Origin: Roseateles oligotrophus
Lineage (GTDB): Bacteria; Pseudomonadota; Gammaproteobacteria; Burkholderiales; Burkholderiaceae_C
Assembly (NCBI RefSeq): GCF_014204525.1
Contig: NZ_JACHLP010000008.1
Location: 1-64,000 of the forward strand
Direction of reading: 5' to 3'
Length of the DNA stretch: 64,000 bases
Below are positions 1 to 64,000 of the stretch, piece by piece. The notes under the pieces were generated by a model. That model was not told the DNA's origin, did no database searches, and saw nothing but the letters and a program-made list of their open reading frames with translations. The translations under genes were made by a program, and so were the position numbers. How positions within the stretch are numbered: the first letter of the stretch is position 1; each line of letters starts with the position of its first letter.

Positions 1-31
1 TCCATTGCTCATCGCGAAGTTGTTTACGCAT
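1..31 (-). CDS. Partial CDS, N-terminus of a probable transposase
   Basis: Ten codons only: ATG at 29-31, then R-K-Q-L-R-D-E-Q-W running off the left edge. A good ribosome binding site (GGAGGG, about five bases before the ATG) makes it a real start. The residues fit an IS5-family transposase start, but ten residues cannot prove a family. Confidence 0.4.
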   Translation of the reverse strand, partial: MRKQLRDEQW

Positions 32-95
32 CGTCCCTCCAACCAGATCAATGGGTTGGAGTCGTATTGTTACCTCGAATGTCAACACACCCTAG
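1..95 (-). mobile_element. Probable end of an insertion sequence (IS5-like), cut by the window edge
   Basis: The minus strand has a strong Shine-Dalgarno (GGAGGG) just before an ATG at position 31, with ten codons reading MRKQLRDEQW before the window ends. This resembles the N-terminus of IS5-type transposases, many of which begin with a short basic stretch and a DEQW-like motif. Outside it, the minus strand begins GGGTGTGTTGACATTC next to a CTAG at 92-95, compatible with an IS terminal repeat at a CTAG/TA target. This is inference, because only one end is visible. Confidence 0.4.
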
Positions 96-447
96 TCGCG
101 GAACTGCTGCCGCATCGCTGGGCGCAGCCGGCATAGCTTGAAGCTAGATCAAGCAATCAAGATGGCTTGGCTGGGCGTACATGGAGCAAGACCACCACCA
201 CTCCATAACAAGTTATCACGACGGACAGCGGCGGCCGCAGCTACACCAGTTGGCAGCTGCGCTTGGAACTCAAGGTCTGAGAGGCCCGAACGACCGAACC
301 CTAGACCTACACCTTGCACGGCCGATGCAGCCCTGCTCTTGCATCGCAGAAAAAACTTACGCAAATCTTTCTGAGCCAGAGGCCAGCAAACAAGGGGTTG
401 CTCATTTTTTTGATAAAAGTGATTATTCAAATATCACAATCAACCGA
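96..447. other. Intergenic region before the PIG-L lipoprotein gene
   Basis: No convincing gene on either strand. Reading frames here lack homologous-looking content and ribosome sites. The last 60 bases become AT-rich (runs of T, then gattattcaaatatcac), so a promoter for the downstream lipoprotein probably lies there, but no clear -35/-10 pair can be named. Confidence 0.5.
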
Positions 448-2946
448 ATGATCATGCGCAATTCTCTCAAATACAGCATTTCCGGATTGGCTCTCCTGAC
501 CTTGCTGGCCGCCTGCGGTGGCGGGAGCAGCCCTGCCCCAACAAGCACGCCGGCCGCTGCGCCTGCGACCGAATCTCGCCGGACGGCCCAAGCGGCAAGC
601 CCCTCTGCGAGCTTGCTGATGGCGGGGGCAAATTGCCAGGGCAAGAGTTTGGTCACCGTCGTCGGCCATATGGATGACGACCTCTTCTTCGTTGATCCAG
701 GCATCAGCACCGCCGCCCGACAAGGCGCTTGCGTGACCACGGTGTTTGTCATTGGCGGTTCCTCGGGAGCGGGCTTTGACTATGTGCCGGTGCGCGAAAC
801 CGCTTCCAAAGCAGCTTACGCCCGCATGTTTGGCGTGGCTTCCAACTGGACCACGGACACAATTTCGGTGGGTGACAACAAGCTGATGCGCGTCAGCCTG
901 GTGGGTAAACCCAATGTATCCCTGGTCTTCATGCGCGTGCCAGGTGGCAATGTGCGAGGCGGCGACGTTCCCCTGGCCAATGTTTTTGACAACGCCAGCA
1001 TGTCGCTGACCTCCTGGTCCTACACCGCGCAGCAATCCGGTGCCACCAACACCTACACGCGCGCCAATCTGATCGCCACCGTCAAAGGCCTCATCGAGGG
1101 CTTCGGTGCTACCCAGGTTTTCGCACTCAACCCAGACACCCTGCCCTATATCGAGCACCCCGACCACATCTACTCTGCGCGCCTGACCCGCGAGGCCCTG
1201 AGACAGGTCGGCCAGAACCTGCCGGTCAGCTATCACGAAACCTATCCCACCGCCGGCCGGGTCGCCAACGTATCGCCGACGGAAACGCAGATCAAGCGTG
1301 ATCTGCTCGGTGCCTATATGCAGAACGAGGGCTTCGACTATCAGGCTGCGGGCATTTTTGGCGAGTACATGTACAACGGCAACTGGATCGCCCGCAACTA
1401 CAGTCGCAGCGCCATGGCATGGGACAACACGCCCACCATTGATACGCCCTGGGCCCCCATCGTCAATATGCACACCCAGCATTGCCTGAACTCGGCCGGG
1501 GTGAATCAGGCCGTTTCCGTGTCCGGCTGCGTCGCCGGAGCCAGCCACCAGCAATGGCGCTACATCCCCTCCACGGTCAGCGCGGGTAACTGGGGCACGG
1601 CCCTGATTCAGAACAGCAATGGCAACTGCCTGGCCTTGCGCGATGGCGTTGCAACAGAGGAGTTCTGCAACAGTGCCGATGCCGCCCAAAAATGGCAGCC
1701 CTGGGACTTTGGCAAGCTGTTCACCAACGACGGCGTCTGCATGGTCCAGTCAGGCTACCGGCTCAGCGCTGGCAACTGCGCAAACGGCTATCCGGAGACC
1801 GCGCTCTGGGCACGCGAAATCACCACCGTCGACAGCGATATGAATAGCGAGGTCGCCTTGGTCGGCGACGTCTCCGGCGCCGGCACGGACAAGATCGTGC
1901 AAATCTACCGCCGCAATGACGGCCCCGGCATTGATGTCTGGGTCAGCAATCTGAGCGCAGGAAGCAGCACCCTGAGCAGTGCAAAGTGGTATGAGGGCGC
2001 CGTTCAATTCGACCCCTACGCTACCGGTCCCACCTGCCAAGGCAACGCCCTGTGCTTTGATCAGAGCCGCTTTCTTTTGGCCGATTTCAATGGCGACGGC
2101 AAGGCGGATTTGATGGTCATAAGCACGCGTCAAGACGGCACAGCCTTCTGGGTTCTGACCAGCACCGGCAGCGGATTCTCGGCACCCGTTCTTTGGGCGC
2201 AGACCAGTAGCACCTATGCCTACGACTTGGCCCATCAGTATCTGGCGGGTGATTTTGACGGGGACGGCAAACCCGATGTGATGATCGCCCATACACGGGG
2301 AGATAGCGGCCTGAACTTCTGGGTGCTGAGCAACACGGGCAGCGCGAAGCTTGCAGCGCCGGCGCTTTGGGCCGAGGCCACAGGCCTGCAAAACAATGCA
2401 CGCTTGTTCAGCGCCCGGGTGGATGGCAGTGGCCGTCACGGTGTCATCGCGGTTGACGCTTTGGGAGGACTGCGTATCTCCAGTTTCCTCAGCACAGGCA
2501 GCGCCTTTGCCGCCGTGAACGATGCACGGGTCGCGAGCAACTTCGATGCCACTCGCTCCAAGGTGACGGTCACGCAAAGGTCAGCCACGGCGCTCGCCGA
2601 TGTTTGGGTGATGCATGCCCGCAGCGATGGCACGGCCATCAATGCCTGGCAGTTCAACAACACGGGCAGCGGCAGCTTCAATGCCCCGGTGAATCGCCAA
2701 ACCATCACGGCATTGGCTTGGAGCAATGTGCGCCCCTATTTTCTCAGCCGGTCGGCGGGCAACCAATTGCTGCTTGTACACCGGGTGGACGGCAATGTCG
2801 GTGAGTACGACTGGCGCCTCGGGAATATGAAGGTCGTCGGATTGCCGCTCAACAACACCGGTCTGGGCAGCACCTTCACCAACTACGGCAGCTCAAGCCA
2901 GTTCCAGTGGACGGATCTGGCCTGGCGCGCACGCTTGAATCGCTGA
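448..2946 (+). CDS. PIG-L family deacetylase lipoprotein with ricin-type lectin and FG-GAP repeats
   Basis: Predicted secreted, lipid-anchored carbohydrate-active protein of about 832 residues. The N-terminus is a lipoprotein signal (hydrophobic run, then LLAACGGG lipobox). A PIG-L/LmbE-type de-N-acetylase domain follows: VVGHMDDDLFF replaces the usual AHPDDE metal motif, and HPDHIYSAR fits the third metal ligand region. A QxW ricin-type lectin domain comes next (HQQWRY, AQKWQPW, with Cys pairs). The C-terminal third holds FG-GAP/VCBS-like calcium repeats (FNGDGKADLM, FDGDGKPDVM). The frame is open upstream to 181, but the start at 448 (or ATG 454) gives the signal peptide; the Shine-Dalgarno is weak. 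The substrate, presumably an N-acetylated glycan, is inferred. Confidence 0.85.
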   Translation: MIMRNSLKYSISGLALLTLLAACGGGSSPAPTSTPAAAPATESRRTAQAASPSASLLMAGANCQGKSLVTVVGHMDDDLFFVDPGISTAARQGACVTTVFVIGGSSGAGFDYVPVRETASKAAYARMFGVASNWTTDTISVGDNKLMRVSLVGKPNVSLVFMRVPGGNVRGGDVPLANVFDNASMSLTSWSYTAQQSGATNTYTRANLIATVKGLIEGFGATQVFALNPDTLPYIEHPDHIYSARLTREALRQVGQNLPVSYHETYPTAGRVANVSPTETQIKRDLLGAYMQNEGFDYQAAGIFGEYMYNGNWIARNYSRSAMAWDNTPTIDTPWAPIVNMHTQHCLNSAGVNQAVSVSGCVAGASHQQWRYIPSTVSAGNWGTALIQNSNGNCLALRDGVATEEFCNSADAAQKWQPWDFGKLFTNDGVCMVQSGYRLSAGNCANGYPETALWAREITTVDSDMNSEVALVGDVSGAGTDKIVQIYRRNDGPGIDVWVSNLSAGSSTLSSAKWYEGAVQFDPYATGPTCQGNALCFDQSRFLLADFNGDGKADLMVISTRQDGTAFWVLTSTGSGFSAPVLWAQTSSTYAYDLAHQYLAGDFDGDGKPDVMIAHTRGDSGLNFWVLSNTGSAKLAAPALWAEATGLQNNARLFSARVDGSGRHGVIAVDALGGLRISSFLSTGSAFAAVNDARVASNFDATRSKVTVTQRSATALADVWVMHARSDGTAINAWQFNNTGSGSFNAPVNRQTITALAWSNVRPYFLSRSAGNQLLLVHRVDGNVGEYDWRLGNMKVVGLPLNNTGLGSTFTNYGSSSQFQWTDLAWRARLNR

Positions 2947-2992
2947 CGCTACGCTGCTGCGGGCCCTTGCGGCCCTGCATCGTCGCCTCGGC

Positions 2993-3187
2993 TCAAGAAC
3001 CCCTGTGCCCCAGCAGACGCGCGGGCAGCAAGAGCAGCGCGCGCAGCAGGGCAAACACCGCCTCGACGCTGATACCGATCAGGCGAAAAGGCAGGGAGAG
3101 CAGCCAGAGCAAAGGCCACAGCAGCAGCGCCAGCAAGGCCAGGGGCCAACACAGCACGAACAGCAGCAACCACAACAAGAGCTTCAC
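2993..3187 (-). CDS. Small leucine-rich membrane protein
   Basis: A 64-residue protein that is almost entirely hydrophobic (MKLLLWLLLFVLCWPLAL and a second Leu-rich stretch), so probably two membrane segments with a basic tail (PARLLGHRGS). Leu/Trp-rich miniproteins of this kind recur in Burkholderiales, but I know of no function. It stands alone, facing the lipoprotein gene tail to tail, and shares its strand with the LPMO gene upstream. Confidence 0.6.
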   Translation of the reverse strand: MKLLLWLLLFVLCWPLALLALLLWPLLWLLSLPFRLIGISVEAVFALLRALLLLPARLLGHRGS

Positions 3188-3358
3188 CGCAGACCTTTCA
3201 TCGAGGCCGCCAAGGCCTCAAGACTGTTGCGAGCCCGGGCCTGTCCCGGACTCATAGCAGCACTCTAAAAGGGGCGGCCCCCGATAAACAGCCGCCTGCG
3301 ACCGACGGGCTCCTGGCTCGATGAACTGCCTATCGAGTGGAACAAGCCGGCCTCAAGA

Positions 3359-4795
3359 TCAGCGGGCGATCCAGGCCTCCTGCCAGTGACTGCCGGTACC
3401 GGGCTCGAACTGGGGCGTCGAAGGGCTCCACTGCACGCAGAAGCCGTTATGGGGCCAAGGGCGGCATTCGTAGACGCGGCCATTCCTGGGTTGCAACACA
3501 CGGGTACCGGCCTTGTAAGCCTTCAGCCCCTCGGGGAAGCGGTACTGGAAGCTGCCGCCCGGCGCCGGCTCGCCCACAAACATCAGGTCAAAGGTCTTCT
3601 GGATCAAGAGGCCGCTGCCCTTGGCCACGCCCTTGAGCACCAGTTGGTGATGGCCGGGCGCGGGCTTGTCGATGGCGATGCGCAGGGTCTGGCCCGTGTT
3701 GTTCAGCGTGGCCGTGGCCAGGCCCAAGGTCCGGCCGCCATGGTCGAAGACGCTGGCATTCAGCTCCAGCTCACCGACGGCGGTGACGCTGAACTGCAGG
3801 GTCAGCTGGCCGCCCACAATCGTCTGCTGGGCGGCCAGGCCGTTCACCAGCAGATCAACGCCGGGCGGCATGGCCGCTTTCTCGATCTGCACCTCGACGC
3901 GGTTCAGGCCGCTGTCCTGGCGGGCAAAGACCTCGTTCTGGCCCTGCACCGGCGAGATCACTCCATCCGCCGCCAACTGGCCGGCGCGCAGCAGCGTTTG
4001 CTGAGCGTTGAGCCGGCTCGCCAGCAGATAGGGCCAGGTGTTGCGCTGGCCGTCCAAGGCGCTGGCAATGCTCAGGCGCGTCTGCAGATCGGGGCGTTCG
4101 CCCTTGGCATCGAAGACACGGGTGGCCACCTTGTCGCCCGGCTGCAGATCGACCGAGGGGTAGATGCTGCCGCGCTGGGCCCAGCTGGTGGTTGCCGGCG
4201 GGTTGCCGCCATCGGCAAACATCAGGTCCACGATGTTGTAAAAGCTGTTCGGCGTGTCGCCCACTTCCCAGACACCCAGCACCAGCTGATAGCCCGTGCG
4301 CACCGGCAGCTGGCATTGATGCGTCAGCAGCTTGGGCGGCTGGCGCATGCCGCCATCGGCCTGGCAGAAGGGCTGGGCCTCGAAGGACGCACGGCTCAGG
4401 CGCTGATTCGGGTTCCAGCCCGGCTTGGTGATGTAGTAGCGCCAGCCCTTGCTGACATGGTTGGCGGTGAAGGTCCAGCTGAAGCTGATGGGGCCGCCGC
4501 TGACGGCCCGCTTGCTCCAGCGCGAGGCGGTCTGCTCGTCCAGGGGCGAGAACTGCGACAGGCCGGCGCTGGCGATCTGGCCATCTGCCGGGCCGCGCTC
4601 GGGCCAACCCGAGGGCGCTTCCAGGCTTTGCGGCTCCCACTGGATGGCGCCGCAAGCGCTGTTGCCGCCGGAGCGGCAGAGCAGATTGCGCGACTCCGGG
4701 GCACTGATATAGCCATGTGAAAAGGCCTGGCCACCCAGGGCCAGGCCGGCGCTCAGCGCCAGCAAGTGGCGCAACATCTTTGGCATGGGGTGCAT
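3359..4795 (-). CDS. gbpA: Chitin-active lytic polysaccharide monooxygenase, GbpA-like (AA10)
   Basis: Secreted copper enzyme that oxidatively cleaves crystalline chitin or binds GlcNAc surfaces. Signal peptide residues 1-26 end ...GGQAFS, so the mature protein starts with His27 (HGYISAPESR), the first histidine-brace ligand; the second is in FTANHVSKGW. The AA10 module runs to about residue 205, followed by GbpA-type middle domains and a C-terminal CBM5/12-like chitin-binding module with aromatic residues (VYECRPWPHNGFC, HWQEAW). Length 478 is typical for GbpA (about 485). The start is supported by GGGAG six bases upstream. It appears monocistronic. Confidence 0.88.
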   Translation of the reverse strand: MHPMPKMLRHLLALSAGLALGGQAFSHGYISAPESRNLLCRSGGNSACGAIQWEPQSLEAPSGWPERGPADGQIASAGLSQFSPLDEQTASRWSKRAVSGGPISFSWTFTANHVSKGWRYYITKPGWNPNQRLSRASFEAQPFCQADGGMRQPPKLLTHQCQLPVRTGYQLVLGVWEVGDTPNSFYNIVDLMFADGGNPPATTSWAQRGSIYPSVDLQPGDKVATRVFDAKGERPDLQTRLSIASALDGQRNTWPYLLASRLNAQQTLLRAGQLAADGVISPVQGQNEVFARQDSGLNRVEVQIEKAAMPPGVDLLVNGLAAQQTIVGGQLTLQFSVTAVGELELNASVFDHGGRTLGLATATLNNTGQTLRIAIDKPAPGHHQLVLKGVAKGSGLLIQKTFDLMFVGEPAPGGSFQYRFPEGLKAYKAGTRVLQPRNGRVYECRPWPHNGFCVQWSPSTPQFEPGTGSHWQEAWIAR

Positions 4796-4899
4796 GCATT
4801 TCTCCCGTTAGAAAATAACGGCGAGATTGTGATTAATACCGCAGCCCCAAATGCCGGATCAGCCCGCTTTTACACGCCGTTACTCCGGCTTGCCGGCGC

Positions 4900-6876
4900 T
4901 TACCGACCCAGCCCGGGCTTGAGGTATTTGTCCAGAAACTCCAGCATGCGGCGGTTGGCCTCGATCTGGTTCTTTTTCTTCGAGAAGCCATGGCCCTCGT
5001 CGTCGAACACCAGGTACTCCACCGGCACGCCGTTCTTCTTCACCGCCTCGACGATCTCATCGCTCTCGGGCTTGATGACACGCGGATCATTGGCGCCCTG
5101 GATCACCATCAGCGGACGCTGGATCTCCTTGGCATGGAAGAGCGGCGAGGTGGCGATCAAAAAGTCGCGATCCTTCACCGGGTCGCCCACCTCCTGGTAC
5201 AGCGCCTGGCGGAAGGACTCCCAGTAGGGCGGGATGCTCTCCAGCGTGCGCAGCCAGTTGCTGACGCCGAAGATGTCGATGCCCACCTTGAAGGCCTCGG
5301 GCCTGAAGGCCAGGGCCGCCAGCGTCATATAGCCGCCGTAGGAGCCGCCCATGATGCCGATGCGGTCCGGGTCGATGACGCCGGTGCTGGCCAGATAGGT
5401 CTTGGCCTCCACGCAGTCCCACAGGGGCTCGCGGCCATGCTTGCCGTCGTCGGCGGTGAAGAAGCTCTTGCCATAGCCGGAGCTGCCGCGGTTATTGATG
5501 CCCAGCACCGCATAACCGTGATTCGCCAGGTACTGGGCCAGGGCCGAGTAGCCGCGCGTGGTCTGGCCGCCGGGGCCGCCGTGCACCAGCAGCACGGCCG
5601 GCACCTTGTTGCTCACCGAGGCCTCCTTGGGCTGGTAGTAGACCGAAGGGATCACCAGACCGTCGAAAGACTTGAAGCGCACGATGCGCGCGTCCACCAG
5701 CTCGGCCGGATCGATCTCCTTGGACAGGCTTTGCGTCAGCTGCTTGACCTGTTTGCCGGCAAAGTCGTAGACGAAGAGGTTGTTCGGCGAGCGGTCACCG
5801 TTCAGGTAGAAAGCCATCTTGCCGGCGCTGCGCGAGAAGCTCACGCCGCGGATCTCGCCGCCCGGCAGCCTGGGCAATTGCACCGGCCGCTCCTGGCCCG
5901 CCACGATTTCCACCACCTTGAGCTGGATGCTGGCATCGGCGTTGATGCCGGTGACGCGGTAGCGGCCGTCCTCGGAGAAATAGGTGTAGGCGATGTCCCA
6001 GTCGGCCTTCTCCAACTCGGTGGTCTTGCCCGTGGCCAGCTCGTATTGCTGCAAGCGCGTGAACTCGGCCCCGGCATTGGTTTGCAGGATCAGCTGTTTG
6101 GAGTCGGGCGTGAAGCTGGCGGCACGGTGGCTGGCCACGCCCTGGTGGGGCGTCAGGTGCTTGAGCTGCTGGGTCTGGGTGTCGTAGAGATAGACATCGG
6201 AATCGGCCGTGGTGTTGACCTTGTCCAGCGCGATCCAGCGGCCGTCGCGGCTGAGCTCCGAGACCTCGTAGCCCGACTCGTTCTTGTAGACCAGGCTGCG
6301 GGCGTAAGTCTTGGCGTCGTAGCGGTAGAGGTCGAAGAACTTGGGGTTGCGCTCGTTGCTGACGACAAAGAAGGCGCTGCCATCCCCCGTCCAGCCGGCA
6401 AAGGCGGCCTTGAGCTTGTCGCCGGGGGTCAGGTCTTGCTCGCGGCCGTCCAGCTCGCGCACAAAGAGATGGTTCTGCTCGTTGCCGCCCTGGTCGCGGG
6501 TGAACAGCAGACGATCATCATTGGGAAAGTAGCCGACGGCGTAATGGCTGTCGGTGCTGGAGCTGGTCAGGGCGCGCGGCGCGCCGCCCGCCACGTCCTG
6601 GCTGTAGACATTGAAGATGCCGCTGGCATTGCTGCTGAACAGAATGCGCTTCTCGTCGGCGCTGAAAAAGGCGCCACTGATGGCCGTGGTGGCCATGAAT
6701 TGCTCGATGGTGTAGCGCTTGGCCGGCTGGGCCGCCACCGCCGCAGCGGCCGCCTTGGGCGCTTTCTCCGGGCCGGCCGCCAGGCTGGGAGAGCCGCTCG
6801 CCAGCAGCCCCAAGCCCATCAAGACCGCCACGAGCCCGGGGCTCAGGCGCAGATTTCTTGCTGTCTCTTGTCGCAT
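4900..6876 (-). CDS. S9 family serine peptidase (prolyl oligopeptidase/acylaminoacyl-peptidase type)
   Basis: Exported peptidase of 658 residues. An N-terminal signal peptide (LVAVLMGLGLLASGSPSLAA) precedes a beta-propeller built from WD40-like PD40 repeats, then a C-terminal alpha/beta-hydrolase. The nucleophile is in GGSYGGYM, the acid in GANDPRV and the histidine in DEGHGFSKKKN, all in the usual order for S9. A ribosome site (AAGGTGA) sits seven bases before the ATG. It probably degrades peptides in the periplasm or outside the cell. No operon partner is evident. Confidence 0.9.
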   Translation of the reverse strand: MRQETARNLRLSPGLVAVLMGLGLLASGSPSLAAGPEKAPKAAAAAVAAQPAKRYTIEQFMATTAISGAFFSADEKRILFSSNASGIFNVYSQDVAGGAPRALTSSSTDSHYAVGYFPNDDRLLFTRDQGGNEQNHLFVRELDGREQDLTPGDKLKAAFAGWTGDGSAFFVVSNERNPKFFDLYRYDAKTYARSLVYKNESGYEVSELSRDGRWIALDKVNTTADSDVYLYDTQTQQLKHLTPHQGVASHRAASFTPDSKQLILQTNAGAEFTRLQQYELATGKTTELEKADWDIAYTYFSEDGRYRVTGINADASIQLKVVEIVAGQERPVQLPRLPGGEIRGVSFSRSAGKMAFYLNGDRSPNNLFVYDFAGKQVKQLTQSLSKEIDPAELVDARIVRFKSFDGLVIPSVYYQPKEASVSNKVPAVLLVHGGPGGQTTRGYSALAQYLANHGYAVLGINNRGSSGYGKSFFTADDGKHGREPLWDCVEAKTYLASTGVIDPDRIGIMGGSYGGYMTLAALAFRPEAFKVGIDIFGVSNWLRTLESIPPYWESFRQALYQEVGDPVKDRDFLIATSPLFHAKEIQRPLMVIQGANDPRVIKPESDEIVEAVKKNGVPVEYLVFDDEGHGFSKKKNQIEANRRMLEFLDKYLKPGLGR

Positions 6877-7022
6877 CGCTTCATCACCTTTCCTGCGTTG
6901 TCGTCAAAGCGCCAAGGCCTCCCTCGGCTGTGAGGCACTATAGGAGCGTGCCCCGCCACGACCAAGCCCGCTGCAGACGAAGCGCACGAATCATGGGATG
7001 AACGGCAGCTGCAGGGGCCTAC

Positions 7023-7700
7023 TCAGGCAAAGCTGTGCATGGCCTTGTCGTCCAGATGAGCCAGGCTGTTGAAGGTCTGCAAGGCCATGCGCCGGGCGCT
7101 GAAGGCGAACTCGCTGACGGCGCTATTGCGCAGGCGCAGATTCAGCTCGATGGTGGCGTCGGCCGGCGTGCCCAGCACCTGGCCGATGGCGGTGGAGATG
7201 GGCCCGCCGCTGGACACCAGCAACACCCTGGCCTGAGCCTGCTCGCCCACCCGCTGCTGCAGCTGGCGCAGAACCTCGGCCACCCCGGCGCTGAAGTCGG
7301 CATAACTGGCCATGCCTTGGGGCCGGCTGCGGCCGGCCATCCAGGCCGCCAGGCCTTCGCGCAGCAGGCGGAAGTGGGCGCGTGCGGCCTCGGGCGTCTG
7401 CGGGCGCTGCAGCGGCCCGGCATGGACGGCGCGGATCAAGGCCTCGCTGTCGTATTCATCCAGGCCGGGACAGGCAAGCGCCGCCGGCAGATCCGCTTGT
7501 TGCAAGCCCTGGCTGAGAGCAATAAGGGATTGCTGATGCCGCTTCAGCGTGCCGCTCAGCACCGCATCAAAACCCAGGCCGCGCTCGCGCCAGTAACGGC
7601 CCAGGGCCAGGCATTGGCGCCGGCCCAGCTCGCTGAGTTGATCGTAGTCTTCGGCCCCCAGAGAGGCCTGGCCATGGCGGACAAGATAGAGCGTTCCCAT
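7023..7700 (-). CDS. Histidine phosphatase family protein
   Basis: Phosphoglycerate-mutase-like phosphatase of about 225 residues. The catalytic histidine motif LYLVRHGQASLG is at the N-terminus and the second histidine region may be the degenerate LLVSSGGPIST segment. The usual second His is not obvious there, so activity could be reduced. The start at 7700 (MGTLYLVRHG) matches family members. In-frame ATGs at 7724, 7712 and 7709 are alternatives, and none has a strong ribosome site. The substrate is unknown. Confidence 0.85.
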   Translation of the reverse strand: MGTLYLVRHGQASLGAEDYDQLSELGRRQCLALGRYWRERGLGFDAVLSGTLKRHQQSLIALSQGLQQADLPAALACPGLDEYDSEALIRAVHAGPLQRPQTPEAARAHFRLLREGLAAWMAGRSRPQGMASYADFSAGVAEVLRQLQQRVGEQAQARVLLVSSGGPISTAIGQVLGTPADATIELNLRLRNSAVSEFAFSARRMALQTFNSLAHLDDKAMHSFA

Positions 7701-7799
7701 GCCGGCCATCATCGCGCCTGGCATCGCAAAATCCTGTCACCGCGGCGACCTCCAACAAGCGCTGGGGCAATCGCCCCCGATTGGCGCTGCCGCCGGGCC

Positions 7800-8246
7800 T
7801 CAAGCCGGGATCTCGGGCTCCACCAGCAAGGCCAGCTGGGCCAGGGACTCCTGCCAGCCCAGATAGCACATCTCCAGCGGGATCATGGCCGGGATGCCGG
7901 CCTGGCTGATGCTGATCTCGGTACCGCAGAGCACGGCCCGGAGCTTGACCTCGACCTGCATCTCGCCGGGCAGATTGGGGTCGTCAAACTTGTCGGTATA
8001 GCGCAGCAACTCGCCCGGGCGCAGTTCCAGATACTCGCCGCCGAAGGAGTGGCTCTGACCATTGCTGAAATTGCGGAAGGACATCCTGAACCGCCCCCCC
8101 ACCTGCGCCTCCAGCTGGTGGACCTGGCAGGTGAAGCCATAGGGCGGCAGCCATTTGCTCAGGGCATCGGGCTCCAGGAAGGCGCGGTAAAGCTTCTCGG
8201 GCTTGGCGCGTATGACGCGGTGCAGTTGAACGGTGCCTGTGCTCAT
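7800..8246 (-). CDS. SRPBCC/AHSA1-family protein
   Basis: A 148-residue START-like fold protein of the activator-of-Hsp90-ATPase type. It shows VIRAKPEKLYRAFLEP, then KWLPPYGF and VGGRFRMSF, and ends with WQESLAQLALLVEPEIP, all characteristic of this family. These proteins bind hydrophobic ligands or act as stress proteins; the ligand cannot be deduced. The start at 8246 is chosen because GGAGACC lies just upstream. It precedes the phosphatase gene on the same strand with a gap of about 100 bases. Confidence 0.85.
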   Translation of the reverse strand: MSTGTVQLHRVIRAKPEKLYRAFLEPDALSKWLPPYGFTCQVHQLEAQVGGRFRMSFRNFSNGQSHSFGGEYLELRPGELLRYTDKFDDPNLPGEMQVEVKLRAVLCGTEISISQAGIPAMIPLEMCYLGWQESLAQLALLVEPEIPA

Positions 8247-8302
8247 GCGGGGTCTCCAGAAATGCAGAAGAATGGGCAGCGTGCATGCTAACGCCCTTGA
8301 CT

Positions 8303-9442
8303 TCAAAAGCCATCAGCCGGGTGACTCAAACCCCTCAAGCCCATCAAGCCCTTCACCCGCTCGGCCGCCAGGGCCAGGGCGGCGTCCAGCGTACTAACGC
8401 CCAACTTGATGAGCATGGCTTGCAGACCGGCCTGCACCTCGGCGGCGCTGCCGCCCAATACGGCGGCCAGCTCGCGGGCGTCCTTGCCCTTGGCCGCCCA
8501 GTACAGCAACTCGGCCTCACGGGCCACCAGGCCGAAGGCATGGATCAGGCCATGCAGCAGGGCGGCGTCGTCGGACTCCCGCAGCACGATCAGCCAGCAG
8601 CCCTCGCCGACCGAATCGGCATCCATGGCATGCAGGGCGAAACTCAGGCGCTTGGGGCCCAGGGCCAGCACGGCCGGGGCCTTGGGCGTGGCGCCGGCAT
8701 GCGCTTGCGGCAGCACGGTGATGCTCTTGCTATCGGCCCCGGCGCGGCGGCGCAAGGCCTCGCGGTGCAACCACAGCAGCAGCTCGGGCGGCAGACGGCC
8801 GCGCTCAAAATGCCCGCCGCTGAAGTACTGCTGCATCAGCTCGCGCGCCAGGCTGCTGTGCCAGACGCAGCGGCCGTCCCGCTCTTGCACCACCAGGCTG
8901 GCATTGCCAAAAGCATCCAAAACCTGTTTGGCGGAGGCTTGCGGCTGCGGCGCGCCAAGGCCTTGGGCGCGCGCGCCCTGGATCAGCCGGGCCAAACAGG
9001 CCAGCACCTCGCGGGGCCGCAGGGGCCGGGCCAGATAATCCACCACCCCGGCGGCCAGGGCCGCCGCCATCTGCACCGCGCCGCCCGCCCCGCCCACCAT
9101 GGCCAGAGGCGTGCTGCCGAACGCCACCTTGAGCTGCTGCACCAGGGCATAGGCCTGGGCCTCCTGCTCACCGGCCACCTCGATCAGCAAGGCCTCGGGC
9201 CGCAGCGGTGCGTCCCATCGCTTCAAGCCGCTCAGGCCCGCCGGCGCGCTGGCATCCAGCCACAGCACCTGCACATCAAAGCCCGACTCCTCCAGAACCT
9301 CCTGCAGCAGATGGCGCGGCTGCGGGCCCGCAGCCAAGGGCTGAGCCCCGCAAACGAACAGCAGGACCTGGGCGCCCACCGGCTGGCCGGGCTGGAAGGC
9401 AGCCCTGGCGGGAGGAGGCAAAGAGTCGGCGGCGGAGCTCAT
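8303..9442 (-). CDS. Receiver-like response regulator protein with degenerate C-terminal LuxR-like region
   Basis: 379 residues. The N-terminal half resembles a CheY-like domain (VLLFVCG, LLIEVAGEQEA, ARPLRPREVLACLARLI), but the canonical phospho-acceptor Asp-Asp pattern is not clear. The middle looks like a PAS-type sensor region (NASLVVQERDGRCVWHSS), and the C-terminus (LVAREAELLYWAAKGKDAREL...) matches the LuxR helix-turn-helix pattern LTxREAEVLxWxAxGK with divergence. It may therefore be a regulator that works without phosphorylation. The ATG at 9442 is preferred over a TTG at 9499. The function is inferred from fold only. Confidence 0.6.
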   Translation of the reverse strand: MSSAADSLPPPARAAFQPGQPVGAQVLLFVCGAQPLAAGPQPRHLLQEVLEESGFDVQVLWLDASAPAGLSGLKRWDAPLRPEALLIEVAGEQEAQAYALVQQLKVAFGSTPLAMVGGAGGAVQMAAALAAGVVDYLARPLRPREVLACLARLIQGARAQGLGAPQPQASAKQVLDAFGNASLVVQERDGRCVWHSSLARELMQQYFSGGHFERGRLPPELLLWLHREALRRRAGADSKSITVLPQAHAGATPKAPAVLALGPKRLSFALHAMDADSVGEGCWLIVLRESDDAALLHGLIHAFGLVAREAELLYWAAKGKDARELAAVLGGSAAEVQAGLQAMLIKLGVSTLDAALALAAERVKGLMGLRGLSHPADGF

Positions 9443-9791
9443 GATGGGCGGGGCAAAAGCGAGGAGCAAAAAAGCGGCTGTCACCCACCAACACTGCAAG
9501 CCTCATGCCATCGAAACAGGCCGTCAGCAAGGCCAGGCCACCCGGGGGTCGCCACCAGCCCCGCCCCGAGGCGCGCCGGCGGCGCCGCAGGCGCACCAGC
9601 TTGGTGAGTACGCACCACAATACCGCAGAAGGTGTCGCCGCCAATGTCCAGAATTGGCCCGCTTATCCAGGCATCGAAACGTGCCCTGCCCACAACGCCG
9701 CACCTCCGCGGCGGGGATACTTGAGGCACCATGAGCGAGCAGGGCCATCGGCCTGCTCTGCCCTCTGTCCCATCAACCCAAGACCGCAAGC
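9443..9791. other. Divergent intergenic region
   Basis: About 350 bases between the receiver-like gene (leftward) and the alanine-rich membrane protein gene (rightward). It should contain both promoters. I see no confident hexamers, repeats or small gene; open frames crossing it run into neighbouring genes in the wrong frame. Confidence 0.4.
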
Positions 9792-11324
9792 ATGGATCGA
9801 CTGGTCGAGCACGTGGTGGCCTGGCATAACAGCCATCCGCTCGCAAAGAAAATCACCATCTACGACGTCCACACGATTGGCGTCGTCGCCCTGCCCTTTG
9901 TGCGCAGCGGCCGCGCCGGTGCGACCACCGCCCATGGCGGCCGTGCCGGCAGCCTGGCTGAAGCGATAGAACCGGTGCTGGCCGAGGACGGCGGGGCCGC
10001 CGCCCAGGATCCGGGCGAAAGCACGCTGGACGCCCACGCCAACACCACCGCCCAACATCTGGACGCCCTGGCCGACGGCGAAGAGCCCCCCAAGCCTCTG
10101 CCCAAGGCCGGCTGGCGCGAACGCCTGAGCGGGCTCGCCAGGTTCTGGCAGCGTGGTGCTGCCAGCGCCCCGTCCAGCGCCTGGCCGGCCTTCAGCGAAC
10201 GCTTCATCCCCGGCCTGCGCCCGGCCCGTATCGCCAAGTTCGCCCGGGCCCAGGGTTTTCTGAACCGGCCGGGCGATGCCAGCTGGCCGCAACGCGTGGT
10301 GGGCATGGACGAGGCCATGATGGCCAAGCACAGCGGCGCCTGGCCCTTTGAGCTCTATCTGATCAGCGCCGCCATCGATGCGGGCAAGTCACGCAGCCGG
10401 GTCTTGATCGGCGTGGGCCGCAAGCCGCCAATCCTCGGCCCGCGCTGCTGGAGCCCGCTGCGCCTGGGCCTGGCGGCCATGGTCTTGCTGGGCTTGGCAG
10501 GCCTGGGCTCGGCCCTGCTGCTGCAACAGCAGCACGCCAAACAAGAGGCCGTGGCGGCAGCGGAGGCGGCGGCATCGGCTGCGCAAGCGGCATCCGCCGC
10601 TCAAGCTGCATCAGCGGCGGCTCGCGCACAAGCCGAGGCCGCTTCTGCTGCAGCAGCCGCTGCCTCTGCTGCATCGGCGGCGGCAGAGGCGGCGTCCGCC
10701 CCTGAAGGCGGCGCCTCGGCGTCCTTGTCGGACAGCCTGCCGCAAAAGCCTGGCGACGTCCCCGCGACAAGCGCGGCAGCCGCTCCGGCGGCCGAGGCCG
10801 CCAGCGAGCCCCCGCCCGACATCCGCCCCAATTTCGTCAAGCCCCTGCCCAAGCGCACACCGTTTAACGCCAAGCCCGAAGAAGCCGCCAAACCCGAGGC
10901 CAAGGAAGACGCAGGCAAGGCCGGAGCCAAGGCCGAGAGCAAGACTGCGGAGAAGTCAGCGGACAAGCCCTCGACCGGCACGCCGCTGGTCGAGAAGCTG
11001 GGCCCCTTGGGCAGCAAGGCCGATGACAAGACCATCCACTCGGTCGTCAAACCCGAGGGCGGCAAGAACGGCCAGCAAGACAGCAAGCCGGTCGTGGCCC
11101 TGGTGGGCCCGGTCAGCGCCAGCAAGCAGGAGGCCGAGGCCACGCTGGCCCGCATGCGCGGCATGATCGCGCCCATGCATGCCGGTGCCCTGCAGGCGCA
11201 GATCTTTCAAACCCCCGAGGGCTGGCGCCCGGCCGTCTGGCCTTTTGACGGCCGCGAAGAAGCTCAGCTGATCAACGCAACCTTGGTGGCACGCGGTATG
11301 CGCACCAAGGCGGTGGATTTTTAG
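9792..11324 (+). CDS. Alanine-rich single-pass membrane protein, function unknown
   Basis: 510 residues. The N-terminal 225 residues are mixed and soluble-looking; one membrane helix ([20 protein letters not shown]) follows; then a long alanine-rich coiled segment made of [12 protein letters not shown] units, a Pro/Lys/Glu-rich linker, and a conserved-looking C-terminus ([20 protein letters not shown] ... RTKAVDF) that resembles a SPOR-like peptidoglycan-binding fold in size and pattern. The architecture (anchor, flexible spacer, C-terminal domain) suggests a periplasmic protein reaching toward the cell wall; that is inference. Its stop codon overlaps the argJ stop on the other strand. Confidence 0.65.
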
Positions 11325-12553
11325 GAACGGTAATCTGCGTTGATAGACACGTAGTCGTGGCTCAAATCGCAGGTCCAGACGGTGGCCGTGGCGGCGCCGC
11401 GCTGCAGATTCACCCGCACGGTGATCTCGGCCTGCTTCATCACGCGCTGGCCATCTTCCTCGCGGTAATCGGGATGGCGGCCGCCATTGCGCACCACCTG
11501 CACCTCATCCAGATGCAGGGAGATCAGGGTCTGGTCCAGATCCTCGATGCCGGCATAGCCCACGGCCGCCAGGATGCGGCCCAGATTCGGGTCGCTGGCG
11601 AAGAAGGCGGTCTTCACCAGCGGTGAATGGGCGATCGCGTAAGCCGCCAGCTTGCACTCGGCCTCATCGCGGCCGCCGTCCACCGTCACGGTGATGAATT
11701 TGGTGGCGCCCTCGCCGTCGCGCACGATGGCCTGGGCCAGCTGCTGCGAGAGCTTGATCAGGGCCGCACGCAGGGCCTGGCCCTCGGCACTGTCCAGCGA
11801 CTCGATGCGGGCATGCGCCGCCCGGTGGGTGGCGATCAGCACAAAGGAGTCGTTGGTGGAGGTGTCGCCGTCGATCGTGATGCGGTTGAATGAGGCGTCA
11901 GCAGCCTCGGTCACCAGGGCCTGCATCAGGGCGGGGTTGATGTTCGCGTCGGTCGCCACATAGCCCAGCATGGTGGCCATATTGGGGCGGATCATGCCGG
12001 CGCCCTTGCTGATGCCGGTGAGGGTGACGGTCACGCCGCCAATCTCCACCTGCACCGAGGCGGCCTTGGGCACGGTGTCGGTGGTCATGATGCCCAGGGC
12101 GGCTTCGTCCCAAGCGTCGGCGCGCAATGCGCTCAAGGCGGCAGGCAGGCCGGCAATGATGCGATCCACCGGCAAGGTCTCCATGATGACGCCGGTGGAG
12201 AAAGGCAGGACCTGCTCGGCCCGCAAGCCCATCAAGCCGGCCAGGGCCTCGCAACTCTGGCGCGCGCGGGCCAGGCCGTCTTCACCGGTGCCGGCATTGG
12301 CATTGCCGGTATTGACCAGGATGGCCCGGATCTGATTGCCCGCCAGGGCCAGGTGCTCGCGGCAGAGCTGCACCGGCGCCGCGCAAAAGCGGTTCTTGGT
12401 GAACACACCGGCCACGCTGGCGCCCTCGTCCAGCGCGATCACGCTCAGATCACGCCGGCCCTGCTTGCGGATGCCGGCCTGGGTGATGCCAAGGCGCACA
12501 CCGGGAACCGGGTGCAGAGAGGCGGGATCGGGGGCGCTGAGATTGACGGGCAT
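11321..12553 (-). CDS. argJ: Glutamate N-acetyltransferase/amino-acid acetyltransferase
   Basis: ArgJ transfers acetyl groups from N-acetylornithine to glutamate in the cyclic arginine pathway. The 410-residue protein has the family N-terminus ([27 protein letters not shown]), the oxyanion region ([12 protein letters not shown]), and the self-cleavage site before the nucleophilic threonine in [15 protein letters not shown]. It ends with the usual [11 protein letters not shown]. The start ATG is at 12553, since residues upstream in the open frame do not match the family. The last codons overlap the neighbouring gene tail to tail (11321-11324). Confidence 0.95.
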
Positions 12554-12735
12554 GGTGGTCTCGAAGAGGTGGCAAAAACGATGGCGGATTGTAGGTTCGG
12601 ACCGGCAGATGGCAGGCCCCTGCAACTTTTGCAACTCGCCCTGACAAATCGACGCGGCCACCGTCTATGCAGGCGTGGCCACCGATTCCCGACAGGCCAG
12701 ACCCCAAGGTACTCGCATCCAAGGAGAACACCCTC

Positions 12736-14712
12736 ATGTCGATCAGCATCCCAAGCAAGTGGCGCCCTAAGCTGCGCCAACTCAGCCTCGCCACCAGCAC
12801 ACTTATTCTTTGCCAAAGCGCCCAGGCGCTTGACTATCTCTGGCTGCCCTATAGCGGCGACTGGGAGAACGCCGCCAACTGGTCGCTGCTAGGCCTGCCC
12901 GGTGGCCAAGATCGGGTGGAATTCACCGGCGGCAGCGCTCGCCTCTCCAGCACGACCAGCATCCAGCGCCTGCGCATGAACAGCGGCGGCGCACAAATCT
13001 ACGGCACCGGCACCCTCACCACCGCCGAGCTGGACATGCAGCGCGGCATCTTGGGCGGCGGGGGCGCGATCAGCGCCGTGCCCGTCGGCGCCACGGTGGT
13101 GAGCGGCAGCGCCAGTTTCAATGGCGCCGAAACCCAGGCCGTCAACACCAGACACACGCTGACCCTGCAGGGCAATTCCAACTGGACGACGGGCAACGGC
13201 GCCCTGGGCGGGGGCGGCGCCATCATCAACGCCAGCAGCGCGACCTTCAACGACCTGGGCGCCGGCAGCAGCAATAGCTACCGGGCTTTGCGCGATTCAG
13301 GAGGCAGTTATAGCGGGGGCATATTTGTCAACCAAGGCAGCTATGTGCGCAGCGGCCTGGGTTTGACACGGGCCTACGGCTTTGACAACCAGGGCAGCCT
13401 GGCGCTTCAGTCCGGCACTTTTGAGCTGCGCGAGCAAGGCCGGCTGGCGGGTCAAACCCGCGTCGCCGAGGGCGCCCTGCTGGCATTCAATGGCAGCGGG
13501 ACCACCTTGCTTGGCAACATTGACAACCAAGGCCGCATGCACTTTCGCAATGGCCGGCTGGCCATCGAAGCCAGCGCCACATTGGGCGGCGTGGTGGAGG
13601 TCAGCGACGCCCAGATCAGCAACCAGTCCAGCAACAGCCTGCAGCGTTTGACGCTGAACAGCGGCGGCGCACAAATCTACGGCACCGGCACCCTCACCAC
13701 CGCCGAGTTGGACATGCAGCGCGGCATCTTGGGTGGCGGGGGCGCCATCAGCGCCGTGCCCGTCGGCGCCACGGTGGTGAGCGGAAACGCCAGTTTCAAC
13801 GGTGCCGGAACCCAGGCCGTCAACACCAAACACACGCTGACCCTGCAAGGCAATTCCAACTGGACGGCTGGCAATGGCGCCCTGGGCGGGGGCGGCGCCA
13901 TCATCAACGCTAGCGGCGCTACCTTCAACGATCTTGGCACCAGCAACAGCAATAGCTACAAGGCTTTGCGTGACTCAGGAGGCAGTTATAGCGGGGGCAT
14001 ATTTGTCAACCAAGGCAGCTATGTGCGCAGCGGCCTGGGTTTGACACGGGCCTACGGCTTTGACAACCAGGGCAGCCTGGATTTGCAGGCGGGCAGCTTC
14101 CAGGTTGACGGCCACTTCAGCAACACCGGCAGCATCCACATCGCCTCTGAGGCCGTGCTGGCATCGGACGGCAGCCAGTTCAACAACGTAGGCCTGATAC
14201 AGGGCAGCGGCACGATCAAGACCTGGAACGCCAACTCGGCACTGAACCATGCCGGCACCCTGGACCCCGGCGAGGGCGCCAAGCTGGGCACCTTGAGCGT
14301 GGACGGCAGCCTGAGCTTTGGCAAGCTGGCGACCTTGCGCATCGACCTGGGCCAGCTGGGGCAATCCGATCTGCTGCGCGTCAGCAAGGCAGTGAGCTTG
14401 GACGGCGAGTTATCCCTCTGGGCTGCACCCGATCTCGTGCTGCATGCGGGCGACAGCTACACCCTCGTCAGCTTTGATCAGCGCCTGAACGCATCCACCT
14501 TCCAGCAGATCAGCTGGCATGGTTTGGACACCCCAGGATTCACGCTGGAATACAACGCGCACGACATCGTTTTGCGGGTCAGCGCCGTGCCGGAACCGGA
14601 AAGCTGGGCGCTGCTGCTCGCAGGCTTGGGCCTGCTCGCCATCGCCAGAAGCAGGCCAGGGAAAATTGAGCTTGGCGGTCGCAATGAGATGGCAAAAGCC
14701 CAGGCGGCTTGA
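12736..14712 (+). CDS. PEP-CTERM sorted surface protein with internal duplication
   Basis: 658-residue exported protein: signal peptide (TLILCQSAQA), a beta-helical, Gly/Asn-rich body of autotransporter-like repeats, and a PEP-CTERM sorting signal (VPEPESWALLLAGLGLLA + RSRPGK) recognised by exosortase. About 142 residues occur twice almost identically, 226 residues apart. Unusually, 15 more residues (ending NEMAKAQAA) follow the basic cluster that normally terminates these proteins. AAGGAG nine bases upstream fixes the start at 12736. Such proteins are typically associated with exopolysaccharide or biofilm matrix; its own role is unknown. Confidence 0.85.
   Translation: MSISIPSKWRPKLRQLSLATSTLILCQSAQALDYLWLPYSGDWENAANWSLLGLPGGQDRVEFTGGSARLSSTTSIQRLRMNSGGAQIYGTGTLTTAELDMQRGILGGGGAISAVPVGATVVSGSASFNGAETQAVNTRHTLTLQGNSNWTTGNGALGGGGAIINASSATFNDLGAGSSNSYRALRDSGGSYSGGIFVNQGSYVRSGLGLTRAYGFDNQGSLALQSGTFELREQGRLAGQTRVAEGALLAFNGSGTTLLGNIDNQGRMHFRNGRLAIEASATLGGVVEVSDAQISNQSSNSLQRLTLNSGGAQIYGTGTLTTAELDMQRGILGGGGAISAVPVGATVVSGNASFNGAGTQAVNTKHTLTLQGNSNWTAGNGALGGGGAIINASGATFNDLGTSNSNSYKALRDSGGSYSGGIFVNQGSYVRSGLGLTRAYGFDNQGSLDLQAGSFQVDGHFSNTGSIHIASEAVLASDGSQFNNVGLIQGSGTIKTWNANSALNHAGTLDPGEGAKLGTLSVDGSLSFGKLATLRIDLGQLGQSDLLRVSKAVSLDGELSLWAAPDLVLHAGDSYTLVSFDQRLNASTFQQISWHGLDTPGFTLEYNAHDIVLRVSAVPEPESWALLLAGLGLLAIARSRPGKIELGGRNEMAKAQAA
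12977..13402 (+). repeat. Large direct repeat, copy 1 (inside PEP-CTERM gene)
   Basis: About 426 bases nearly identical to copy 2, which lies exactly 678 bases downstream (226 codons, frame kept). It starts around the codons for NSGGAQIYGTG and ends at DNQGSL. Scattered mismatches are mostly third-position or conservative. Confidence 0.9.
13655..14080 (+). repeat. Large direct repeat, copy 2 (inside PEP-CTERM gene)
   Basis: Second copy of the 426-base unit at 12977-13402. The sequence between the copies (13403-13654) and after copy 2 is unrelated, so the duplication is bounded sharply at both ends. Confidence 0.9.
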
Positions 14713-14826
14713 CGGCTTCTTGACGCGGCCGGGCCAAAGCTTGGCGAGGTCTTGAGCCCCCCCGGCCTAAATTGAAGGCCTCGCAACAAGCGGCGTGCCC
14801 CATGCAAGAGCTGGCGCGCCAAGAAG

Positions 14827-15555
14827 ATGAGACCAGTCGCCATCCTCCAGCACGAAGCCAATCAAGGGCCGGGTTATCTGTCGGAGTTCCTGCAGCAGCA
14901 AGGCATACCGACCGAGACCTTCCGGCCCGCCCTGGGTGAGGCGCCGCCACGGCGGGCCCAGGACTTCAGCGGCCTGGTCGTGCTGGGCAGCAATCACAGC
15001 GTCAACGACGACCTGGACTGGATTGCGGCGGAACAAGCGCTGGTGAAAGATGCGCTCGCCCACGATGTGCCGGTGCTGGGCCATTGCTTTGGCGCACAGC
15101 TGCTGGCCAAGAGCTGCGGCGCGCGTGTGAGCCGCAATGCCTGGCCGAATATAGGCTGGAGCAAGCTGTGGGTGACGCCGGACGCCCGCGCGCTGTTCTG
15201 CGGCCGCTCGCAGACCACCGTTTTCAACTGGCACTACGACAGCTTCGAGATCCCGCAAGGCGCCCGCCGCTGCCTGTTTGGCACGCACTGCCTCAACAAG
15301 GGATTCACGCTGGGCAAGCATGTCGCGCTGCAATGCCATCTGGAAGTGACCGAGGAAAGCGTGCGCGCCTGGTGCCTTGAATCCCGGCATGAGTTGGCCC
15401 ATGTGCACGGCCCGGCCGTACAAAGCGAGGCCGAGATCCTGCGCGATCTGGGTGCCCGCACCGATGATTTGCACCGCATGGCGCGCGGCGTTTATCACCA
15501 ATGGAGTCTGGGCTTGCGGCGGGCGAGTGTGGTGAGGGCGAAGTTGTATTGGTGA
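14827..15555 (+). CDS. Type 1 glutamine amidotransferase-like protein
   Basis: 242 residues of class I GATase fold. The nucleophile elbow is VLGHCFGAQLLA, and the catalytic histidine-glutamate pair is in LQCHLEVTEES. The oxyanion-side segment LVVLGSNHSVNDD replaces the usual GGPMS. It resembles GMP-synthase-like stand-alone amidotransferases such as YfeJ, whose substrates are mostly unknown. No synthetase partner gene is adjacent, so it may act alone, for example as a gamma-glutamyl hydrolase. The start at 14827 gives the expected N-terminus (MRPVAILQHEANQGPGYL). Confidence 0.8.
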   Translation: MRPVAILQHEANQGPGYLSEFLQQQGIPTETFRPALGEAPPRRAQDFSGLVVLGSNHSVNDDLDWIAAEQALVKDALAHDVPVLGHCFGAQLLAKSCGARVSRNAWPNIGWSKLWVTPDARALFCGRSQTTVFNWHYDSFEIPQGARRCLFGTHCLNKGFTLGKHVALQCHLEVTEESVRAWCLESRHELAHVHGPAVQSEAEILRDLGARTDDLHRMARGVYHQWSLGLRRASVVRAKLYW

Positions 15556-15605
15556 GTGAGACCAAGCTCTGAGCGGGCCGATATGGCGCGAGCGGCAGCC
15601 AAGCC

Positions 15606-18600
15606 TCAGCGCGCCGTCGGCACACTGAGGGTAAAGGCGGCCCAAACGCTCGCTGGCGCGCCGGCGCGAAGAGCGGCGCGTTGGGCAACTTGCAAAGCTG
15701 CGGCGGCGTTTTCAGGCTGTTGTTTCAGCGCGGTGTAGAACTGCCGCATCAAGCCCGCCGTTGAACGGTCTTCAACTCGCCACAGGCTGGCCACCACCTG
15801 CTGCGCACCACTGCTCAGCAAGGTGGAAGTCAGCCCATCGAGTTCACGGCCATCGCTACCAGAGCCAGAGGGCAAGGCAGTCTCGCAGGCCGAGAGTGTC
15901 AACAATCTCGGCGAACCCAAGGGCCAGCCGCGCAGCTGCTCCAACTTCAGACGTGCGCCATCGCCGAGCAGCAACCACGAGCGCGCGACATTGCCGGGCC
16001 GCAAAACGAAATGCGTGCCGATATGCACCACACCGCCATCGCCACTACGGGCCGCAGCAGAACGCCAACTCGTCTCCGTAAAAAAGGCGTTCGCAGCGGC
16101 ACGGCCGCTCAGTACCCCATCGCAAAGACTGACAGGCAGTCCTTGCGCGGGCCCTTTGACGATGCCACATAACTCCTCGCCTACGCCTGGCAAGGCAGGC
16201 AAGCCTTCCAAGGCTTGGGTGACGCCCCAAGCTTGCACCCGAAGTGGCGCCGAATCGGCCTGCAGCGCCTTTGCACTGCGGCGCAGCGCCCCATCGGCCG
16301 GCGTCGCCACGGCCAAGGTGTACCGATCAATCAAGAATGCCTGCCCATCATGCAAAAGACCGATAGGCAGGTAGCGCAGCGGACCATCCAAGGAAAGCAC
16401 CAACTGACGAATGCCCCATGTCCGCGCGGGTGCGTCCAACAAGGGGCCCAACACACGATGCAAGGCTTGAGCATGCGGTCGTTCATCTCGACCTTGTCGG
16501 ACGGCATCCAAGAGCTCGGCAATCTGACGCGTCAGTTCCGCCACCTTGATCGGCACCTGCAATGACTTCCGCCCTTGCCGCCCCACCAAGATGGCGCGCA
16601 CTTGATTCGGCTCCACCATCAGATAGACATGCAGGGTGCGGGCATCGCTCGGCAGGGTCAGCCTGGAATCCGCGGGCCAGATTCCGCCCTGAGCCAAGGG
16701 CTTGAGTCGCTGTTCGGCCCCTTCTTGACCAATCTGGGTCAGCTGAAGTCCAAGCATGGCTGCGGCCTTGGGGGCTTGGTCTGCCTGCTCTGCCTGCAAA
16801 GCAGCCAGCCGCGCCAATTCGGCAGCATTGATACGACTCGCCGCCTGCAGGCGGCTCAAGCGCAGAATCTCAGCAGCATTTTTTTCGCCCAACCTTGTGG
16901 CAGACGCCAACTGCTCCCGCCACGACTGCTCTTGCTCCGTCAAACTGGGCGCGGCCCCGAGCAAGGCCTGGGCACGCTCGTTGTAGTCGTCCAACTCCTG
17001 GCGCTTGAGCAAGTGCAGAATTTCTAGTCCCTCAGCCAAGCGTCCTGCGTCAAACAGCCAGGATGCCAGTTGCCGGTAAACCTGCAGTTTGTCCGCCAAG
17101 AACTGCGCGTCGGCGGCCACGCCCAAATTGCTTAAATTGTGGCGGGCCTGCTGCAACTGATCGACAGCGAGTTTGCCGAAGAAGATGGCCGCAGTCGGTC
17201 GAGACAAGGCGGCTTGGCTGCGTCCAAACTCATACAAGGCCTGCCACTGCAGCAAACTCTGGGCCGCAGCATGGGCCGCCGTCAAGGCCTGCTCCGCATA
17301 TTTCTGTGCCGCTTGACCATTCTCTTTGCTGAGGCTGTAGCGCGCCAAAACGAGGGCTGCTGCGGCTGTCAACGAGGGCGGCGTTTGAGCTGAAGCCAAG
17401 CTCTCTGGCAAGGCCTCGCAAGCGCGCCCCAGGCCGCAAGCGCGAATGAGCAAGCCCAGCCTTTGGGGATGTTGCGCGGGGAACTGCTGCGCATAAACAA
17501 GCCCTGCCTGATCAATCGCCTGCAAGGCTTCCGCTCTCAAGCCCTGCTGCTCCAGCAGACTGGCGCGCAGCACCCAACGCTCGCCGAGTTCATGGTGATT
17601 GCTAGGCACGGCCGAGGCCTCTTTGTCGGCGGCATCCAGCCACACGGCGGCCTCGCTCAAGTCACCCAAGATCAGCTGCGTCTTCGCATAAGCCAAGAGC
17701 ACCTGCAACCGCAGCCAGGCCTCGCCCAATGGCGGCTGGGTCTGAACAATTTTTAGAGCCACCCGCAAAGTGCTGACCGCTGCATGCAAATCGCCCAAAG
17801 CGATTTGCGCCTCTGCCTGCTGCCGCAAAGCATTGAGTTGCGCACCGCCCTGGGTTCGAGCCACCGCCCGCTGTACCTGAGTCAAAGCGAGCTGGGGCTG
17901 GCCACGTGCCAGCAGGAGCTGAGCCAGATTGCTACGCATTTGCTCGGCCGCGCCCGAAGCCATCGCATCGCTCGACCCTCCGCCCTGGCTTTCGTCCAAA
18001 GCGGCTTCCAGCAAGTGCTGCGCTTCGTCAAACCGCCCCAGTTTGACCAAGATCGAACCCCGATTCCCCAAAGCCAGAGCAAGACCCGTGCGATCGGCCG
18101 GCAAGAACTGCCACCGGTGTAGCAGCAATTGTTCGGAAGTCGCGAGCGCTGCCGCCCATTGAGCTGTCGCACTTTGCGCATAAAGCAACTGGTTAAGGGC
18201 GACCGCCTTCGGGTAAGCAAAGGCCTGAAGCTGCGCGGGCGAATGGCCGAGCTCGCCCATCAGATTCAACACCTCCAGCAGGCGACGCTCACCGTCTTGA
18301 AATCGACCGACCATCAACTCTGCTGTGGCGCGATTGACCAAGGCCAAGGCACCGTCCTGGTCCAAGGCTTGGTTCGGATCATTGGCATCCACGGCACGCT
18401 GCATCCACAGGTGGGTGCCCTCGTGCTCGCGTACCTGCAAAAAGGCTTGGCCCATGGCTGTGGCCGCTCGGCGTGCCGCGAGCCGACCCGCAGCACCCAG
18501 CTTCATGGCCGCCTCATAGCTCGATGCAGCCAAGACCATCGCCTCCTCGCGACGCTGCGCAGCCAGCAGCACCTGCGCACTGAGGGCTTGCCAAACGAGG

Positions 18601-18884
18601 GGCTTTTCCGGTGCCGATTCCTTCGCTCGATGGCTGGCCGCCCAAGCCCGGCAAGCCAGATCAAGACTGACTTCGCCCTGCGCATCAACCTCGACAAACT
18701 CCTGCTCAATGAGGTGCAAGTCCAACTTCTCTGCTGGCAGGGACAAGGCCTCGGCACATAGGCTTGGCATGCTCACCTGAACAGCGGCCAGCGCCAGTTC
18801 GCCACGACACAATGCGCCAAACAGCAGCGCCGACAGCAGCGGCCTTGCAAACCGCCATGGCGTCAGCGTTGAACGAGGTGACAT
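15606..18884 (-). CDS. Exported TPR and CHAT-domain (caspase-like) protein
   Basis: About 1092 residues. An N-terminal signal-like segment (LLSALLFGALCRGELALAA) is followed by roughly 600 residues of helical TPR-like repeats, a linker, and a C-terminal CHAT domain of the separase/caspase clan. The catalytic dyad is visible: His in VVHIGTHFVL and Cys in LLTLSACETALP. The family end (LWRVEDRSTAGLMRQFY ... WAAFTL) is intact. ATG 18884 is chosen because it opens the signal sequence. CHAT proteases are often activated through the TPR part; here an exported location is predicted, so a cytoplasmic cell-death role would be surprising. Confidence 0.85.
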   Translation of the reverse strand: MSPRSTLTPWRFARPLLSALLFGALCRGELALAAVQVSMPSLCAEALSLPAEKLDLHLIEQEFVEVDAQGEVSLDLACRAWAASHRAKESAPEKPLVWQALSAQVLLAAQRREEAMVLAASSYEAAMKLGAAGRLAARRAATAMGQAFLQVREHEGTHLWMQRAVDANDPNQALDQDGALALVNRATAELMVGRFQDGERRLLEVLNLMGELGHSPAQLQAFAYPKAVALNQLLYAQSATAQWAAALATSEQLLLHRWQFLPADRTGLALALGNRGSILVKLGRFDEAQHLLEAALDESQGGGSSDAMASGAAEQMRSNLAQLLLARGQPQLALTQVQRAVARTQGGAQLNALRQQAEAQIALGDLHAAVSTLRVALKIVQTQPPLGEAWLRLQVLLAYAKTQLILGDLSEAAVWLDAADKEASAVPSNHHELGERWVLRASLLEQQGLRAEALQAIDQAGLVYAQQFPAQHPQRLGLLIRACGLGRACEALPESLASAQTPPSLTAAAALVLARYSLSKENGQAAQKYAEQALTAAHAAAQSLLQWQALYEFGRSQAALSRPTAAIFFGKLAVDQLQQARHNLSNLGVAADAQFLADKLQVYRQLASWLFDAGRLAEGLEILHLLKRQELDDYNERAQALLGAAPSLTEQEQSWREQLASATRLGEKNAAEILRLSRLQAASRINAAELARLAALQAEQADQAPKAAAMLGLQLTQIGQEGAEQRLKPLAQGGIWPADSRLTLPSDARTLHVYLMVEPNQVRAILVGRQGRKSLQVPIKVAELTRQIAELLDAVRQGRDERPHAQALHRVLGPLLDAPARTWGIRQLVLSLDGPLRYLPIGLLHDGQAFLIDRYTLAVATPADGALRRSAKALQADSAPLRVQAWGVTQALEGLPALPGVGEELCGIVKGPAQGLPVSLCDGVLSGRAAANAFFTETSWRSAAARSGDGGVVHIGTHFVLRPGNVARSWLLLGDGARLKLEQLRGWPLGSPRLLTLSACETALPSGSGSDGRELDGLTSTLLSSGAQQVVASLWRVEDRSTAGLMRQFYTALKQQPENAAAALQVAQRAALRAGAPASVWAAFTLSVPTAR

Positions 18885-19001
18885 CAAAGTCCCAAGACCG
18901 AGGTTGGCAGCTGACTGATGCACAAACAACCCTCCCTTTGGCTCATTCCGTTGGCCTGCTGCGCAGCAGCATATCAAGCCCTTGTGACAGCGCATGCCTG
19001 A

Positions 19002-19220
19002 CAAATTCAAGCGAGCCACATCTGGGTCAGGGACAAATCAGATGCCGCGTCGCCAAGCCAAAACTTCACGCTGGAGTACACCAGCCATGGCGTCGACTTG
19101 CGAGTCAGCGCCGTAACGGAGCCCGGCAGCTGGGGTCGGCTACTCGCAGGTCTGGGGCTAGACGCCTGCGTCCGAGGTCGCCCGTCAGACCTGCGACTTC
19201 AGGGCCGGCCACTCCCATGA
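19002..19220 (+). pseudogene. Relic of a PEP-CTERM protein gene (C-terminal tail only)
   Basis: In one frame, from 19065 to a TGA at 19218-19220, the codons read FTLEYTSHGVDLRVSAV + TEPGSWGRLLAGLGL. This matches the end of the PEP-CTERM gene at 14539-14640 (FTLEYNAHDIVLRVSAV, PEPESWALLLAGLGLLA). The PEP motif has become TEP, the hydrophobic helix is broken by Asp and Cys, and there is a stop at 18999-19001 upstream with no start or signal peptide. It is therefore a decayed fragment of a paralogue. Confidence 0.7.
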
Positions 19221-19234
19221 GTTCGGGCGGTGGA

Positions 19235-19945
19235 TCACGCCATCAATCGATAGCCCACCGCCGTCTCCGTCAGTAAATGCTTGGGCGCCGCCGGCACCGC
19301 CTCCAGCTTCTGGCGCAGATTGCCCATGTAGACGCGCAGATAGTGGTTATCCTCCACATGCGAGGGCCCCCACACGGCCTTGAGCAATTGCCTGTGCGTC
19401 AGCACCTTGCCGGCATTGGCGATCAGATGGGTCAGCAAGCGGTACTCGATGGGCGTCAGATGCACGGCCTGGCCGGCGCGCAGCACGCGGCGGGCGGCCA
19501 GATCCACCTCGACCTCGCCGAAACGGAACAAGGTCTGCGCCGGCTCGTCCGCATGGCCGATGCGGCCGGCCTGCTGGCTGCGCCGCAGGGCCACGCGCAC
19601 CCGCGCCATCAGCTCGCCCACGCCGAAGGGCTTGCACAGATAGTCATCGGCACCGGCGTCCAGAGCGGCGATCTTGTCGGCCTCGTTCGTGCGGGCCGAG
19701 AGCACGATCACCGGCACGCCCGACCAGGCGCGCAAGTCCTTCAGATAGTTGAGGCCGTCGTCATCCGGCAGGCCCAGGTCCAGGATCACCAGCTCGGGCC
19801 GGCGCGTGCCGGCATCCACCAGGCCCTGGCGCACGGTCTCGCATTCATGCACCTGCCAGCCCTCGGCCTCCAGGGCCATGCGCACAAAGCGGCGGATGCT
19901 GGGCTCGTCCTCGACGATCAGGGCCACGGGCTGGGGTTCACTCAT
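19235..19945 (-). CDS. kdpE: Two-component response regulator KdpE
   Basis: 236-residue OmpR/PhoB-type regulator. The receiver has VEDEPSIRR and the phospho-acceptor Asp in VILDLGLPDDDG, then the conserved Lys in YLCKPFGVGEL. The winged-helix output domain follows (LTPIEYRLLTHLIANAGKVL, HYLRVYMGNLRQKLE). The ATG overlaps the kdpD stop (ATGATGAGTGA), so the two are translationally coupled. A second ATG one codon earlier is possible. KdpE activates kdp transcription when potassium is scarce. Confidence 0.95.
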   Translation of the reverse strand: MSEPQPVALIVEDEPSIRRFVRMALEAEGWQVHECETVRQGLVDAGTRRPELVILDLGLPDDDGLNYLKDLRAWSGVPVIVLSARTNEADKIAALDAGADDYLCKPFGVGELMARVRVALRRSQQAGRIGHADEPAQTLFRFGEVEVDLAARRVLRAGQAVHLTPIEYRLLTHLIANAGKVLTHRQLLKAVWGPSHVEDNHYLRVYMGNLRQKLEAVPAAPKHLLTETAVGYRLMA

Positions 19946-22679
19946 CATCGACGTTTTCTTCTTCCAAAATAGGCATGGCCGGGGCTTGGCCCAGGGGCAG
20001 CAGCATGACAAAGGCGGCGCCCCGGGGCTGGGCGGACTCGGCCCAGATGCGGCCGCCATGGGCTTGCACAATCGCGCGGCAGATGGCCAGGCCCAGACCC
20101 ACGCCGGGCGTGCTGGACTCGCGCTCGCCGCGGCTGAACTTGGCGAACAGCTGCTCCTCGCGCCCGACGGGCAGGCCCGGGCCATCATCGCTAACACTTA
20201 AACGCAGCGCATCCTGACCTTGTAAAGCGCCCGGCGCCAGGCGGGCGACCAGCGTGATGCGACTGCCGGGCGGCGTGTACTTGAACGCGTTCTCCAGCAG
20301 ATTGCAGAGCACCCGCTCCATCAACGTGGCGTCCAGATTCAGCAGCGGCAGGCCGGCGGGAATATCGACCTCCAGGCGATGCGCTTGCAACAGGCCTTGC
20401 AGGGCTTGCAAGGAGGAGCCGACCACCTCGTCCACCGGCTGCCATTGCAGATTCAGGCGCACGGCCCCGCTTTGCAAACGGGCCATGTCCAGCAGATTGG
20501 CGACCATGGCGCTGATGCGCTGCGACTGCTGCAACAGGCTGGCGGCCAGCTCGCGGGCGGCCGGCGGCATGCCGGCCAGGCCGTCCAGGGTCTGGGCCAG
20601 GCCGTAGACCACGGCCAGCGGCGTGCGCAAATCATGCGAGAGCGCCGACAGCAGGGAGTTGCGCAGGCGCTCGGACTCGATCTGCACCAGGGCTTGCTGG
20701 GCCACCTCCACATAATGCACACGTTCCAGGGCCTGGCCGATGATGCGGGCCGAGGTCTCCAGCTGGGCGCGCAGCTCGGGCTGCATCAGGCTGCGGCTGC
20801 TGCGCGGCCGCAGGGCCAGCACGCCGCGCACCCGCATGGGCGCGGCCAGGGGCAGGTAGAACCAGGCGCTGCCGGCCAGGGTGTCGGTGCTCAGGCCGGC
20901 GGCCTGCTTGCGCTCCAGGGCCCAGCGGGCGGTGCCGGCGTCGGGCTGCTCGGCCGCCGGCAGCAGAGCTTGGCCAGGCGAGGGTTGCAACTGCTCGTCC
21001 AGGCCCAGCACAAAGAGCAAGGCCCCGCCCCCGACCTCTTGCGCCAGGGCGGCCTCGGCCACCTGCAGCACCTGCTCGGACTGCAGGGCGCCGGCCAGAT
21101 CGCTGGTCAGCTCGAACAGGGCGCGCGAGCGCCCTTCCCGCTCGGCCGCCACCTGGGCCTGGTAGCGCAGGCCGGCCGTCAGCTGGCCGGTGATCAGGCC
21201 CACGGCCAGCATGACGGCAAAGGTCAGCAGATACTGCACATCGCTGACGGCAAAACTCAGCTGCGGCGCGACGAAGAAAAAGTCGAACAGGCCCACGCTC
21301 AAAAAGCTGGCCGCCACCGCCGGGCCCCGGCCCAGCTTGAGCGCCACGCCCAGCACCGTCAGCAAGAAAAGCATGACGATATTGGACTGATCGAAGGCCA
21401 GTTGCAGCGGCCAGCTGAGCAAGGTCGTCAGGCAGCAGGCGGCCAGGGTCAGGCCGTAGCGGCGGGCCCTGCCCTGCCAGGCCTCGGCAGCGGCCTCACC
21501 CGCCCTGCCCGTTTCGAGGCGCTGTGTGGCCGTGGGCGTCAAGGCCGCGCTGATCAGGTCCAGCTCGGGTGCGGCGGCGGCGATCTGCTGCTGCAGATCG
21601 GGCCGGCCGCCCCAACGCGCCAGCCAGCCGCGCGGGCGGCCGCGGCCCAGCACCAGCTTGGACAGATTGTGTTCGCGCGCATGGCGGATCAAGGCCGGCG
21701 CCAGGGCCTGGGCCGAGAGCACGGCCGTGCTGGCGCCCAGCTCGTGCGCCAGGCGCAAGACCCGCAGAATGCGCTCGCGCTGCGCATCGGGCAGGCCTTG
21801 CAGGGTCGGAGTTTCGACATACACCGCCTGCCAGCTGACGTTTAGCTGCTGCGCTAGTTGAGCGGCATTGCGCACCACGCTTTCGGCCGCTGGCGTCGTG
21901 CCCACGGCGCAGAGGATGGCCGCCTCGGTCTTCCAGACCTGGGCCACGCGCTCATTGCTGCGCCAGGCCTGCACATCGTCCTCCACCCGGTCGGCGGTGC
22001 GGCGCAGGGCCAGCTCGCGCAAGGCCATCAGATTGCCCTTGCGGAAAAAATTATTGGCGGCGCGCTGGGCTTGCGGGCCGAGATAAATCTTGCCCGCGTT
22101 CAGGCGCGCCAGCAGCTCGTCGGCCGGCGTGTCCACCATCACCACCTCGGCGGCAGCGTCGAAAAAGGTGTCCGGCAGGGTCTCCTGCACCCGCACGCCG
22201 GTGATGCCGCCCACCACATCGTTGAGGCTTTCCAGGTGCTGGACATTGAGCGTGGTGTAGACATTGATGCCCTGGGCCAGCAGCTCCTCCACGTCCTGCC
22301 AGCGCTTGGGGTGGCGGGAGCCGGGCACATTGGCATGGGCCAGCTCGTCCACCAGGATCAGGGCCGGCTTGCGCGCCAGGGCCTCGTCCAGATCGAACTC
22401 GGGCAGGGACTTGCCGCGGTACTCGATCGCTTTCAGCGGCAGCTGGGGCAGGCCGTCCAGCAGGGCCTGGGTCTCGCTGCGGCCATGCGTCAGCACCACG
22501 CCCGCCAGCACCTGCTGGCCTTCGGCCTGCAGCTGGCGCGCCGCCTGCAGCATGGCGAAGGTCTTGCCCACCCCGGCGGAGGAGCCGAAGTAGATGCGCA
22601 GCTTGCCGCGCGCCTGGGCTTGCTCGGCGCGGGTGATCTGGGCCAGCAAGGCGTCGGGGTCGGGTCTTGCGTCAGTCAT
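19938..22679 (-). CDS. kdpD: Potassium-sensing histidine kinase KdpD
   Basis: 913 residues with complete KdpD order: N-terminal KdpD domain with Walker A (GSSAGVGKTFAML) and DELAHANVPGSRH; a USP-like domain (ILCAVGTTPAAESVV); four membrane helices near residues 415-510; a GAF-like region; HisKA with the phosphorylated His in LSALSHDLRTPLAV; and HATPase boxes (LLENAFKYTPPGSR, DDGPGLP). The ATG at 22679 is preferred to one six codons upstream. It forms the sensor half of the pair with kdpE, downstream of kdpFABC but separated from it by a porin and corA. Confidence 0.95.
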   Translation of the reverse strand: MTDARPDPDALLAQITRAEQAQARGKLRIYFGSSAGVGKTFAMLQAARQLQAEGQQVLAGVVLTHGRSETQALLDGLPQLPLKAIEYRGKSLPEFDLDEALARKPALILVDELAHANVPGSRHPKRWQDVEELLAQGINVYTTLNVQHLESLNDVVGGITGVRVQETLPDTFFDAAAEVVMVDTPADELLARLNAGKIYLGPQAQRAANNFFRKGNLMALRELALRRTADRVEDDVQAWRSNERVAQVWKTEAAILCAVGTTPAAESVVRNAAQLAQQLNVSWQAVYVETPTLQGLPDAQRERILRVLRLAHELGASTAVLSAQALAPALIRHAREHNLSKLVLGRGRPRGWLARWGGRPDLQQQIAAAAPELDLISAALTPTATQRLETGRAGEAAAEAWQGRARRYGLTLAACCLTTLLSWPLQLAFDQSNIVMLFLLTVLGVALKLGRGPAVAASFLSVGLFDFFFVAPQLSFAVSDVQYLLTFAVMLAVGLITGQLTAGLRYQAQVAAEREGRSRALFELTSDLAGALQSEQVLQVAEAALAQEVGGGALLFVLGLDEQLQPSPGQALLPAAEQPDAGTARWALERKQAAGLSTDTLAGSAWFYLPLAAPMRVRGVLALRPRSSRSLMQPELRAQLETSARIIGQALERVHYVEVAQQALVQIESERLRNSLLSALSHDLRTPLAVVYGLAQTLDGLAGMPPAARELAASLLQQSQRISAMVANLLDMARLQSGAVRLNLQWQPVDEVVGSSLQALQGLLQAHRLEVDIPAGLPLLNLDATLMERVLCNLLENAFKYTPPGSRITLVARLAPGALQGQDALRLSVSDDGPGLPVGREEQLFAKFSRGERESSTPGVGLGLAICRAIVQAHGGRIWAESAQPRGAAFVMLLPLGQAPAMPILEEENVDDE

Positions 22680-22705
22680 GAAAGAAAACTCATACACAAA
22701 TTGCC

Positions 22706-22790
22706 CAGCCCGGCTTTCGGGCCGAGCGCTGGGCCGCTCCCGAGCCGGCCCGCGTCGGCGATGTGTTTGCCGGTCGATCCGGCAAACATC
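22706..22790. other. Paired hairpins between corA and kdpD
   Basis: The corA-kdpD gap holds a perfect ten-base stem at 22764-22773/22779-22788 (arms contain GTTTGCCGG and CCGGCAAAC, loop TCGAT) and, closer to kdpD, a second imperfect GC-rich inverted repeat (CCCAGCCCGG...). Neither has a T-run, so they may attenuate or process the transcript between corA and kdpD rather than terminate it fully. Confidence 0.5.
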
Positions 22791-22842
22791 GCCATCCCCT
22801 CGGGGGATCGGCCAAGGTACTCCTTGGACGAGGGGTCAGCAT

Positions 22843-23817
22843 TCACAACCAGCCGGCCTTGCGGAAGCGCCACCACAGGCCGACGCAAACACTGCCGATC
22901 ACGCCCAGCGCAACGGGATAGCCCCAGCTCAGCTCAAGCTCGGGCATGTGCTTGAAGTTCATGCCCCAGATGCCGGCAAAGGCGGTGGCGGCGGCAAAGA
23001 TGCCGGCCCAGGCGGCCAGGCGCTTGGTGACATTGCTGTCGTCGATGGCGACCATGGACAGATTGGCCTGGATGGCGGTGGCCAGGGTGTCGCGCACCGA
23101 CTCGATGGCGCTTTCGATGCGGGCCAGATGGTCGGCCACATCGCGGAAGTACTCGCCCGTGCGGGCACACAGCGGCGGGATGCGGCCGCCGTGCAGCTTG
23201 GACAGCATCTCCAGCATGGGCGCCACCGCCCGGCGCAAGAGCATCAGGCGGCGCTTGAGCTCGTACAGGCGCTTGATATTGTCCAGCTGGGCACCACGCA
23301 CAAAAATGCTTTGCTCGATCTCCTCCAGCTCCGACTCCAGCAGGTCGACGATGGGGAAGTAACGGTCTACCACCGCGTCCATCAAGGCGTAGAGCACAAA
23401 GCTGGGGCCATGGGCCAGCAGCTCGGGCTCGCGTTCGCAGCGCTCACGCACGCCCAGAAAGTGCAGCTTGCTTTCGCGCCGCACCGAGAGCACATAGTTG
23501 GGGCCGCAGAAGACGCAGACCTCGCCCAGGCTCAGATCACCGCCCACCCAGTCCACCAGATGCATGACGGCGAACAGATCCTGGCCGTATTCCTCGACCT
23601 TGGGGCGCTGGTGGCCGTGGCAGGCGTCTTCGACGGCCAGGGGGTGCAGATTGAAGAGCTGCTGCCAGGGCTCCAGATCGGCCGCCTCGGGGTCGCGCAA
23701 GGCCACCCAGATGAAGCAGTCGGGTCTGTCCAAATAAGCCCTCAGTTCCTCCGGCTGCGAGAGCGACAGGTCGACAAGCTTCTGGCCCGCTTGATAGGCC
23801 GTGCAATTGATCAGCAT
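22843..23817 (-). CDS. corA: CorA-type magnesium/cobalt transporter
   Basis: 324-residue 2-TM-GxN channel subunit. The cytoplasmic N-terminal domain includes the HPLAVEDACHGHQRPKVEEY region and the long stalk helix. Two C-terminal membrane helices flank the signature GMN in FAGIWGMNFKHMPEL, and the protein ends with the basic WWRFRKAGWL. The family transports divalent cations as a pentamer in the inner membrane. Its position between kdpC/porin and kdpD, same strand, suggests co-expression with the potassium system. Confidence 0.92.
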   Translation of the reverse strand: MLINCTAYQAGQKLVDLSLSQPEELRAYLDRPDCFIWVALRDPEAADLEPWQQLFNLHPLAVEDACHGHQRPKVEEYGQDLFAVMHLVDWVGGDLSLGEVCVFCGPNYVLSVRRESKLHFLGVRERCEREPELLAHGPSFVLYALMDAVVDRYFPIVDLLESELEEIEQSIFVRGAQLDNIKRLYELKRRLMLLRRAVAPMLEMLSKLHGGRIPPLCARTGEYFRDVADHLARIESAIESVRDTLATAIQANLSMVAIDDSNVTKRLAAWAGIFAAATAFAGIWGMNFKHMPELELSWGYPVALGVIGSVCVGLWWRFRKAGWL

Positions 23818-23856
23818 GCGGACATTGTCACCTGCTCAGAGCTGGGGATTGGCTGC

Positions 23857-24666
23857 TCAGAAGGTCTTGCCGACGCTCAGCACCAGGCCGGTGTCGCCGA
23901 CGCGCTTGGCATGCTGCCCGGCGGCGTTGCCGACCTGGTAGAAGTCCTTGCTGGCATTGCTGCCGACGACGGCGGCGGTCCAGTTCAGGCCCAGCATTTC
24001 CTTGGCGACCGAAATCTTGGCATCGGTATAGGACAGCTCGCCGTAATTGCGCACCCGCAGATGGCCGAGATGGGTGGCCAGGGTGATGCCCTGGCCCAGC
24101 TCGAAGCTGTAGTTCAGGTCCAGATAGGCGCTGCCCTTGCTGCCGCCGGCTGGCGCCAGGCTGCTGAAGTAGGCGTAGCCGGCCGTCTCGCCATTGAGAC
24201 CGAAATAGTCGGTGGCGGCGACCGAGAGCTTGGCGCTGAAACCGCCGTAGCTGAGGCCCAGATAGAGATCGACGTTGTCGTACTGCTTGTCGCTGGCCAC
24301 GCCGGGGGCGCTGTTCAGGCGGGCGCCGGGGTAGAGGTAGACCAGGGCGCCGAGGTCCAGGCTCAGGTCTTGCCCCGGGCTGAACTTGAAGCCGCCGTAG
24401 ACATCGGCCTCCAGGCCCGCGCCATTGTTATAGCTATTGCCCGAGACATTGGAGGCCCAGACGCCGGCGTAGGCGCCGCCGCGGTGGGCGTAGTCGAAGC
24501 CGGCTTGCACGGCGGGCAGCTGCCAGCTCTGGCTGATGCCACGGAAGCGGTAATCGCTGTTCAGGCTCAGATTGCCGCTCAGGCTGTGCTCGGGCGTGGG
24601 CGGCGTGGCTTGGGCGCTGGCGCTCAGCAGGGTCAGCAGGAGCAGGGGGACGATTGTGTTTTTCAT
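23857..24666 (-). CDS. TorF-family putative porin (TIGR02001-like)
   Basis: 269-residue outer-membrane beta-barrel with a clear signal peptide (LLLLTLLSASAQA). The mature start LSGNLSLNSDYRFRGISQSW matches the family hallmark (SANVALTSDYRFRGxSQ), followed by alternating amphipathic strands and a C-terminal aromatic (LSVGKTF). It starts 14 bases after kdpC stops, so it belongs to the kdp transcript. A role as an outer-membrane entry route for potassium is a reasonable inference from position; the family itself has no firm substrate. Confidence 0.85.
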   Translation of the reverse strand: MKNTIVPLLLLTLLSASAQATPPTPEHSLSGNLSLNSDYRFRGISQSWQLPAVQAGFDYAHRGGAYAGVWASNVSGNSYNNGAGLEADVYGGFKFSPGQDLSLDLGALVYLYPGARLNSAPGVASDKQYDNVDLYLGLSYGGFSAKLSVAATDYFGLNGETAGYAYFSSLAPAGGSKGSAYLDLNYSFELGQGITLATHLGHLRVRNYGELSYTDAKISVAKEMLGLNWTAAVVGSNASKDFYQVGNAAGQHAKRVGDTGLVLSVGKTF

Positions 24667-24680
24667 GACAGGGACTTGTT

Positions 24681-25277
24681 TCAGAAAGCAGGTTTGACGG
24701 CGCGGGGCGCGGCGGCGTCCAGGGCCAGATTGAGCTTGAGCACATTGACGCGCGGCTCGCCCAACACGGCCAGATCGCGCGCCAAGGTGTTGGCCGCGAT
24801 CAGGCGCTCCACCTCCTTGATCGAGAGCTTGCGCTCGCGGGCCACGCGGCTGGCCTGGTAGCGGGCGGCGGCCATGCTGATCTCGGGGTCCAGGCCGCTG
24901 GCCGAGGCCGTGACCAGATCGGCGGGGATGGGCAGCTTGTTGTCCGGATCGGCGGCACGCAGGGCGGCCACGCGGGCCTTCACCGCCTCGTGCAAGGCCG
25001 GGTTCAACGGGCCCTGGTTGCTGCCGGAGGAGCCGGCGGCGTTATGGCTCATGGGCCCGGTGGCCGAGGGTCGGCCCCAGAAGTAGTCGGGCGATGTGAA
25101 GTTCTGGCCTATCAGGGCCGAGCCGACGAGCTTGCCATCGCGCTCGATCAAGGAGCCCTCGGCCTGCGCGGGGAATATGGTCTTGGCGACGCCGGTGACG
25201 AGCACGGGGTAGAGCAAGCCGGTGACGGCGCTGAGCAACGCAAAGCTGACGAGGGCGGGACGCAAAAGTGTTTTCAT
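24681..25277 (-). CDS. kdpC: Potassium-transporting ATPase subunit KdpC
   Basis: 198 residues, one N-terminal membrane helix ([19 protein letters not shown]) and a periplasmic domain with family motifs SxLIGQNF ([20 protein letters not shown]) and [17 protein letters not shown]. KdpC stabilises the KdpFABC complex and interacts with KdpA and KdpB. The gene follows kdpB by 17 bases in the standard order. Confidence 0.97.
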
Positions 25278-25294
25278 GATGATGGCGACTTTCC

Positions 25295-27409
25295 TCAGAC
25301 CAGATGGGCGGCGACCAGGATCAGGTCGACCAGCTTGATGCCGATGAAGGGCAGGATCAGGCCGCCCAGGCCGTAGATCAAGAGATTGCGGCGCAGCAGG
25401 GCCGCCGCTCCGATGGCGCGGTAGGCCACGCCCTTCAGGGCCAGCGGGATCAGGGCGATGATGATCAGGGCGTTGAACACCACAGCCGACAGAATGGCCG
25501 AGCTGGGGCTGTGCAAGCCCATCACGTTCAGGCTGCCCAGCTGCGGGTAGACGCCCACAAACATGGCCGGGATGATGGCGAAGTACTTGGCCACATCGTT
25601 GGCGATGGAGAAGGTGGTCAGCGAGCCCCGGGTCATCAAAAGCTGCTTGCCGGTCTCCACGACTTCCAGCAGCTTGGTGGGGTTGGAGTCCAGATCCACC
25701 ATATTGCCGGCCTCCTTGGCGGCCTGGGTGCCGGTATTCATGGCCACGGCCACATCGGCCTGGGCCAGAGCGGGCGCGTCATTGGTGCCGTCGCCGGTCA
25801 TGGCCACCAGGCGGCCCTCGGCCTGGTAGTCGCGGATCAGCTTGAGCTTGGCCTCGGGCGTGGCCTCGGCCAGGTAGTCGTCCACGCCGGCCTCGGCCGC
25901 GATGGCGGCGGCGGTGAGCTTGTTGTCGCCGGTGATCATCACCGTCTTGATGCCCATACGGCGCAGCTCGGCAAAACGCTCCTTGATGCCGCCCTTGACG
26001 ATGTCCTTCAGCTCGACCACGCCAAGTACCGTGTTACCTTCACTGACCACCAGGGGCGTGCTGCCACGGCGTGCGACCTCGTCGACGGCGGCTTGCACTT
26101 GCTGGGCCACTTGGCCGCCCAGGGACTCCACATGGCGGCGGATTGCGTCCCCTGCCCCCTTGCGGATGCTGCGGCTGGGCGCGAGCGCATCGCCGAAGTC
26201 CACACCGCTCATGCGGGTCTGGGCGCTGAAGGGCAGAAAATGGGCCTGCAAGTCCGCCAGCTGCCGCTCGCGCAGGCTGAACCTCGCCTTGGCCAGCACG
26301 ACGATGCTGCGGCCCTCGGGCGTTTCGTCGGCCAGCGAGGCGAGCTGGGCGGCGTCGGCCAACTGGGCCTCGCTGACGCCGGGGGCGGGAATGAAACGGC
26401 TGGCCTGGCGATTGCCCAGGGTGATGGTGCCGGTCTTGTCCAGCATCAGCACGTCCACATCGCCGGCGGCCTCCACCGCACGGCCCGAGGTGGCGATCAC
26501 ATTGGCCGCCATCATGCGGCTCATGCCGGCCACGCCGATGGCCGATAGCAGGCCGCCTATGGTGGTGGGGATCAGGCAGACCAGCAAGGCCACCAGGGCG
26601 GTGATGGACACCACCGTGCCCGAGCCAGCCGCTGCCACGCTGAAGAGGGAGAAGGGCAGCAGCGTCACCGTGACCACCAGAAAGACCAGGGTCAGGGCCA
26701 CCAGCAGAATCGTCAGCGCGATCTCATTGGGCGTCTTCTGGCGCTTGGCGCCTTCGACCATGGCAATCATGCGGTCCAGAAAGGACTCGCCGGGGTTGAC
26801 GCCCACGCGCACGACCAGCCAGTCGGACAGCACCCTTGTGCCGCCGGTGACGGAGGAAAAATCGCCGCCGGACTCGCGGATCACCGGCGCCGATTCGCCG
26901 GTGATGGCGCTCTCGTCCACCGAGGCCACGCCCTCAATGACCTCGCCGTCCAGCGGGATCAGGTCGCCCGCCTCCACCAGCACCACATGGCCTTTGCGCA
27001 GCTCGTCGGACTGTGCGGGTAACCATTTAGCGCCGTGGATTGGCTGCTCCAGCTTCTTGGCCCAGGTCTTGGTCTTGAGGCCGCGCAGCGAAGCCGCCTG
27101 GGCCTTGGAACGGCCCTCGGCCAGGGCCTCGGCAAAGTTGGCGAAGAGCACGGTGAACCACAGCCACAGCGCGATGCTGAGCATGAAACCCGAGCCTTCG
27201 CTGCCGGCCACGGCCGGATCGCTGAGGCTCCAGGCCCACAGCCCTGTGCACAGCAGGCTGCCGACGTAGACCACAAACATCACCGGGTTGCGCCATTGCG
27301 CCGTGGGACTGAGTTTGACAAAGCTCTGCAGCAGGGCGGGCTTGAGCAGCGCCGGGTCCAGCAGGGACAGATGTTGTTGTTGATGAGTATTGCTTGTTTG
27401 CGTAGTCAT
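25295..27409 (-). CDS. kdpB: Potassium-transporting P-type ATPase catalytic subunit KdpB
   Basis: 704-residue P1A ATPase. The phosphorylated Asp324 is in [13 protein letters not shown]; the actuator TGES is at about 170-173; the nucleotide domain has the [14 protein letters not shown] KGxxD segment and the hinge [20 protein letters not shown]. Membrane helices flank these as expected. It hydrolyses ATP to drive potassium uptake through KdpA. It starts ten bases after kdpA ends. Confidence 0.98.
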
Positions 27410-27418
27410 GATCAGACC

Positions 27419-29215
27419 TCAAGCTTTCCAGAGCATCAAATGCTCAACAATGGGGCCCAAGGCAAGTGAGGGGACGTAATTCAGCAGGCCGACGAGCAGC
27501 ACGACACCGATGAGCAGACCGACGAAGAGCGGGCCATGCGTGGGCAGGGTGCCCGCGCCCACCGGGATGCGCTTCTTGGCGCCCAGGCTGCCGGCAATCG
27601 CCAGCACCGGCACGATGACGCCGAAGCGCCCCAGCCACATGGCCAGGCCCAGCAGCGTGTTGTAAAAGGGCGTGTTGGCCGACAGGCCGGCAAAGGCCGA
27701 GCCGTTGTTATTGCCCGCCGAGGTCAGGGCGTAGAGGATCTCCGAGAAGCCATGGGCGCCCGGGTTGGCCACACCGGCCTTGCCCGCGCCGGCCGTGACG
27801 GCCAGGGCCGTGCCGATCAAGACCACCATGGGCGTCACCAGGATGGCGATGGACACCATCTTCATCTCGAAGCTCTCGACCTTTTTACCCAGGTACTCGG
27901 GCGTGCGGCCTATCATCAAACCGGCGATGAAGACGGCCAGCATGGCGAAGATCAGCATGCCGTACAAGCCGGTGCCCACGCCGCCGAACACCACCTCGCC
28001 CAGCTGCATCATCACCAGGGGCACCATGCCGCCCAGCGGGGTCATGGAGTCGTGCATGGCGTTGACGGCGCCGCAGGAAGCGCCGGTCGTCACCACCGCG
28101 AACAAGCTCGTGGCATTGATGCCGAAGCGGGTCTCCTTGCCTTCCATATTGCCGCCGGCCTGGGCCTCGCTCATCTGCTGATCCACCCCCAGCGCATTCA
28201 GGCTGGGGTTGCCGGCCTGCTCCGCGCTGGTGGCGGCAATGACGCCGACGATGAAGAGCAAACTCATGGCGGCCAGAATCGTCAGGCCCTGGCGGCCATC
28301 ACCCACCATCTGGCCGAAGCTGAAGCACAGCGCCGCCGGGATCAGAAAGATGGCCAGCATCTGCGCCAGATTGGACAGGGGCGTTGGGTTCTCAAAAGGG
28401 TGGGCCGAGTTGGCGTTGAAGAAGCCGCCGCCATTGGTGCCCAAGAGCTTGATCGCTTCTTGCGAGGCGACCGGGCCCATGGCCAGCTGCTGCGTGGGGC
28501 TGACTACCTCCTCCGTCAAGACCTGACCCTGTTCGTCTGTCAGCGGCTGAGCATCCGCACCCAGCTTGGGCACTTGATAGATGTTCGCTTCCAGCGTCGT
28601 CGCATCCTTGTAGCCGTCGAAATTCTGAATCACACCCTGGCTGACGAAGAACAGCGCGAACAGCAGCGACAGCGGCAGCAAGATCCACAGCGTGATGCGG
28701 GTCAGGTCGGCCCAGAAGTTGCCGATGCTCTGGCTGCTCTTGGCCACAAAGCCGCGCATCAGCGCAAACACCACGGCGATGCCGGTGGCGGCCGAGACAA
28801 AATTCTGCACCGTCAGCGCCAGCATCTGGCTCAGATAGCTCATGGTGGACTCGCCGCCATAGCCCTGCCAATTGGTGTTGGTAACGAAGCTGATGGCGGT
28901 GTTGAAGGCCGAGTCCGGCGACGGCGCACCAAAGCCTTGCGGATTCAGCGGCAGCACACCCTGAAAGCGCTGTAGGCCATAGGCCGCCAGCACGCCGATG
29001 AAGTTGAACAGCAGCAGCGCGAAGGCATAACGCTGCCAATGCATGCCCTCCTCGGCCTTGACGCCGGCCAGCTTGTAAAAGCCCGCCTCGACCGCCTGCA
29101 TCCAGCGCGGCAAGCGTCCTTGCGCCACGGCCGTCAGCCAACGCGAGAGCGGCCAGGCGGCCGCCATCAGCAAGCCCAGGTACAAGGCAAGATTGATCCA
29201 TCCAAGGGAGTTCAT
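27419..29215 (-). CDS. kdpA: Potassium-transporting ATPase channel subunit KdpA
   Basis: 598-residue polytopic protein with the four selectivity-filter regions typical of Kdp[50 protein letters not shown] and [14 protein letters not shown]. It carries potassium across the inner membrane as part of KdpFABC. Its start lies three bases after the kdpF stop. Confidence 0.98.
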
Positions 29216-29218
29216 GGC

Positions 29219-29308
29219 TTAGAACTCCTCGGCGCGCAGGAGCGCGTAGACCAGGTAGACGAACAAGCCACCCGCGGCCAGGCCGCTCAAGAGGTAGAGG
29301 GCGCTCAT
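29219..29308 (-). CDS. kdpF: KdpF, small stabilising subunit of the Kdp ATPase
   Basis: 29-residue single-helix protein, MSALYLLSGLAAGGLFVYLV followed by YALLRAEEF. Its length and the tail (Y-x-L-x-R-x-E-x-F) match KdpF. The ATG overlaps the stop of the preceding 32-residue ORF by four bases (ATGA), and three bases separate its stop from kdpA, so translation is coupled through the operon. Confidence 0.9.
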   Translation of the reverse strand: MSALYLLSGLAAGGLFVYLVYALLRAEEF

Positions 29309-29403
29309 TCCTTGGCTCCGCCACCCAGGCGCTCACCCAGAACAGCCAGGCCCAGCATCAGGGCGAAGAGCCCCGCGCTCAGGGCCAAAAATATCCAATC
29401 CAT
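29305..29403 (-). CDS. 32-residue membrane miniprotein heading the kdp operon
   Basis: Reads MDWIFLALSAGLFALMLGLA then VLGERLGGGAKE: one membrane helix with a charged tail. It ends in ATGA shared with kdpF, so it is almost surely translated. The standard E. coli operon starts directly with kdpF, so this would be an extra small subunit or leader peptide. I recognise no characterised family. The ribosome site before ATG 29403 is weak. Confidence 0.7.
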   Translation of the reverse strand: MDWIFLALSAGLFALMLGLAVLGERLGGGAKE

Positions 29404-29483
29404 TGCATGCTCACAAAACTGTTGAGATGCAGGAAGCTTAAAAATTAGCGCCTCAGATTGCTGTAGAAGCTGGCGCAGTGGGT

Positions 29484-29501
29484 ATCAAGATTTCATCAAG
29501 A
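29484..29501 (-). promoter_or_regulatory. Putative KdpE box (direct repeat)
   Basis: On the minus strand TCTTGAT occurs twice with four bases between (TCTTGAT GAAA TCTTGAT), a period of 11 bases. OmpR/PhoB-family regulators, including KdpE, bind direct repeats one helical turn apart, and the motif lies about 80-100 bases upstream of the first kdp ORF. The assignment is inferred from spacing and position. Confidence 0.5.
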
Positions 29502-29517
29502 ACGTGTCCAAACGACG

Positions 29518-29549
29518 GCAGGGCCCGCCTCTTGCGAAGCGGGCCCTGC
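29518..29549 (-). terminator. Hairpin terminator after sppA
   Basis: Perfect 11-base stem (GCAGGGCCCGC / GCGGGCCCTGC) with a ten-base loop, 25 bases beyond the sppA stop on the minus strand. The downstream T-run is poor (CGTCGTTTGG), so efficiency is uncertain, but it also separates sppA transcription from kdp. Confidence 0.65.
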
Positions 29550-29573
29550 TGAACGCCGAAGGAAAGAGTTAGC

Positions 29574-30596
29574 TCAATGCAGCGCAGGCAGCTGGCGCAC
29601 GGCCTTGATCGCGCCCTCGCCCATGGCCGCGCCAAAGCGCTTGGCCAGGCGTTCGGCGACGTTGTCACGCGGGGTGTAGTCCACCACTTCCTCGGCCTTG
29701 ACGATCTCGCGGGCCACATAATCCAGATTGCCCGTGGCATCGGCCAGGCCCAGCTTGACGGCTTGCTCGCCGTTCCAGAACAGGCCGGAGAAGATGTCCG
29801 GCGTCTCGCGCAGGCGCTTGCCGCGGCCTTCACGCACGACGGTGATGAACTGCTGGTGGATCTGGTCCAGCATGGCCTGGGCATAGGCCTGCTGCCTGGG
29901 GTTGACGGCGCTGAAGGGGTCCAGCATGGCCTTGTTCTCGCCGGCCGTCATCAGGCGGCGTTCCACGCCCAGCTTGCCCATCAGGCCGGTGAAGCCGAAG
30001 CCGTCCATCAGCACGCCGATGGAGCCCACCACCGAGGCCTTGTCCACATAGATTTCATCGGCACCGGCGGCGATGTAGTAGGCACCCGAGGCGCACATCT
30101 CTTCCACCACGGCATAGACTTTTTTGTCGTGCTTGGCCTTCAGGCGCTTGAGCTCGTCGTAGACGATGCCGGCCTGCACCGGGCTGCCGCCGGGCGAGTT
30201 GATGCGCAAGACCACGGCCTGCGAACCCGGGTCTTCAAAGGCCTGCTTAAGGGCCGAGAGCAGCAGCTCGGCGCTGGCCTCGGTGTCGGCCGCGATCTCG
30301 CCGCGCACCTCGACCAAGGCCGTGTGCGGCGTGCTGGTGGCGCTGGGGTGGTGGTGTTGCTGCGCGAACAGGGCCCAGGCCGCGAACACCAGCAAGGCCA
30401 GCCAGAACATGCGGATGAAGGTGCGCCAGCGGCGCTCGCTGCGCCGGTCCTGCATGTACTCGCGGGCGAACTGGGCCAGCACGGCCTCGTAGCCCGGTGC
30501 CGCCACAGGCTTAGCCGGGGCCGCAGCCGATTCGGGCGCGGCGGCCGGCAGGACGGGGTCCGGCATGGCCGGCGGCAGATCATCGTTTGGGTTCAT
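29574..30596 (-). CDS. sppA: S49 family signal peptide peptidase, SppA-type
   Basis: 340-residue inner-membrane protease of the short (36K-like) SppA class. One membrane helix near residues 62-80 (FWLALLVFAAWALFA) precedes the protease domain; the serine lies in MCASGAYYIAAGADEIY and the general-base lysine probably in GENKAMLDPFS, with RINSPGGSP as the oxyanion loop. It degrades cleaved signal peptides or membrane protein fragments. It is last in a minus-strand cluster rluC-gph-Rieske-sppA. Confidence 0.92.
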   Translation of the reverse strand: MNPNDDLPPAMPDPVLPAAAPESAAAPAKPVAAPGYEAVLAQFAREYMQDRRSERRWRTFIRMFWLALLVFAAWALFAQQHHHPSATSTPHTALVEVRGEIAADTEASAELLLSALKQAFEDPGSQAVVLRINSPGGSPVQAGIVYDELKRLKAKHDKKVYAVVEEMCASGAYYIAAGADEIYVDKASVVGSIGVLMDGFGFTGLMGKLGVERRLMTAGENKAMLDPFSAVNPRQQAYAQAMLDQIHQQFITVVREGRGKRLRETPDIFSGLFWNGEQAVKLGLADATGNLDYVAREIVKAEEVVDYTPRDNVAERLAKRFGAAMGEGAIKAVRQLPALH

Positions 30597-30614
30597 GGGT
30601 GGGCTCTAAGTCGC

Positions 30615-31007
30615 TCAGTCTTCAAATACAGGTCGGGTGTCGCGGGAAGGATACCAATAGACTTGGCCCTCGCGTTCCTGCACCTCGATCTTGGTCAGGC
30701 CCATGCGGCCGCACATGCCGGTCACGCAGCGCCCGGTCAGGGGGTCGTAGACGGCGCCATGGATGGAACACATGATGTATTTCTTGTCGCGATCCAGGAA
30801 CTCGCCCTCCTGCCAATCCATCTCGGTGGGCACATGGGCGCAGCGGTTCAGATAGGCCACGACCTGGCCCTCGAAGCGCAGGGCGAAGGCGCGGGCGGGC
30901 TCGCGGTACTGCAGCACGTCGAAGCCGTGGGCGCGGCCACGCTCCTGCAAATCGTCGGAGGCGCAGAGCGCGATGGCCGGCGGGGCGGCTGGGTCTTGAT
31001 CAGGCAT
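30615..31007 (-). CDS. Rieske [2Fe-2S] ferredoxin-like protein
   Basis: 130 residues with a Rieske cluster site: C-A-H in LNRCAHVPTEMDW and C-S-I-H in IMCSIHGAVYDPLTG. This gives the two Cys and two His ligands. It is a stand-alone soluble electron carrier, like those found beside gph and sppA in many Burkholderiales. The start at 31007 overlaps the end of gph by eight bases, indicating coupling. The redox partner is unknown. Confidence 0.88.
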   Translation of the reverse strand: MPDQDPAAPPAIALCASDDLQERGRAHGFDVLQYREPARAFALRFEGQVVAYLNRCAHVPTEMDWQEGEFLDRDKKYIMCSIHGAVYDPLTGRCVTGMCGRMGLTKIEVQEREGQVYWYPSRDTRPVFED

Positions 31008-31659
31008 GGCGGAGCAACCAGTCGTGTAAATCGGGCACCGAATGCGCCACATGCAGGGGGCTCAAGTCGGCAAAGGTGTCGGCATCGTGAGCGCCGTAGC
31101 TGACGCCCACGCTGGCCGCGCCGGCGTTCAGCGCCAGTTGCAGGTCGTGGGTGGTGTCGCCAATCATCAGGGTGCGTTCGGGCTCGACGCCAAATTCGCG
31201 CATCAGCTCCAGCAACATGGTGGGATTGGGTTTGCCGGCCGTCTCGTCGGCCGTGCGGCTGCCGTCAAACATGCCGCGCAGCTCCACCGCCTGCAAGACC
31301 TCGTCCAGGCCGCGGCGGCTCTTGCCCGTGGCAACGGCCAGCCAGTGGTGGCGGGCCTTGAGCGCGCTCAGCATCTCCAGCGTACCCTGGAACAGGCTCA
31401 GCTCATGCTGGGCGGCCAGGTAGTGGGCGCGGAAACGCTGGCCCATTTCCGGGTAGCGGCTGGGGTCCAGGCCGGGCACGGCATGGGCCAGCGCGGCCTG
31501 CAGGCCCATGCCGATCACATAGCTGGCTTGTTGTTTAGAAGGCCGGGGCAGGCCCAAGTCCTCGGCCGCCGCCTGGATGCTGCGGGTGATCAGGGCGGTG
31601 GAATCGAACAGGGTGCCGTCCCAGTCGAAGGCGATCAGATCGAATCGTTGCGGGCGCAT
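31000..31659 (-). CDS. gph: HAD-IA hydrolase, phosphoglycolate phosphatase-like
   Basis: 219 residues with all HAD motifs: nucleophile FDWDGTLFDSTALI, motif II threonine in LAVATGKSRRGLDEVL, lysine in ETAGKPNPTMLLELM, and the acidic pair in TLMIGDTTHDLQLALNAGA. It probably removes 2-phosphoglycolate or a similar small phosphoester. The start 31659 lies five bases after the rluC stop; residues further upstream in the frame belong to rluC in another frame. Confidence 0.85.
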   Translation of the reverse strand: MRPQRFDLIAFDWDGTLFDSTALITRSIQAAAEDLGLPRPSKQQASYVIGMGLQAALAHAVPGLDPSRYPEMGQRFRAHYLAAQHELSLFQGTLEMLSALKARHHWLAVATGKSRRGLDEVLQAVELRGMFDGSRTADETAGKPNPTMLLELMREFGVEPERTLMIGDTTHDLQLALNAGAASVGVSYGAHDADTFADLSPLHVAHSVPDLHDWLLRHA

Positions 31660-31664
31660 CGTGG

Positions 31665-32807
31665 CTATTTTTTCAAACTCAGTTCGCTCAGCAGCTGCGC
31701 GCATTCTTCGGGCAGCGGCGCCGTCAGCTCGATCTCTTGCTTGCTGGCCGGGTGCACAAAGCGCAGGCGCTTGGCGTGCAGAAACATGCGGTCGAATTTG
31801 TGTGCACCGCGGGCCATGGCCCGGTTGTGCTCGAAGTCGCCGTATTTCGGGTCGCCCAGGATGACGTGGCCGGCATGGGCCAGATGCACCCGGATCTGGT
31901 GGGTGCGGCCGGTCTTGATGGTCACGTCCAGCAAGCTATGGCCTTGCAGGCGCTGGGCGACCTTGACCAGGCTGATCGAGCGCTTGGCCTGTTCTGCATG
32001 CGGGTCGTGCGAGTTTTCCACCGCCCTCACCCAGCGCTCGCCATCGCTGCCTATGAATTTGAGCAAGGGCAGGTCGATGACTTTTTTGTTCTCCGGCCAG
32101 TCGCCCAGCACCAGGGCGGCATAGGTCTTGCCCGTTTCGCGCTCGCGGAACTGGTCTTGCAAATCCACCAGGGCGCTGCGCTTCTTGGCGATCAGCAGCA
32201 GGCCCGAGGTTTCCTTGTCCAGACGGTGTACCAATTCCAGGAACTTGGCCTGGGGCCGGGCCTGGCGCAGCTGCTCGATCACGCCGAAGCTGACGCCCGA
32301 GCCGCCGTGCACGGCCACGCCGGCCGGCTTGTTGACGGCCAGCAGATGCTCGTCCTCGAACAGCACCGGGAACTCGCGCGCCGGCACAAAGGCCTTGGCT
32401 TCCTCCGCCACCCGCTCGGGCAGGCGCACGGGCGGTATGCGCACCTCATCCCCCAACTCCAAGCGCGTATCGGCCTGCGCGCGGCCCTTGTTGACCCGCA
32501 CCTCGCCGGCGCGTATCACGCGGTAGACATGGGTCTTGGGCACGCCCTTGAGTTCGCGCAGCAGGAAATTGTCCAGACGCTGGCCGGCCGAGCCCTCGTC
32601 GATCAGCACCCGGCGCACCGCGGGCGCGGGGCTGGCGGCCGGCGACGGCGCCGGCAGGGCCGCCACGGGCTGGGGCCTGGAAGTTGGCACACGCTCACCG
32701 CGTACTGCTTTGCCGGGCGACCGAACTGCGCCGCTTTGCCCACCCATTCTTCGGGTTTTTGCGGCGGCAGGCGCGCTGGCTTTCGCCCTTATAATGTTGC
32801 TCACCAC
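31665..32807 (-). CDS. rluC: 23S rRNA pseudouridine synthase RluC
   Basis: About 380 residues. An S4 RNA-binding domain (GQRLDNFLLRELKGVPKTHV) is followed by the RluA-type catalytic domain with the essential Asp in VHRLDKETSGLLLIA and the TGRTHQIRVHLAHAGH motif. It makes pseudouridines in 23S rRNA. No ATG fits the family length; a GTG at 32807 or 32804 (VVSNIIRAKA) is the likely start. The N-terminal 60 residues are Ala/Pro-rich and non-conserved. Divergent from rne, the usual arrangement in betaproteobacteria. Confidence 0.9.
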   Translation of the reverse strand: MVSNIIRAKASAPAAAKTRRMGGQSGAVRSPGKAVRGERVPTSRPQPVAALPAPSPAASPAPAVRRVLIDEGSAGQRLDNFLLRELKGVPKTHVYRVIRAGEVRVNKGRAQADTRLELGDEVRIPPVRLPERVAEEAKAFVPAREFPVLFEDEHLLAVNKPAGVAVHGGSGVSFGVIEQLRQARPQAKFLELVHRLDKETSGLLLIAKKRSALVDLQDQFRERETGKTYAALVLGDWPENKKVIDLPLLKFIGSDGERWVRAVENSHDPHAEQAKRSISLVKVAQRLQGHSLLDVTIKTGRTHQIRVHLAHAGHVILGDPKYGDFEHNRAMARGAHKFDRMFLHAKRLRFVHPASKQEIELTAPLPEECAQLLSELSLKK

Positions 32808-33518
32808 GTAACCGCCGTAAGTATTTGATTTGTCTAATTTTACCCGGCGCGGGGCATGACCCGGCGAAGGGCTGTAGCGAAGCTCAAATATGGCTACGGT
32901 GAGCAGGTGGTGAGTCGGGGCGGATGTTTTGTTTGCCCCGAGCAACAAAAAGGTGATGCAACGCGCATCGATTGGGAGAGGGCCTTGTCCCCAAGTGACA
33001 AGGCGGCTCCCGGCGCTGCGTGGCAGAGCAATGTAGAACGAACCACACCGGGCAGGGTCCAGAGATGGATCTGGCGCTGCCGGGTACAGACAAGGTTTTC
33101 AAGAATTCCAGGCGGATAGCCCCAGAGGCTGATGCGCCTGGTTCAGCGGCCGACTTACGTGCAGATGTTCCCCTCCTCTCCCCTCACCCCCCACCGCACC
33201 CGTGTGCAGCCCCGGCCAGACGCCGGCGAGGCTGTGGCGCGTCGCCGTGGCCGGGCCGCGCCGCAGCATCGGATCCAGGTCCGAGCGGCGTGTTCACGGG
33301 ATCGGCTAGTAACAAAGCAAGTCACGCCGCAGGCGCCAACGCTGAACTCCTGACCGATATCGGCACACGACATCGGTTGAACGGTCAGTCCAGGGCGATT
33401 CCTTCCTTGGTTCCTCCACATTGCCCGTGCATCTGGTGTCGCCGCCAGGGCGCAAGCCTGAGCGGTGAAGTGATGCTGCGCGCCCCGATCCAAACAGGGC
33501 GCGCGAGGAGTGATGTCA
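32808..33518 (+). promoter_or_regulatory. Long leader region of rne
   Basis: About 710 bases with no convincing gene between rluC and rne. It contains several stable inverted repeats on the + strand, such as 32915-32921/32935-32941 (TCGGGGC/GCCCCGA) and 32982-32989/32997-33004 (GCCTTGTC/GACAAGGC). RNase E mRNAs in other proteobacteria have long structured leaders through which the enzyme controls its own level; the same function here is inference. An AT-rich stretch at 32820-32850 is the likeliest promoter area for rne. Confidence 0.5.
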
Positions 33519-36500
33519 ATGAAACGCATGCTGATCAATGCGACGCAGCCCGAAGAGCGCCGCCTCGCCATCGTTGATGGCCAGAAGCTGCTGGACTTCG
33601 AGACCGAAATCGAAGGCCGCGAGCAGCGCAAGGGCAATATCTACAAGGCCGTCGTCACGCGCGTCGAGCCCTCGCTCGAAGCCTGTTTCGTCGATTACGG
33701 CGAAGACCGCCACGGCTTCCTGCCCTTCAAGGAGATCGCCCGCCAGTACTTCCGCGAGGGCGTCGACGTGCGCAGCGCGCGCGTGCAGGACGCCATCAAG
33801 GAAGGCCAGGAGCTGCTGGTCCAGGTCGAGAAGGAAGAGCGCGGCAACAAGGGCGCGGCCCTGACCACCTTTGTCTCGCTGGCCGGCCGCTACCTGGTGC
33901 TGATGCCCAATAACCCGCGCGGCGGTGGCGTTTCGCGCCGCATCGAGGGCGAAGACCGCGAAGAGCTGAAGGAAAACCTCGACCAGCTCGAATACCCCAA
34001 GGGCATGAGCCTGATCGCCCGCACCGCCGGCATCGGCCGCTCCGCTGCTGAATTGCAGTGGGACCTGAACTACATGCTCAAGCTCTGGACCGCCATCGAC
34101 GATGCGGCCAAGGGCGGCAAGGGCGCCTACCTGATCTACCAAGAGTCCAGCCTGGTCATCCGCGCCATCCGCGACTACTTCACCGCCGATGTCGGTGAGA
34201 TCCTGATCGACACCGACGACTTGTTCGAGCAGGCCCACCAGTTCATGAACCACGTGATGCCCGACCAGGGCCATCGCGTCAAGCGCTACCGCGACGATGC
34301 GCCGCTGTTCAGCCGCTTCCAGATCGAGCACCAGATCGAGACCGCCTTCAGCCGCACGGTCAACCTGCCCTCGGGCGGCGCCATCGTGATCGACCACACC
34401 GAGGCCCTGGTCTCGGTGGACGTCAACTCGGCCCGCGCCACCCGCGGCGGCGACATCGAGGAAACCGCCACCCGCACCAACCTCGAAGCCGCCGACGAAA
34501 TCGCCCGCCAGATGCGCTTGCGCGATCTGGGCGGCCTGATCGTGGTCGACTTCATCGACATGGAGGAGAGCAAGAACCGCCGCGAGGTCGAGCAACGCCT
34601 GCGCGACGCCCTGCGCCAGGACCGCGCCCGCGTGCAGTTCGCCTCCATCAGCAAGTTCGGCCTGCTGGAACTGAGCCGCCAGCGCCTGCGCCCTTCTCTG
34701 AGCGAAGGCAACCACATCACCTGCCCGCGCTGCAACGGCACCGGCCACATCCGCGACACGGAAAGCTCGGCCCTGCAGATCCTGCGCATGGTCCAGGAAG
34801 AGTCCATGAAGGACAACACCGCCGCCGTGCATGTGCAGGTGCCGGTGGAAGTGACCAGCTTCCTGCTCAACGAGAAGCGCACCGAGATCACCAAGATCGA
34901 GCTGAAGCAGCGCGTCACCGTGCTGCTGGTGCCCAACAAGCACCTGGAAACGCCCAACTACAAGCTGGAGCGCCTGCGCCACGACGACCCCCGTCTGGAA
35001 AACCTGCAAGCCAGCTACACCATGATCGAGGAGCAGCACGACGAGGTGGGCATCACCCGCCGCAGCGACTCGGACAAGGGCCGCAGCAAGCAGGAGCCCG
35101 TCATCAAGGGCATCCTGCCCGAGCAACCCGCGCCCATGCCCACGACAGCACCGGCCAAGGCCGAGGCCGCCAAGGCCAGCGCCGCCGCTCCGGCAGCGCC
35201 CGCGAACAGTGGTGGCTTCTTCAGCTGGCTGAAGGGCTTGTTCGGTGCGCCCGCCGCGCCCGCAGCCCCGGCCAAGACGGAAACCAAGCCCGCCGCCGGC
35301 GACAAGGCCGAACGCGGCGATCGCGGTGACCGCAGCAAGCGCGAAGGCGGCCGCGACGGCGCCCGCGGTGGCCGCGATGGCCGCGGCCGTGGCGGCGAAC
35401 GTGCCGGTGCGGAACGTGGCGAACGCAACGAGCGCGGTGATCGCAATCCCAAGCGCGAAGGCAAACCCCAAGAGGCCCGCGGCGAGCGCGCCGAAGGCCA
35501 GCAGCAACAGCAACAGCGCCCCGAGCGCGCGGAGCGCGGCGAGCGTGGTGATCGCAATGGCAACCGCCGTGGCGAGCCCCGCGCCGAACGCGGTAGCGAG
35601 ACCAAGCCGGAAGGCCAGATCGCTAACGAGCAAACGCAGCGCAATGAGCGCGGCGAGCGTGGTGGCGAGCGCAATGAAGGCGGCCGCCGCCCCCGTGGCG
35701 AGCGCCCGCCCCGCGCCGAGCGCGCTGCCGACGAGCAAACGCAGCCGCTGAGCGCAGCCCAGGACGCAGCGGGCTTTGTCGACAGCCAGAACCTGCAAGT
35801 GGCCCAGACCGAAGGTCAGGGCCAAGGTGAAGGCGACGCTGGCGCCAGCAACGAGGAACGCCAAGGCCGTGGCCGTCGTCGCCGTCGCAATGGCCGCGAG
35901 CGTGAGGAAGGCCAGGCGGTCGAAGGCGGCGACGCTCAGGACGCCAATGCCGAAAACCAAGCGGGCGGCAACCCTGCCGAAGGCGCGGAAGGCCATGAGT
36001 CCGGCGAAGTCGCGGACACTGGCGAAGCCGGTGAAGCCAACGAAGGCCGTGGTGCTCGCGGTGGACGCAATCGCGGCCGTGATCGCGGCCCTCGCCGCGA
36101 ACGTGGCGAGCGCGCCGAGCGCCCGGCCGATGAGGCCGGCACGCAAGAGCAAGCCGCCCTGCCCCTGAGCACCGCCACGGAAGCTGCTCCGGCCGTTGCC
36201 GCAGTTGCCGCCGCGGCCGAAGAAGTGGCAGCAATTGCAGCAGCAGCAGTAACAGCCCCGGTCGTGGCCGCCGCCGAAGTGGCCGCCCCAGCCGCCGTGG
36301 CCGCTCCCGCAGCCCCGGCCCAGCCGGCCTTTGTGCTGGCCATTGACGAGCTGCAAGCCATCGCCGCCGGCAGCGGCCTGCAATGGGTCAACTCGGACGC
36401 CGACAAGATCCGCGCCGCCCAGCAAGCCATTGCCGCCGAGCCCAAGCCCGTCCACGTGCCCCGCGAGCCCAAGCCCGTGGTCGTGCTCGACGAAGGCCCG

Positions 36501-36560
36501 CTGGTGCTGGTCGAGACCAAGAAGGATCTGGCCCAGATCAAGCTGCCGTTTGAAATCTAA
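33519..36560 (+). CDS. rne: Ribonuclease E
   Basis: 1013-residue endoribonuclease that starts mRNA decay and processes rRNA and tRNA. The S1 domain (about 37-118) precedes the catalytic core. The Mg ligands Asp301 ([14 protein letters not shown]) and Asp344 ([11 protein letters not shown]) align with E. coli D303/D346, and the zinc link is CPRC at 402-405. The C-terminal half is a disordered scaffold rich in R/E/G (RGER, RGDR repeats), then an Ala-rich stretch and a conserved end ([17 protein letters not shown]). GAGGAG eight bases upstream favours ATG 33519 over GTG 33510/ATG 33513. Confidence 0.97.
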
Positions 36561-36580
36561 ACCGGTCTGCCTCTGAAGCA

Positions 36581-36617
36581 ACGCCGCCCGGCCTCACAGC
36601 CGGGCGGCGTTTTTTTT
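36581..36617 (+). terminator. Rho-independent terminator of rne
   Basis: Perfect 12-base stem (arms 36581-36592 and 36599-36610, core CGCCGCCCGGC / GCCGGGCGGCG), six-base loop, then eight T. It lies 20 bases after the rne stop and before the convergent selO end. Confidence 0.95.
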
Positions 36618-36632
36618 ACTTCCGCAGCGAAC

Positions 36633-38120
36633 TCAGGTGCCGCAAAAAGTCCGGTAGCCGGCCGTTACCGCGGGCGCGGCAGGCTCGGCATAAACCGCAT
36701 CTTCAACGCGCTCTTCAAAAGGCTGGGCCAGCACCTGCAAAAGGCGCTCGAAGGGGGCGAGATCGCCCGCATCGACCGCCGCCGCCAGCGCCGCCTCGAC
36801 CTGGTGATTGCGTGGGATGTAAATGGGATTGACCCGGCGCATGGCTTGCGCGCGCGCTGCTGCGTCGCTGTTCCGCGTGAGCTCGTGCCAGCGGCTCAGC
36901 CAGGTCTGCAGAGCGGGCTGGGCCGCGCCAAACAGCTCGCGCAAGGGCGCTTCATCGCCGAGGGCCGCATCGGCCAGGCGGCGATGCGCCAAGGTGTAGT
37001 CGATGGCATGGTTTTGCAACAAGACCAGGAGGTCGGCCGCCAGCGCCAGCTCGGCCTCACCCTGCCCCGCCAGGCCCAGCTTGGCCTGCTGCAGGGCACG
37101 CCACTCGCGCTCGTAATGCGGCACAAAGGAGTGCACCAGGGCCAAGGCGCGTTCATGGGCACGGTCCTGATCGGCATCGATCAGCGGCAACAGGCTTTCG
37201 GCAAAGCGGGCCAGATTCCATTGCGCGATGGCGGGCTGATTGCCGTAGGCATAGCGGCCACCCTTGTCGATGGAGCTGAACACCGCCTGAGGGTCGTAAT
37301 GCTCCATGAAGGCGCAGGGGCCGTAGTCTATGGTCTCGCCCGAGAGGGTCATATTGTCGGTATTCATCACGCCGTGGATGAAGCCCACGCCCATCCAGCG
37401 GGCCAGCAAAGCCGCCTGGCGGCGGATGACCGCATCGAGCAAACCGGCATAAGGCTCGGGCTCATCGGCAAGCGCCGGGTCATGACGGGCAATCGCGTAG
37501 TCGGCCAGGCGGCGGGTTTTCTCCACATCCTGCCGGGCGGCGAAGAACTCGAAAGTGCCCACCCGCAGATGGCTGGCCGCCACCCGGCACAGGATGGCGC
37601 CGGGCAAGAGCCGCTCGCGCATCACCTGGCCGCCGGTGGCCACGGCCGCCAGGGCACGGGTCGTGGGGATGCCCAGCGCATGCATGGCCTCGCCCAGCAG
37701 ATACTCGCGCAGCACCGGCCCCAACGCGGCCAGGCCATCGCCGCCGCGTGAAAACGGCGTGCGGCCCGAGCCCTTGAAGGCGATGTCGCGGCGGCGGCCC
37801 TGGCGGTCTATCAGCTCTCCCAGCAGCAGGGCCCGGCCGTCGCCCAGCTGGGGCGAGAAATGACCGAACTGATGACCGGCATAGGCTTGCGCCAACGAGT
37901 GAGCCCCGGGCGGCACCTGATTGCCCGCGAGGACGGCCAAGCCGGCGGGCGAGGCCATGGCTTGGGCATCCAGACCCAGCTCCTCGGCCAGGCCCGCGTT
38001 GAGCCGGATCAGCCGAGGACTGGGCGAGCCCGCGGGCTGCCAGTCCACGTACAGATCGACCAGATCACGGGCATAGCTATTGTCGAACGGGATGTGGGGC
38101 ACGGGGCTGCTCGCACTCAT
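36633..38120 (-). CDS. selO: Protein adenylyltransferase SelO (YdiU family)
   Basis: 495-residue pseudokinase-fold enzyme that transfers AMP to Ser/Thr/Tyr of target proteins under redox stress. Family motifs: [35 protein letters not shown] and [19 protein letters not shown] (metal-binding Asn/Asp). It ends FCGT, placing a cysteine third from the C-terminus, where SelO proteins carry Sec or Cys. The ATG overlaps the msrA stop (ATGA). Pairing with a methionine sulfoxide reductase fits the redox role. Confidence 0.95.
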
Positions 38121-38632
38121 GCCGCTGGCTCTTGCCGTTTGGGCAGGCGCCAGCCCGGCCGCGCAAAATGGCAGGTATAGCCGTTGGGGTTGCGCTCCAG
38201 ATAGTCCTGATGCTCGGGCTCGGCCTGCCAGAAGGGGCCGGCCGGGGCCAGCTCGGTCACCAGCTTGCCGGGCCACAGGCCCGAGGCCTCCACATCGGCC
38301 ATGGTGTCCAGCGCCACCTGCCTCTGCTCGTCCGAGCTGTAGAAGATGGCCGAGCGGTAGGAGGCGCCGCGGTCATTGCCCTGGCGCATGGGCGTGGTGG
38401 GGTCGTGGATCTGGAAGAAGAATTCCAGCAGCTCCCGGTAGCTCAGGCGCGTCGGGTCGAACACCAGCTCCAGCGCCTCGGCATGGCTGCCGTGCTTGCG
38501 ATAGGTGGCGTGGGGCACATCGCCGCCGCTATAGCCCACCCGGCTGCTGTGGACGCCGGGCAGCTTGCGCAGCAAGTCCTGCATGCCCCAGAAGCAGCCG
38601 CCCGCAAGTATTGCCGTTTCCAAATTGCTCAT
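38117..38632 (-). CDS. msrA: Peptide methionine sulfoxide reductase MsrA
   Basis: 171 residues; reduces methionine-S-sulfoxide in proteins. The catalytic cysteine is in AGGCFWGMQ; the substrate-binding [14 protein letters not shown] segment, YRSAIFY and [17 protein letters not shown] are all present. The start ATG 38632 is eight codons inside the open frame and matches the family. It is the first gene of an msrA-selO pair with a four-base overlap. Confidence 0.97.
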
Positions 38633-38733
38633 GTCTTTTGTCCTTGGCGAAATCAAATCGAAGTCCCGCAGCTGGCGTCGAGCCAGTGAGATGAGCGTAG
38701 CGGAATGCGGCCGGGCGCGTTGGCGAGCGGCGT

Positions 38734-39453
38734 TTAGACCTTGTCCAGCGCCAGATCGGGCGAGCCCACGACGGCCATGGTCTGTGTGCCGGTGACGATC
38801 ATGCGCACCATGACGACCAGTTGCTCGGTCAGCTCGGGCAGCTTGTCGTGCGGCATGTCCATGGCGGTGGAGCCGATGGCGAAGACCAGGCGGGTGATGG
38901 CCTTGGCCGTCAGCGCGGGCTCATACAGGCCGGTGCCATTGATCTGGGCGATGCGGATCAGGTCCTGGCGCAGCTCTTCCTCGAAAAAACCCAGCTGCCG
39001 GTCCACCGCCTGTTTGAAGGCGTCCGAACCCACCGTGCCCTCGCGCAGCAGGATGTGCAGCAGCAGATCGTCCGAGCGCAGCTGGTCCATAAAGGCCTGC
39101 ACGGCGCTGCGCACCACGCTGGAGCCGCCGTTGGAGCGCCGCCTGGCCTCGCCGATGATGTCGCGCAAGGACTGGCCGGCCAGATCGATCAAGGCCACGG
39201 CCAGCTCGTCCATATCGCGGAACTGGCGGTAAAAGCTGTTCGGCGCGATGCCGGCCTCGCGGGCGACCTCGCGCAGGCTCAGAGACGAAACGCTGCGGTG
39301 CGGGCCCACCAGCTTGAGCGCCGCCTGGATGATGTCGCCCCGGGTGATCAAGGCCTTGCGGCCAGGACCGGCGGTGGCCACCTGCGACTCGGGCACTTCG
39401 ACCGGGTCGGCGAGCTCATCAACAGAAAGAACGGGCGCTAGCAATTGAGTCAT
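38734..39453 (-). CDS. fabR: TetR-family repressor, FabR-like
   Basis: 239 residues with an N-terminal TetR helix-turn-helix ([21 protein letters not shown]) in which [15 protein letters not shown] matches FabR closely. FabR represses unsaturated fatty acid genes by sensing the acyl-CoA/ACP pool. The gene is divergent from a ferredoxin reductase/desaturase operon, and palindromes lie between, so it very likely controls that operon and itself. An N-terminal extension of about 30 residues precedes the DNA-binding domain. Confidence 0.88.
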
Positions 39454-39497
39454 TGGCGAGAGGCGGATGAGCCCACATCATAGCCAAAAAATAATTG

Positions 39498-39534
39498 ATA
39501 TACATCTGTATATATATTTGTATGCGCATGCATA
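39498..39534. promoter_or_regulatory. Operator/promoter palindromes between fabR and the desaturase operon
   Basis: Two inverted repeats in an AT-rich island: ATATACA-TC-TGTATAT at 39498-39513 (perfect) and TATGC-GCAT-GCATA at 39521-39534. The first has the core ACA-N2-TGT, similar to what I recall of the E. coli FabR operator. The location in the divergent promoter region makes it the likely FabR site. The assignment is inferred. Confidence 0.6.
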
Positions 39535-39578
39535 TAATCGAGCCAGTCCAGCGCCCTTCCTCTGGACGGAGTGTTTTT

Positions 39579-40682
39579 GTGAGTGCCATGACGACCGCTT
39601 TCGCTAACCCCTCTGCCTCAGCCAAACGGCCAGCGCCCAGCTTGCTACGCCGCTGGGCCCAGCCCTTTGTCGACCCCGCCGTGTTTGACTATTGGGCCAG
39701 CCACATCAACCCCTTGTGGACCTGGGAGCGCCCGCTGGCGCGCGTGGTGGGGCGTGAGGAGGCGGCCGCCGGCTCCGTGACCCTGGTCCTGCAGCCCAAT
39801 CGTCACTGGAAGGGCTTCACACCCGGCCAGCATCTGCATATCGGCGCCGAGATCCAGGGCCGCCGCATCACCCGCTCCTACAGCCTCAGCGATATTCCGC
39901 GCGCCGATGGCCGCATCGCCATCACCGTTCAAAAAGTGGACGGCGGCCAGCTCTCCACCCATCTGTGCAACCAGACCCGGGTCGGCGATGTGCTGGAGCT
40001 GGCGCCGGCCTTTGGCGATCTGGTCTTGCCCAAGACCTTGTCGGGCAGCCTGCTGCTGCTGGCCGCGGGCAGTGGCATCACGCCGCTGATGAGCCTGACC
40101 CGCGCCCTGGCGGCGCAAAACATGCCTAGGCCCCTGACCCTGATCTACTGGGTCAAGACCACGCCCCAAGCCTGCTTTGTGGCCGAGCTGCAAGCCCTGG
40201 CGCAGCGTTTCAATAACTTCAAATTTCAGCTGATCGCCACCCAGGAAGGCGGCCAGCGCATCCATGCCGAACAGCTCTCCGCCAGCCTGAGCGATGACCT
40301 GCACGCCCTGGCCTGCGGCCCCGGCGGCTTTGCGCAGACAGCGCGCGAGCTGCTGGCCGACCGGGCCCAGAGCTTCAAGGCCGAGGCCTTCACGCCCGCC
40401 GTGCCGCTCAACACCGACAGCAAGCACCAGGTCAAGGTGGAGCTGCGCCGCTCCGGCCGCACGCTGGAGGTGGCCTCCGGCGTCCCCCTGCTGCTGGCCC
40501 TGGAAGCACAAGGCCTGCGGCCCCAATCGGGTTGCCGCATGGGCATCTGCCACAGCTGCGTGTGCACCAAGCACGAGGGCCTGGCCGAAGACATCAACAC
40601 CGGCGAGCGTTGCAGCGAGCCCGAGGCCGCGATCCGCATCTGCGTGAGCCGCGCCTGTACCGATATCAGCCTAGACCTCTGA
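39579..40682 (+). CDS. Ferredoxin reductase-like flavoprotein, electron donor to the desaturase
   Basis: About 367 residues. FAD domain (RITRSYSLSD), NAD(P)-binding domain (LLAAGSGITPLMSL), and a C-terminal plant-type [2Fe-2S] domain with cysteines in GCRMGICHSCVC and a fourth in IRICVSRA. GGAG at 39568-39571 sits seven bases before a GTG at 39579, favouring that start; ATG 39588 is the alternative. It lies two bases before the desaturase and resembles the DesC/DesB-type reductase partners of pseudomonads, passing electrons from NAD(P)H. Confidence 0.9.
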   Translation: MSAMTTAFANPSASAKRPAPSLLRRWAQPFVDPAVFDYWASHINPLWTWERPLARVVGREEAAAGSVTLVLQPNRHWKGFTPGQHLHIGAEIQGRRITRSYSLSDIPRADGRIAITVQKVDGGQLSTHLCNQTRVGDVLELAPAFGDLVLPKTLSGSLLLLAAGSGITPLMSLTRALAAQNMPRPLTLIYWVKTTPQACFVAELQALAQRFNNFKFQLIATQEGGQRIHAEQLSASLSDDLHALACGPGGFAQTARELLADRAQSFKAEAFTPAVPLNTDSKHQVKVELRRSGRTLEVASGVPLLLALEAQGLRPQSGCRMGICHSCVCTKHEGLAEDINTGERCSEPEAAIRICVSRACTDISLDL

Positions 40683-40684
40683 AT

Positions 40685-41794
40685 ATGAACAAGTCACTGA
40701 CCCGCAATCTGAGCAACCAGGAGCTGGAGCAATTCGGCGCCGAAATCGACGCCTTGCGCGCCCGCACCGTGGCCGATCTGGGCGAGCGCGACGCGCGCTA
40801 TATCCGCAATATCTTCAAGACCGTGCGCTGGACCGAGTTGGTCGGCCGCGCGCTCCTGATGATCGGCGCCTTCCTGCCCACGCCCTGGATGATTGGTTTT
40901 TGGATCACCGGTGCGCTGAGCCTGGGTCTGTCCAAGATTCTCGACAATATGGAGCTGGGCCATAACGTCATCCACGGCCAGTTCGACTGGATGGGCGACC
41001 CCAAGTTCCAGGGCAAGAGCTTCGAGTGGGACATCGTCGGCACCAGCGAAAACTGGCGCAAGACCCACAACTTCCGCCACCACACCTACACCAATATCCA
41101 CGGCCTGGACGACGATATCGGCTACGGCCTGCTGCGCCTGTTCCCCGAGCAGAAGTGGAGCCCGCTGGCCCTGATCCAGCCCATCGTCGCGGTGTTCTTC
41201 GCCCTGCTGTTCCAGTGGGGTGTGGCGATCCAGAATCTGCCCAAGGGCGGCTATTTCGGCAAGCACGGCAAGGCCGCGCGCAAGGAGGTGAAGCTGGCCG
41301 CCCGCAAGGTCTCTCACCAGCTGATCAAGGACTATCTGATCTTCCCGGCGCTGGCCGGCCCCGGCTTCCTGGTCGTGCTAACGGGCAATCTGCTCGCCAA
41401 TATGCTGCGCAACGTCTGGACCTACACCATCATCTTCTGCGGCCACTTCACCACCGAGGTCGAGACCTTCCACCGCAATGTGCTGAAGAACGAGACCCGC
41501 GCCCACTGGTACTGGCGCCAGATCCGCGGCTCCAGCAATCTGGCCGGCGGCTTTGTGCTGAACACGCTGTCGGGCAATCTGAGCCACCAGATCGAGCACC
41601 ACCTCTTCCCCGATGTGCCGGCCAACCGCTATGTGGAGATGGCACCGGTGGTGCGCGACATCTGCCGCCGCTACGGCGTGCACTACAACACCGGCTCGCT
41701 GCCCAAGCAGTTCGGCCAGGTGGTCTGGCGCATCCTGCGCCACAGCTTCCCCAGCCGCCCCAGCCGCGCCCGCGTGGCCAGCTTGCAAAGCTGA
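40685..41794 (+). CDS. Membrane fatty acid (acyl-CoA) desaturase
   Basis: 369-residue di-iron membrane desaturase. The three histidine boxes are present: HNVIHG, HNFRHH and HQIEHHLFP. Membrane helices lie at about 55-90 and 155-240. It introduces a double bond into saturated acyl chains, adjusting membrane fluidity. It forms a two-gene operon with the upstream reductase and is followed by a strong terminator. Confidence 0.92.
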   Translation: MNKSLTRNLSNQELEQFGAEIDALRARTVADLGERDARYIRNIFKTVRWTELVGRALLMIGAFLPTPWMIGFWITGALSLGLSKILDNMELGHNVIHGQFDWMGDPKFQGKSFEWDIVGTSENWRKTHNFRHHTYTNIHGLDDDIGYGLLRLFPEQKWSPLALIQPIVAVFFALLFQWGVAIQNLPKGGYFGKHGKAARKEVKLAARKVSHQLIKDYLIFPALAGPGFLVVLTGNLLANMLRNVWTYTIIFCGHFTTEVETFHRNVLKNETRAHWYWRQIRGSSNLAGGFVLNTLSGNLSHQIEHHLFPDVPANRYVEMAPVVRDICRRYGVHYNTGSLPKQFGQVVWRILRHSFPSRPSRARVASLQS

Positions 41795-41799
41795 TGTCC

Positions 41800-41822
41800 A
41801 AGGCCCCTCGGGGCCTTTTTTC
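41800..41822 (+). terminator. Rho-independent terminator of the desaturase operon
   Basis: AAGGCCC-CTCG-GGGCCTT hairpin followed by a run of T, six bases after the desaturase stop. Because it lies ten bases from the convergent regulator gene it may serve only the + strand. Confidence 0.9.
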
Positions 41823-41831
41823 ATGGGCGCC

Positions 41832-42800
41832 TCAGGCGGCCCTGAAGCTGCGCCGCCAGGCGCTGGGCGAGACGGCAAAAGCCTTGTGGAAATGCAGGCG
41901 CAGCGAGGCCGCCGAACCAAAACCGGCCTGCGCCGCCACGACTTCCACGGACTGATCACCCCCCTCCAGCAAACGCTGGCAATAGCTCAGGCGCTCACGC
42001 AGCAGCCATTCGCCCACCGTGCTGCCCGTCAGCTGCTGGAAATGCCGGGTGAAGCTGCGCCGACTCATCAAGGCCCGCGCCGCCAGGCTGTCCAGGCTGT
42101 GCGGCTGATCCAGCTTGGCCCGTACCTCGTCCAGCAAGGCCGATAGCTTGGACTCACGCGCCCGCAGCGGCACGGCCTGTTCGATGTACTGGGCCTGGCC
42201 GCCCTGACGATGCGGCGGCACGACCAGGCGCCGCGCCACCGAATTGGCCAACTGGCTGCCGCAGCGGCGGCGCAGCAGATGCAGGCAGGCGTCGATGCCC
42301 GCGGCCGTACCGGCCGAGGTCAAGACCTGACCCTCCTCGATATACAGCACATCCACCTCCACCGCGATCTGTGGAAAGCGCCGGGCAAAGTCCTGGGCAT
42401 AGGCCCAATGGGTGGTGGCGCGGCAACCCGCCAGCAGACCGGCCTCGGCCAGCACATAAGCACCCAGGCAAAGCCCCACGATCTGGGCACCGCGCCGGTG
42501 CGCGGCCTGCAAGGCCTTCAGCAGCGCCGCCGGCACCGCTTCGCCGGGGTCGCGCCAGCTGGGCACGATGACGATATCGGCCCGGCGCAGCACCGCCAGG
42601 CCGAAGTCCGGCTGCAGCGCAAAACCCGCCGTGCTGCGCAAGCGCCCGGGCTCGGCGGCGCAGACCCGCACATCAAAGGCCGGCACACCCGCCTGCGCCT
42701 CGCCAAACACCGCACAGGGCACGGCGAGATGAAAGGCGCTGATCTGGTCAAAAGCCAGCACGGCGACGATGGGCAAGGCGGGGCGGGCAGCTGAAGACAT
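41832..42800 (-). CDS. GlxA-type AraC-family transcriptional regulator
   Basis: 322 residues: an N-terminal DJ-1/PfpI-like amidase fold (IVAVLAFDQISAFHLAVP, nucleophile-elbow-like VGLCLGAYVLAEAG, with a Cys) fused to two AraC helix-turn-helix motifs (SLDSLAARALMSRRSFTRHF, EVVAAQAGFGSAASLRLHF). The GlxA group regulates amino acid or quaternary amine catabolism. The ATG at 42800 is divergent from an isochorismatase-family gene, which is its most likely target. Confidence 0.9.
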   Translation of the reverse strand: MSSAARPALPIVAVLAFDQISAFHLAVPCAVFGEAQAGVPAFDVRVCAAEPGRLRSTAGFALQPDFGLAVLRRADIVIVPSWRDPGEAVPAALLKALQAAHRRGAQIVGLCLGAYVLAEAGLLAGCRATTHWAYAQDFARRFPQIAVEVDVLYIEEGQVLTSAGTAAGIDACLHLLRRRCGSQLANSVARRLVVPPHRQGGQAQYIEQAVPLRARESKLSALLDEVRAKLDQPHSLDSLAARALMSRRSFTRHFQQLTGSTVGEWLLRERLSYCQRLLEGGDQSVEVVAAQAGFGSAASLRLHFHKAFAVSPSAWRRSFRAA

Positions 42801-42901
42801 TGGCCCGATCTTAGCGATTGTTGTCACTCGGGCCACTCGCCGAATCGAGGCCCCAGGCCAACAATGAAGTCCTCATTTCAACGAACCCAGCGATCCAAAC
42901 C

Positions 42902-43444
42902 ATGACCCATACAGCGCCCCAGCCCCGTACCGCCCTGCTGCTCATCGACGTCCAGATGGACTACTTCCCCGGCGGCCTCTTCCCGCTATGGCAAGCCGAG
43001 GCCACGCTGAGCCGCAGCCTGGCCGCCATGCAGCGCGCCCGCGAACTGGGCCTGCCCATCGTGCTGGTCCAGCATGTGGCCGACCCCGCCAAAGGCCCCG
43101 CCCCCTTCTTCAACGCGGGCAGCACCGGCGTGGCCTTGCATCCGGCCGTGCTGGCCGCCGCCGGCCCCGAGCCCCTCATCGTGAGCAAGCGCTTTGCCGA
43201 CAGCTTCGAGGGCACGACGCTGGAGGCCACGCTGAGCGGCCTGGGCGTCGAAGCGCTGCTGGTCGCCGGCATGATGACGCAGAACTGCGTGGTCTTCACC
43301 GCCCTCTCCAAGGCGGCCGAGAAGTACCGGGTGCAGATCCTGCCGGACTGCTGCACCACCGTCAGCGAAATGATTCACAAGATCGCGCTCAGCGGTGTGT
43401 CGACCCGGGTCCAGCTGACACCTAGCGAAGAAGCCCTGGCCTGA
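42902..43444 (+). CDS. Isochorismatase-family cysteine hydrolase
   Basis: 180 residues with the family triad: Asp in LLIDVQMDYFPGG, Lys in IVSKRFADSFEGT and the nucleophile Cys in GMMTQNCVVFTA, with the conserved cis-peptide before it. Such enzymes hydrolyse amides (nicotinamidase-like) or vinyl ethers; the substrate is not known. Starts at ATG 42902. Divergent from the GlxA-type regulator. Confidence 0.9.
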   Translation: MTHTAPQPRTALLLIDVQMDYFPGGLFPLWQAEATLSRSLAAMQRARELGLPIVLVQHVADPAKGPAPFFNAGSTGVALHPAVLAAAGPEPLIVSKRFADSFEGTTLEATLSGLGVEALLVAGMMTQNCVVFTALSKAAEKYRVQILPDCCTTVSEMIHKIALSGVSTRVQLTPSEEALA

Positions 43445-43465
43445 GGAAGCGCCGAGCGGACAAGC

Positions 43466-45481
43466 TCAGAAATGAATCCCCTTCATCATCTGCTGCAGGG
43501 CGATGGCCTCGGGCGAAAGCTGGGGCCGGCCGCCGCCCTTGGCCGCCTTGTCGCCCTTGGCCGCCTCGCTGTCCGGGAACATGCGGAAGCTGGTGTTCAT
43601 GACGATCTGCGCCACCCGCGGCATCAGCGCATGCATCAGCTCGCCGGTGATGCCTAACCTCGTGGCGATGCGGACGGGCTTGGCAATGCAGGCCTCGGCA
43701 ATCATGTCGGCCGCCTCCTCGGGGCTCAGCGTGGGCACATTGTTGTAGATCTGGGTCGGCGCAATCATGGGCGTGCGCACCAGCGGCATATTGATGGTGG
43801 TGAAGGTGATGCCTTGGTCGGCAAACTCGGAGGAGGCGCAGCGCGTCCAGGCATCCAGCGCGGCCTTGGAGGCCACATAGGCCGAGAAGCGCGGCGCATT
43901 CGTCAGCACGCCGATGCTGGAGATGTTCACCACATGGCCGCGCCGCTTGGCCACCATGCCGGGCAGCAAGCCCATGGTGACGCGCAGGCAGCCGAAGTAG
44001 TTCAGCTGCATGGTGCGTTCGTAGTCGTGGAAGCGGTCATAACTGCCCTCGATGGCGCGGCGTATGGAGCGGCCGGCATTGTTGATGAGGAAATCCACGC
44101 CGCCGAAATTGTCGGCGATCCAGGCCATCATCTCGGCGCAGCTCTGCTCGTTGGCGATATCGGCCGAGTAGCTATGCACCCGGGCCTGGGCGCCGGCGGC
44201 GGCGCGGATCTGCTGCAGCGCCTCGGTCAGCTTGACCTCGTCGCGCGCGCAGATCAGCGTGATGGCGCCAGCCTCGGCGAACTTGATGGCCGCCGCCAGG
44301 CCTATGCCCGAAGAGCCTCCCGTCACCAGCACCACCTTGCCCGCCACCGTGCCGCGCAGGCTGCGGTCGATGAAGAGGGCCGGGTCCAGATGGCGCTCCC
44401 AGTAGTCCCACAAGCGCCAGGCGTAATCGTGCAGATTCGGGCAGGCAATGCCCGAACCCTTCAGCGCCGCCTCGGTGTCGCGGCAGTCGAAACGGGTGGG
44501 GTAGTTGATGAAGGTGAGCATGTCATCGGGCAGGCCCAGGTCCTTCATCACCGCCTGGCGGATGCGCCGCACCGGCGCCAGCGCCATCAGCCCCTTCTTG
44601 ACACTCTTGGGGATGAAGCCCAGCAAGGCCGCGTTGATGAAGAGATTCATCTTGGGCGCGTGGGCGGCCTTGGAGAAGATGTCCAGCACATCGCCGACGC
44701 GGTAGCCCACCGGGTCGACCAGGTGGAAGCAGGCGCCGCTCTTGCGCTGCTGATGGCTGATGTGCTCCAGCGCATCCACCACAAAGTCCACCGGCACGAT
44801 ATTGACCCGCCCGCCCTCCAGGCCGATGGCCGGCATCCAGGGCGGCAGGATCTGGCGCAGGCGCTGGATGGGTTTGAAGAAGTAGTAGGGGCCGTCGATC
44901 TTGTCCATCTCGCCGGTCCGGGAGTCGCCCACCACCATGGCCGGGCGGTACACCGTCCAGGGCTTTTTGCACTCCTTGCGCACGATTTTTTCGCTCTCGT
45001 GCTTGCTCATGAAGTAAGGGTGGTCCAGGCCCTCCGCCTCGCTGAACATATCCTCGCGGAACACGCCCTCGTACAGGCCGGCCGCGGCGATGGACGAGAC
45101 ATGGTGCACATGGCCCGCATCCACCGCCTGGGCGAACTCCAGCATGCTGCGGGTGCCGTCGATATTGGCCCGCAGCTGCGATTCCTCGTCGGCCTTCAGG
45201 TCGTAGACGGCGGCCAGGTGGTAAACGTGATCGATCTGGCCCTTGAGGCGCTTGAGGTCCTCGGCGCCGACCCCCAGCTTCTTGCCGATCAGATCGCCAA
45301 AGACAGGCACGGCCCGGGTCTTGGCATTCTTGCCCAGGCCCCAGAACTCCAACAGCTCGGGCAGCTTGTCCCGGCTTTCTTCGCGCAGTAGAAAGTGCAC
45401 CGTGCTGCCACGGCGGGCCAGTAGTTTCTTCACCAGGCGTTTGCCGATAAAGCCGGTGGCTCCAGTCACGAAATACTGCAT
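43466..45481 (-). CDS. Two-domain fatty acyl-CoA reductase (SDR fusion, AcrA1/FACoAR type)
   Basis: 671 residues with two Rossmann SDR modules. The N-terminal extended SDR has FVTGATGFIGKRLV and a YxxxK motif (YFMSKHESEK), and resembles acyl-CoA/thioester reductases. The C-terminal classical SDR has VLVTGGSSGIGLAA, NNAGRSIRR, and YVASKAALDAW. This order and length match bacterial fatty acyl-CoA reductases that make fatty alcohol or aldehyde for wax esters (Marinobacter FACoAR, mycobacterial AcrA1). The role here is inferred from architecture. The start at 45481 gives MQYFVTGATG. Divergent from a phasin gene. Confidence 0.8.
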   Translation of the reverse strand: MQYFVTGATGFIGKRLVKKLLARRGSTVHFLLREESRDKLPELLEFWGLGKNAKTRAVPVFGDLIGKKLGVGAEDLKRLKGQIDHVYHLAAVYDLKADEESQLRANIDGTRSMLEFAQAVDAGHVHHVSSIAAAGLYEGVFREDMFSEAEGLDHPYFMSKHESEKIVRKECKKPWTVYRPAMVVGDSRTGEMDKIDGPYYFFKPIQRLRQILPPWMPAIGLEGGRVNIVPVDFVVDALEHISHQQRKSGACFHLVDPVGYRVGDVLDIFSKAAHAPKMNLFINAALLGFIPKSVKKGLMALAPVRRIRQAVMKDLGLPDDMLTFINYPTRFDCRDTEAALKGSGIACPNLHDYAWRLWDYWERHLDPALFIDRSLRGTVAGKVVLVTGGSSGIGLAAAIKFAEAGAITLICARDEVKLTEALQQIRAAAGAQARVHSYSADIANEQSCAEMMAWIADNFGGVDFLINNAGRSIRRAIEGSYDRFHDYERTMQLNYFGCLRVTMGLLPGMVAKRRGHVVNISSIGVLTNAPRFSAYVASKAALDAWTRCASSEFADQGITFTTINMPLVRTPMIAPTQIYNNVPTLSPEEAADMIAEACIAKPVRIATRLGITGELMHALMPRVAQIVMNTSFRMFPDSEAAKGDKAAKGGGRPQLSPEAIALQQMMKGIHF

Positions 45482-45722
45482 TGCAATCTCCTGTTGTTTG
45501 AATTTGCGCTGCGATTCTTGACCATCCGTAGCAGCACGCCCCCCGCGCTTACCCGCAGTTGCCGGGCCAGGGCGCGAGCCCGCCAATAGGTAGAGGGCAC
45601 AGCCTAGGAAGTACCGATGCACAGAAGGCAGCGCTGGCTCTATAGTGAGGCAAGCGCCCGCAAAGACGGGCGGCACGAGTCAAACAAAGCACGGCAAATT
45701 GTCATCACAAAGGACTGAGAAC

Positions 45723-46514
45723 ATGGTCAAGAAGCTTCAGAAAATGGCGGCTAAAAAGAACACGGCGGCTAACGGCTCCTTGGGTGCTGCCTTTGGCTCT
45801 GCCATCCCCGCAGGCCTGCTGGACAGCCAACTGGCCCAGAACATCAAGGACTCCGCCCAGCAGATCTGGGCGGCCGGCCTGGGTGCCTTCTCCAAGGCCC
45901 AGGGCGAAGGCGGCAAGGTGTTTGAAGCCCTGGTCAAGGAAGGCGTCCATCTGCAGAAGAAGACCCAATCCGCCGCCGAAGACAAGCTCGGCGCCATGGC
46001 CAGCAAAATGAGCGGCATGGCCGGCGACGTCGGCAGCAAGGCCGGCCAGCATTGGGACAAGCTGGAGAACCTGTTTGAAGAGCGCGTCGCCCGTGCCTTG
46101 AAGCGTTTGGGCGTGCCTTCGGCCAAGGAGGTGAACGAGCTGATCGAACGCCTGAACGCCCTGAGCGATCACCTGGATCTGCCCAAGGCAAAGCCCGCCA
46201 AGCCCGTCAAGGCGGCGGCCAAAAAGGCCAGCAAGCCAGCACCCAAGGCGGCTGCCAAGCCCGCGGCAAAAAAGGCGGCCCCCAAGGCCGCCAGCGCCAC
46301 ACCCAAGTCGCCCTTCAAGACGGCGAGCAAGGCCGCAAGCAAGACCGCCAGCGCCCCGGCCGCCGCCAAGAAGGCGTTAAGCCAGGCCGTCAAAGCGGCC
46401 AAGCCCGCCGCCAAGGCCATCAAGGCCGCAGCAGCCCCGGCGGCCAAGAAGGCCCCGGCCAGAAAGGCCGCCGCCCCCAAGCTGGAGGCCAAGATCGAAA
46501 CCACCCAGGCCTGA
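45723..46514 (+). CDS. Phasin family protein with histone-like Lys/Ala tail
   Basis: 263 residues. The N-terminal 150 form a PhaF/PhaI-type phasin (IKDSAQQIWAAGLGAFSKAQ, VFEALVKEGVHLQKKTQ, VARALKRLGVPSAKEV), which coats polyhydroxyalkanoate granules. The C-terminal 110 residues are AAKKA/PAKPA repeats like histone H1, as in Pseudomonas PhaF, which binds DNA and distributes granules at division. The start at 45723 is chosen by family comparison. Divergent from the acyl-CoA reductase. Confidence 0.9.
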   Translation: MVKKLQKMAAKKNTAANGSLGAAFGSAIPAGLLDSQLAQNIKDSAQQIWAAGLGAFSKAQGEGGKVFEALVKEGVHLQKKTQSAAEDKLGAMASKMSGMAGDVGSKAGQHWDKLENLFEERVARALKRLGVPSAKEVNELIERLNALSDHLDLPKAKPAKPVKAAAKKASKPAPKAAAKPAAKKAAPKAASATPKSPFKTASKAASKTASAPAAAKKALSQAVKAAKPAAKAIKAAAAPAAKKAPARKAAAPKLEAKIETTQA

Positions 46515-46534
46515 GGCCTGCCCGCTCAACCTCA

Positions 46535-46561
46535 GCCAGCCCTCGCCCAAAGAGGGCTGGC
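46535..46561. terminator. Hairpin between convergent phasin and carboxypeptidase genes
   Basis: Ten-base stem GCCAGCCCTC / GAGGGCTGGC with a seven-base loop, about 20 bases past the phasin stop and 25 before the carboxypeptidase stop on the other strand. There is no T-run, so termination strength is uncertain. Confidence 0.55.
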
Positions 46562-46586
46562 GCGTGAGCGGTAGCGCCCGCCTCGC

Positions 46587-48086
46587 TCAGCCCAAATAGC
46601 GGGACTGCAGATGCGCCTTGAAATGCGCCGGGTTCAGCGGCTCGCCGCTGGCGCGGCGCACCAGCTCGGGCGTCTCGTAGCGGCTGGCCTGCAGCCAGAT
46701 GTTTTGCTTGAGCCAGTCGAACACCGGGGCCAGATTGCCGGCGCCGATTTGCGCGTCCAGATCCGGCATGGCGCGGCGCATGGCGGCAAACCACTGGGCG
46801 GCATACATGGCGCCCAAGGTGTAGCAGGGGAAGTAGCCGACCAGGCCGCAGCCCCAGTGCACATCCTGCATGCAGCCATCCTTGAAATTGCCGCGGGTGT
46901 CCAGGCCCAGCAGCTCCATCATCTTGGCGTCCCACAGGGCGGGGATGTCATCGCACTCGATCTGGCCTTCGATCAGGGCACGCTCGATTTCAAAGCGCAG
47001 GATGATGTGGGCGGGGTAGGTCACCTCGTCGGCGTCGACACGGATCAGGCCCGGATTCACCCGGGTCAGCAGGCCATGCACATTGCCGGCCTCGAAAGCG
47101 GGCTGGGCCCCGAAGTGCTGGTTCAGCAGCGGGCTCAAGAGCTTGGCGAAAGCGGGGTGGCTGCCCAGCTGCATCTCGAAGCTGAGCGACTGGCTCTCGT
47201 GCAAGCCCATGGAGCGCGCCTCTGACAAGGGCTGGCCCAGCCATTCGCGCGGACGGTTCTGCTCGTAGCGGCCATGGCCGGTTTCGTGGATGGTGCCCAT
47301 CAGGCTGGGCAGGAAGTTGTCCTCGCGGTAGCGCGTGGTCATGCGCACGTCTTCGGGCACGCCGCCGCAAAACGGGTGGGCGCTCTCGTCCAGACGGCCG
47401 GCTTCAAAATCAAAACCCATCAAGCGCATGGCATCCAGGCCCAGGGCGCGCTGGGCGGTCTTGGAGAAGCTGCCCACCGGCTCCCGCACCGTTTCAGTGG
47501 CCTGCTTGGCGCGCACGTTCTGGATCAGCGCCGGCAGCCAGCTGCGCAGATCGCCGAACACGCGGTCCACCTCGGCACTGCGCATGCCGGGTTCGTACTG
47601 ATCCATCAGCGCGTCATAACGGGACAAACCCGTGGAGTCGGCCAGATAGTTCGCCTCTTCGCGCGCCAGCTTGATGACCTCGCGCAGATTGGGCAGATAA
47701 CCCGTCCAGTCATTCGCCTGGCGCTGGCCGCGCCAGGCATGCTCGCAGCGCGAGCCGGCCAGGGACTTGGCCTCCACCAGCTCCTGCGGCAAGGCATTGG
47801 AGGCGCGCCAGACGCGCCGCATCTCACGCAGATTGGCGCGCTGGTCGGCGTCCAGCGGCTCTTGCTCGGCGGCGTCCAGCAGGGCTTTCAGCGCCGGTTC
47901 GGTGGCCAGTTGGTGCAGCAGGCCGCCCATCTCGGCCAGGGCCAGGGAGCGGGCCTCATTGCCCTTGGCGGGCATATTGGCCGACTGATCCCATTCGGCG
48001 ATCGACTTCAGGTGGGTCAGATGGTGCAGGCGCTGGTGGCGCTTGTGCAGTTCGGCATAGGCGCTGGGCATGGCTTGGGTATTCAT
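46587..48086 (-). CDS. M32 family metallocarboxypeptidase (Taq type)
   Basis: 499-residue, mostly helical zinc carboxypeptidase. The zinc motif is HETGH in GTIHETGHGRYEQNRP, with the downstream glutamate in the HESQSLSFEM region; the N-terminal SIAEWDQSANMPAKG segment is conserved in the family. It removes C-terminal residues from peptides in the cytoplasm. Length is typical (about 500). Confidence 0.95.
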   Translation of the reverse strand: MNTQAMPSAYAELHKRHQRLHHLTHLKSIAEWDQSANMPAKGNEARSLALAEMGGLLHQLATEPALKALLDAAEQEPLDADQRANLREMRRVWRASNALPQELVEAKSLAGSRCEHAWRGQRQANDWTGYLPNLREVIKLAREEANYLADSTGLSRYDALMDQYEPGMRSAEVDRVFGDLRSWLPALIQNVRAKQATETVREPVGSFSKTAQRALGLDAMRLMGFDFEAGRLDESAHPFCGGVPEDVRMTTRYREDNFLPSLMGTIHETGHGRYEQNRPREWLGQPLSEARSMGLHESQSLSFEMQLGSHPAFAKLLSPLLNQHFGAQPAFEAGNVHGLLTRVNPGLIRVDADEVTYPAHIILRFEIERALIEGQIECDDIPALWDAKMMELLGLDTRGNFKDGCMQDVHWGCGLVGYFPCYTLGAMYAAQWFAAMRRAMPDLDAQIGAGNLAPVFDWLKQNIWLQASRYETPELVRRASGEPLNPAHFKAHLQSRYLG

Positions 48087-48161
48087 GATGAGGCGGGTGC
48101 TTGTGGCAATGGATGCAGGCCTGCATTGTCATCGCATGGCCATGGGCCAAAGCCTCCCCCA

Positions 48162-48656
48162 TCAGGGGGGAAATACCCAGACCAGGGCCGCCGTCATCAG
48201 CACATAGCGAAAAAATTTACCCACGGCCATATAGGCCAGGCAAGGCCAGAAAGGCAGTTTGAGCCAGCCGGCCACGGCGCACAGGGGGTCGCCCACCACT
48301 GGCAGCCAGCTCAGCAAGCAGGCCTTGGCGCCGAAGCGGCTCAGCCAATCGAGCGCGCGCGGGTTCGGCGGCTTTTTGTGGCGCGCATGTTCGTAAGCGG
48401 CTTCGGCGCCATAACCCATCCACCAGCTGATGGCACCGCCCAGGGTATTGCCCAGGGTGGCGACCAGAATCGCCGGCCAGAACATGCTGGGGTCGGACTT
48501 GACCAGCAGAAACACCGCCGGCTCCGAGCCCAGGGGCAGCAAGGTGGCCGAGACCAGGGCCACCAGGAAGACTGCGGCCAGGCCCACCTTGGGCAGGGCC
48601 AGGGCGGCCAAGAGGGCAAGAATGCCCGACTCCAGAAACTTCTCCATGGCGGGCAT
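48162..48656 (-). CDS. YqaA/DedA-like inner membrane protein
   Basis: 164-residue membrane protein of the SNARE-associated/VTT family: SATLLPLGSEPAVFLL, then GNTLGGAISWWMGYG and KACLLSWLPVVGDPLCAVAGWL, which match YqaA. Related DedA proteins act in lipid flipping and membrane homeostasis; this subfamily is poorly defined. A TTG at 48665 and ATGs at 48656 and 48647 are possible starts; 48656 is a compromise. Confidence 0.85.
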   Translation of the reverse strand: MPAMEKFLESGILALLAALALPKVGLAAVFLVALVSATLLPLGSEPAVFLLVKSDPSMFWPAILVATLGNTLGGAISWWMGYGAEAAYEHARHKKPPNPRALDWLSRFGAKACLLSWLPVVGDPLCAVAGWLKLPFWPCLAYMAVGKFFRYVLMTAALVWVFPP

Positions 48657-48765
48657 TATCGGCAAGGCCGGCTGGCTTATACTATTGCCTCATTTTTGGG
48701 CAAACGCCCAAATTCAGCGGTTTCTTCAGCGGCCCAAGGCCGCCCCCTCCCAGCTTCCCCTTCCC

Positions 48766-49866
48766 ATGACTCCCGCCCTGCCGTCTTTGCGGATCGGCCC
48801 CCACGCTCTTGCCAATCATTTGTTTGTGGCGCCCATGGCCGGCGTCACGGATCGGCCCTTCCGCCAGCTCTGCCGCCGCATGGGCGCGGGCTACGCGGTG
48901 AGCGAGATGGTGACCTCGCGCAAAGACCTGTGGCACAGCCTGAAGACCTCGCGCCGCGCCAACCACGAGGGCGAGCAAGGCCCCATCGCCGTTCAGATTG
49001 CCGGCACCGACGCGCCCATGATGGCCGAGGCCGCAGCCTACAACATCGCCCGCGGCGCCCAGATCATCGACATCAATATGGGCTGCCCGGCCAAAAAGGT
49101 GTGCAGCAAATGGGCCGGCTCGGCCCTGATGCAGGATGAGCCCCTGGCGCTGCAGATCGTCGAGGCCGTGGTGGCCGCCGCCGCCCCGCAAGGCGTGCCG
49201 GTGACGCTGAAGATGCGCACCGGCTGGTGCGAGAGCGAGAAGAACGCCGTGCGCATCGCCCGGGGCGCCGAGCAGGCCGGCGTGGCCATGGTCACCGTGC
49301 ATGGCCGCACCCGCGAGCAAGGCTATAAAGGCGCGGCCGAGTACGCCACTATCGCCGCCGTCAAGGCCGCCCTGAGCATCCCGGTGGTGGCCAATGGCGA
49401 TATCGATTCGCCGCAAAAAGCCCACGAGGTGCTGGCCCTGACCGGCGCCGATGCCATCATGATCGGCCGCGCCGCCCAGGGCCGGCCCTGGATCTTCCGC
49501 GAGATCGCCCATTTTCTGGCGACGGGCCAAGAGCTGCCCGCGCCCACCGTGCAAGAAGCCAGCGACTGGCTGGTGGAACACCTGCTGGAGCATTACAGCC
49601 TCTACGGCAGCCTGACGGGCATGCGCACCGCGCGCAAGCACATCGGCTGGGCCGTGCGGGAACTGCCCGGCGGCGAGGACTTCCGCCAAGCCATGAACCG
49701 GCTGGAAAGCTGCGAGGCCCAGATCCAGGCCCTGCAGCAATGGTTCGCGACCCTGGGCGCGGACTATGAGCGCTTGCCCTATCTTGCCAAGCGCGCGGCC
49801 GCACCAACAATGGCGGCCACAGACCCTGATGATGACGACGATGATCCCAAGCAACAACAAGAGTGA
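48766..49866 (+). CDS. dusB: tRNA-dihydrouridine synthase DusB
   Basis: 366-residue FMN-dependent enzyme that reduces uridines in the tRNA D-loop. Motifs: FVAPMAGVTDRPFR, the catalytic Cys in DINMGCPAKKVC, MRTGWCES, VTVHGRTREQGY and VVANGDIDSP. An acidic/Gln tail (DPDDDDDDPKQQQE) is a lineage-specific extension. First gene of dusB-fis-purH; upstream TATACT at 48678-48683 could be its -10. Confidence 0.95.
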   Translation: MTPALPSLRIGPHALANHLFVAPMAGVTDRPFRQLCRRMGAGYAVSEMVTSRKDLWHSLKTSRRANHEGEQGPIAVQIAGTDAPMMAEAAAYNIARGAQIIDINMGCPAKKVCSKWAGSALMQDEPLALQIVEAVVAAAAPQGVPVTLKMRTGWCESEKNAVRIARGAEQAGVAMVTVHGRTREQGYKGAAEYATIAAVKAALSIPVVANGDIDSPQKAHEVLALTGADAIMIGRAAQGRPWIFREIAHFLATGQELPAPTVQEASDWLVEHLLEHYSLYGSLTGMRTARKHIGWAVRELPGGEDFRQAMNRLESCEAQIQALQQWFATLGADYERLPYLAKRAAAPTMAATDPDDDDDDPKQQQE

Positions 49867-49876
49867 GGCCGCAGGC

Positions 49877-50110
49877 ATGACCCCAAAACCGATAGATGCC
49901 TGCGTGCGTGAAAACCTGGAAGTCTATTTCCGTGACCTGGAAGGCGAAGTGCCGCACTCCATGCACGAGATGCTGATCAATCTGGTTGAAAAACCCCTGC
50001 TGGAGGTGGTGATGCAACACGCCGCCGGCAACCAGAGCAAGGCGGCCGAATGGCTGGGCATCAACCGCAACACCTTGCGCCGCAAGCTGAGCGACCACAA
50101 GCTGCTTTGA
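49877..50110 (+). CDS. fis: Nucleoid protein Fis
   Basis: 77-residue Fis, the short betaproteobacterial form. It keeps the C-terminal helix-turn-helix (MQHAAGNQSKAAEWLGI + NRNTLRRKL) and the helical dimer region, but lacks the N-terminal beta-hairpin of the 98-residue E. coli protein. Starts at ATG 49877 with GAGG eight bases upstream, ten bases after the dusB stop: the dusB-fis pairing is conserved across proteobacteria. Confidence 0.95.
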   Translation: MTPKPIDACVRENLEVYFRDLEGEVPHSMHEMLINLVEKPLLEVVMQHAAGNQSKAAEWLGINRNTLRRKLSDHKLL

Positions 50111-50189
50111 GCGCCGCCCCACGATGATCTGGCGGCACCGCCCCGGCAAGCCGGCCGCCCTCCCCACTTTCCTTCCCGAGTAGCAAACC

Positions 50190-51782
50190 ATGTCTCCCAA
50201 GCCCAATTTGACCGCCCTGATCTCCGTGTCCGACAAGACCGGCATCCTCGAATTCGCCCAGGCCCTGCACGCCCTGAACGTGCGCCTGCTGTCCACCGGC
50301 GGCACGGCCAAGCTGCTGGCCGACGCCGGCCTGCCCGTCACCGAGGTGGCGGACCACACCGGCTTCCCCGAGATGCTGGACGGCCGCGTCAAGACCCTGC
50401 ACCCCAAGGTCCACGGCGGCCTGCTGGCCCGCCGCGACCTGCCCGAGCACATGGCCGCCGCCGCCCAGCACGGCATCAGCATGATCGACATCCTGGCCGT
50501 CAACCTCTACCCCTTTGAAGCCACCGTGGCCAAGCCCGGCTGCACGCTGGAAGACGCGATCGAGAACATCGACATCGGTGGCCCCGCCATGGTGCGCAGC
50601 GCCGCCAAGAACTGGAAGGACGTCACCGTGCTGACCGACGCCAGCCAGTACGCGCAAGTGCTGGCCGAGCTGCAGGCCGATGGCCGGACCAGCGACAAGA
50701 CCCGCTTCGCCGCCTCGGTGGCCGCCTTCAACCGCATCGCCCAATATGACGCTGCGATCAGCAATTACCTGAGCGCACGTACGGAAGCAGGCTCGACGCT
50801 GTCCGAATACCCCGGCCAGATGAATAGCAACTTCATCAAGGTGCAAGACCTGCGCTACGGCGAAAACAGCCACCAGACCGCCGCCCTCTACCGCGACCTC
50901 TACCCCGCCCCCGGCTCCCTGGTCACCGCCAAGCAGCTGCAAGGCAAGGAGCTGAGCTACAACAATATCGCCGACTCCGACGCCGCCTGGGAATGCGTGA
51001 AGAGCTTTGACGTGCCTGCCTGCGTCATCGTCAAGCACGCCAACCCCTGCGGCGTGGCCGTGGCCGCTAACGCGGCCGAGGCCTACGCCAAGGCCTTGCA
51101 GACCGACCCCACCAGCGCCTTCGGCGGCATCATCGCCTTCAACCGCGAGGTGGACGGCGCCGCTGCTGCGCACGTCTCCAAGCAATTCGTCGAAGTGCTG
51201 ATGGCCCCCAGCTTCAGCGCCGAGGCGCTGGAAATCTTCAAGGCCAAGGTCAATGTGCGCCTGCTGCAGATCGACCTGCCTGCCGGTGGCGCCACACCCT
51301 GGCAGCAAGGCCGCAACCTGGTCGACAGCAAGCGCATCGGTTCCGGCCTGCTGCTGCAAAGCGCCGACAACCACTTCCTCAAGAAGCAAGACCTGAAGAT
51401 CGTCACCACCCTGCAGCCCACGGCCCAGCAATTGGATGACCTGATGTTCGCCTGGACCGTGGCCCAGTATGTGAAGAGCAATGCCATCGTCTTCTGCGGC
51501 GGCGGCATGACCCTGGGCGTGGGCGCCGGCCAGATGAGCCGGGTCGACTCCACCAAGATCGCCGCCATCAAGGCCGCTAACGCCGGCCTTGAGCTGAAGG
51601 GCTCGGTGGTCGCCAGCGACGCCTTCTTCCCCTTCCGCGACGGCGTGGACGTGCTGGCCGATGCCGGCGCCAGCGCCGTCATCCAGCCGGGCGGCTCCAT
51701 GCGCGACGAAGAAGTGATCGCCGCCGCCAACGAACGCGGCATCGCCATGGTGTTCACGGGCGTGCGGCACTTCCGCCACTGA
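50190..51782 (+). CDS. purH: Bifunctional AICAR formyltransferase/IMP cyclohydrolase PurH
   Basis: 530 residues; performs the last two steps of IMP synthesis. The N-terminal MGS-like cyclohydrolase domain ([39 protein letters not shown]) and the C-terminal transformylase ([46 protein letters not shown]) are complete. It ends with the characteristic FTGVRHFRH. Likely transcribed with dusB and fis, and followed by a strong terminator. Confidence 0.98.
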
Positions 51783-51806
51783 TCGTTCGAGCCCCACAAC
51801 AAGCAA

Positions 51807-51840
51807 AGCCGCCGGCGCGATTAGCCCGGCGGCTTTTTTG
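51807..51840 (+). terminator. Rho-independent terminator of purH
   Basis: AGCCGCCGG (51807-51815) pairs with CCGGCGGCT (51826-51834), then a run of T. It lies 25 bases after purH and marks the left edge of a less GC-rich insertion. Confidence 0.9.
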
Positions 51841-51898
51841 CGTGGACGGTGACCATAACTCAGCGCTTGAGTGCCGTCGGCGGGTCTGCCCTTAACCG

Positions 51899-52321
51899 TC
51901 AGGCGGCGCCTTTCCATGCACGGAAGAACCCCCAAGCAAGCAGTGCTCCTGCGGGAGCAGCGGAAGCCCAAAGTACGAGCTGCCAAGTTAATACCGGCCT
52001 CGGAAATTGCGCGAAGGCCGTAGCAACAAGGAAGACAGCCACGAGGCTAGCCAGCAATTGCCATGAGTGTGTCCTGGCAAGCAGGCACGCGACGAATGCG
52101 CCGAGAGTGAAGGCAAGCGCACGGATGACGGCATCCTCACGCCAGAACGACTCTCCCGCAATAAGCACAACAGGACCTTGCCGTCGCATCTCACCAAAGA
52201 GCCAGTCAAATGCCACGATGGGCGTCAAGGCACCAATCAACACTTGAGCCCCCAAGGCGACGAGAATTGCCACAAATGTCACGAACCAAGTGGAGCCGGT
52301 GAAAAGCGGGGGGGATGACAT
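51899..52321 (-). CDS. Hypothetical four-helix membrane protein
   Basis: About 140 residues with four predicted membrane segments (FVTFVAILVALGAQVLIGAL, ALAFTLGAFVACLLA, LLASLVAVFLVATAF, LVLWASAAPAGALLAWGFF). No family recognised. The start is probably ATG 52321; an AT-rich stretch with GTTAT core-like bases lies immediately upstream. It is less GC-rich than its surroundings and sits in a group of minus-strand small genes. Confidence 0.6.
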   Translation of the reverse strand: MSSPPLFTGSTWFVTFVAILVALGAQVLIGALTPIVAFDWLFGEMRRQGPVVLIAGESFWREDAVIRALAFTLGAFVACLLARTHSWQLLASLVAVFLVATAFAQFPRPVLTWQLVLWASAAPAGALLAWGFFRAWKGAA

Positions 52322-52437
52322 GGGATAAATAACGTTTAATTTAAGCGCCAACACATGGAAAAGAACACCTGAATAAATGGGTAGACATTTGCTGCCTCAT
52401 TGCATCTTCAGGCCGCATGTCAATCCACCAACTGCTA

Positions 52438-52953
52438 TTACCCCGAATTGCGGACGTGGACACGCGGACCGTTGCCCTCGTTCCAACGAAACAGAACGAG
52501 GTGCCAAAGGCCGGGCCGCTTTCGCGATGGATCAATCAAACCGTTGGCTCCCATTTCGATGAGGCGGTCTCGAACCTTCCAGGATCTCGGGGTGCCTCCA
52601 GCGTTGGCAATCTCTTGCCAGGGAGCGATAGCGTCGGACACCTCTATGCCGGCATTTCTCAGTGAGCTTTCGTCACGTAGATCAAAGATTCCAGTAGCCT
52701 CGACGTCAATCTCGACAATTTGCAATGAGGAGGGGCGAGCGTCATGATGCGCAATCATTGCTGCTTCGACACCTTCTACCGATGAGCTGAGATAGAGCGT
52801 CGGCTCTCCGGATCTCGAATACCTACCTGCCCGTCGAGATCCTGCGATTGCATACCCGGCGAAATTCGGGTCGATGGCCCTGTAGTAGGTACCTCGAAGC
52901 AGCGGAGCAAACATGGGTCCGGAAGATGGGCCGGAAAGTGTGATGCGCGACAT
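52438..52953 (-). CDS. RES domain-containing protein (NAD-consuming toxin-like)
   Basis: 171 residues. The segment LLRGTYYRAIDPNFAG ... AGRYSRSGEPTLYLSSSVEG fits the RES fold (conserved Arg, Glu, Ser), and EIDVEATGIFDLRD and WQEIANAGGTP fit its later part. RES toxins deplete NAD and are normally paired with an Xre/MbcA-type antitoxin encoded beside them. No such gene is seen: neighbours are a membrane protein and a 77-residue unknown. It may be an orphan enzyme, or its partner may be elsewhere. Start ATG 52953. Confidence 0.75.
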   Translation of the reverse strand: MSRITLSGPSSGPMFAPLLRGTYYRAIDPNFAGYAIAGSRRAGRYSRSGEPTLYLSSSVEGVEAAMIAHHDARPSSLQIVEIDVEATGIFDLRDESSLRNAGIEVSDAIAPWQEIANAGGTPRSWKVRDRLIEMGANGLIDPSRKRPGLWHLVLFRWNEGNGPRVHVRNSG

Positions 52954-52954
52954 A

Positions 52955-53018
52955 GTGCCAAATATAGGCGTACTAAAAAGCAAAGCTTTTGATGGTCCGC
53001 TGCAGTGACGGGTTATGC
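52955..53018 (-). other. attC-like inverted site after the 77-residue gene
   Basis: On the minus strand the stop of the 77-residue gene is within GCATAAC (53012-53018), followed by CCGTCACTGCAGCGGACC and an AAAAGC-TTT-GCTTTT hairpin. This resembles the left part of integron attC sites. The complementary GTTATGC lies just before the same gene (53283-53289). The right core site before the RES gene is not found, so the element is degenerate at best. Confidence 0.35.
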
Positions 53019-53246
53019 CCCATGGCGTGGCACATAAATACCCCACACACCGTTCGAGAGTTCGGCAGCAGCAAAGCGCGTTGTCTTTTCATTCGAAGTG
53101 ACCTCGTAAACCCAAGCCTGATGGCGTTCTTGCCGATGCGAAGGGTGCGGAACGACGATGTACTGCTGCTGAGCCCGGCGCCATTTGCTCGCGTGCAGCC
53201 ATGGATTAATGCCCCCGATAGAGAGGACGCCCTTCCAGCCCGACAT
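53013..53246 (-). CDS. Hypothetical 77-residue protein
   Basis: Reads MSGWKGVLSIGGINPWLHAS ... and ends GVWGIYVPRHGA. It is rich in Trp and basic residues, without membrane segments. No known family recognised. The start is ATG 53246; a TTG at 53291 would add 15 residues. It is flanked by a 7-base inverted pair (GTTATGC/GCATAAC), suggesting a mobile cassette. Confidence 0.5.
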   Translation of the reverse strand: MSGWKGVLSIGGINPWLHASKWRRAQQQYIVVPHPSHRQERHQAWVYEVTSNEKTTRFAAAELSNGVWGIYVPRHGA

Positions 53247-53622
53247 GCACTGGATCCCAACCTTCGGTGAAGTCTTCAAGCTGCATAACAAGACTGTCCA
53301 ATCGCCCCAAATCCACTGCCACCGTCACCCCTGAGAGTGAAGGACAGTTTGTGGGCTCATCGGTGGATTCAATTCTGTGCGCCGCAGATTCGGCTTCTCA
53401 ACGACTGAGCCGTCTGTTTGCAGCATGGCTCAGCGGCACTATAGCTCGCCTGAAAGGCGCGACCGCCCTTTCAAACACTACCCAACTTCGAAGTACATGG
53501 GGTCGGGCATCACCAGAATTCCCAAAGCCCCGCCGAGACAAATCACGCAACAATCACAGCCAACACCGCCGCTCATCGAATCAGCCCGGCGGCCTTTTTT
53601 CCGACCCGCGCCTGGAGCCCCC
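53247..53622. other. Intergenic right edge of the small-gene island
   Basis: No supported gene. At 53566-53600 a second terminator-like sequence (CCGCCG ... CGGCGG then TTTTTT) closely resembles the right part of the purH terminator (both contain agcccggcggc before a T-run). Long frames on the + strand here have no plausible start or composition. Confidence 0.5.
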
Positions 53623-53913
53623 ATGTGCCGCAATATCAAAACCCTGTTCAACTTCGCGCCGCCGGCCACCGAGCTGGAGATCCGCGATGCCTCCTTGCAA
53701 TATGTGCGCAAGCTCAGCGGCTTTGCGGTGCCGAGCAAGGCCAACGAAGCCGCGTTTGAGCAGGCGGTGGCCGAGGTGGCGGCCAGCACCCGCAGGCTGA
53801 TGCAAGCGCTGCGCACCCAGGCCCCGCCGCGGGATCGGGAGGCCGAGGCGGCCAAGGCCAAGGCGCGCTCTCAGCTACGCTTCGGCACCCTCACCCAGCA
53901 GGAAACACAATGA
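53623..53913 (+). CDS. DUF2277 family protein
   Basis: 96 residues beginning MCRNIKTLFNFAPPATELEI, the hallmark of DUF2277 (small actinobacterial and proteobacterial proteins with MCRNI...LxNFxPPAT). The helical body and polar tail are typical. Function unknown. The stop overlaps the ATG of the LysE gene (ATGA), so they are co-translated. Confidence 0.92.
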   Translation: MCRNIKTLFNFAPPATELEIRDASLQYVRKLSGFAVPSKANEAAFEQAVAEVAASTRRLMQALRTQAPPRDREAEAAKAKARSQLRFGTLTQQETQ

Positions 53914-54551
53914 TTGTTGATCCCCAGCACTGGCTGCTGTTCGCCGGCGCCGCCTTTCTGATGGCCCTGACCCCGGGGCCGAATATGGTCTACCTGATCT
54001 CGCGCTCGCTCTGCCAGGGCTGGCGCGCCGGCCTGACCTCCTGGTTTGGCGTGGTGCTGGGCTTCACCCTGCATATGAGCGCGGCGGCCGTGGGCCTGAC
54101 GGCGCTCTTCATGGCCGTGCCGCTGGGTTATGAGCTGCTGAAGTTTGCCGGAGCACTTTATCTGGCCTGGCTGGCCTGGGGCGCGCTCAGGCCCGGCGCG
54201 CGCTCGCCCTTCGAGGCCCGCGCCTTGCCGGCCGAGTCGCCGCGCAAGCTCTTCGTTATGGGCTTGCTGACCAGTGCGCTCAATCCCAAGGTGGCGGTTT
54301 TCTACCTCTCGGTGCTGCCCCAATTCATCTCGCCCGAACGAGGCTCGGTGCTCCTGCAAGGCTTCACGCTGGGCGCCACACAGATGTTCATAGGCTCGGT
54401 CGTCAATCTGCTGGTGACCTTGTCGGCCGCCCGCATCGCCCTGTGGTTCGCCAAGAAACCGCTCTGGCTGGGCGTGCAGCGCTACTTCATGGGCCTGGTG
54501 CTGGCCGGCCTGGCCCTGCGGCTGCTGCTGGAGCCGCGCCGGAGCATCTGA
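53910..54551 (+). CDS. LysE family amino acid exporter
   Basis: 213-residue inner-membrane protein with six predicted helices. The N-terminal signature FLMALTPGPNMVYLISRSL and GWRAGLTSWFGVVLG match the RhtB/LysE family; ALNPKVAVFYLSVLPQFI is the second conserved region. It exports amino acids or related metabolites; the substrate is not predictable. Coupled to DUF2277. Confidence 0.92.
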   Translation: MIVDPQHWLLFAGAAFLMALTPGPNMVYLISRSLCQGWRAGLTSWFGVVLGFTLHMSAAAVGLTALFMAVPLGYELLKFAGALYLAWLAWGALRPGARSPFEARALPAESPRKLFVMGLLTSALNPKVAVFYLSVLPQFISPERGSVLLQGFTLGATQMFIGSVVNLLVTLSAARIALWFAKKPLWLGVQRYFMGLVLAGLALRLLLEPRRSI

Positions 54552-54652
54552 CGGTCCCGCGTTTAGACGCACGGCTCTATCCCCGGGCCAACACCCTTGG
54601 CCCGCGCACCCGCAAGGCTTAGCCTCGGGGGAACGCTGAACAAGGAGACCCG

Positions 54653-55165
54653 ATGTTGAATCGACGCCGCTGGCTGCAACTGGGCCTGGGGGCCGCCGTG
54701 CTGCTGGGTGTGGCGGGGGCCGGCGTGGCCCTGCTCAAACCCGGCCTGGTGGAAGGCAAGCTGAGCCCCTCGGCCCGCGCCCTGATGCGCGCCGTGGCCC
54801 TGGCCGTGCTGGACGGGCAGTGGCCCGGCCCGGCGATCGAGCGCGAGGCCCGCCTGGATCAGCAACTGGCCCAGATCGAAGCCAGTGTGGCCAAATTCCC
54901 CGCCGGCTTGCGGGCCGAGCTCTCCCAGGTTTTGAGCCTATTGGGCACGGCGCCCGGCCGCCTGGGCCTGACCGGCCTGAAGAGCGACTGGAGCGAGGCT
55001 TCGGTGGCCGAGATTCAAAGCGCTTTTGCCGCCATGAGCGTCTCCGGCATCGCCACCCGCCAGCAGGTCTACCGTGCCCTGCGCGACTTGCACTGCCTGG
55101 TCTTCTTCAGCGACGCAACGAACTGGCCCCGCGTGGGCTACCCCGGCCCACGGGCCATTCCCTGA
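54653..55165 (+). CDS. Tat-exported small subunit-like protein of a GMC oxidoreductase
   Basis: 170 residues. A twin-arginine-like leader (MLNRRRWLQLGLGAAVLLGV) precedes a helical domain ending in DLHCLVFFSDATNWPRVGYPG. Its size, leader and position directly before a GMC oxidoreductase resemble gluconate 2-dehydrogenase subunit 3-type partners, which help fold or export the flavoprotein subunit. The gap to the GMC gene is 11 bases. Confidence 0.75.
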   Translation: MLNRRRWLQLGLGAAVLLGVAGAGVALLKPGLVEGKLSPSARALMRAVALAVLDGQWPGPAIEREARLDQQLAQIEASVAKFPAGLRAELSQVLSLLGTAPGRLGLTGLKSDWSEASVAEIQSAFAAMSVSGIATRQQVYRALRDLHCLVFFSDATNWPRVGYPGPRAIP

Positions 55166-55176
55166 GCCCACAGCCC

Positions 55177-56802
55177 ATGAGCACAAGCATCATCGATCCC
55201 ATCGCCCAGGGCCTGGCGCGCGGCTGGCAGGTGTACGGCGACGACGTGGCGGGCCAGGCCCGCCCGGCGCCCACCCGCCTGGACTGCGATGTCGCCATCG
55301 TCGGCAGCGGCGCCGGCGCCGGCATCACGGCCGAGTTGCTGGCCAAGGCCGGGCTCAAGATCATCATCGTGGAAGAAGGCCCGCTGCGCTCCAGCAGCGA
55401 CTTCCGCCAGCTGGAGTCCGAGGCCTATAGCCAGCTCTACCAGGAGGCCGGCGGGCGCAAGAACGCCGAGCAGACCATGCCCATACTGCAGGGCCGCTGT
55501 GTGGGCGGCTCCACCACGGTCAACTGGGCCGGGGCCTTCCGCACGCCCGCCAGCACGCTGGAGTTCTGGGGCCAAAAATACGGCTTGACCGAGCTGAATG
55601 CTGCGGCCCTGTCGCCCTGGTTCGAGCAGGTCGAGCGCCGCCTCAATGTAGGCGAATGGCTGGGCGAACCGAATGCCAATAACGCGGTGATCCAGCGGGG
55701 CGGCCTGAAGCTAGGCGTCGAGGTGAACAAGATGCACCGCAACGTCAAAGGCTGCTGGAACCTGGGCTCCTGCGGCCTGGGCTGCCCCACCAATGCCAAG
55801 CAGTCCATGCTGGTGACCACGATTCCCGCTGCGCTTGACCTGGGCGCCACCCTGCTGGTGCAAACCCGCGCCGAGCGCCTGGAGTTGCAGGGCGATCAGG
55901 CGCAAGCCCTGATCTGCCAGCCGATTGCGCTGAACGGTGATGCCACCGGCCCGGCCCTGCGCATCAAGGCCAGGCATTTCGTCATCGCCGGTGGCGCCAT
56001 CAACTCGCCCGCGCTTTTGCTGCGCTCCGGCGCGCCCGACCCGCACAAACGGCTGGGCAAGCGCACCTTTTTACACCCCACGGCCGTCAGCAGCGCGCTG
56101 CTGCCCGAGGCCGTCGAGGGCTGGAGTGGCGCGCCCATGAGCGTGTTCTCCGATCAGTTCCTGCGTCAGCACCCCATCGACGGGCCGGTGGGCTACAAGC
56201 TGGAAACCGCGCCGGTGCACCCGGGCTTTGCCCTGACCAATCTGGGCGGCATGGGCAGCGTGCTGGGCGGGCGCATGAAGGCCTTCCCGCATCTGCACGT
56301 CGGCATCGCCCTGCTGCGCGACGGCTTCCACGAGCAAGCCCCCGGCGGCACGGTCAGCCTCAAGTCGGACGGCAGCGCCAGTCTGTCCTATGCCTTGAAC
56401 GACTACCTGCTCGACGGCGTGCGCCGCGCCCACCTGACCATGGCCGAGCTCCAGTTCGCCGCTGGTGCGACGAGCGTGCGGCCGGGTCATGAGCAGGCCG
56501 AGGATTACCACTCCTGGGAGCAGGCCAGGCGTGCCATCCAGGGCCTGAACTACCAGCCCTTTCTGACCGTGCTGGGCAGCGCCCATGTGATGGGCGGCTG
56601 CGGCCTGGCCAGCGAGGCCGGCCAGGGCGTTGTGCGGCCGGACGGCCAGCATTGGCAGCTGGCCAATGTCTCGGTGCACGACGGCTCGCTCTTCCCCACC
56701 AGCATAGGCGCCAATCCGCAGGTGACCGTCTACACCTTGGCCAATTTGTTGGCTACAGGTTTGGCTAAGAGGCTGGGGGGGAGGGAGGTGAGGCTGGCTT
56801 GA
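55177..56802 (+). CDS. GMC family FAD-dependent oxidoreductase
   Basis: 541 residues. FAD-binding VAIVGSGAGAGITAELLAKA and VVEEG-type glycine/acidic pattern at the N-terminus; GRCVGGSTTVNWAGAF is the GMC signature region; C-terminal HVMGGCGLA and SVHDGSLFPTSIGANPQVTV carry the active-site His and Asn. It oxidises an alcohol or sugar. It has no signal peptide of its own, so export would depend on the preceding Tat-leader protein. ATG at 55177. Confidence 0.9.
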   Translation: MSTSIIDPIAQGLARGWQVYGDDVAGQARPAPTRLDCDVAIVGSGAGAGITAELLAKAGLKIIIVEEGPLRSSSDFRQLESEAYSQLYQEAGGRKNAEQTMPILQGRCVGGSTTVNWAGAFRTPASTLEFWGQKYGLTELNAAALSPWFEQVERRLNVGEWLGEPNANNAVIQRGGLKLGVEVNKMHRNVKGCWNLGSCGLGCPTNAKQSMLVTTIPAALDLGATLLVQTRAERLELQGDQAQALICQPIALNGDATGPALRIKARHFVIAGGAINSPALLLRSGAPDPHKRLGKRTFLHPTAVSSALLPEAVEGWSGAPMSVFSDQFLRQHPIDGPVGYKLETAPVHPGFALTNLGGMGSVLGGRMKAFPHLHVGIALLRDGFHEQAPGGTVSLKSDGSASLSYALNDYLLDGVRRAHLTMAELQFAAGATSVRPGHEQAEDYHSWEQARRAIQGLNYQPFLTVLGSAHVMGGCGLASEAGQGVVRPDGQHWQLANVSVHDGSLFPTSIGANPQVTVYTLANLLATGLAKRLGGREVRLA

Positions 56803-57023
56803 AGGCAACCGCTGAGGCCAGGAGACCGACGACACATTGCGAGGCCTAGCATAAAAAGCTCGATTCTCAAGGCAGAAACAGAGCAGAAATTCTTCCGTCG
56901 TGGCAAGTCATTGACAGGGCTGGCGGACAGGCCCAGCTGCAGCCTTGCCCAAGGAACGAACCATCAGCTTTGAAGTCCCCATTGACTTCAAACGAACCCA
57001 CGAAAGGTCGCAGACCTTATTTG

Positions 57024-57515
57024 CTATTCCAGTCGAATAGTAAAATCTTTATTCGCCAAAGAACTCTGCATTTCCTGAATACTCTTGAATGGCGAAGACT
57101 TAACCACATCAACCATAGATATGAGTGACGCATTCACAAGCTCAACATTTCCATCTGCCAGTGCCCGATCCAACACGTCAAATTGTTTCTTTATGACGAC
57201 CGCACGCTCTTCGAATGTATATGTCATCAACTGAGATATTATGTCGCGTCTCGCTCTAATCTCTGCGAGCGCCGCATCTCTCTTGGCCGAAATATCCTCT
57301 CGTTTTGTTTTTTCTTCTTCTGCAACCCTCAGATAATCCAAGGCATTATCAAGCACATCCGTAAGGCCTTCAACAACGTGAACTGGCATCCCCGCTAAAC
57401 TCTTGGTAAGCCCAAGCAAGTCAGGAGATTTATTCTGTACAACAGAAATCGACTTTGATGATGAATTTTTCACCTTACTAAAGATCGACATCAGACCACT
57501 AATTGCGTCATTCAC
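57024..57515 (-). CDS. Coiled-coil protein, third gene of an AT-rich operon
   Basis: 163 residues, unknown family. A central helical, charged stretch (RVAEEEKTKREDISAKRDAA ... RRDIISQL) predicts a coiled coil, followed by a helical C-terminus. No membrane segment. GGAGGG is eight bases before a GTG at 57515, so GTG is the probable start (one base after the upstream stop); ATG 57491 is an alternative. Much more AT-rich than the rest of the window. Confidence 0.7.
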   Translation of the reverse strand: MNDAISGLMSIFSKVKNSSSKSISVVQNKSPDLLGLTKSLAGMPVHVVEGLTDVLDNALDYLRVAEEEKTKREDISAKRDAALAEIRARRDIISQLMTYTFEERAVVIKKQFDVLDRALADGNVELVNASLISMVDVVKSSPFKSIQEMQSSLANKDFTIRLE

Positions 57516-57516
57516 T

Positions 57517-58638
57517 TTACGCACCCTCCAATATCTTCTTGGCATCCGAAATGACCTGCTCACTGTCTTGCGTGACTATGCCATCATCATCCAAAATCTT
57601 GACTCGCACCAATGCATTAACGGCATAAGCAAACCTAGCAAGCACCATGTAAAGCGATTTATCCTGCGATGAGAAGTTATTGAAATTCAGTGGATCATCA
57701 AAAGATAGCTTAGGCCGCCCCCCTACCAAACCTGCCAAACCACGCATAAAAACATTTTTCTCTTCATATTCCTTCTGTTTAACTTTTATAGCATCTTTAA
57801 TATTCGCCGCGTCAACTTTCCTACGGCAAATCATCACTTCACCCTGAGACAACAATTCTTCGAAACGCTCCGACAACATCCGAATAACTTTTTCCAACTC
57901 TTGCGCGCGCGAGTGAATACTGCAAAGTACAGTCACGCCATTGTTAACTTGTTCAATTGCGTCGCGAATCTGGCTCTCTCGCTCAAAAGCCTCTGTCAAG
58001 GCTCGCTCTGACTTTTTAGCGGCTGACATGCCCATAACGGCAATCACCGGCCCAGCAATGGCACCACCTAAGACTGCCATTCCACCGGCCATTCCCATTC
58101 CGCCTGTCGCAAGCGAACCTCCGCCCAACCATGCCAATGTGGCATTTGTGGCAGCAACTCCGGAAAGAGTGCCGATTGCGGTTCCAGTTGACGCGACACC
58201 AATACTGGATGCAAGGCCGCCAGCACCTACCCCAGCCAATACGCCGGACGACAAGGCTCCCACCCCATCCTTGAGTAGATCCGCTGCTTTGTAGGAGCTC
58301 AACTCCATTGCAGCGATATCAGGCGAGTCAACGCGAACCTGCACGCCACCAATCTCAATAGGCGCACAAGACACGTTATTTATTTCTCTGGCAATACATA
58401 CGAACTTCGTGAGCTGTGCACTCTCTGTTTCAAGCCGCAATATACCAAGCTGCTCCAAGCCATAAGAAACCTGATCCTTCTTCAAATTAAGACGATCACG
58501 GGCGGCATTTAAGTCATGCTCCGCTCGATCCACCAATTCGCCAGCTGCTGAGTAATTTCTCTTTGCATCCAACCCTTTTTTCGCCCCAAACATACCCGCT
58601 GCCAAAGCAACACCACCAATAATAATTGGAATAGCCAT
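57517..58638 (-). CDS. Glycine-zipper membrane protein, second gene of an AT-rich operon
   Basis: 373 residues. N-terminal hydrophobic segment (IPIIIGGVALAAGMFGAKKG), a coiled region (about 28-80), then a Gly/Ala-rich hydrophobic block at about 120-205 containing STGTAIGTLSGVAATNATLA and LGGGSLATGGMGMAGGMAVL, followed by another coiled segment and a C-terminal domain. I recall this Gly-rich block as recurrent in uncharacterised bacterial proteins. Such glycine zippers can insert into membranes or form pores. It overlaps the upstream YkgJ-type stop by one base (TAATG); AAGGA is nine bases upstream. Confidence 0.8.
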   Translation of the reverse strand: MAIPIIIGGVALAAGMFGAKKGLDAKRNYSAAGELVDRAEHDLNAARDRLNLKKDQVSYGLEQLGILRLETESAQLTKFVCIAREINNVSCAPIEIGGVQVRVDSPDIAAMELSSYKAADLLKDGVGALSSGVLAGVGAGGLASSIGVASTGTAIGTLSGVAATNATLAWLGGGSLATGGMGMAGGMAVLGGAIAGPVIAVMGMSAAKKSERALTEAFERESQIRDAIEQVNNGVTVLCSIHSRAQELEKVIRMLSERFEELLSQGEVMICRRKVDAANIKDAIKVKQKEYEEKNVFMRGLAGLVGGRPKLSFDDPLNFNNFSSQDKSLYMVLARFAYAVNALVRVKILDDDGIVTQDSEQVISDAKKILEGA

Positions 58639-58928
58639 TATTTACAATCCTTAATAACAAGAGACACATAATCAAAGCCATGCTCTGCACGAAGCGCATT
58701 GCAGATAGCAACGTTTTCTTTGTAATACTCAATCAAACTCAACTTACCAGCAAAAATCTTATATGAATCATCAACGCGACAAAATTCAGGTCGATTATCA
58801 TATATTTTGCACGTAACCATATCGCCCTCAATATAAACACATGCACCGTCACCCCTATCCATATGCCGCGTTATGTCACTCCTATCAACATGTCGGCAAC
58901 ATAGCCCACAACCGTCACATGGAAACAT
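58638..58928 (-). CDS. YkgJ-type cysteine-cluster protein, first gene of an AT-rich operon
   Basis: 96 residues with the YkgJ (zinc/iron-chelating) pattern: CDGCGLCCRHVDRSD, then CVYIEGDMVTCKIYDNRPEF with further Cys. The eight or so cysteines probably bind metal. Family members are found beside very different genes and their role is unclear. Start ATG 58928 (a TTG precedes). It is co-translated with the glycine-zipper gene. Confidence 0.85.
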   Translation of the reverse strand: MFPCDGCGLCCRHVDRSDITRHMDRGDGACVYIEGDMVTCKIYDNRPEFCRVDDSYKIFAGKLSLIEYYKENVAICNALRAEHGFDYVSLVIKDCK

Positions 58929-59145
58929 CAATACCTAGCTCACTTAAAATTCATGGACAACACGCATTCAAAAAATATGCACCAGCAAGACAAAAATGTC
59001 TACCCCCGGCAGAGTCTTGGGTTTTCTAATTATGATCACCCGAAGCAGCTAGCAGGGGTCACTAACAGGGCCCCACAGCGTCAAACACACTTTCAAACAT
59101 AGATTTATTCTTATAAAAAAGCTACTTCTTGATTGGCAACGCTGC

Positions 59146-59388
59146 TCACCCAGCAGAATTCCCCCTACCCAAACTCTTAGATACCCTTACCTGCAGCCAA
59201 ACCGCCCCCAGCACCGCCAGCCATTCCCAATGACTCCACGCCAGCCCCATGGCTTTGGGGCTGTGCGTAATGGTCAAGCCTGCAGCCAAGACTACGAGTG
59301 GCCAGAACGCGTACAGCAGGATCAGCCCGAAATACAAAGCCATGGCTCCGCCGATGAGAGCCAGCAAGGGTCCCAAAATGCCTTTCAT
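59146..59388 (-). CDS. Small two-helix membrane protein
   Basis: 80 residues: two membrane segments (LLALIGGAMALYFGLILLYA and LAVLGAVWLQV region) joined by a short loop, and a basic tail (RVSKSLGRGNSAG). GGAGCG six bases before ATG supports the start. It is 20 bases after the DUF445 gene, hence last in the WYL-regulated operon. Unknown function. Confidence 0.65.
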   Translation of the reverse strand: MKGILGPLLALIGGAMALYFGLILLYAFWPLVVLAAGLTITHSPKAMGLAWSHWEWLAVLGAVWLQVRVSKSLGRGNSAG

Positions 59389-59408
59389 GTCGTCGCTCCG
59401 CGCTTGTG

Positions 59409-60692
59409 TCAGGGGAAAAATGTTGGCAGCGTCTGCAAGACCCAGCCCACCAAATACAAGCTCGCACCAATCAAGCCACCTACCACCGTGCCGCTGACGC
59501 GTATGGCTTGCAGCTCGGCGCCGACGCTTTGCTCCAACTGCTCACCCATGGCTTTGGCGTCCCAGCCGCGCACGGTGGCGCTGATATGGCGGGCCAGGAA
59601 GTCGGCCAACTCGGGCGTCATGTGCTCGGCAGCGGTTTCGATATGGGCCTCCAGCGCTTCACGCAGGGCCGGGTCTTGCAGCAGCCGGGTGCCAAAGCCC
59701 TGGGCCAAGGCGGCGATCTTTTGGCCGATGGCGGAATGCTCGTCGGCGATGTCTTTGCGCAGCCATTCCAGCAACTGGCCCCAGAGCTGGCCGAGGTAGT
59801 TGTTCAGCTCCTCATGCGCCAGCAGGCGCTGTTTGAATTGTTCGACCTGGGCGGCGAACGCAGAGTCGTTGCGCATGCGTTCGAGCAAGTTTTGCAACTG
59901 CTCATCGACGTAAGCGCGCAACTCGTGCTCAGGGCTGTTCAGCACCCGGCTCAGCAAGCCCTCGCCGGCTTCGACGGATTTTTTGCCCAGGTAGCCGTAC
60001 AGGCTGTCAGGAACGAGTTTGTCCAGCTTGGGGTATTCCGCCTGCGCCCACTCGGCGATGCGGGTGGCTGCCTGCTCGGCGCTTTGCTCACCGGCCAGCT
60101 TGCGCTTGAGCAAGCGCAACACATCGTCCAGCAAGGCCTGGTGCTGGCCGTTGCGGGTCAGGCCTTGCAGCAGAGTCAGCGCGGAGGCGTTCAGGTCCAG
60201 CTTTTTCAGCGCGTTCTTGACGCCCTCTTGCAGGGCCTGGCGTATCGGTGCGTCCGTAAGAGTGCTGAGTGCCTCGCTGGTGAAGCGCAAGGCATAGGTC
60301 GAGACCTGCTTGGCATTGCGCCCGTCAATCAGCCACCTTGCCAACAGCTCCAGCGGCTGATGCTTGCGCAGCATCGCCCTGATTTCATCTTTGCCAAAAA
60401 AACGGTCCTTGACGAAACTGGCTAACTGCTCGGCAATGCGGTCCTTGTTGGCCGGTATCACATTGCTGTGGCGGCGCAAAAATGGGATGGGCACGGGGCG
60501 GAACAGCGCCGTCACGGCAAACCAGTCGGCCAGACCGCCGACCATGGCGGCCTCGCAGGCATGGCGCAGCAAGCTGCTCAAAAAATGGGGCGGCAGCACA
60601 AAGCTGACAGCAAAGCCAGCGGCGGCGGCGCGCAGCCAGAACATGGCACGCCGCTTGCCAGCGGCCAGGGTATCGGAGGATTCAGCAGACAA
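59409..60692 (-). CDS. DUF445 family membrane protein
   Basis: 427 residues. Begins with a hydrophobic stretch and AAMVGGLADWFAVTALFRPV, the DUF445 hallmark, followed by FLRRHSNVIPANKDRIAEQL. Long helical coiled middle, and a C-terminal membrane helix (VGGLIGASLYLVGWVLQ). Function unknown; proteins of this family resemble spanning structural proteins of the envelope. The start appears to be TTG 60692; ATG 60644 is the next candidate. Confidence 0.88.
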   Translation of the reverse strand: MSAESSDTLAAGKRRAMFWLRAAAAGFAVSFVLPPHFLSSLLRHACEAAMVGGLADWFAVTALFRPVPIPFLRRHSNVIPANKDRIAEQLASFVKDRFFGKDEIRAMLRKHQPLELLARWLIDGRNAKQVSTYALRFTSEALSTLTDAPIRQALQEGVKNALKKLDLNASALTLLQGLTRNGQHQALLDDVLRLLKRKLAGEQSAEQAATRIAEWAQAEYPKLDKLVPDSLYGYLGKKSVEAGEGLLSRVLNSPEHELRAYVDEQLQNLLERMRNDSAFAAQVEQFKQRLLAHEELNNYLGQLWGQLLEWLRKDIADEHSAIGQKIAALAQGFGTRLLQDPALREALEAHIETAAEHMTPELADFLARHISATVRGWDAKAMGEQLEQSVGAELQAIRVSGTVVGGLIGASLYLVGWVLQTLPTFFP

Positions 60693-60734
60693 AACGAGGT
60701 CTCAATGCGGCTAAAAGGGAGGGGTGGGCGCTTT

Positions 60735-60941
60735 TCAGCGTCGGCTACGGAACAGGTCTTCCAGGCGCGCCAGCAAAACGGGCAGATGCCCGCGTTGGCT
60801 GTCCACCTGCGGGTCAGGGCTGGCGCAGCGCGGGCAGGCGCCCACAGGCATCCACACATCGCTGCGTTGCTCCCTGTGCCAGACATGGCCGCATTGGCGG
60901 CAGCTGGCGCGGTACACCAGAAGGCGGGGTTTGACGGGCAT
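60735..60941 (-). CDS. Small zinc-ribbon protein
   Basis: 68 residues with two CxxC pairs: CRQCGHVW and CPRCASPDP, a zinc ribbon resembling hydrogenase maturation HypA-like metal sites in spacing. Basic tail LFRSRR. It begins at ATG 60941, overlapping the WYL gene stop by four bases, so it is translationally coupled. Family not identified. Confidence 0.75.
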   Translation of the reverse strand: MPVKPRLLVYRASCRQCGHVWHREQRSDVWMPVGACPRCASPDPQVDSQRGHLPVLLARLEDLFRSRR

Positions 60942-60943
60942 GC

Positions 60944-61858
60944 TCAGCAAACCTCTTGTTCCGCGCGGGCGGATGAGATGGCATGGCCGCCGCCCGCCAG
61001 GTATTGCGAAAGCCCGGCATACAAGGCCTCACGCAGCTGCGGCGGGGAGACGATCTCCAGATGGGGAATCCACTGCCTGATGATGGGCAGGATCTGGTCC
61101 GGATGCACCACGCTGGCCCGCAGCAGCAGGTTGCCGGCCTCATCCTGCGACACCAGAGTCTGGTTTGGCAACAACATTTGTCGCTTGAAATAATGAGTTA
61201 CTTGCACTGACACTCGTATTTCTACGACGATCTCCTGCCCACCGAACCAGATGCCTTCACTGCCCTGCACGCGCTCCAGCATCGCTGCTTCGGGCTCGAA
61301 GCCCTGCCTGTGGATTTCAACGCGCCCGACCCGGCTCAGGTCAAAAGATTTCAGCAGCCCTGCCTCCACGGCCACCAGATACCAGACGCCGCCCTTGTTG
61401 ATCAGCCGGTAGGGCTGCACCTCGCGGGCTTTTTCCTTGTAGAAAAAGCCCACCAAGCGCCGCTCCTGGATGGCCAGTGCGGCAGCATCGAACACCGCGC
61501 ACCCCTGGGGCGCATGCAGGCTGAAGTCGGGCCCATGGACGACAAAAGGAGACGCGCTGCCAGCGGCAGGGTCTTGCGCGATATGCGCACGCAAATGCTG
61601 CAGCGTAGGGTCCGGGAAGAGCCCAGACAGGCCGGTAGCCATCGTCACATGCCGCAATACATCGGGGCGCACCAGGCCCAGCTTCCCACGCCGCTGCAGC
61701 AAAGGCGCAATGCGGCGCAGATCCCGGTAAATGGTGCGTTCGCTGGTATTGAATCGCTGCGCCAGCTTGGCCTTGTCGATAGGCTTTTGATCCAGCAACA
61801 ACTCGAAAATATGGCACATGCGCTCGGCAATGCCCTGCCCCTGACAACCCAAAACCAT
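60944..61858 (-). CDS. WYL-domain transcriptional regulator
   Basis: About 304 residues: N-terminal winged helix-turn-helix (LAQRFNTSERTIYRDLRRI) and a C-terminal WYL domain (PYRLINKGGVWYLVAVEAG) with the WCX extension. WYL regulators bind nucleotides or nucleic acid ligands and often control stress or phage-defence genes; the ligand here is unknown. ATG 61858 is preferred: the longer frame begins with a TTG inside a palindromic operator, making that start unlikely. First gene of a four-gene operon. Confidence 0.88.
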   Translation of the reverse strand: MVLGCQGQGIAERMCHIFELLLDQKPIDKAKLAQRFNTSERTIYRDLRRIAPLLQRRGKLGLVRPDVLRHVTMATGLSGLFPDPTLQHLRAHIAQDPAAGSASPFVVHGPDFSLHAPQGCAVFDAAALAIQERRLVGFFYKEKAREVQPYRLINKGGVWYLVAVEAGLLKSFDLSRVGRVEIHRQGFEPEAAMLERVQGSEGIWFGGQEIVVEIRVSVQVTHYFKRQMLLPNQTLVSQDEAGNLLLRASVVHPDQILPIIRQWIPHLEIVSPPQLREALYAGLSQYLAGGGHAISSARAEQEVC

Positions 61859-61892
61859 CTCTCCTGCACTCAACTTCAGTAGCGAATCTGCG

Positions 61893-61934
61893 TGACACAA
61901 ATTGTCAGACACAAAATTGACACCCAGTGTCAAT
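61893..61934. promoter_or_regulatory. Palindromic operators upstream of the WYL operon
   Basis: Two inverted repeats sharing the half-site TGACAC: TGACA-CAAAT-TGTCA at 61893-61907 and the 19-base ATTGACAC-CCA-GTGTCAAT at 61916-61934, with an extra GACAC half-site between (61908-61912). They lie 35-76 bases before the WYL ATG, the usual autoregulation position. TTGACA also reads as a -35 element on both strands. Confidence 0.75.
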
Positions 61935-62071
61935 CCGCTTCAGCCATGAAAAACAAGGAGATGGATTTTATTCCGCCCTAATTAAGAGTTATGTTTACGA
62001 ACCGGGGAACCGCGGCACAGTTCACGACTCCCAGATCGCAGTGAACTGGCCATCGGCCGGCCACTTGCCGT

Positions 62072-63037
62072 TCAATCCCCAAACGCAAAGTCCAGCACCG
62101 CCGCCGCGCCCTGCATGAACATGGCGCCGTGGTCATGGCCGGGCAGCTCGGCCAGGCTGAGCCGCAGGCCGGGCCAGTCGCTGGCGCGCAGGGCGGCACT
62201 GAAGTCGCGCGCGTTGTCCACCATGCGGTTGGCGGCCAGCCGCGCATTGCGCTCGGCCGTGCGGCTGGGGTCGGCCGCCTGCTCCAGCAGGCCCACGGCG
62301 ATGTGGACGCGGCGCTCACCGGGCGGCTTGTCCAGGGCGGCCAGCCGCGCGGCAAGGTCTTTGAGCAGAAAACGATCGCCAAACCACAACGAGGGGCTGG
62401 AGGCCCAGTAACGCCTGAACAGAGCAGGCCGGTTCAGCAATGTGTAAAGCGTGAACTGGCCGCCGTAGGAATGGCCAAAGAGGCTGAGCTGCTGAGGGTC
62501 CAGCGGTACTTGCGGCAGAACCCGAGCCAAGGTGGGCAGCAGTTCCAGCTCGATGAAGTCCAGAAAGCGCGGCGCGCCACCATGGCGCGGCGAGAGCTTG
62601 TCGCAGGGCGCGCAGTGATTGGTGGGGGTGTAATCCAAGGCCCGGGCATCCACATCGATGGGGTCGCCGCTGGCATAGCCTATGCCCAGCACCAGGCCGG
62701 GCCGGCGCCCGCTCATCTTGGCGCGGCGGAACTCGCTCCGCAGCTCGGGCCGGGCGCGCTGGGGCTCCATCAGCGCGAAGGCGGCCTGGCCGTCCAGGGC
62801 CAGCAGGGCCGGGTAGCCACGCTGGCCCGGCGCCAGCGGGCCGTCCGGCAGGCCCAGCCAGATGCGGTAGCGCTGGCCGGTGTGGCGGGATGTCAGCTCA
62901 AAGGTCTGGGCATGGTCCAGTTGAGCGGGCTGCAACTGGGGCAGCGCGGGCAATGCAGGCTCGGCCCAGGCTTGCCGGCTCGCCAGCAGGGCCAGGGTCA
63001 CGCGCAGGCTCAAGGCCAGGGATTCACGACGTCTCAT
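62072..63037 (-). CDS. Alpha/beta-hydrolase, siderophore esterase-like (IroE/Fes type)
   Basis: 321 residues with a signal-like N-terminus (LRVTLALLASRQAWA). Nucleophile in LFGHSYGGQFTLY; the catalytic His probably in LPGHDHGAMF near the C-terminus. This pattern matches the putative esterase family that cleaves ferric-siderophore esters. It follows the ABC ATPase with a four-base overlap (ATGA), fitting iron uptake. ATG 63037. Confidence 0.85.
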   Translation of the reverse strand: MRRRESLALSLRVTLALLASRQAWAEPALPALPQLQPAQLDHAQTFELTSRHTGQRYRIWLGLPDGPLAPGQRGYPALLALDGQAAFALMEPQRARPELRSEFRRAKMSGRRPGLVLGIGYASGDPIDVDARALDYTPTNHCAPCDKLSPRHGGAPRFLDFIELELLPTLARVLPQVPLDPQQLSLFGHSYGGQFTLYTLLNRPALFRRYWASSPSLWFGDRFLLKDLAARLAALDKPPGERRVHIAVGLLEQAADPSRTAERNARLAANRMVDNARDFSAALRASDWPGLRLSLAELPGHDHGAMFMQGAAAVLDFAFGD

Positions 63038-63849
63038 GCTTGCAACTCCGCTGTCATCAGGGGCACGACCAGGGGCGCGCCATCGCCCGGCGTGGCCAGC
63101 ACACGCGCCTCCAAGCCGTAGAGCTGGCGCACCAGGCCGGGGGTCACCACCTCGCGCGGCGGGCCGGCCGCCACGACCCGGCCGTCCTGCAGGGCCAGCA
63201 GCCAATCGGCATGGCGGGCTGCCGCGCCCAGATCGTGCAAGACCATCAAGATGCCGCGCCCGGCCTCGGCCAGCCGGCGCACCAGGCAGAGCAGCTCATG
63301 GCCATGGCCCAGGTCGAGGGCACTGGTGGGTTCGTCCAGCAAGAGCCAGGGGGTTTGCTGGGCCAGCACCATGGCCAGCCAGGCGCGTTGGCGCTGGCCG
63401 CCGGAGAGCTGGTCCAGGCGCCGCCCGGCCAGATCCAGCAGATCGCAATCGCGCAGGCTTTGCGCCAGTACCTGCTCGTCCTGCGCCGACCAGCGCTGCC
63501 ACAGGCCCAGCGCGGCCTGCTGATGCGGGCGCCGCCCGAAGGCCACCAGCTGAGCCACCGTCAGCCCCTCGGGCGCCAGCGCCTGCTGGGGCAGCAAGGC
63601 CAGGCGGCGCGCCCGGCTGGCCAGGGGCATGGACGCCAGCGCCTCGCCGTCCAGCAAGACCTGACCCCGTTGCAAGGGCAGCAGCCCGGCCATGCAGCGC
63701 AGCAAGGTCGATTTGCCACAGCCGTTCGCCCCCACCACGGCCATCACCTGGCCGCGCCGCAATTGCAGATCCACCCCGCGCAGGGCCGGTGTGCTGCCGT
63801 AGCCGGCGTGCAGGCCCAGGACTTGCAGGCCTTCTTTCTGAACATCCAT
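63034..63849 (-). CDS. ABC transporter ATP-binding protein, iron-siderophore/heme type
   Basis: 271 residues (FecE/FhuC-like). Walker A VVGANGCGKST, signature LSGGQRQRAW, Walker B WLLLDEPTSALD, and H-loop VLHDLG. It powers import through the FecCD-type permease encoded immediately upstream. Start ATG 63849. Confidence 0.92.
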   Translation of the reverse strand: MDVQKEGLQVLGLHAGYGSTPALRGVDLQLRRGQVMAVVGANGCGKSTLLRCMAGLLPLQRGQVLLDGEALASMPLASRARRLALLPQQALAPEGLTVAQLVAFGRRPHQQAALGLWQRWSAQDEQVLAQSLRDCDLLDLAGRRLDQLSGGQRQRAWLAMVLAQQTPWLLLDEPTSALDLGHGHELLCLVRRLAEAGRGILMVLHDLGAAARHADWLLALQDGRVVAAGPPREVVTPGLVRQLYGLEARVLATPGDGAPLVVPLMTAELQA

Positions 63850-63857
63850 CTCGCTCT

Positions 63858-64000
63858 TCACTCCCCATCCTCCCGGCCGGCATCCCGCAACAACAGCCAC
63901 AACAACACCGGCCCGCCCAGCATGCCGCTGAGCACACCGGCCGGCAGCTCTACCGGTGCCAGCAGCAGGCGGCCCAGCAGATCGGCCAGCAGGGTCAAAG
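63858..64000 (-). CDS. Partial FecCD-family permease (C-terminus)
   Basis: 47 codons enter from the right edge and end at TGA 63858: [20 protein letters not shown], then [16 protein letters not shown]. This is the well-conserved C-terminal helix of FecCD siderophore permeases (ELPVGxxTAxxGxPxFxxLL). Nine bases separate it from the ATPase start. Confidence 0.88.

Follow-up and report, generated by a model that had tools for sequence, protein, structure and literature searches.

A GC-poor operon of Roseateles oligotrophus and its relatives: a possible compact form, not yet described, of a candidate virus-defense system

Within the 64-kb stretch of Roseateles oligotrophus DNA analyzed here (64,000 nucleotides; hereafter, the window), three tightly packed genes, designated C, A, and B, raise the question of whether they form an acquired conflict system and, if so, what its boundaries are. 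A reading of the DNA letters alone (the sequence-only reading) had described three minus-strand genes with a TAATG overlap and a one-base gap, and both the coordinates (Table 1) and the junction bases agree: the C stop codon TAA and the A start codon ATG have a single base in common, and one base (57516) lies between the A stop codon and the GTG of B. The block was also correctly described as richer in A+T than its surroundings, with the 1,905-bp operon having a GC content of 45.8% (39.5, 48.8, and 42.7% for C, A, and B, respectively), the minimum among all 1,905-bp segments scanned across the window in steps of 50 bases (median, 65.4%; lowest value outside the region, 56.4%). C, A, and B are considered true genes rather than chance reading frames because A has 2,714 homologues at an E value of ≤1e-3 among 7,998 candidates scored, a B-tail homologue is present in 62 of the best 80 of at least 442 loci with A relatives, and eight Cys residues of C are invariant in 57 of 57 aligned sequences, window included.

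Table 1. Coordinates of the features of the operon and its surroundings in the window
Feature	Position	Strand	Description
Accessory block	56807-62066	all genes on one strand	WYL, DUF445, 80-aa ORF, C, A, B; missing at the site in G144
B gene	57024-57515	minus	GTG start; 163-aa coiled coil; shares homology with the C-terminal tails of larger partners
A gene	57517-58638	minus	373 aa; two long helices around a charge-free Gly/Ala-rich segment; PDC-M09A match
A residues 125-207	58018-58266	minus	Glycine-zipper segment without charge; predicted membrane-inserting part
C gene	58638-58928	minus	ATG start; 96 aa; YkgJ-type Cys8 protein (PF03692)
80-aa ORF	59146-59388	minus	Hydrophobic by eye; between DUF445 and C
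DUF445 protein (PF04286)	59409-60692	minus	Pfam 3.1e-96; occasional module neighbor
WYL regulator (HTH_11, WYL, WCX)	60944-61933	minus	Pfam domains; likely start ATG 61858
Inverted repeat TGACA-N5-TGTCA, putative WYL operator 1	61893-61907	.	Perfect match
Inverted repeat TGACA-N5-TGTCA, putative WYL operator 2	61918-61932	.	Perfect match

A Pfam search of A identified no family. The protein contains a single 83-residue stretch without Asp, Glu, Lys, or Arg, with Gly or Ala accounting for 39 of the 81 residues from 125 to 205, which substantiates the Gly-zipper block previously ascribed to the middle protein. In an alignment of 23 A sequences, window included, 35 columns were invariant, and 29 of these lie inside the charge-free stretch. 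The predicted structure (mean pLDDT, 68.5) has long helices at residues 6 to 85 and 197 to 293 and a head (residues 125 to 205) with a pLDDT of <50. Such a low-confidence head would suit a membrane-inserting segment; as it is poorly modeled, membrane insertion is read from the sequence. Phage records and viral contigs searched for relatives of A yielded none.

The sequence-only reading had taken the first protein for a likely metal-binding Cys8 protein. This description gains support from the invariance of the eight Cys residues and from a score of 30.4 bits (curated cutoff, 23) against the CxxCxxCC domain PF03692, the YkgJ-type family that Pfam still labels a putative chelating domain. The flagellin lysine methylase FliB, which carries a similar Cys cluster that its authors compare with PF03692, has eight conserved Cys residues and binds a [4Fe-4S] cluster, according to the available part of the source (PMC8598068). 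Only the Cys pattern was compared, and it differs in detail, as the 96-aa C has the motif CX2CX2CC, whereas that of FliB is CX4CX3CC. Given the invariant Cys8 and the FliB precedent, C is likely to harbor an Fe-S or Zn site. At L044:3344-5916, a second C gene adjoins a Leo-like gene rather than a typical A, a hint that dynamin-like systems may make use of Cys8 proteins as well. A YkgJ-family gene is also described within an SGI1-related element, the Vibrio cholerae VN-2808 island, in the accessible portion of PMC9035990, and homologues named V. cholerae are present in the A protein list.

For B, only four close homologues were found at an E value of ≤1e-3, B itself included, and further relatives emerged solely through iterated profiles. 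These profiles identify the window B as a tail only, its homology being with the C-terminal tails of larger partners. In 30 of 52 large partners, a choice made by eye, the tail is preceded by a PD-(D/E)XK-like domain, and G57, E61, D95, Q109, and K111 are invariant in these 30, which were picked for that type; the N-terminal domain was predicted with confidence in a structure model. By comparison of sequences, a nuclease-like signature, reminiscent of the E...D...(E/Q)xK pattern of PD-(D/E)XK nucleases, is carried by the large B of relatives and not by the window B; a nuclease fold of the large B is putative. An LRAT domain was found in three of the 52 and an M48 domain in two; these LRAT and M48 peptidase domains stand ahead of the common tail at L053:3132-5516, L068:6818-9232, L010:11059-12156, L012:1101-2186, and L055:11066-12106. 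The B tail is missing from 18 of the best 80 loci, 14 of which are matched by a PDC-M40B-type partner profile that was itself built from 10 of those 14. One locus, L040, was matched by both the B-tail and the PDC-M40B-type profiles, which suggests that the two kinds of partner are related. Distances between A sequences covary with those between B sequences (Mantel rho, 0.53; P = 0.001; n = 63) and weakly with those between C sequences (rho, 0.20), and shared descent alone could yield the same in either case.

Recurrence of the module was examined using iterated profiles on six-frame peptides from 1.356 Mb of DNA around 80 loci, the best 80 of at least 442 confirmed A relatives, which were chosen by similarity and include some cut by contig ends. 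Judged by the titles of their records, these best 80 loci come from many proteobacterial groups, Campylobacterota, and Bacillota. The B tail was present in 62 of them, C in 55 (leaving 25 without C), and TerB in 26, with 77 carrying C or B and 40 carrying both; the three with neither were L014, which has a LeoBC-like GTPase gene after A, L066, and L077. All copies of B and TerB and 55 of 56 copies of C in the best 80 loci lie within 3.5 kb of A and on the same strand, the odd C being that of the second module of L044 with its Leo-like gene. None of 19 matched control stretches taken from these genomes contained A, B, C, TerB, or a window-type WYL or DUF445. The check proposed in the sequence-only reading, namely, whether YkgJ-type and coiled-coil genes keep turning up beside the middle gene in one genome after another, thus came out in favor of a system.

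A was identified in 8 of 200 family genomes (E value of ≤1e-3) and in 9 of 398 phylum genomes (E value of ≤1e-20), its own genome and divergent A being counted in both cases. A less biased sample with wider flanks was formed by 14 of the 15 non-own hits from these genomes, G498 being excluded for a hit at a contig edge. Seven of the 14 loci carry a strong A (E value of 1e-78 or better), and five of these are new relative to the best 80, with L153 and L163 probably identical to L042 and L048, respectively. All seven strong-A loci have a B or M40B-type partner and six have C, while TerB is present in two and DUF445 in one. A WYL gene or piece lies upstream in five of the seven, four being found with the window WYL protein and L154 only with the Klebsiella WYL; those in L154 and L164 are short pieces. 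In the other seven loci, where A is weaker (6e-43 to 1e-24), B, C, and TerB are all lacking. A middle gene standing apart from its partners, the case named beforehand as counting against a system, is therefore seen among weaker A, whereas every strong A kept a partner. One divergent A without B or C (L157:6481-8979) nonetheless has a window-type WYL gene upstream on the same strand.

Relatives of A were identified in 26 plasmid records, always with a match spanning less than 80% of A, and, as 22 of the 26 are from Klebsiella, plasmid spread is narrow. On a Klebsiella plasmid, A is accompanied by a 523-aa partner, a YkgJ gene, and, upstream, a WYL gene reduced to a partial frame (L142:8534-8959) next to an IS3 transposase gene. 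An Acinetobacter plasmid has B and C adjoining A and, in the vicinity, SIR2 and toxin-antitoxin genes, and a Massilia plasmid carries A together with B and C not far from a phosphorothioation-associated gene.

The boundaries of the unit were drawn too narrowly when it was described as three genes, as the WYL and DUF445 genes upstream seem to be included. Of 20 relatives searched, G144 is the closest (its flanking oxidoreductase is 92% identical); there, the bases at window positions 56806 and 62067 adjoin (L119), and A is missing from the genome. The intervening stretch of approximately 5.26 kb is therefore accessory, as judged from this one relative, and may have been gained here or lost there. 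Matches of G206 and G013 to the window break off at 56803 as well. The functional unit is thus probably larger than three genes, taking in WYL and DUF445. The GC contents of C, A, and B are far below those of the WYL and DUF445 genes, so the accessory block may be composite. The 80-aa ORF had no Pfam, PADLOC, or NCBIfam match at an E value of ≤1. Among the best 80 loci, DUF445 homologues were found near A in 2, L007 and L011, each time immediately before A, and a third DUF445, in L008, is 8.4 kb away on the opposite strand; in L160, a homologue sits just past C. A window-type WYL gene lies upstream of A on the same strand in 6 of the best 80 loci and in the Klebsiella plasmid, and at an E value of ≤1e-40 its own genome was the only one of 120 family genomes to yield the window-type WYL. 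Recurrence of the module, absence of the block from G144, and WYL genes upstream of A elsewhere all favor the earlier proposal of a conflict-type system, accessory in nature, in which the three parts form a set with a link to WYL. A housekeeping pattern with normal GC and synteny was not seen, given the 45.8% GC, the patchy distribution of A, and the site lacking the block in G144.

The two perfect TGACA-N5-TGTCA repeats, which lie just before the likely WYL start, are the only ones in the window, with 0.02 expected from base composition. A single perfect copy was found in the 1.356 Mb of the best 80 loci, there was no enrichment when up to two mismatches were allowed, and no perfect repeat precedes C. 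Other N5-spaced perfect repeats, with arms of 6 to 8 bases, precede WYL in L048, L073, and L011; none was found before WYL in L007, L038, L142, or the cut locus L034. According to the available text of PMC9122601, the repeats bound by BrxR have a 5-bp spacer, and BrxR acts as the repressor of a defense island. The window WYL resembles BrxR/CapW-type regulators in its HTH, WYL, and WCX domains and in having inverted repeats with a 5-bp spacer at the start of its gene, whereas its repeat arms are of 5 to 7 bases compared with 11 for BrxR in the same text. When the window WYL was compared with PDB sequences at an E value of ≤0.01, PafBC was the sole match (6.4e-5).

Comparison with PADLOC models connected A to a candidate defense system. 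All seven A proteins tested (window, L042, L003, L014, L026, L030, and L031) match PDC-M09A, the window A at 1.4e-24, whereas the window B had no match to PDC-M09B at an E value of ≤1. Among the six large partners tested, those of L010, L026, and L059 match PDC-M09B and that of L030 matches PDC-M40B, while PDC-M09B did not match the large B of L013 or L021 or the small B of L002 or L042. No PDC model matched C (three tested), TerB (one), or DUF445 (one), and the window WYL matches general WYL models. On sequence grounds, the window locus would therefore be a variant of PDC-M09 rather than a member, as its B is homologous in the tail alone. The PDC candidates are described as unpublished and unvalidated in the available parts of PMC11811056 and PMC12988326; the name PDC-M09 was not found in the open-access papers searched, and no description of this system was found there in titles and abstract openings.

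The neighborhoods of A were also compared with PADLOC models at an E value of ≤1e-10. The 133 neighbor proteins of 19 loci match 80 and 19 models in two batches, compared with 29 and 7 for 133 control proteins from the same genomes; these counts are of models rather than proteins, and one rich locus can inflate either side. L079 was excluded, its contig being too short to supply a control stretch, and the neighbor set contains WYL and Leo matches, possibly the module's own parts. The neighbor matches listed include type III restriction, DpdF, Leo, PsyrT, DUF499/DUF3780, HmaC, HEC-05/06, IetA, MzaC, and type IV restriction, whereas 20 of the 25 control matches listed for the first batch are JetA, JetB, or JetD. 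This defense-rich neighborhood and the plasmid context support a conflict role, as judged from gene content.

The reading that we prefer, with belief and doubt about evenly balanced, is that the genes form a horizontally acquired, WYL-regulated conflict module of the PDC-M09/PDC-M40 class, probably anti-phage and of abortive type. The WYL protein would control its own promoter through the two inverted repeats and would be released upon infection or DNA damage. A would put its charge-free Gly/Ala segment into the inner membrane, its long helices forming a platform on which the B tail would dock. In the large relatives, the tail would bring a nuclease-like, LRAT, or M48 domain to this platform. 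As the window B is the tail only, A itself would provide the output here by perturbing the membrane, with B setting or releasing this effect, and C would act as a redox or metal switch or as a maturation factor for the A-B complex through its probable Fe-S or Zn site. A bolder proposal, which we regard as unlikely while giving it some weight, is an undescribed immune class that combines an Fe-S Cys8 switch, the glycine-zipper platform A, and a B tail plugging in exchangeable effectors (nuclease-like, LRAT lipid enzyme, or M48 protease), with the window representing an effector-free form that would kill by membrane damage alone; C may then chemically modify A or B, by analogy with FliB and flagellin.

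Resemblances to bacterial dynamin-like proteins raise the alternative of a membrane-remodeling or envelope-stress system, in which A would be the trunk and paddle of such a protein without the GTPase, TerB and DUF445 would serve envelope or metal stress, and C would sense redox state or metal. A homologues match the C-terminal part of the PADLOC LeoBC profile (L031, 1.1e-9; L030, 9.4e-7), with the window A reaching only 0.0037; LeoBC-like GTPase genes adjoin A in L014 and C in L044; and TerB occurs in 26 of the best 80 loci. The available part of PMC4159319 describes the LeoA paddle as Gly rich and reports that leoA, leoB, and leoAB knockouts reduced vesicle release, which also favors this alternative. 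A and LeoABC are thus alike in a Gly-rich hydrophobic segment between long helices and in having Leo-like genes beside A or C. However, a search for GTPase families in the window C, A, and B found none, and when the A profile was aligned by hhalign with the L014 GTPase, a single-sequence template, the probability was 0.1. The patchy, partly plasmid-borne spread and the nuclease-like partners suit a conflict role better, and we consider an envelope system doubtful.

The tight C/A/B junctions and the carriage of A on plasmids near toxin-antitoxin genes would also suit a toxin-antitoxin-like or mobile-element maintenance module, with A as a membrane toxin restrained by B and/or C and with selection for keeping the element. 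A plain toxin-antitoxin pair would not have a regulator, TerB, and exchangeable enzyme domains, however, and the narrow plasmid spread weighs against maintenance, making this explanation decidedly improbable. We give very little credence to a ClyA/Hbl-type alpha-pore-forming effector that would work within the cell or against competitors. The two long helices and hydrophobic low-confidence head of the A model fit that description, and an NheB profile matched A weakly (E value of 0.28), but Foldseek with the A model returned nothing at an E value of ≤1e-3, and VIA-align returned no specific relative, only middling helical rows and generic coiled coils.

Gene sets of this kind are found across many bacterial lineages and resemble a compact form, not yet described, of a candidate virus-defense system. 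The orphan candidate PDC-M09/PDC-M40 would thereby be tied to partners without a PDC match, namely, the Cys8 protein and TerB and, in some lineages, DUF445 and WYL, and B would be explained as a docking tail with exchangeable enzyme domains. The six-gene block is a compact construct and offers a testable route toward the function of YkgJ-type (PF03692) proteins.

A further stretch of approximately 1.7 kb (51840-53581; 55.9% GC) in the window is likewise missing in G144. The RES domain family is known for its NAD-degrading toxins, and a RES-domain protein (PF08808, 3.4e-12) is encoded within this stretch at 52438-53046.
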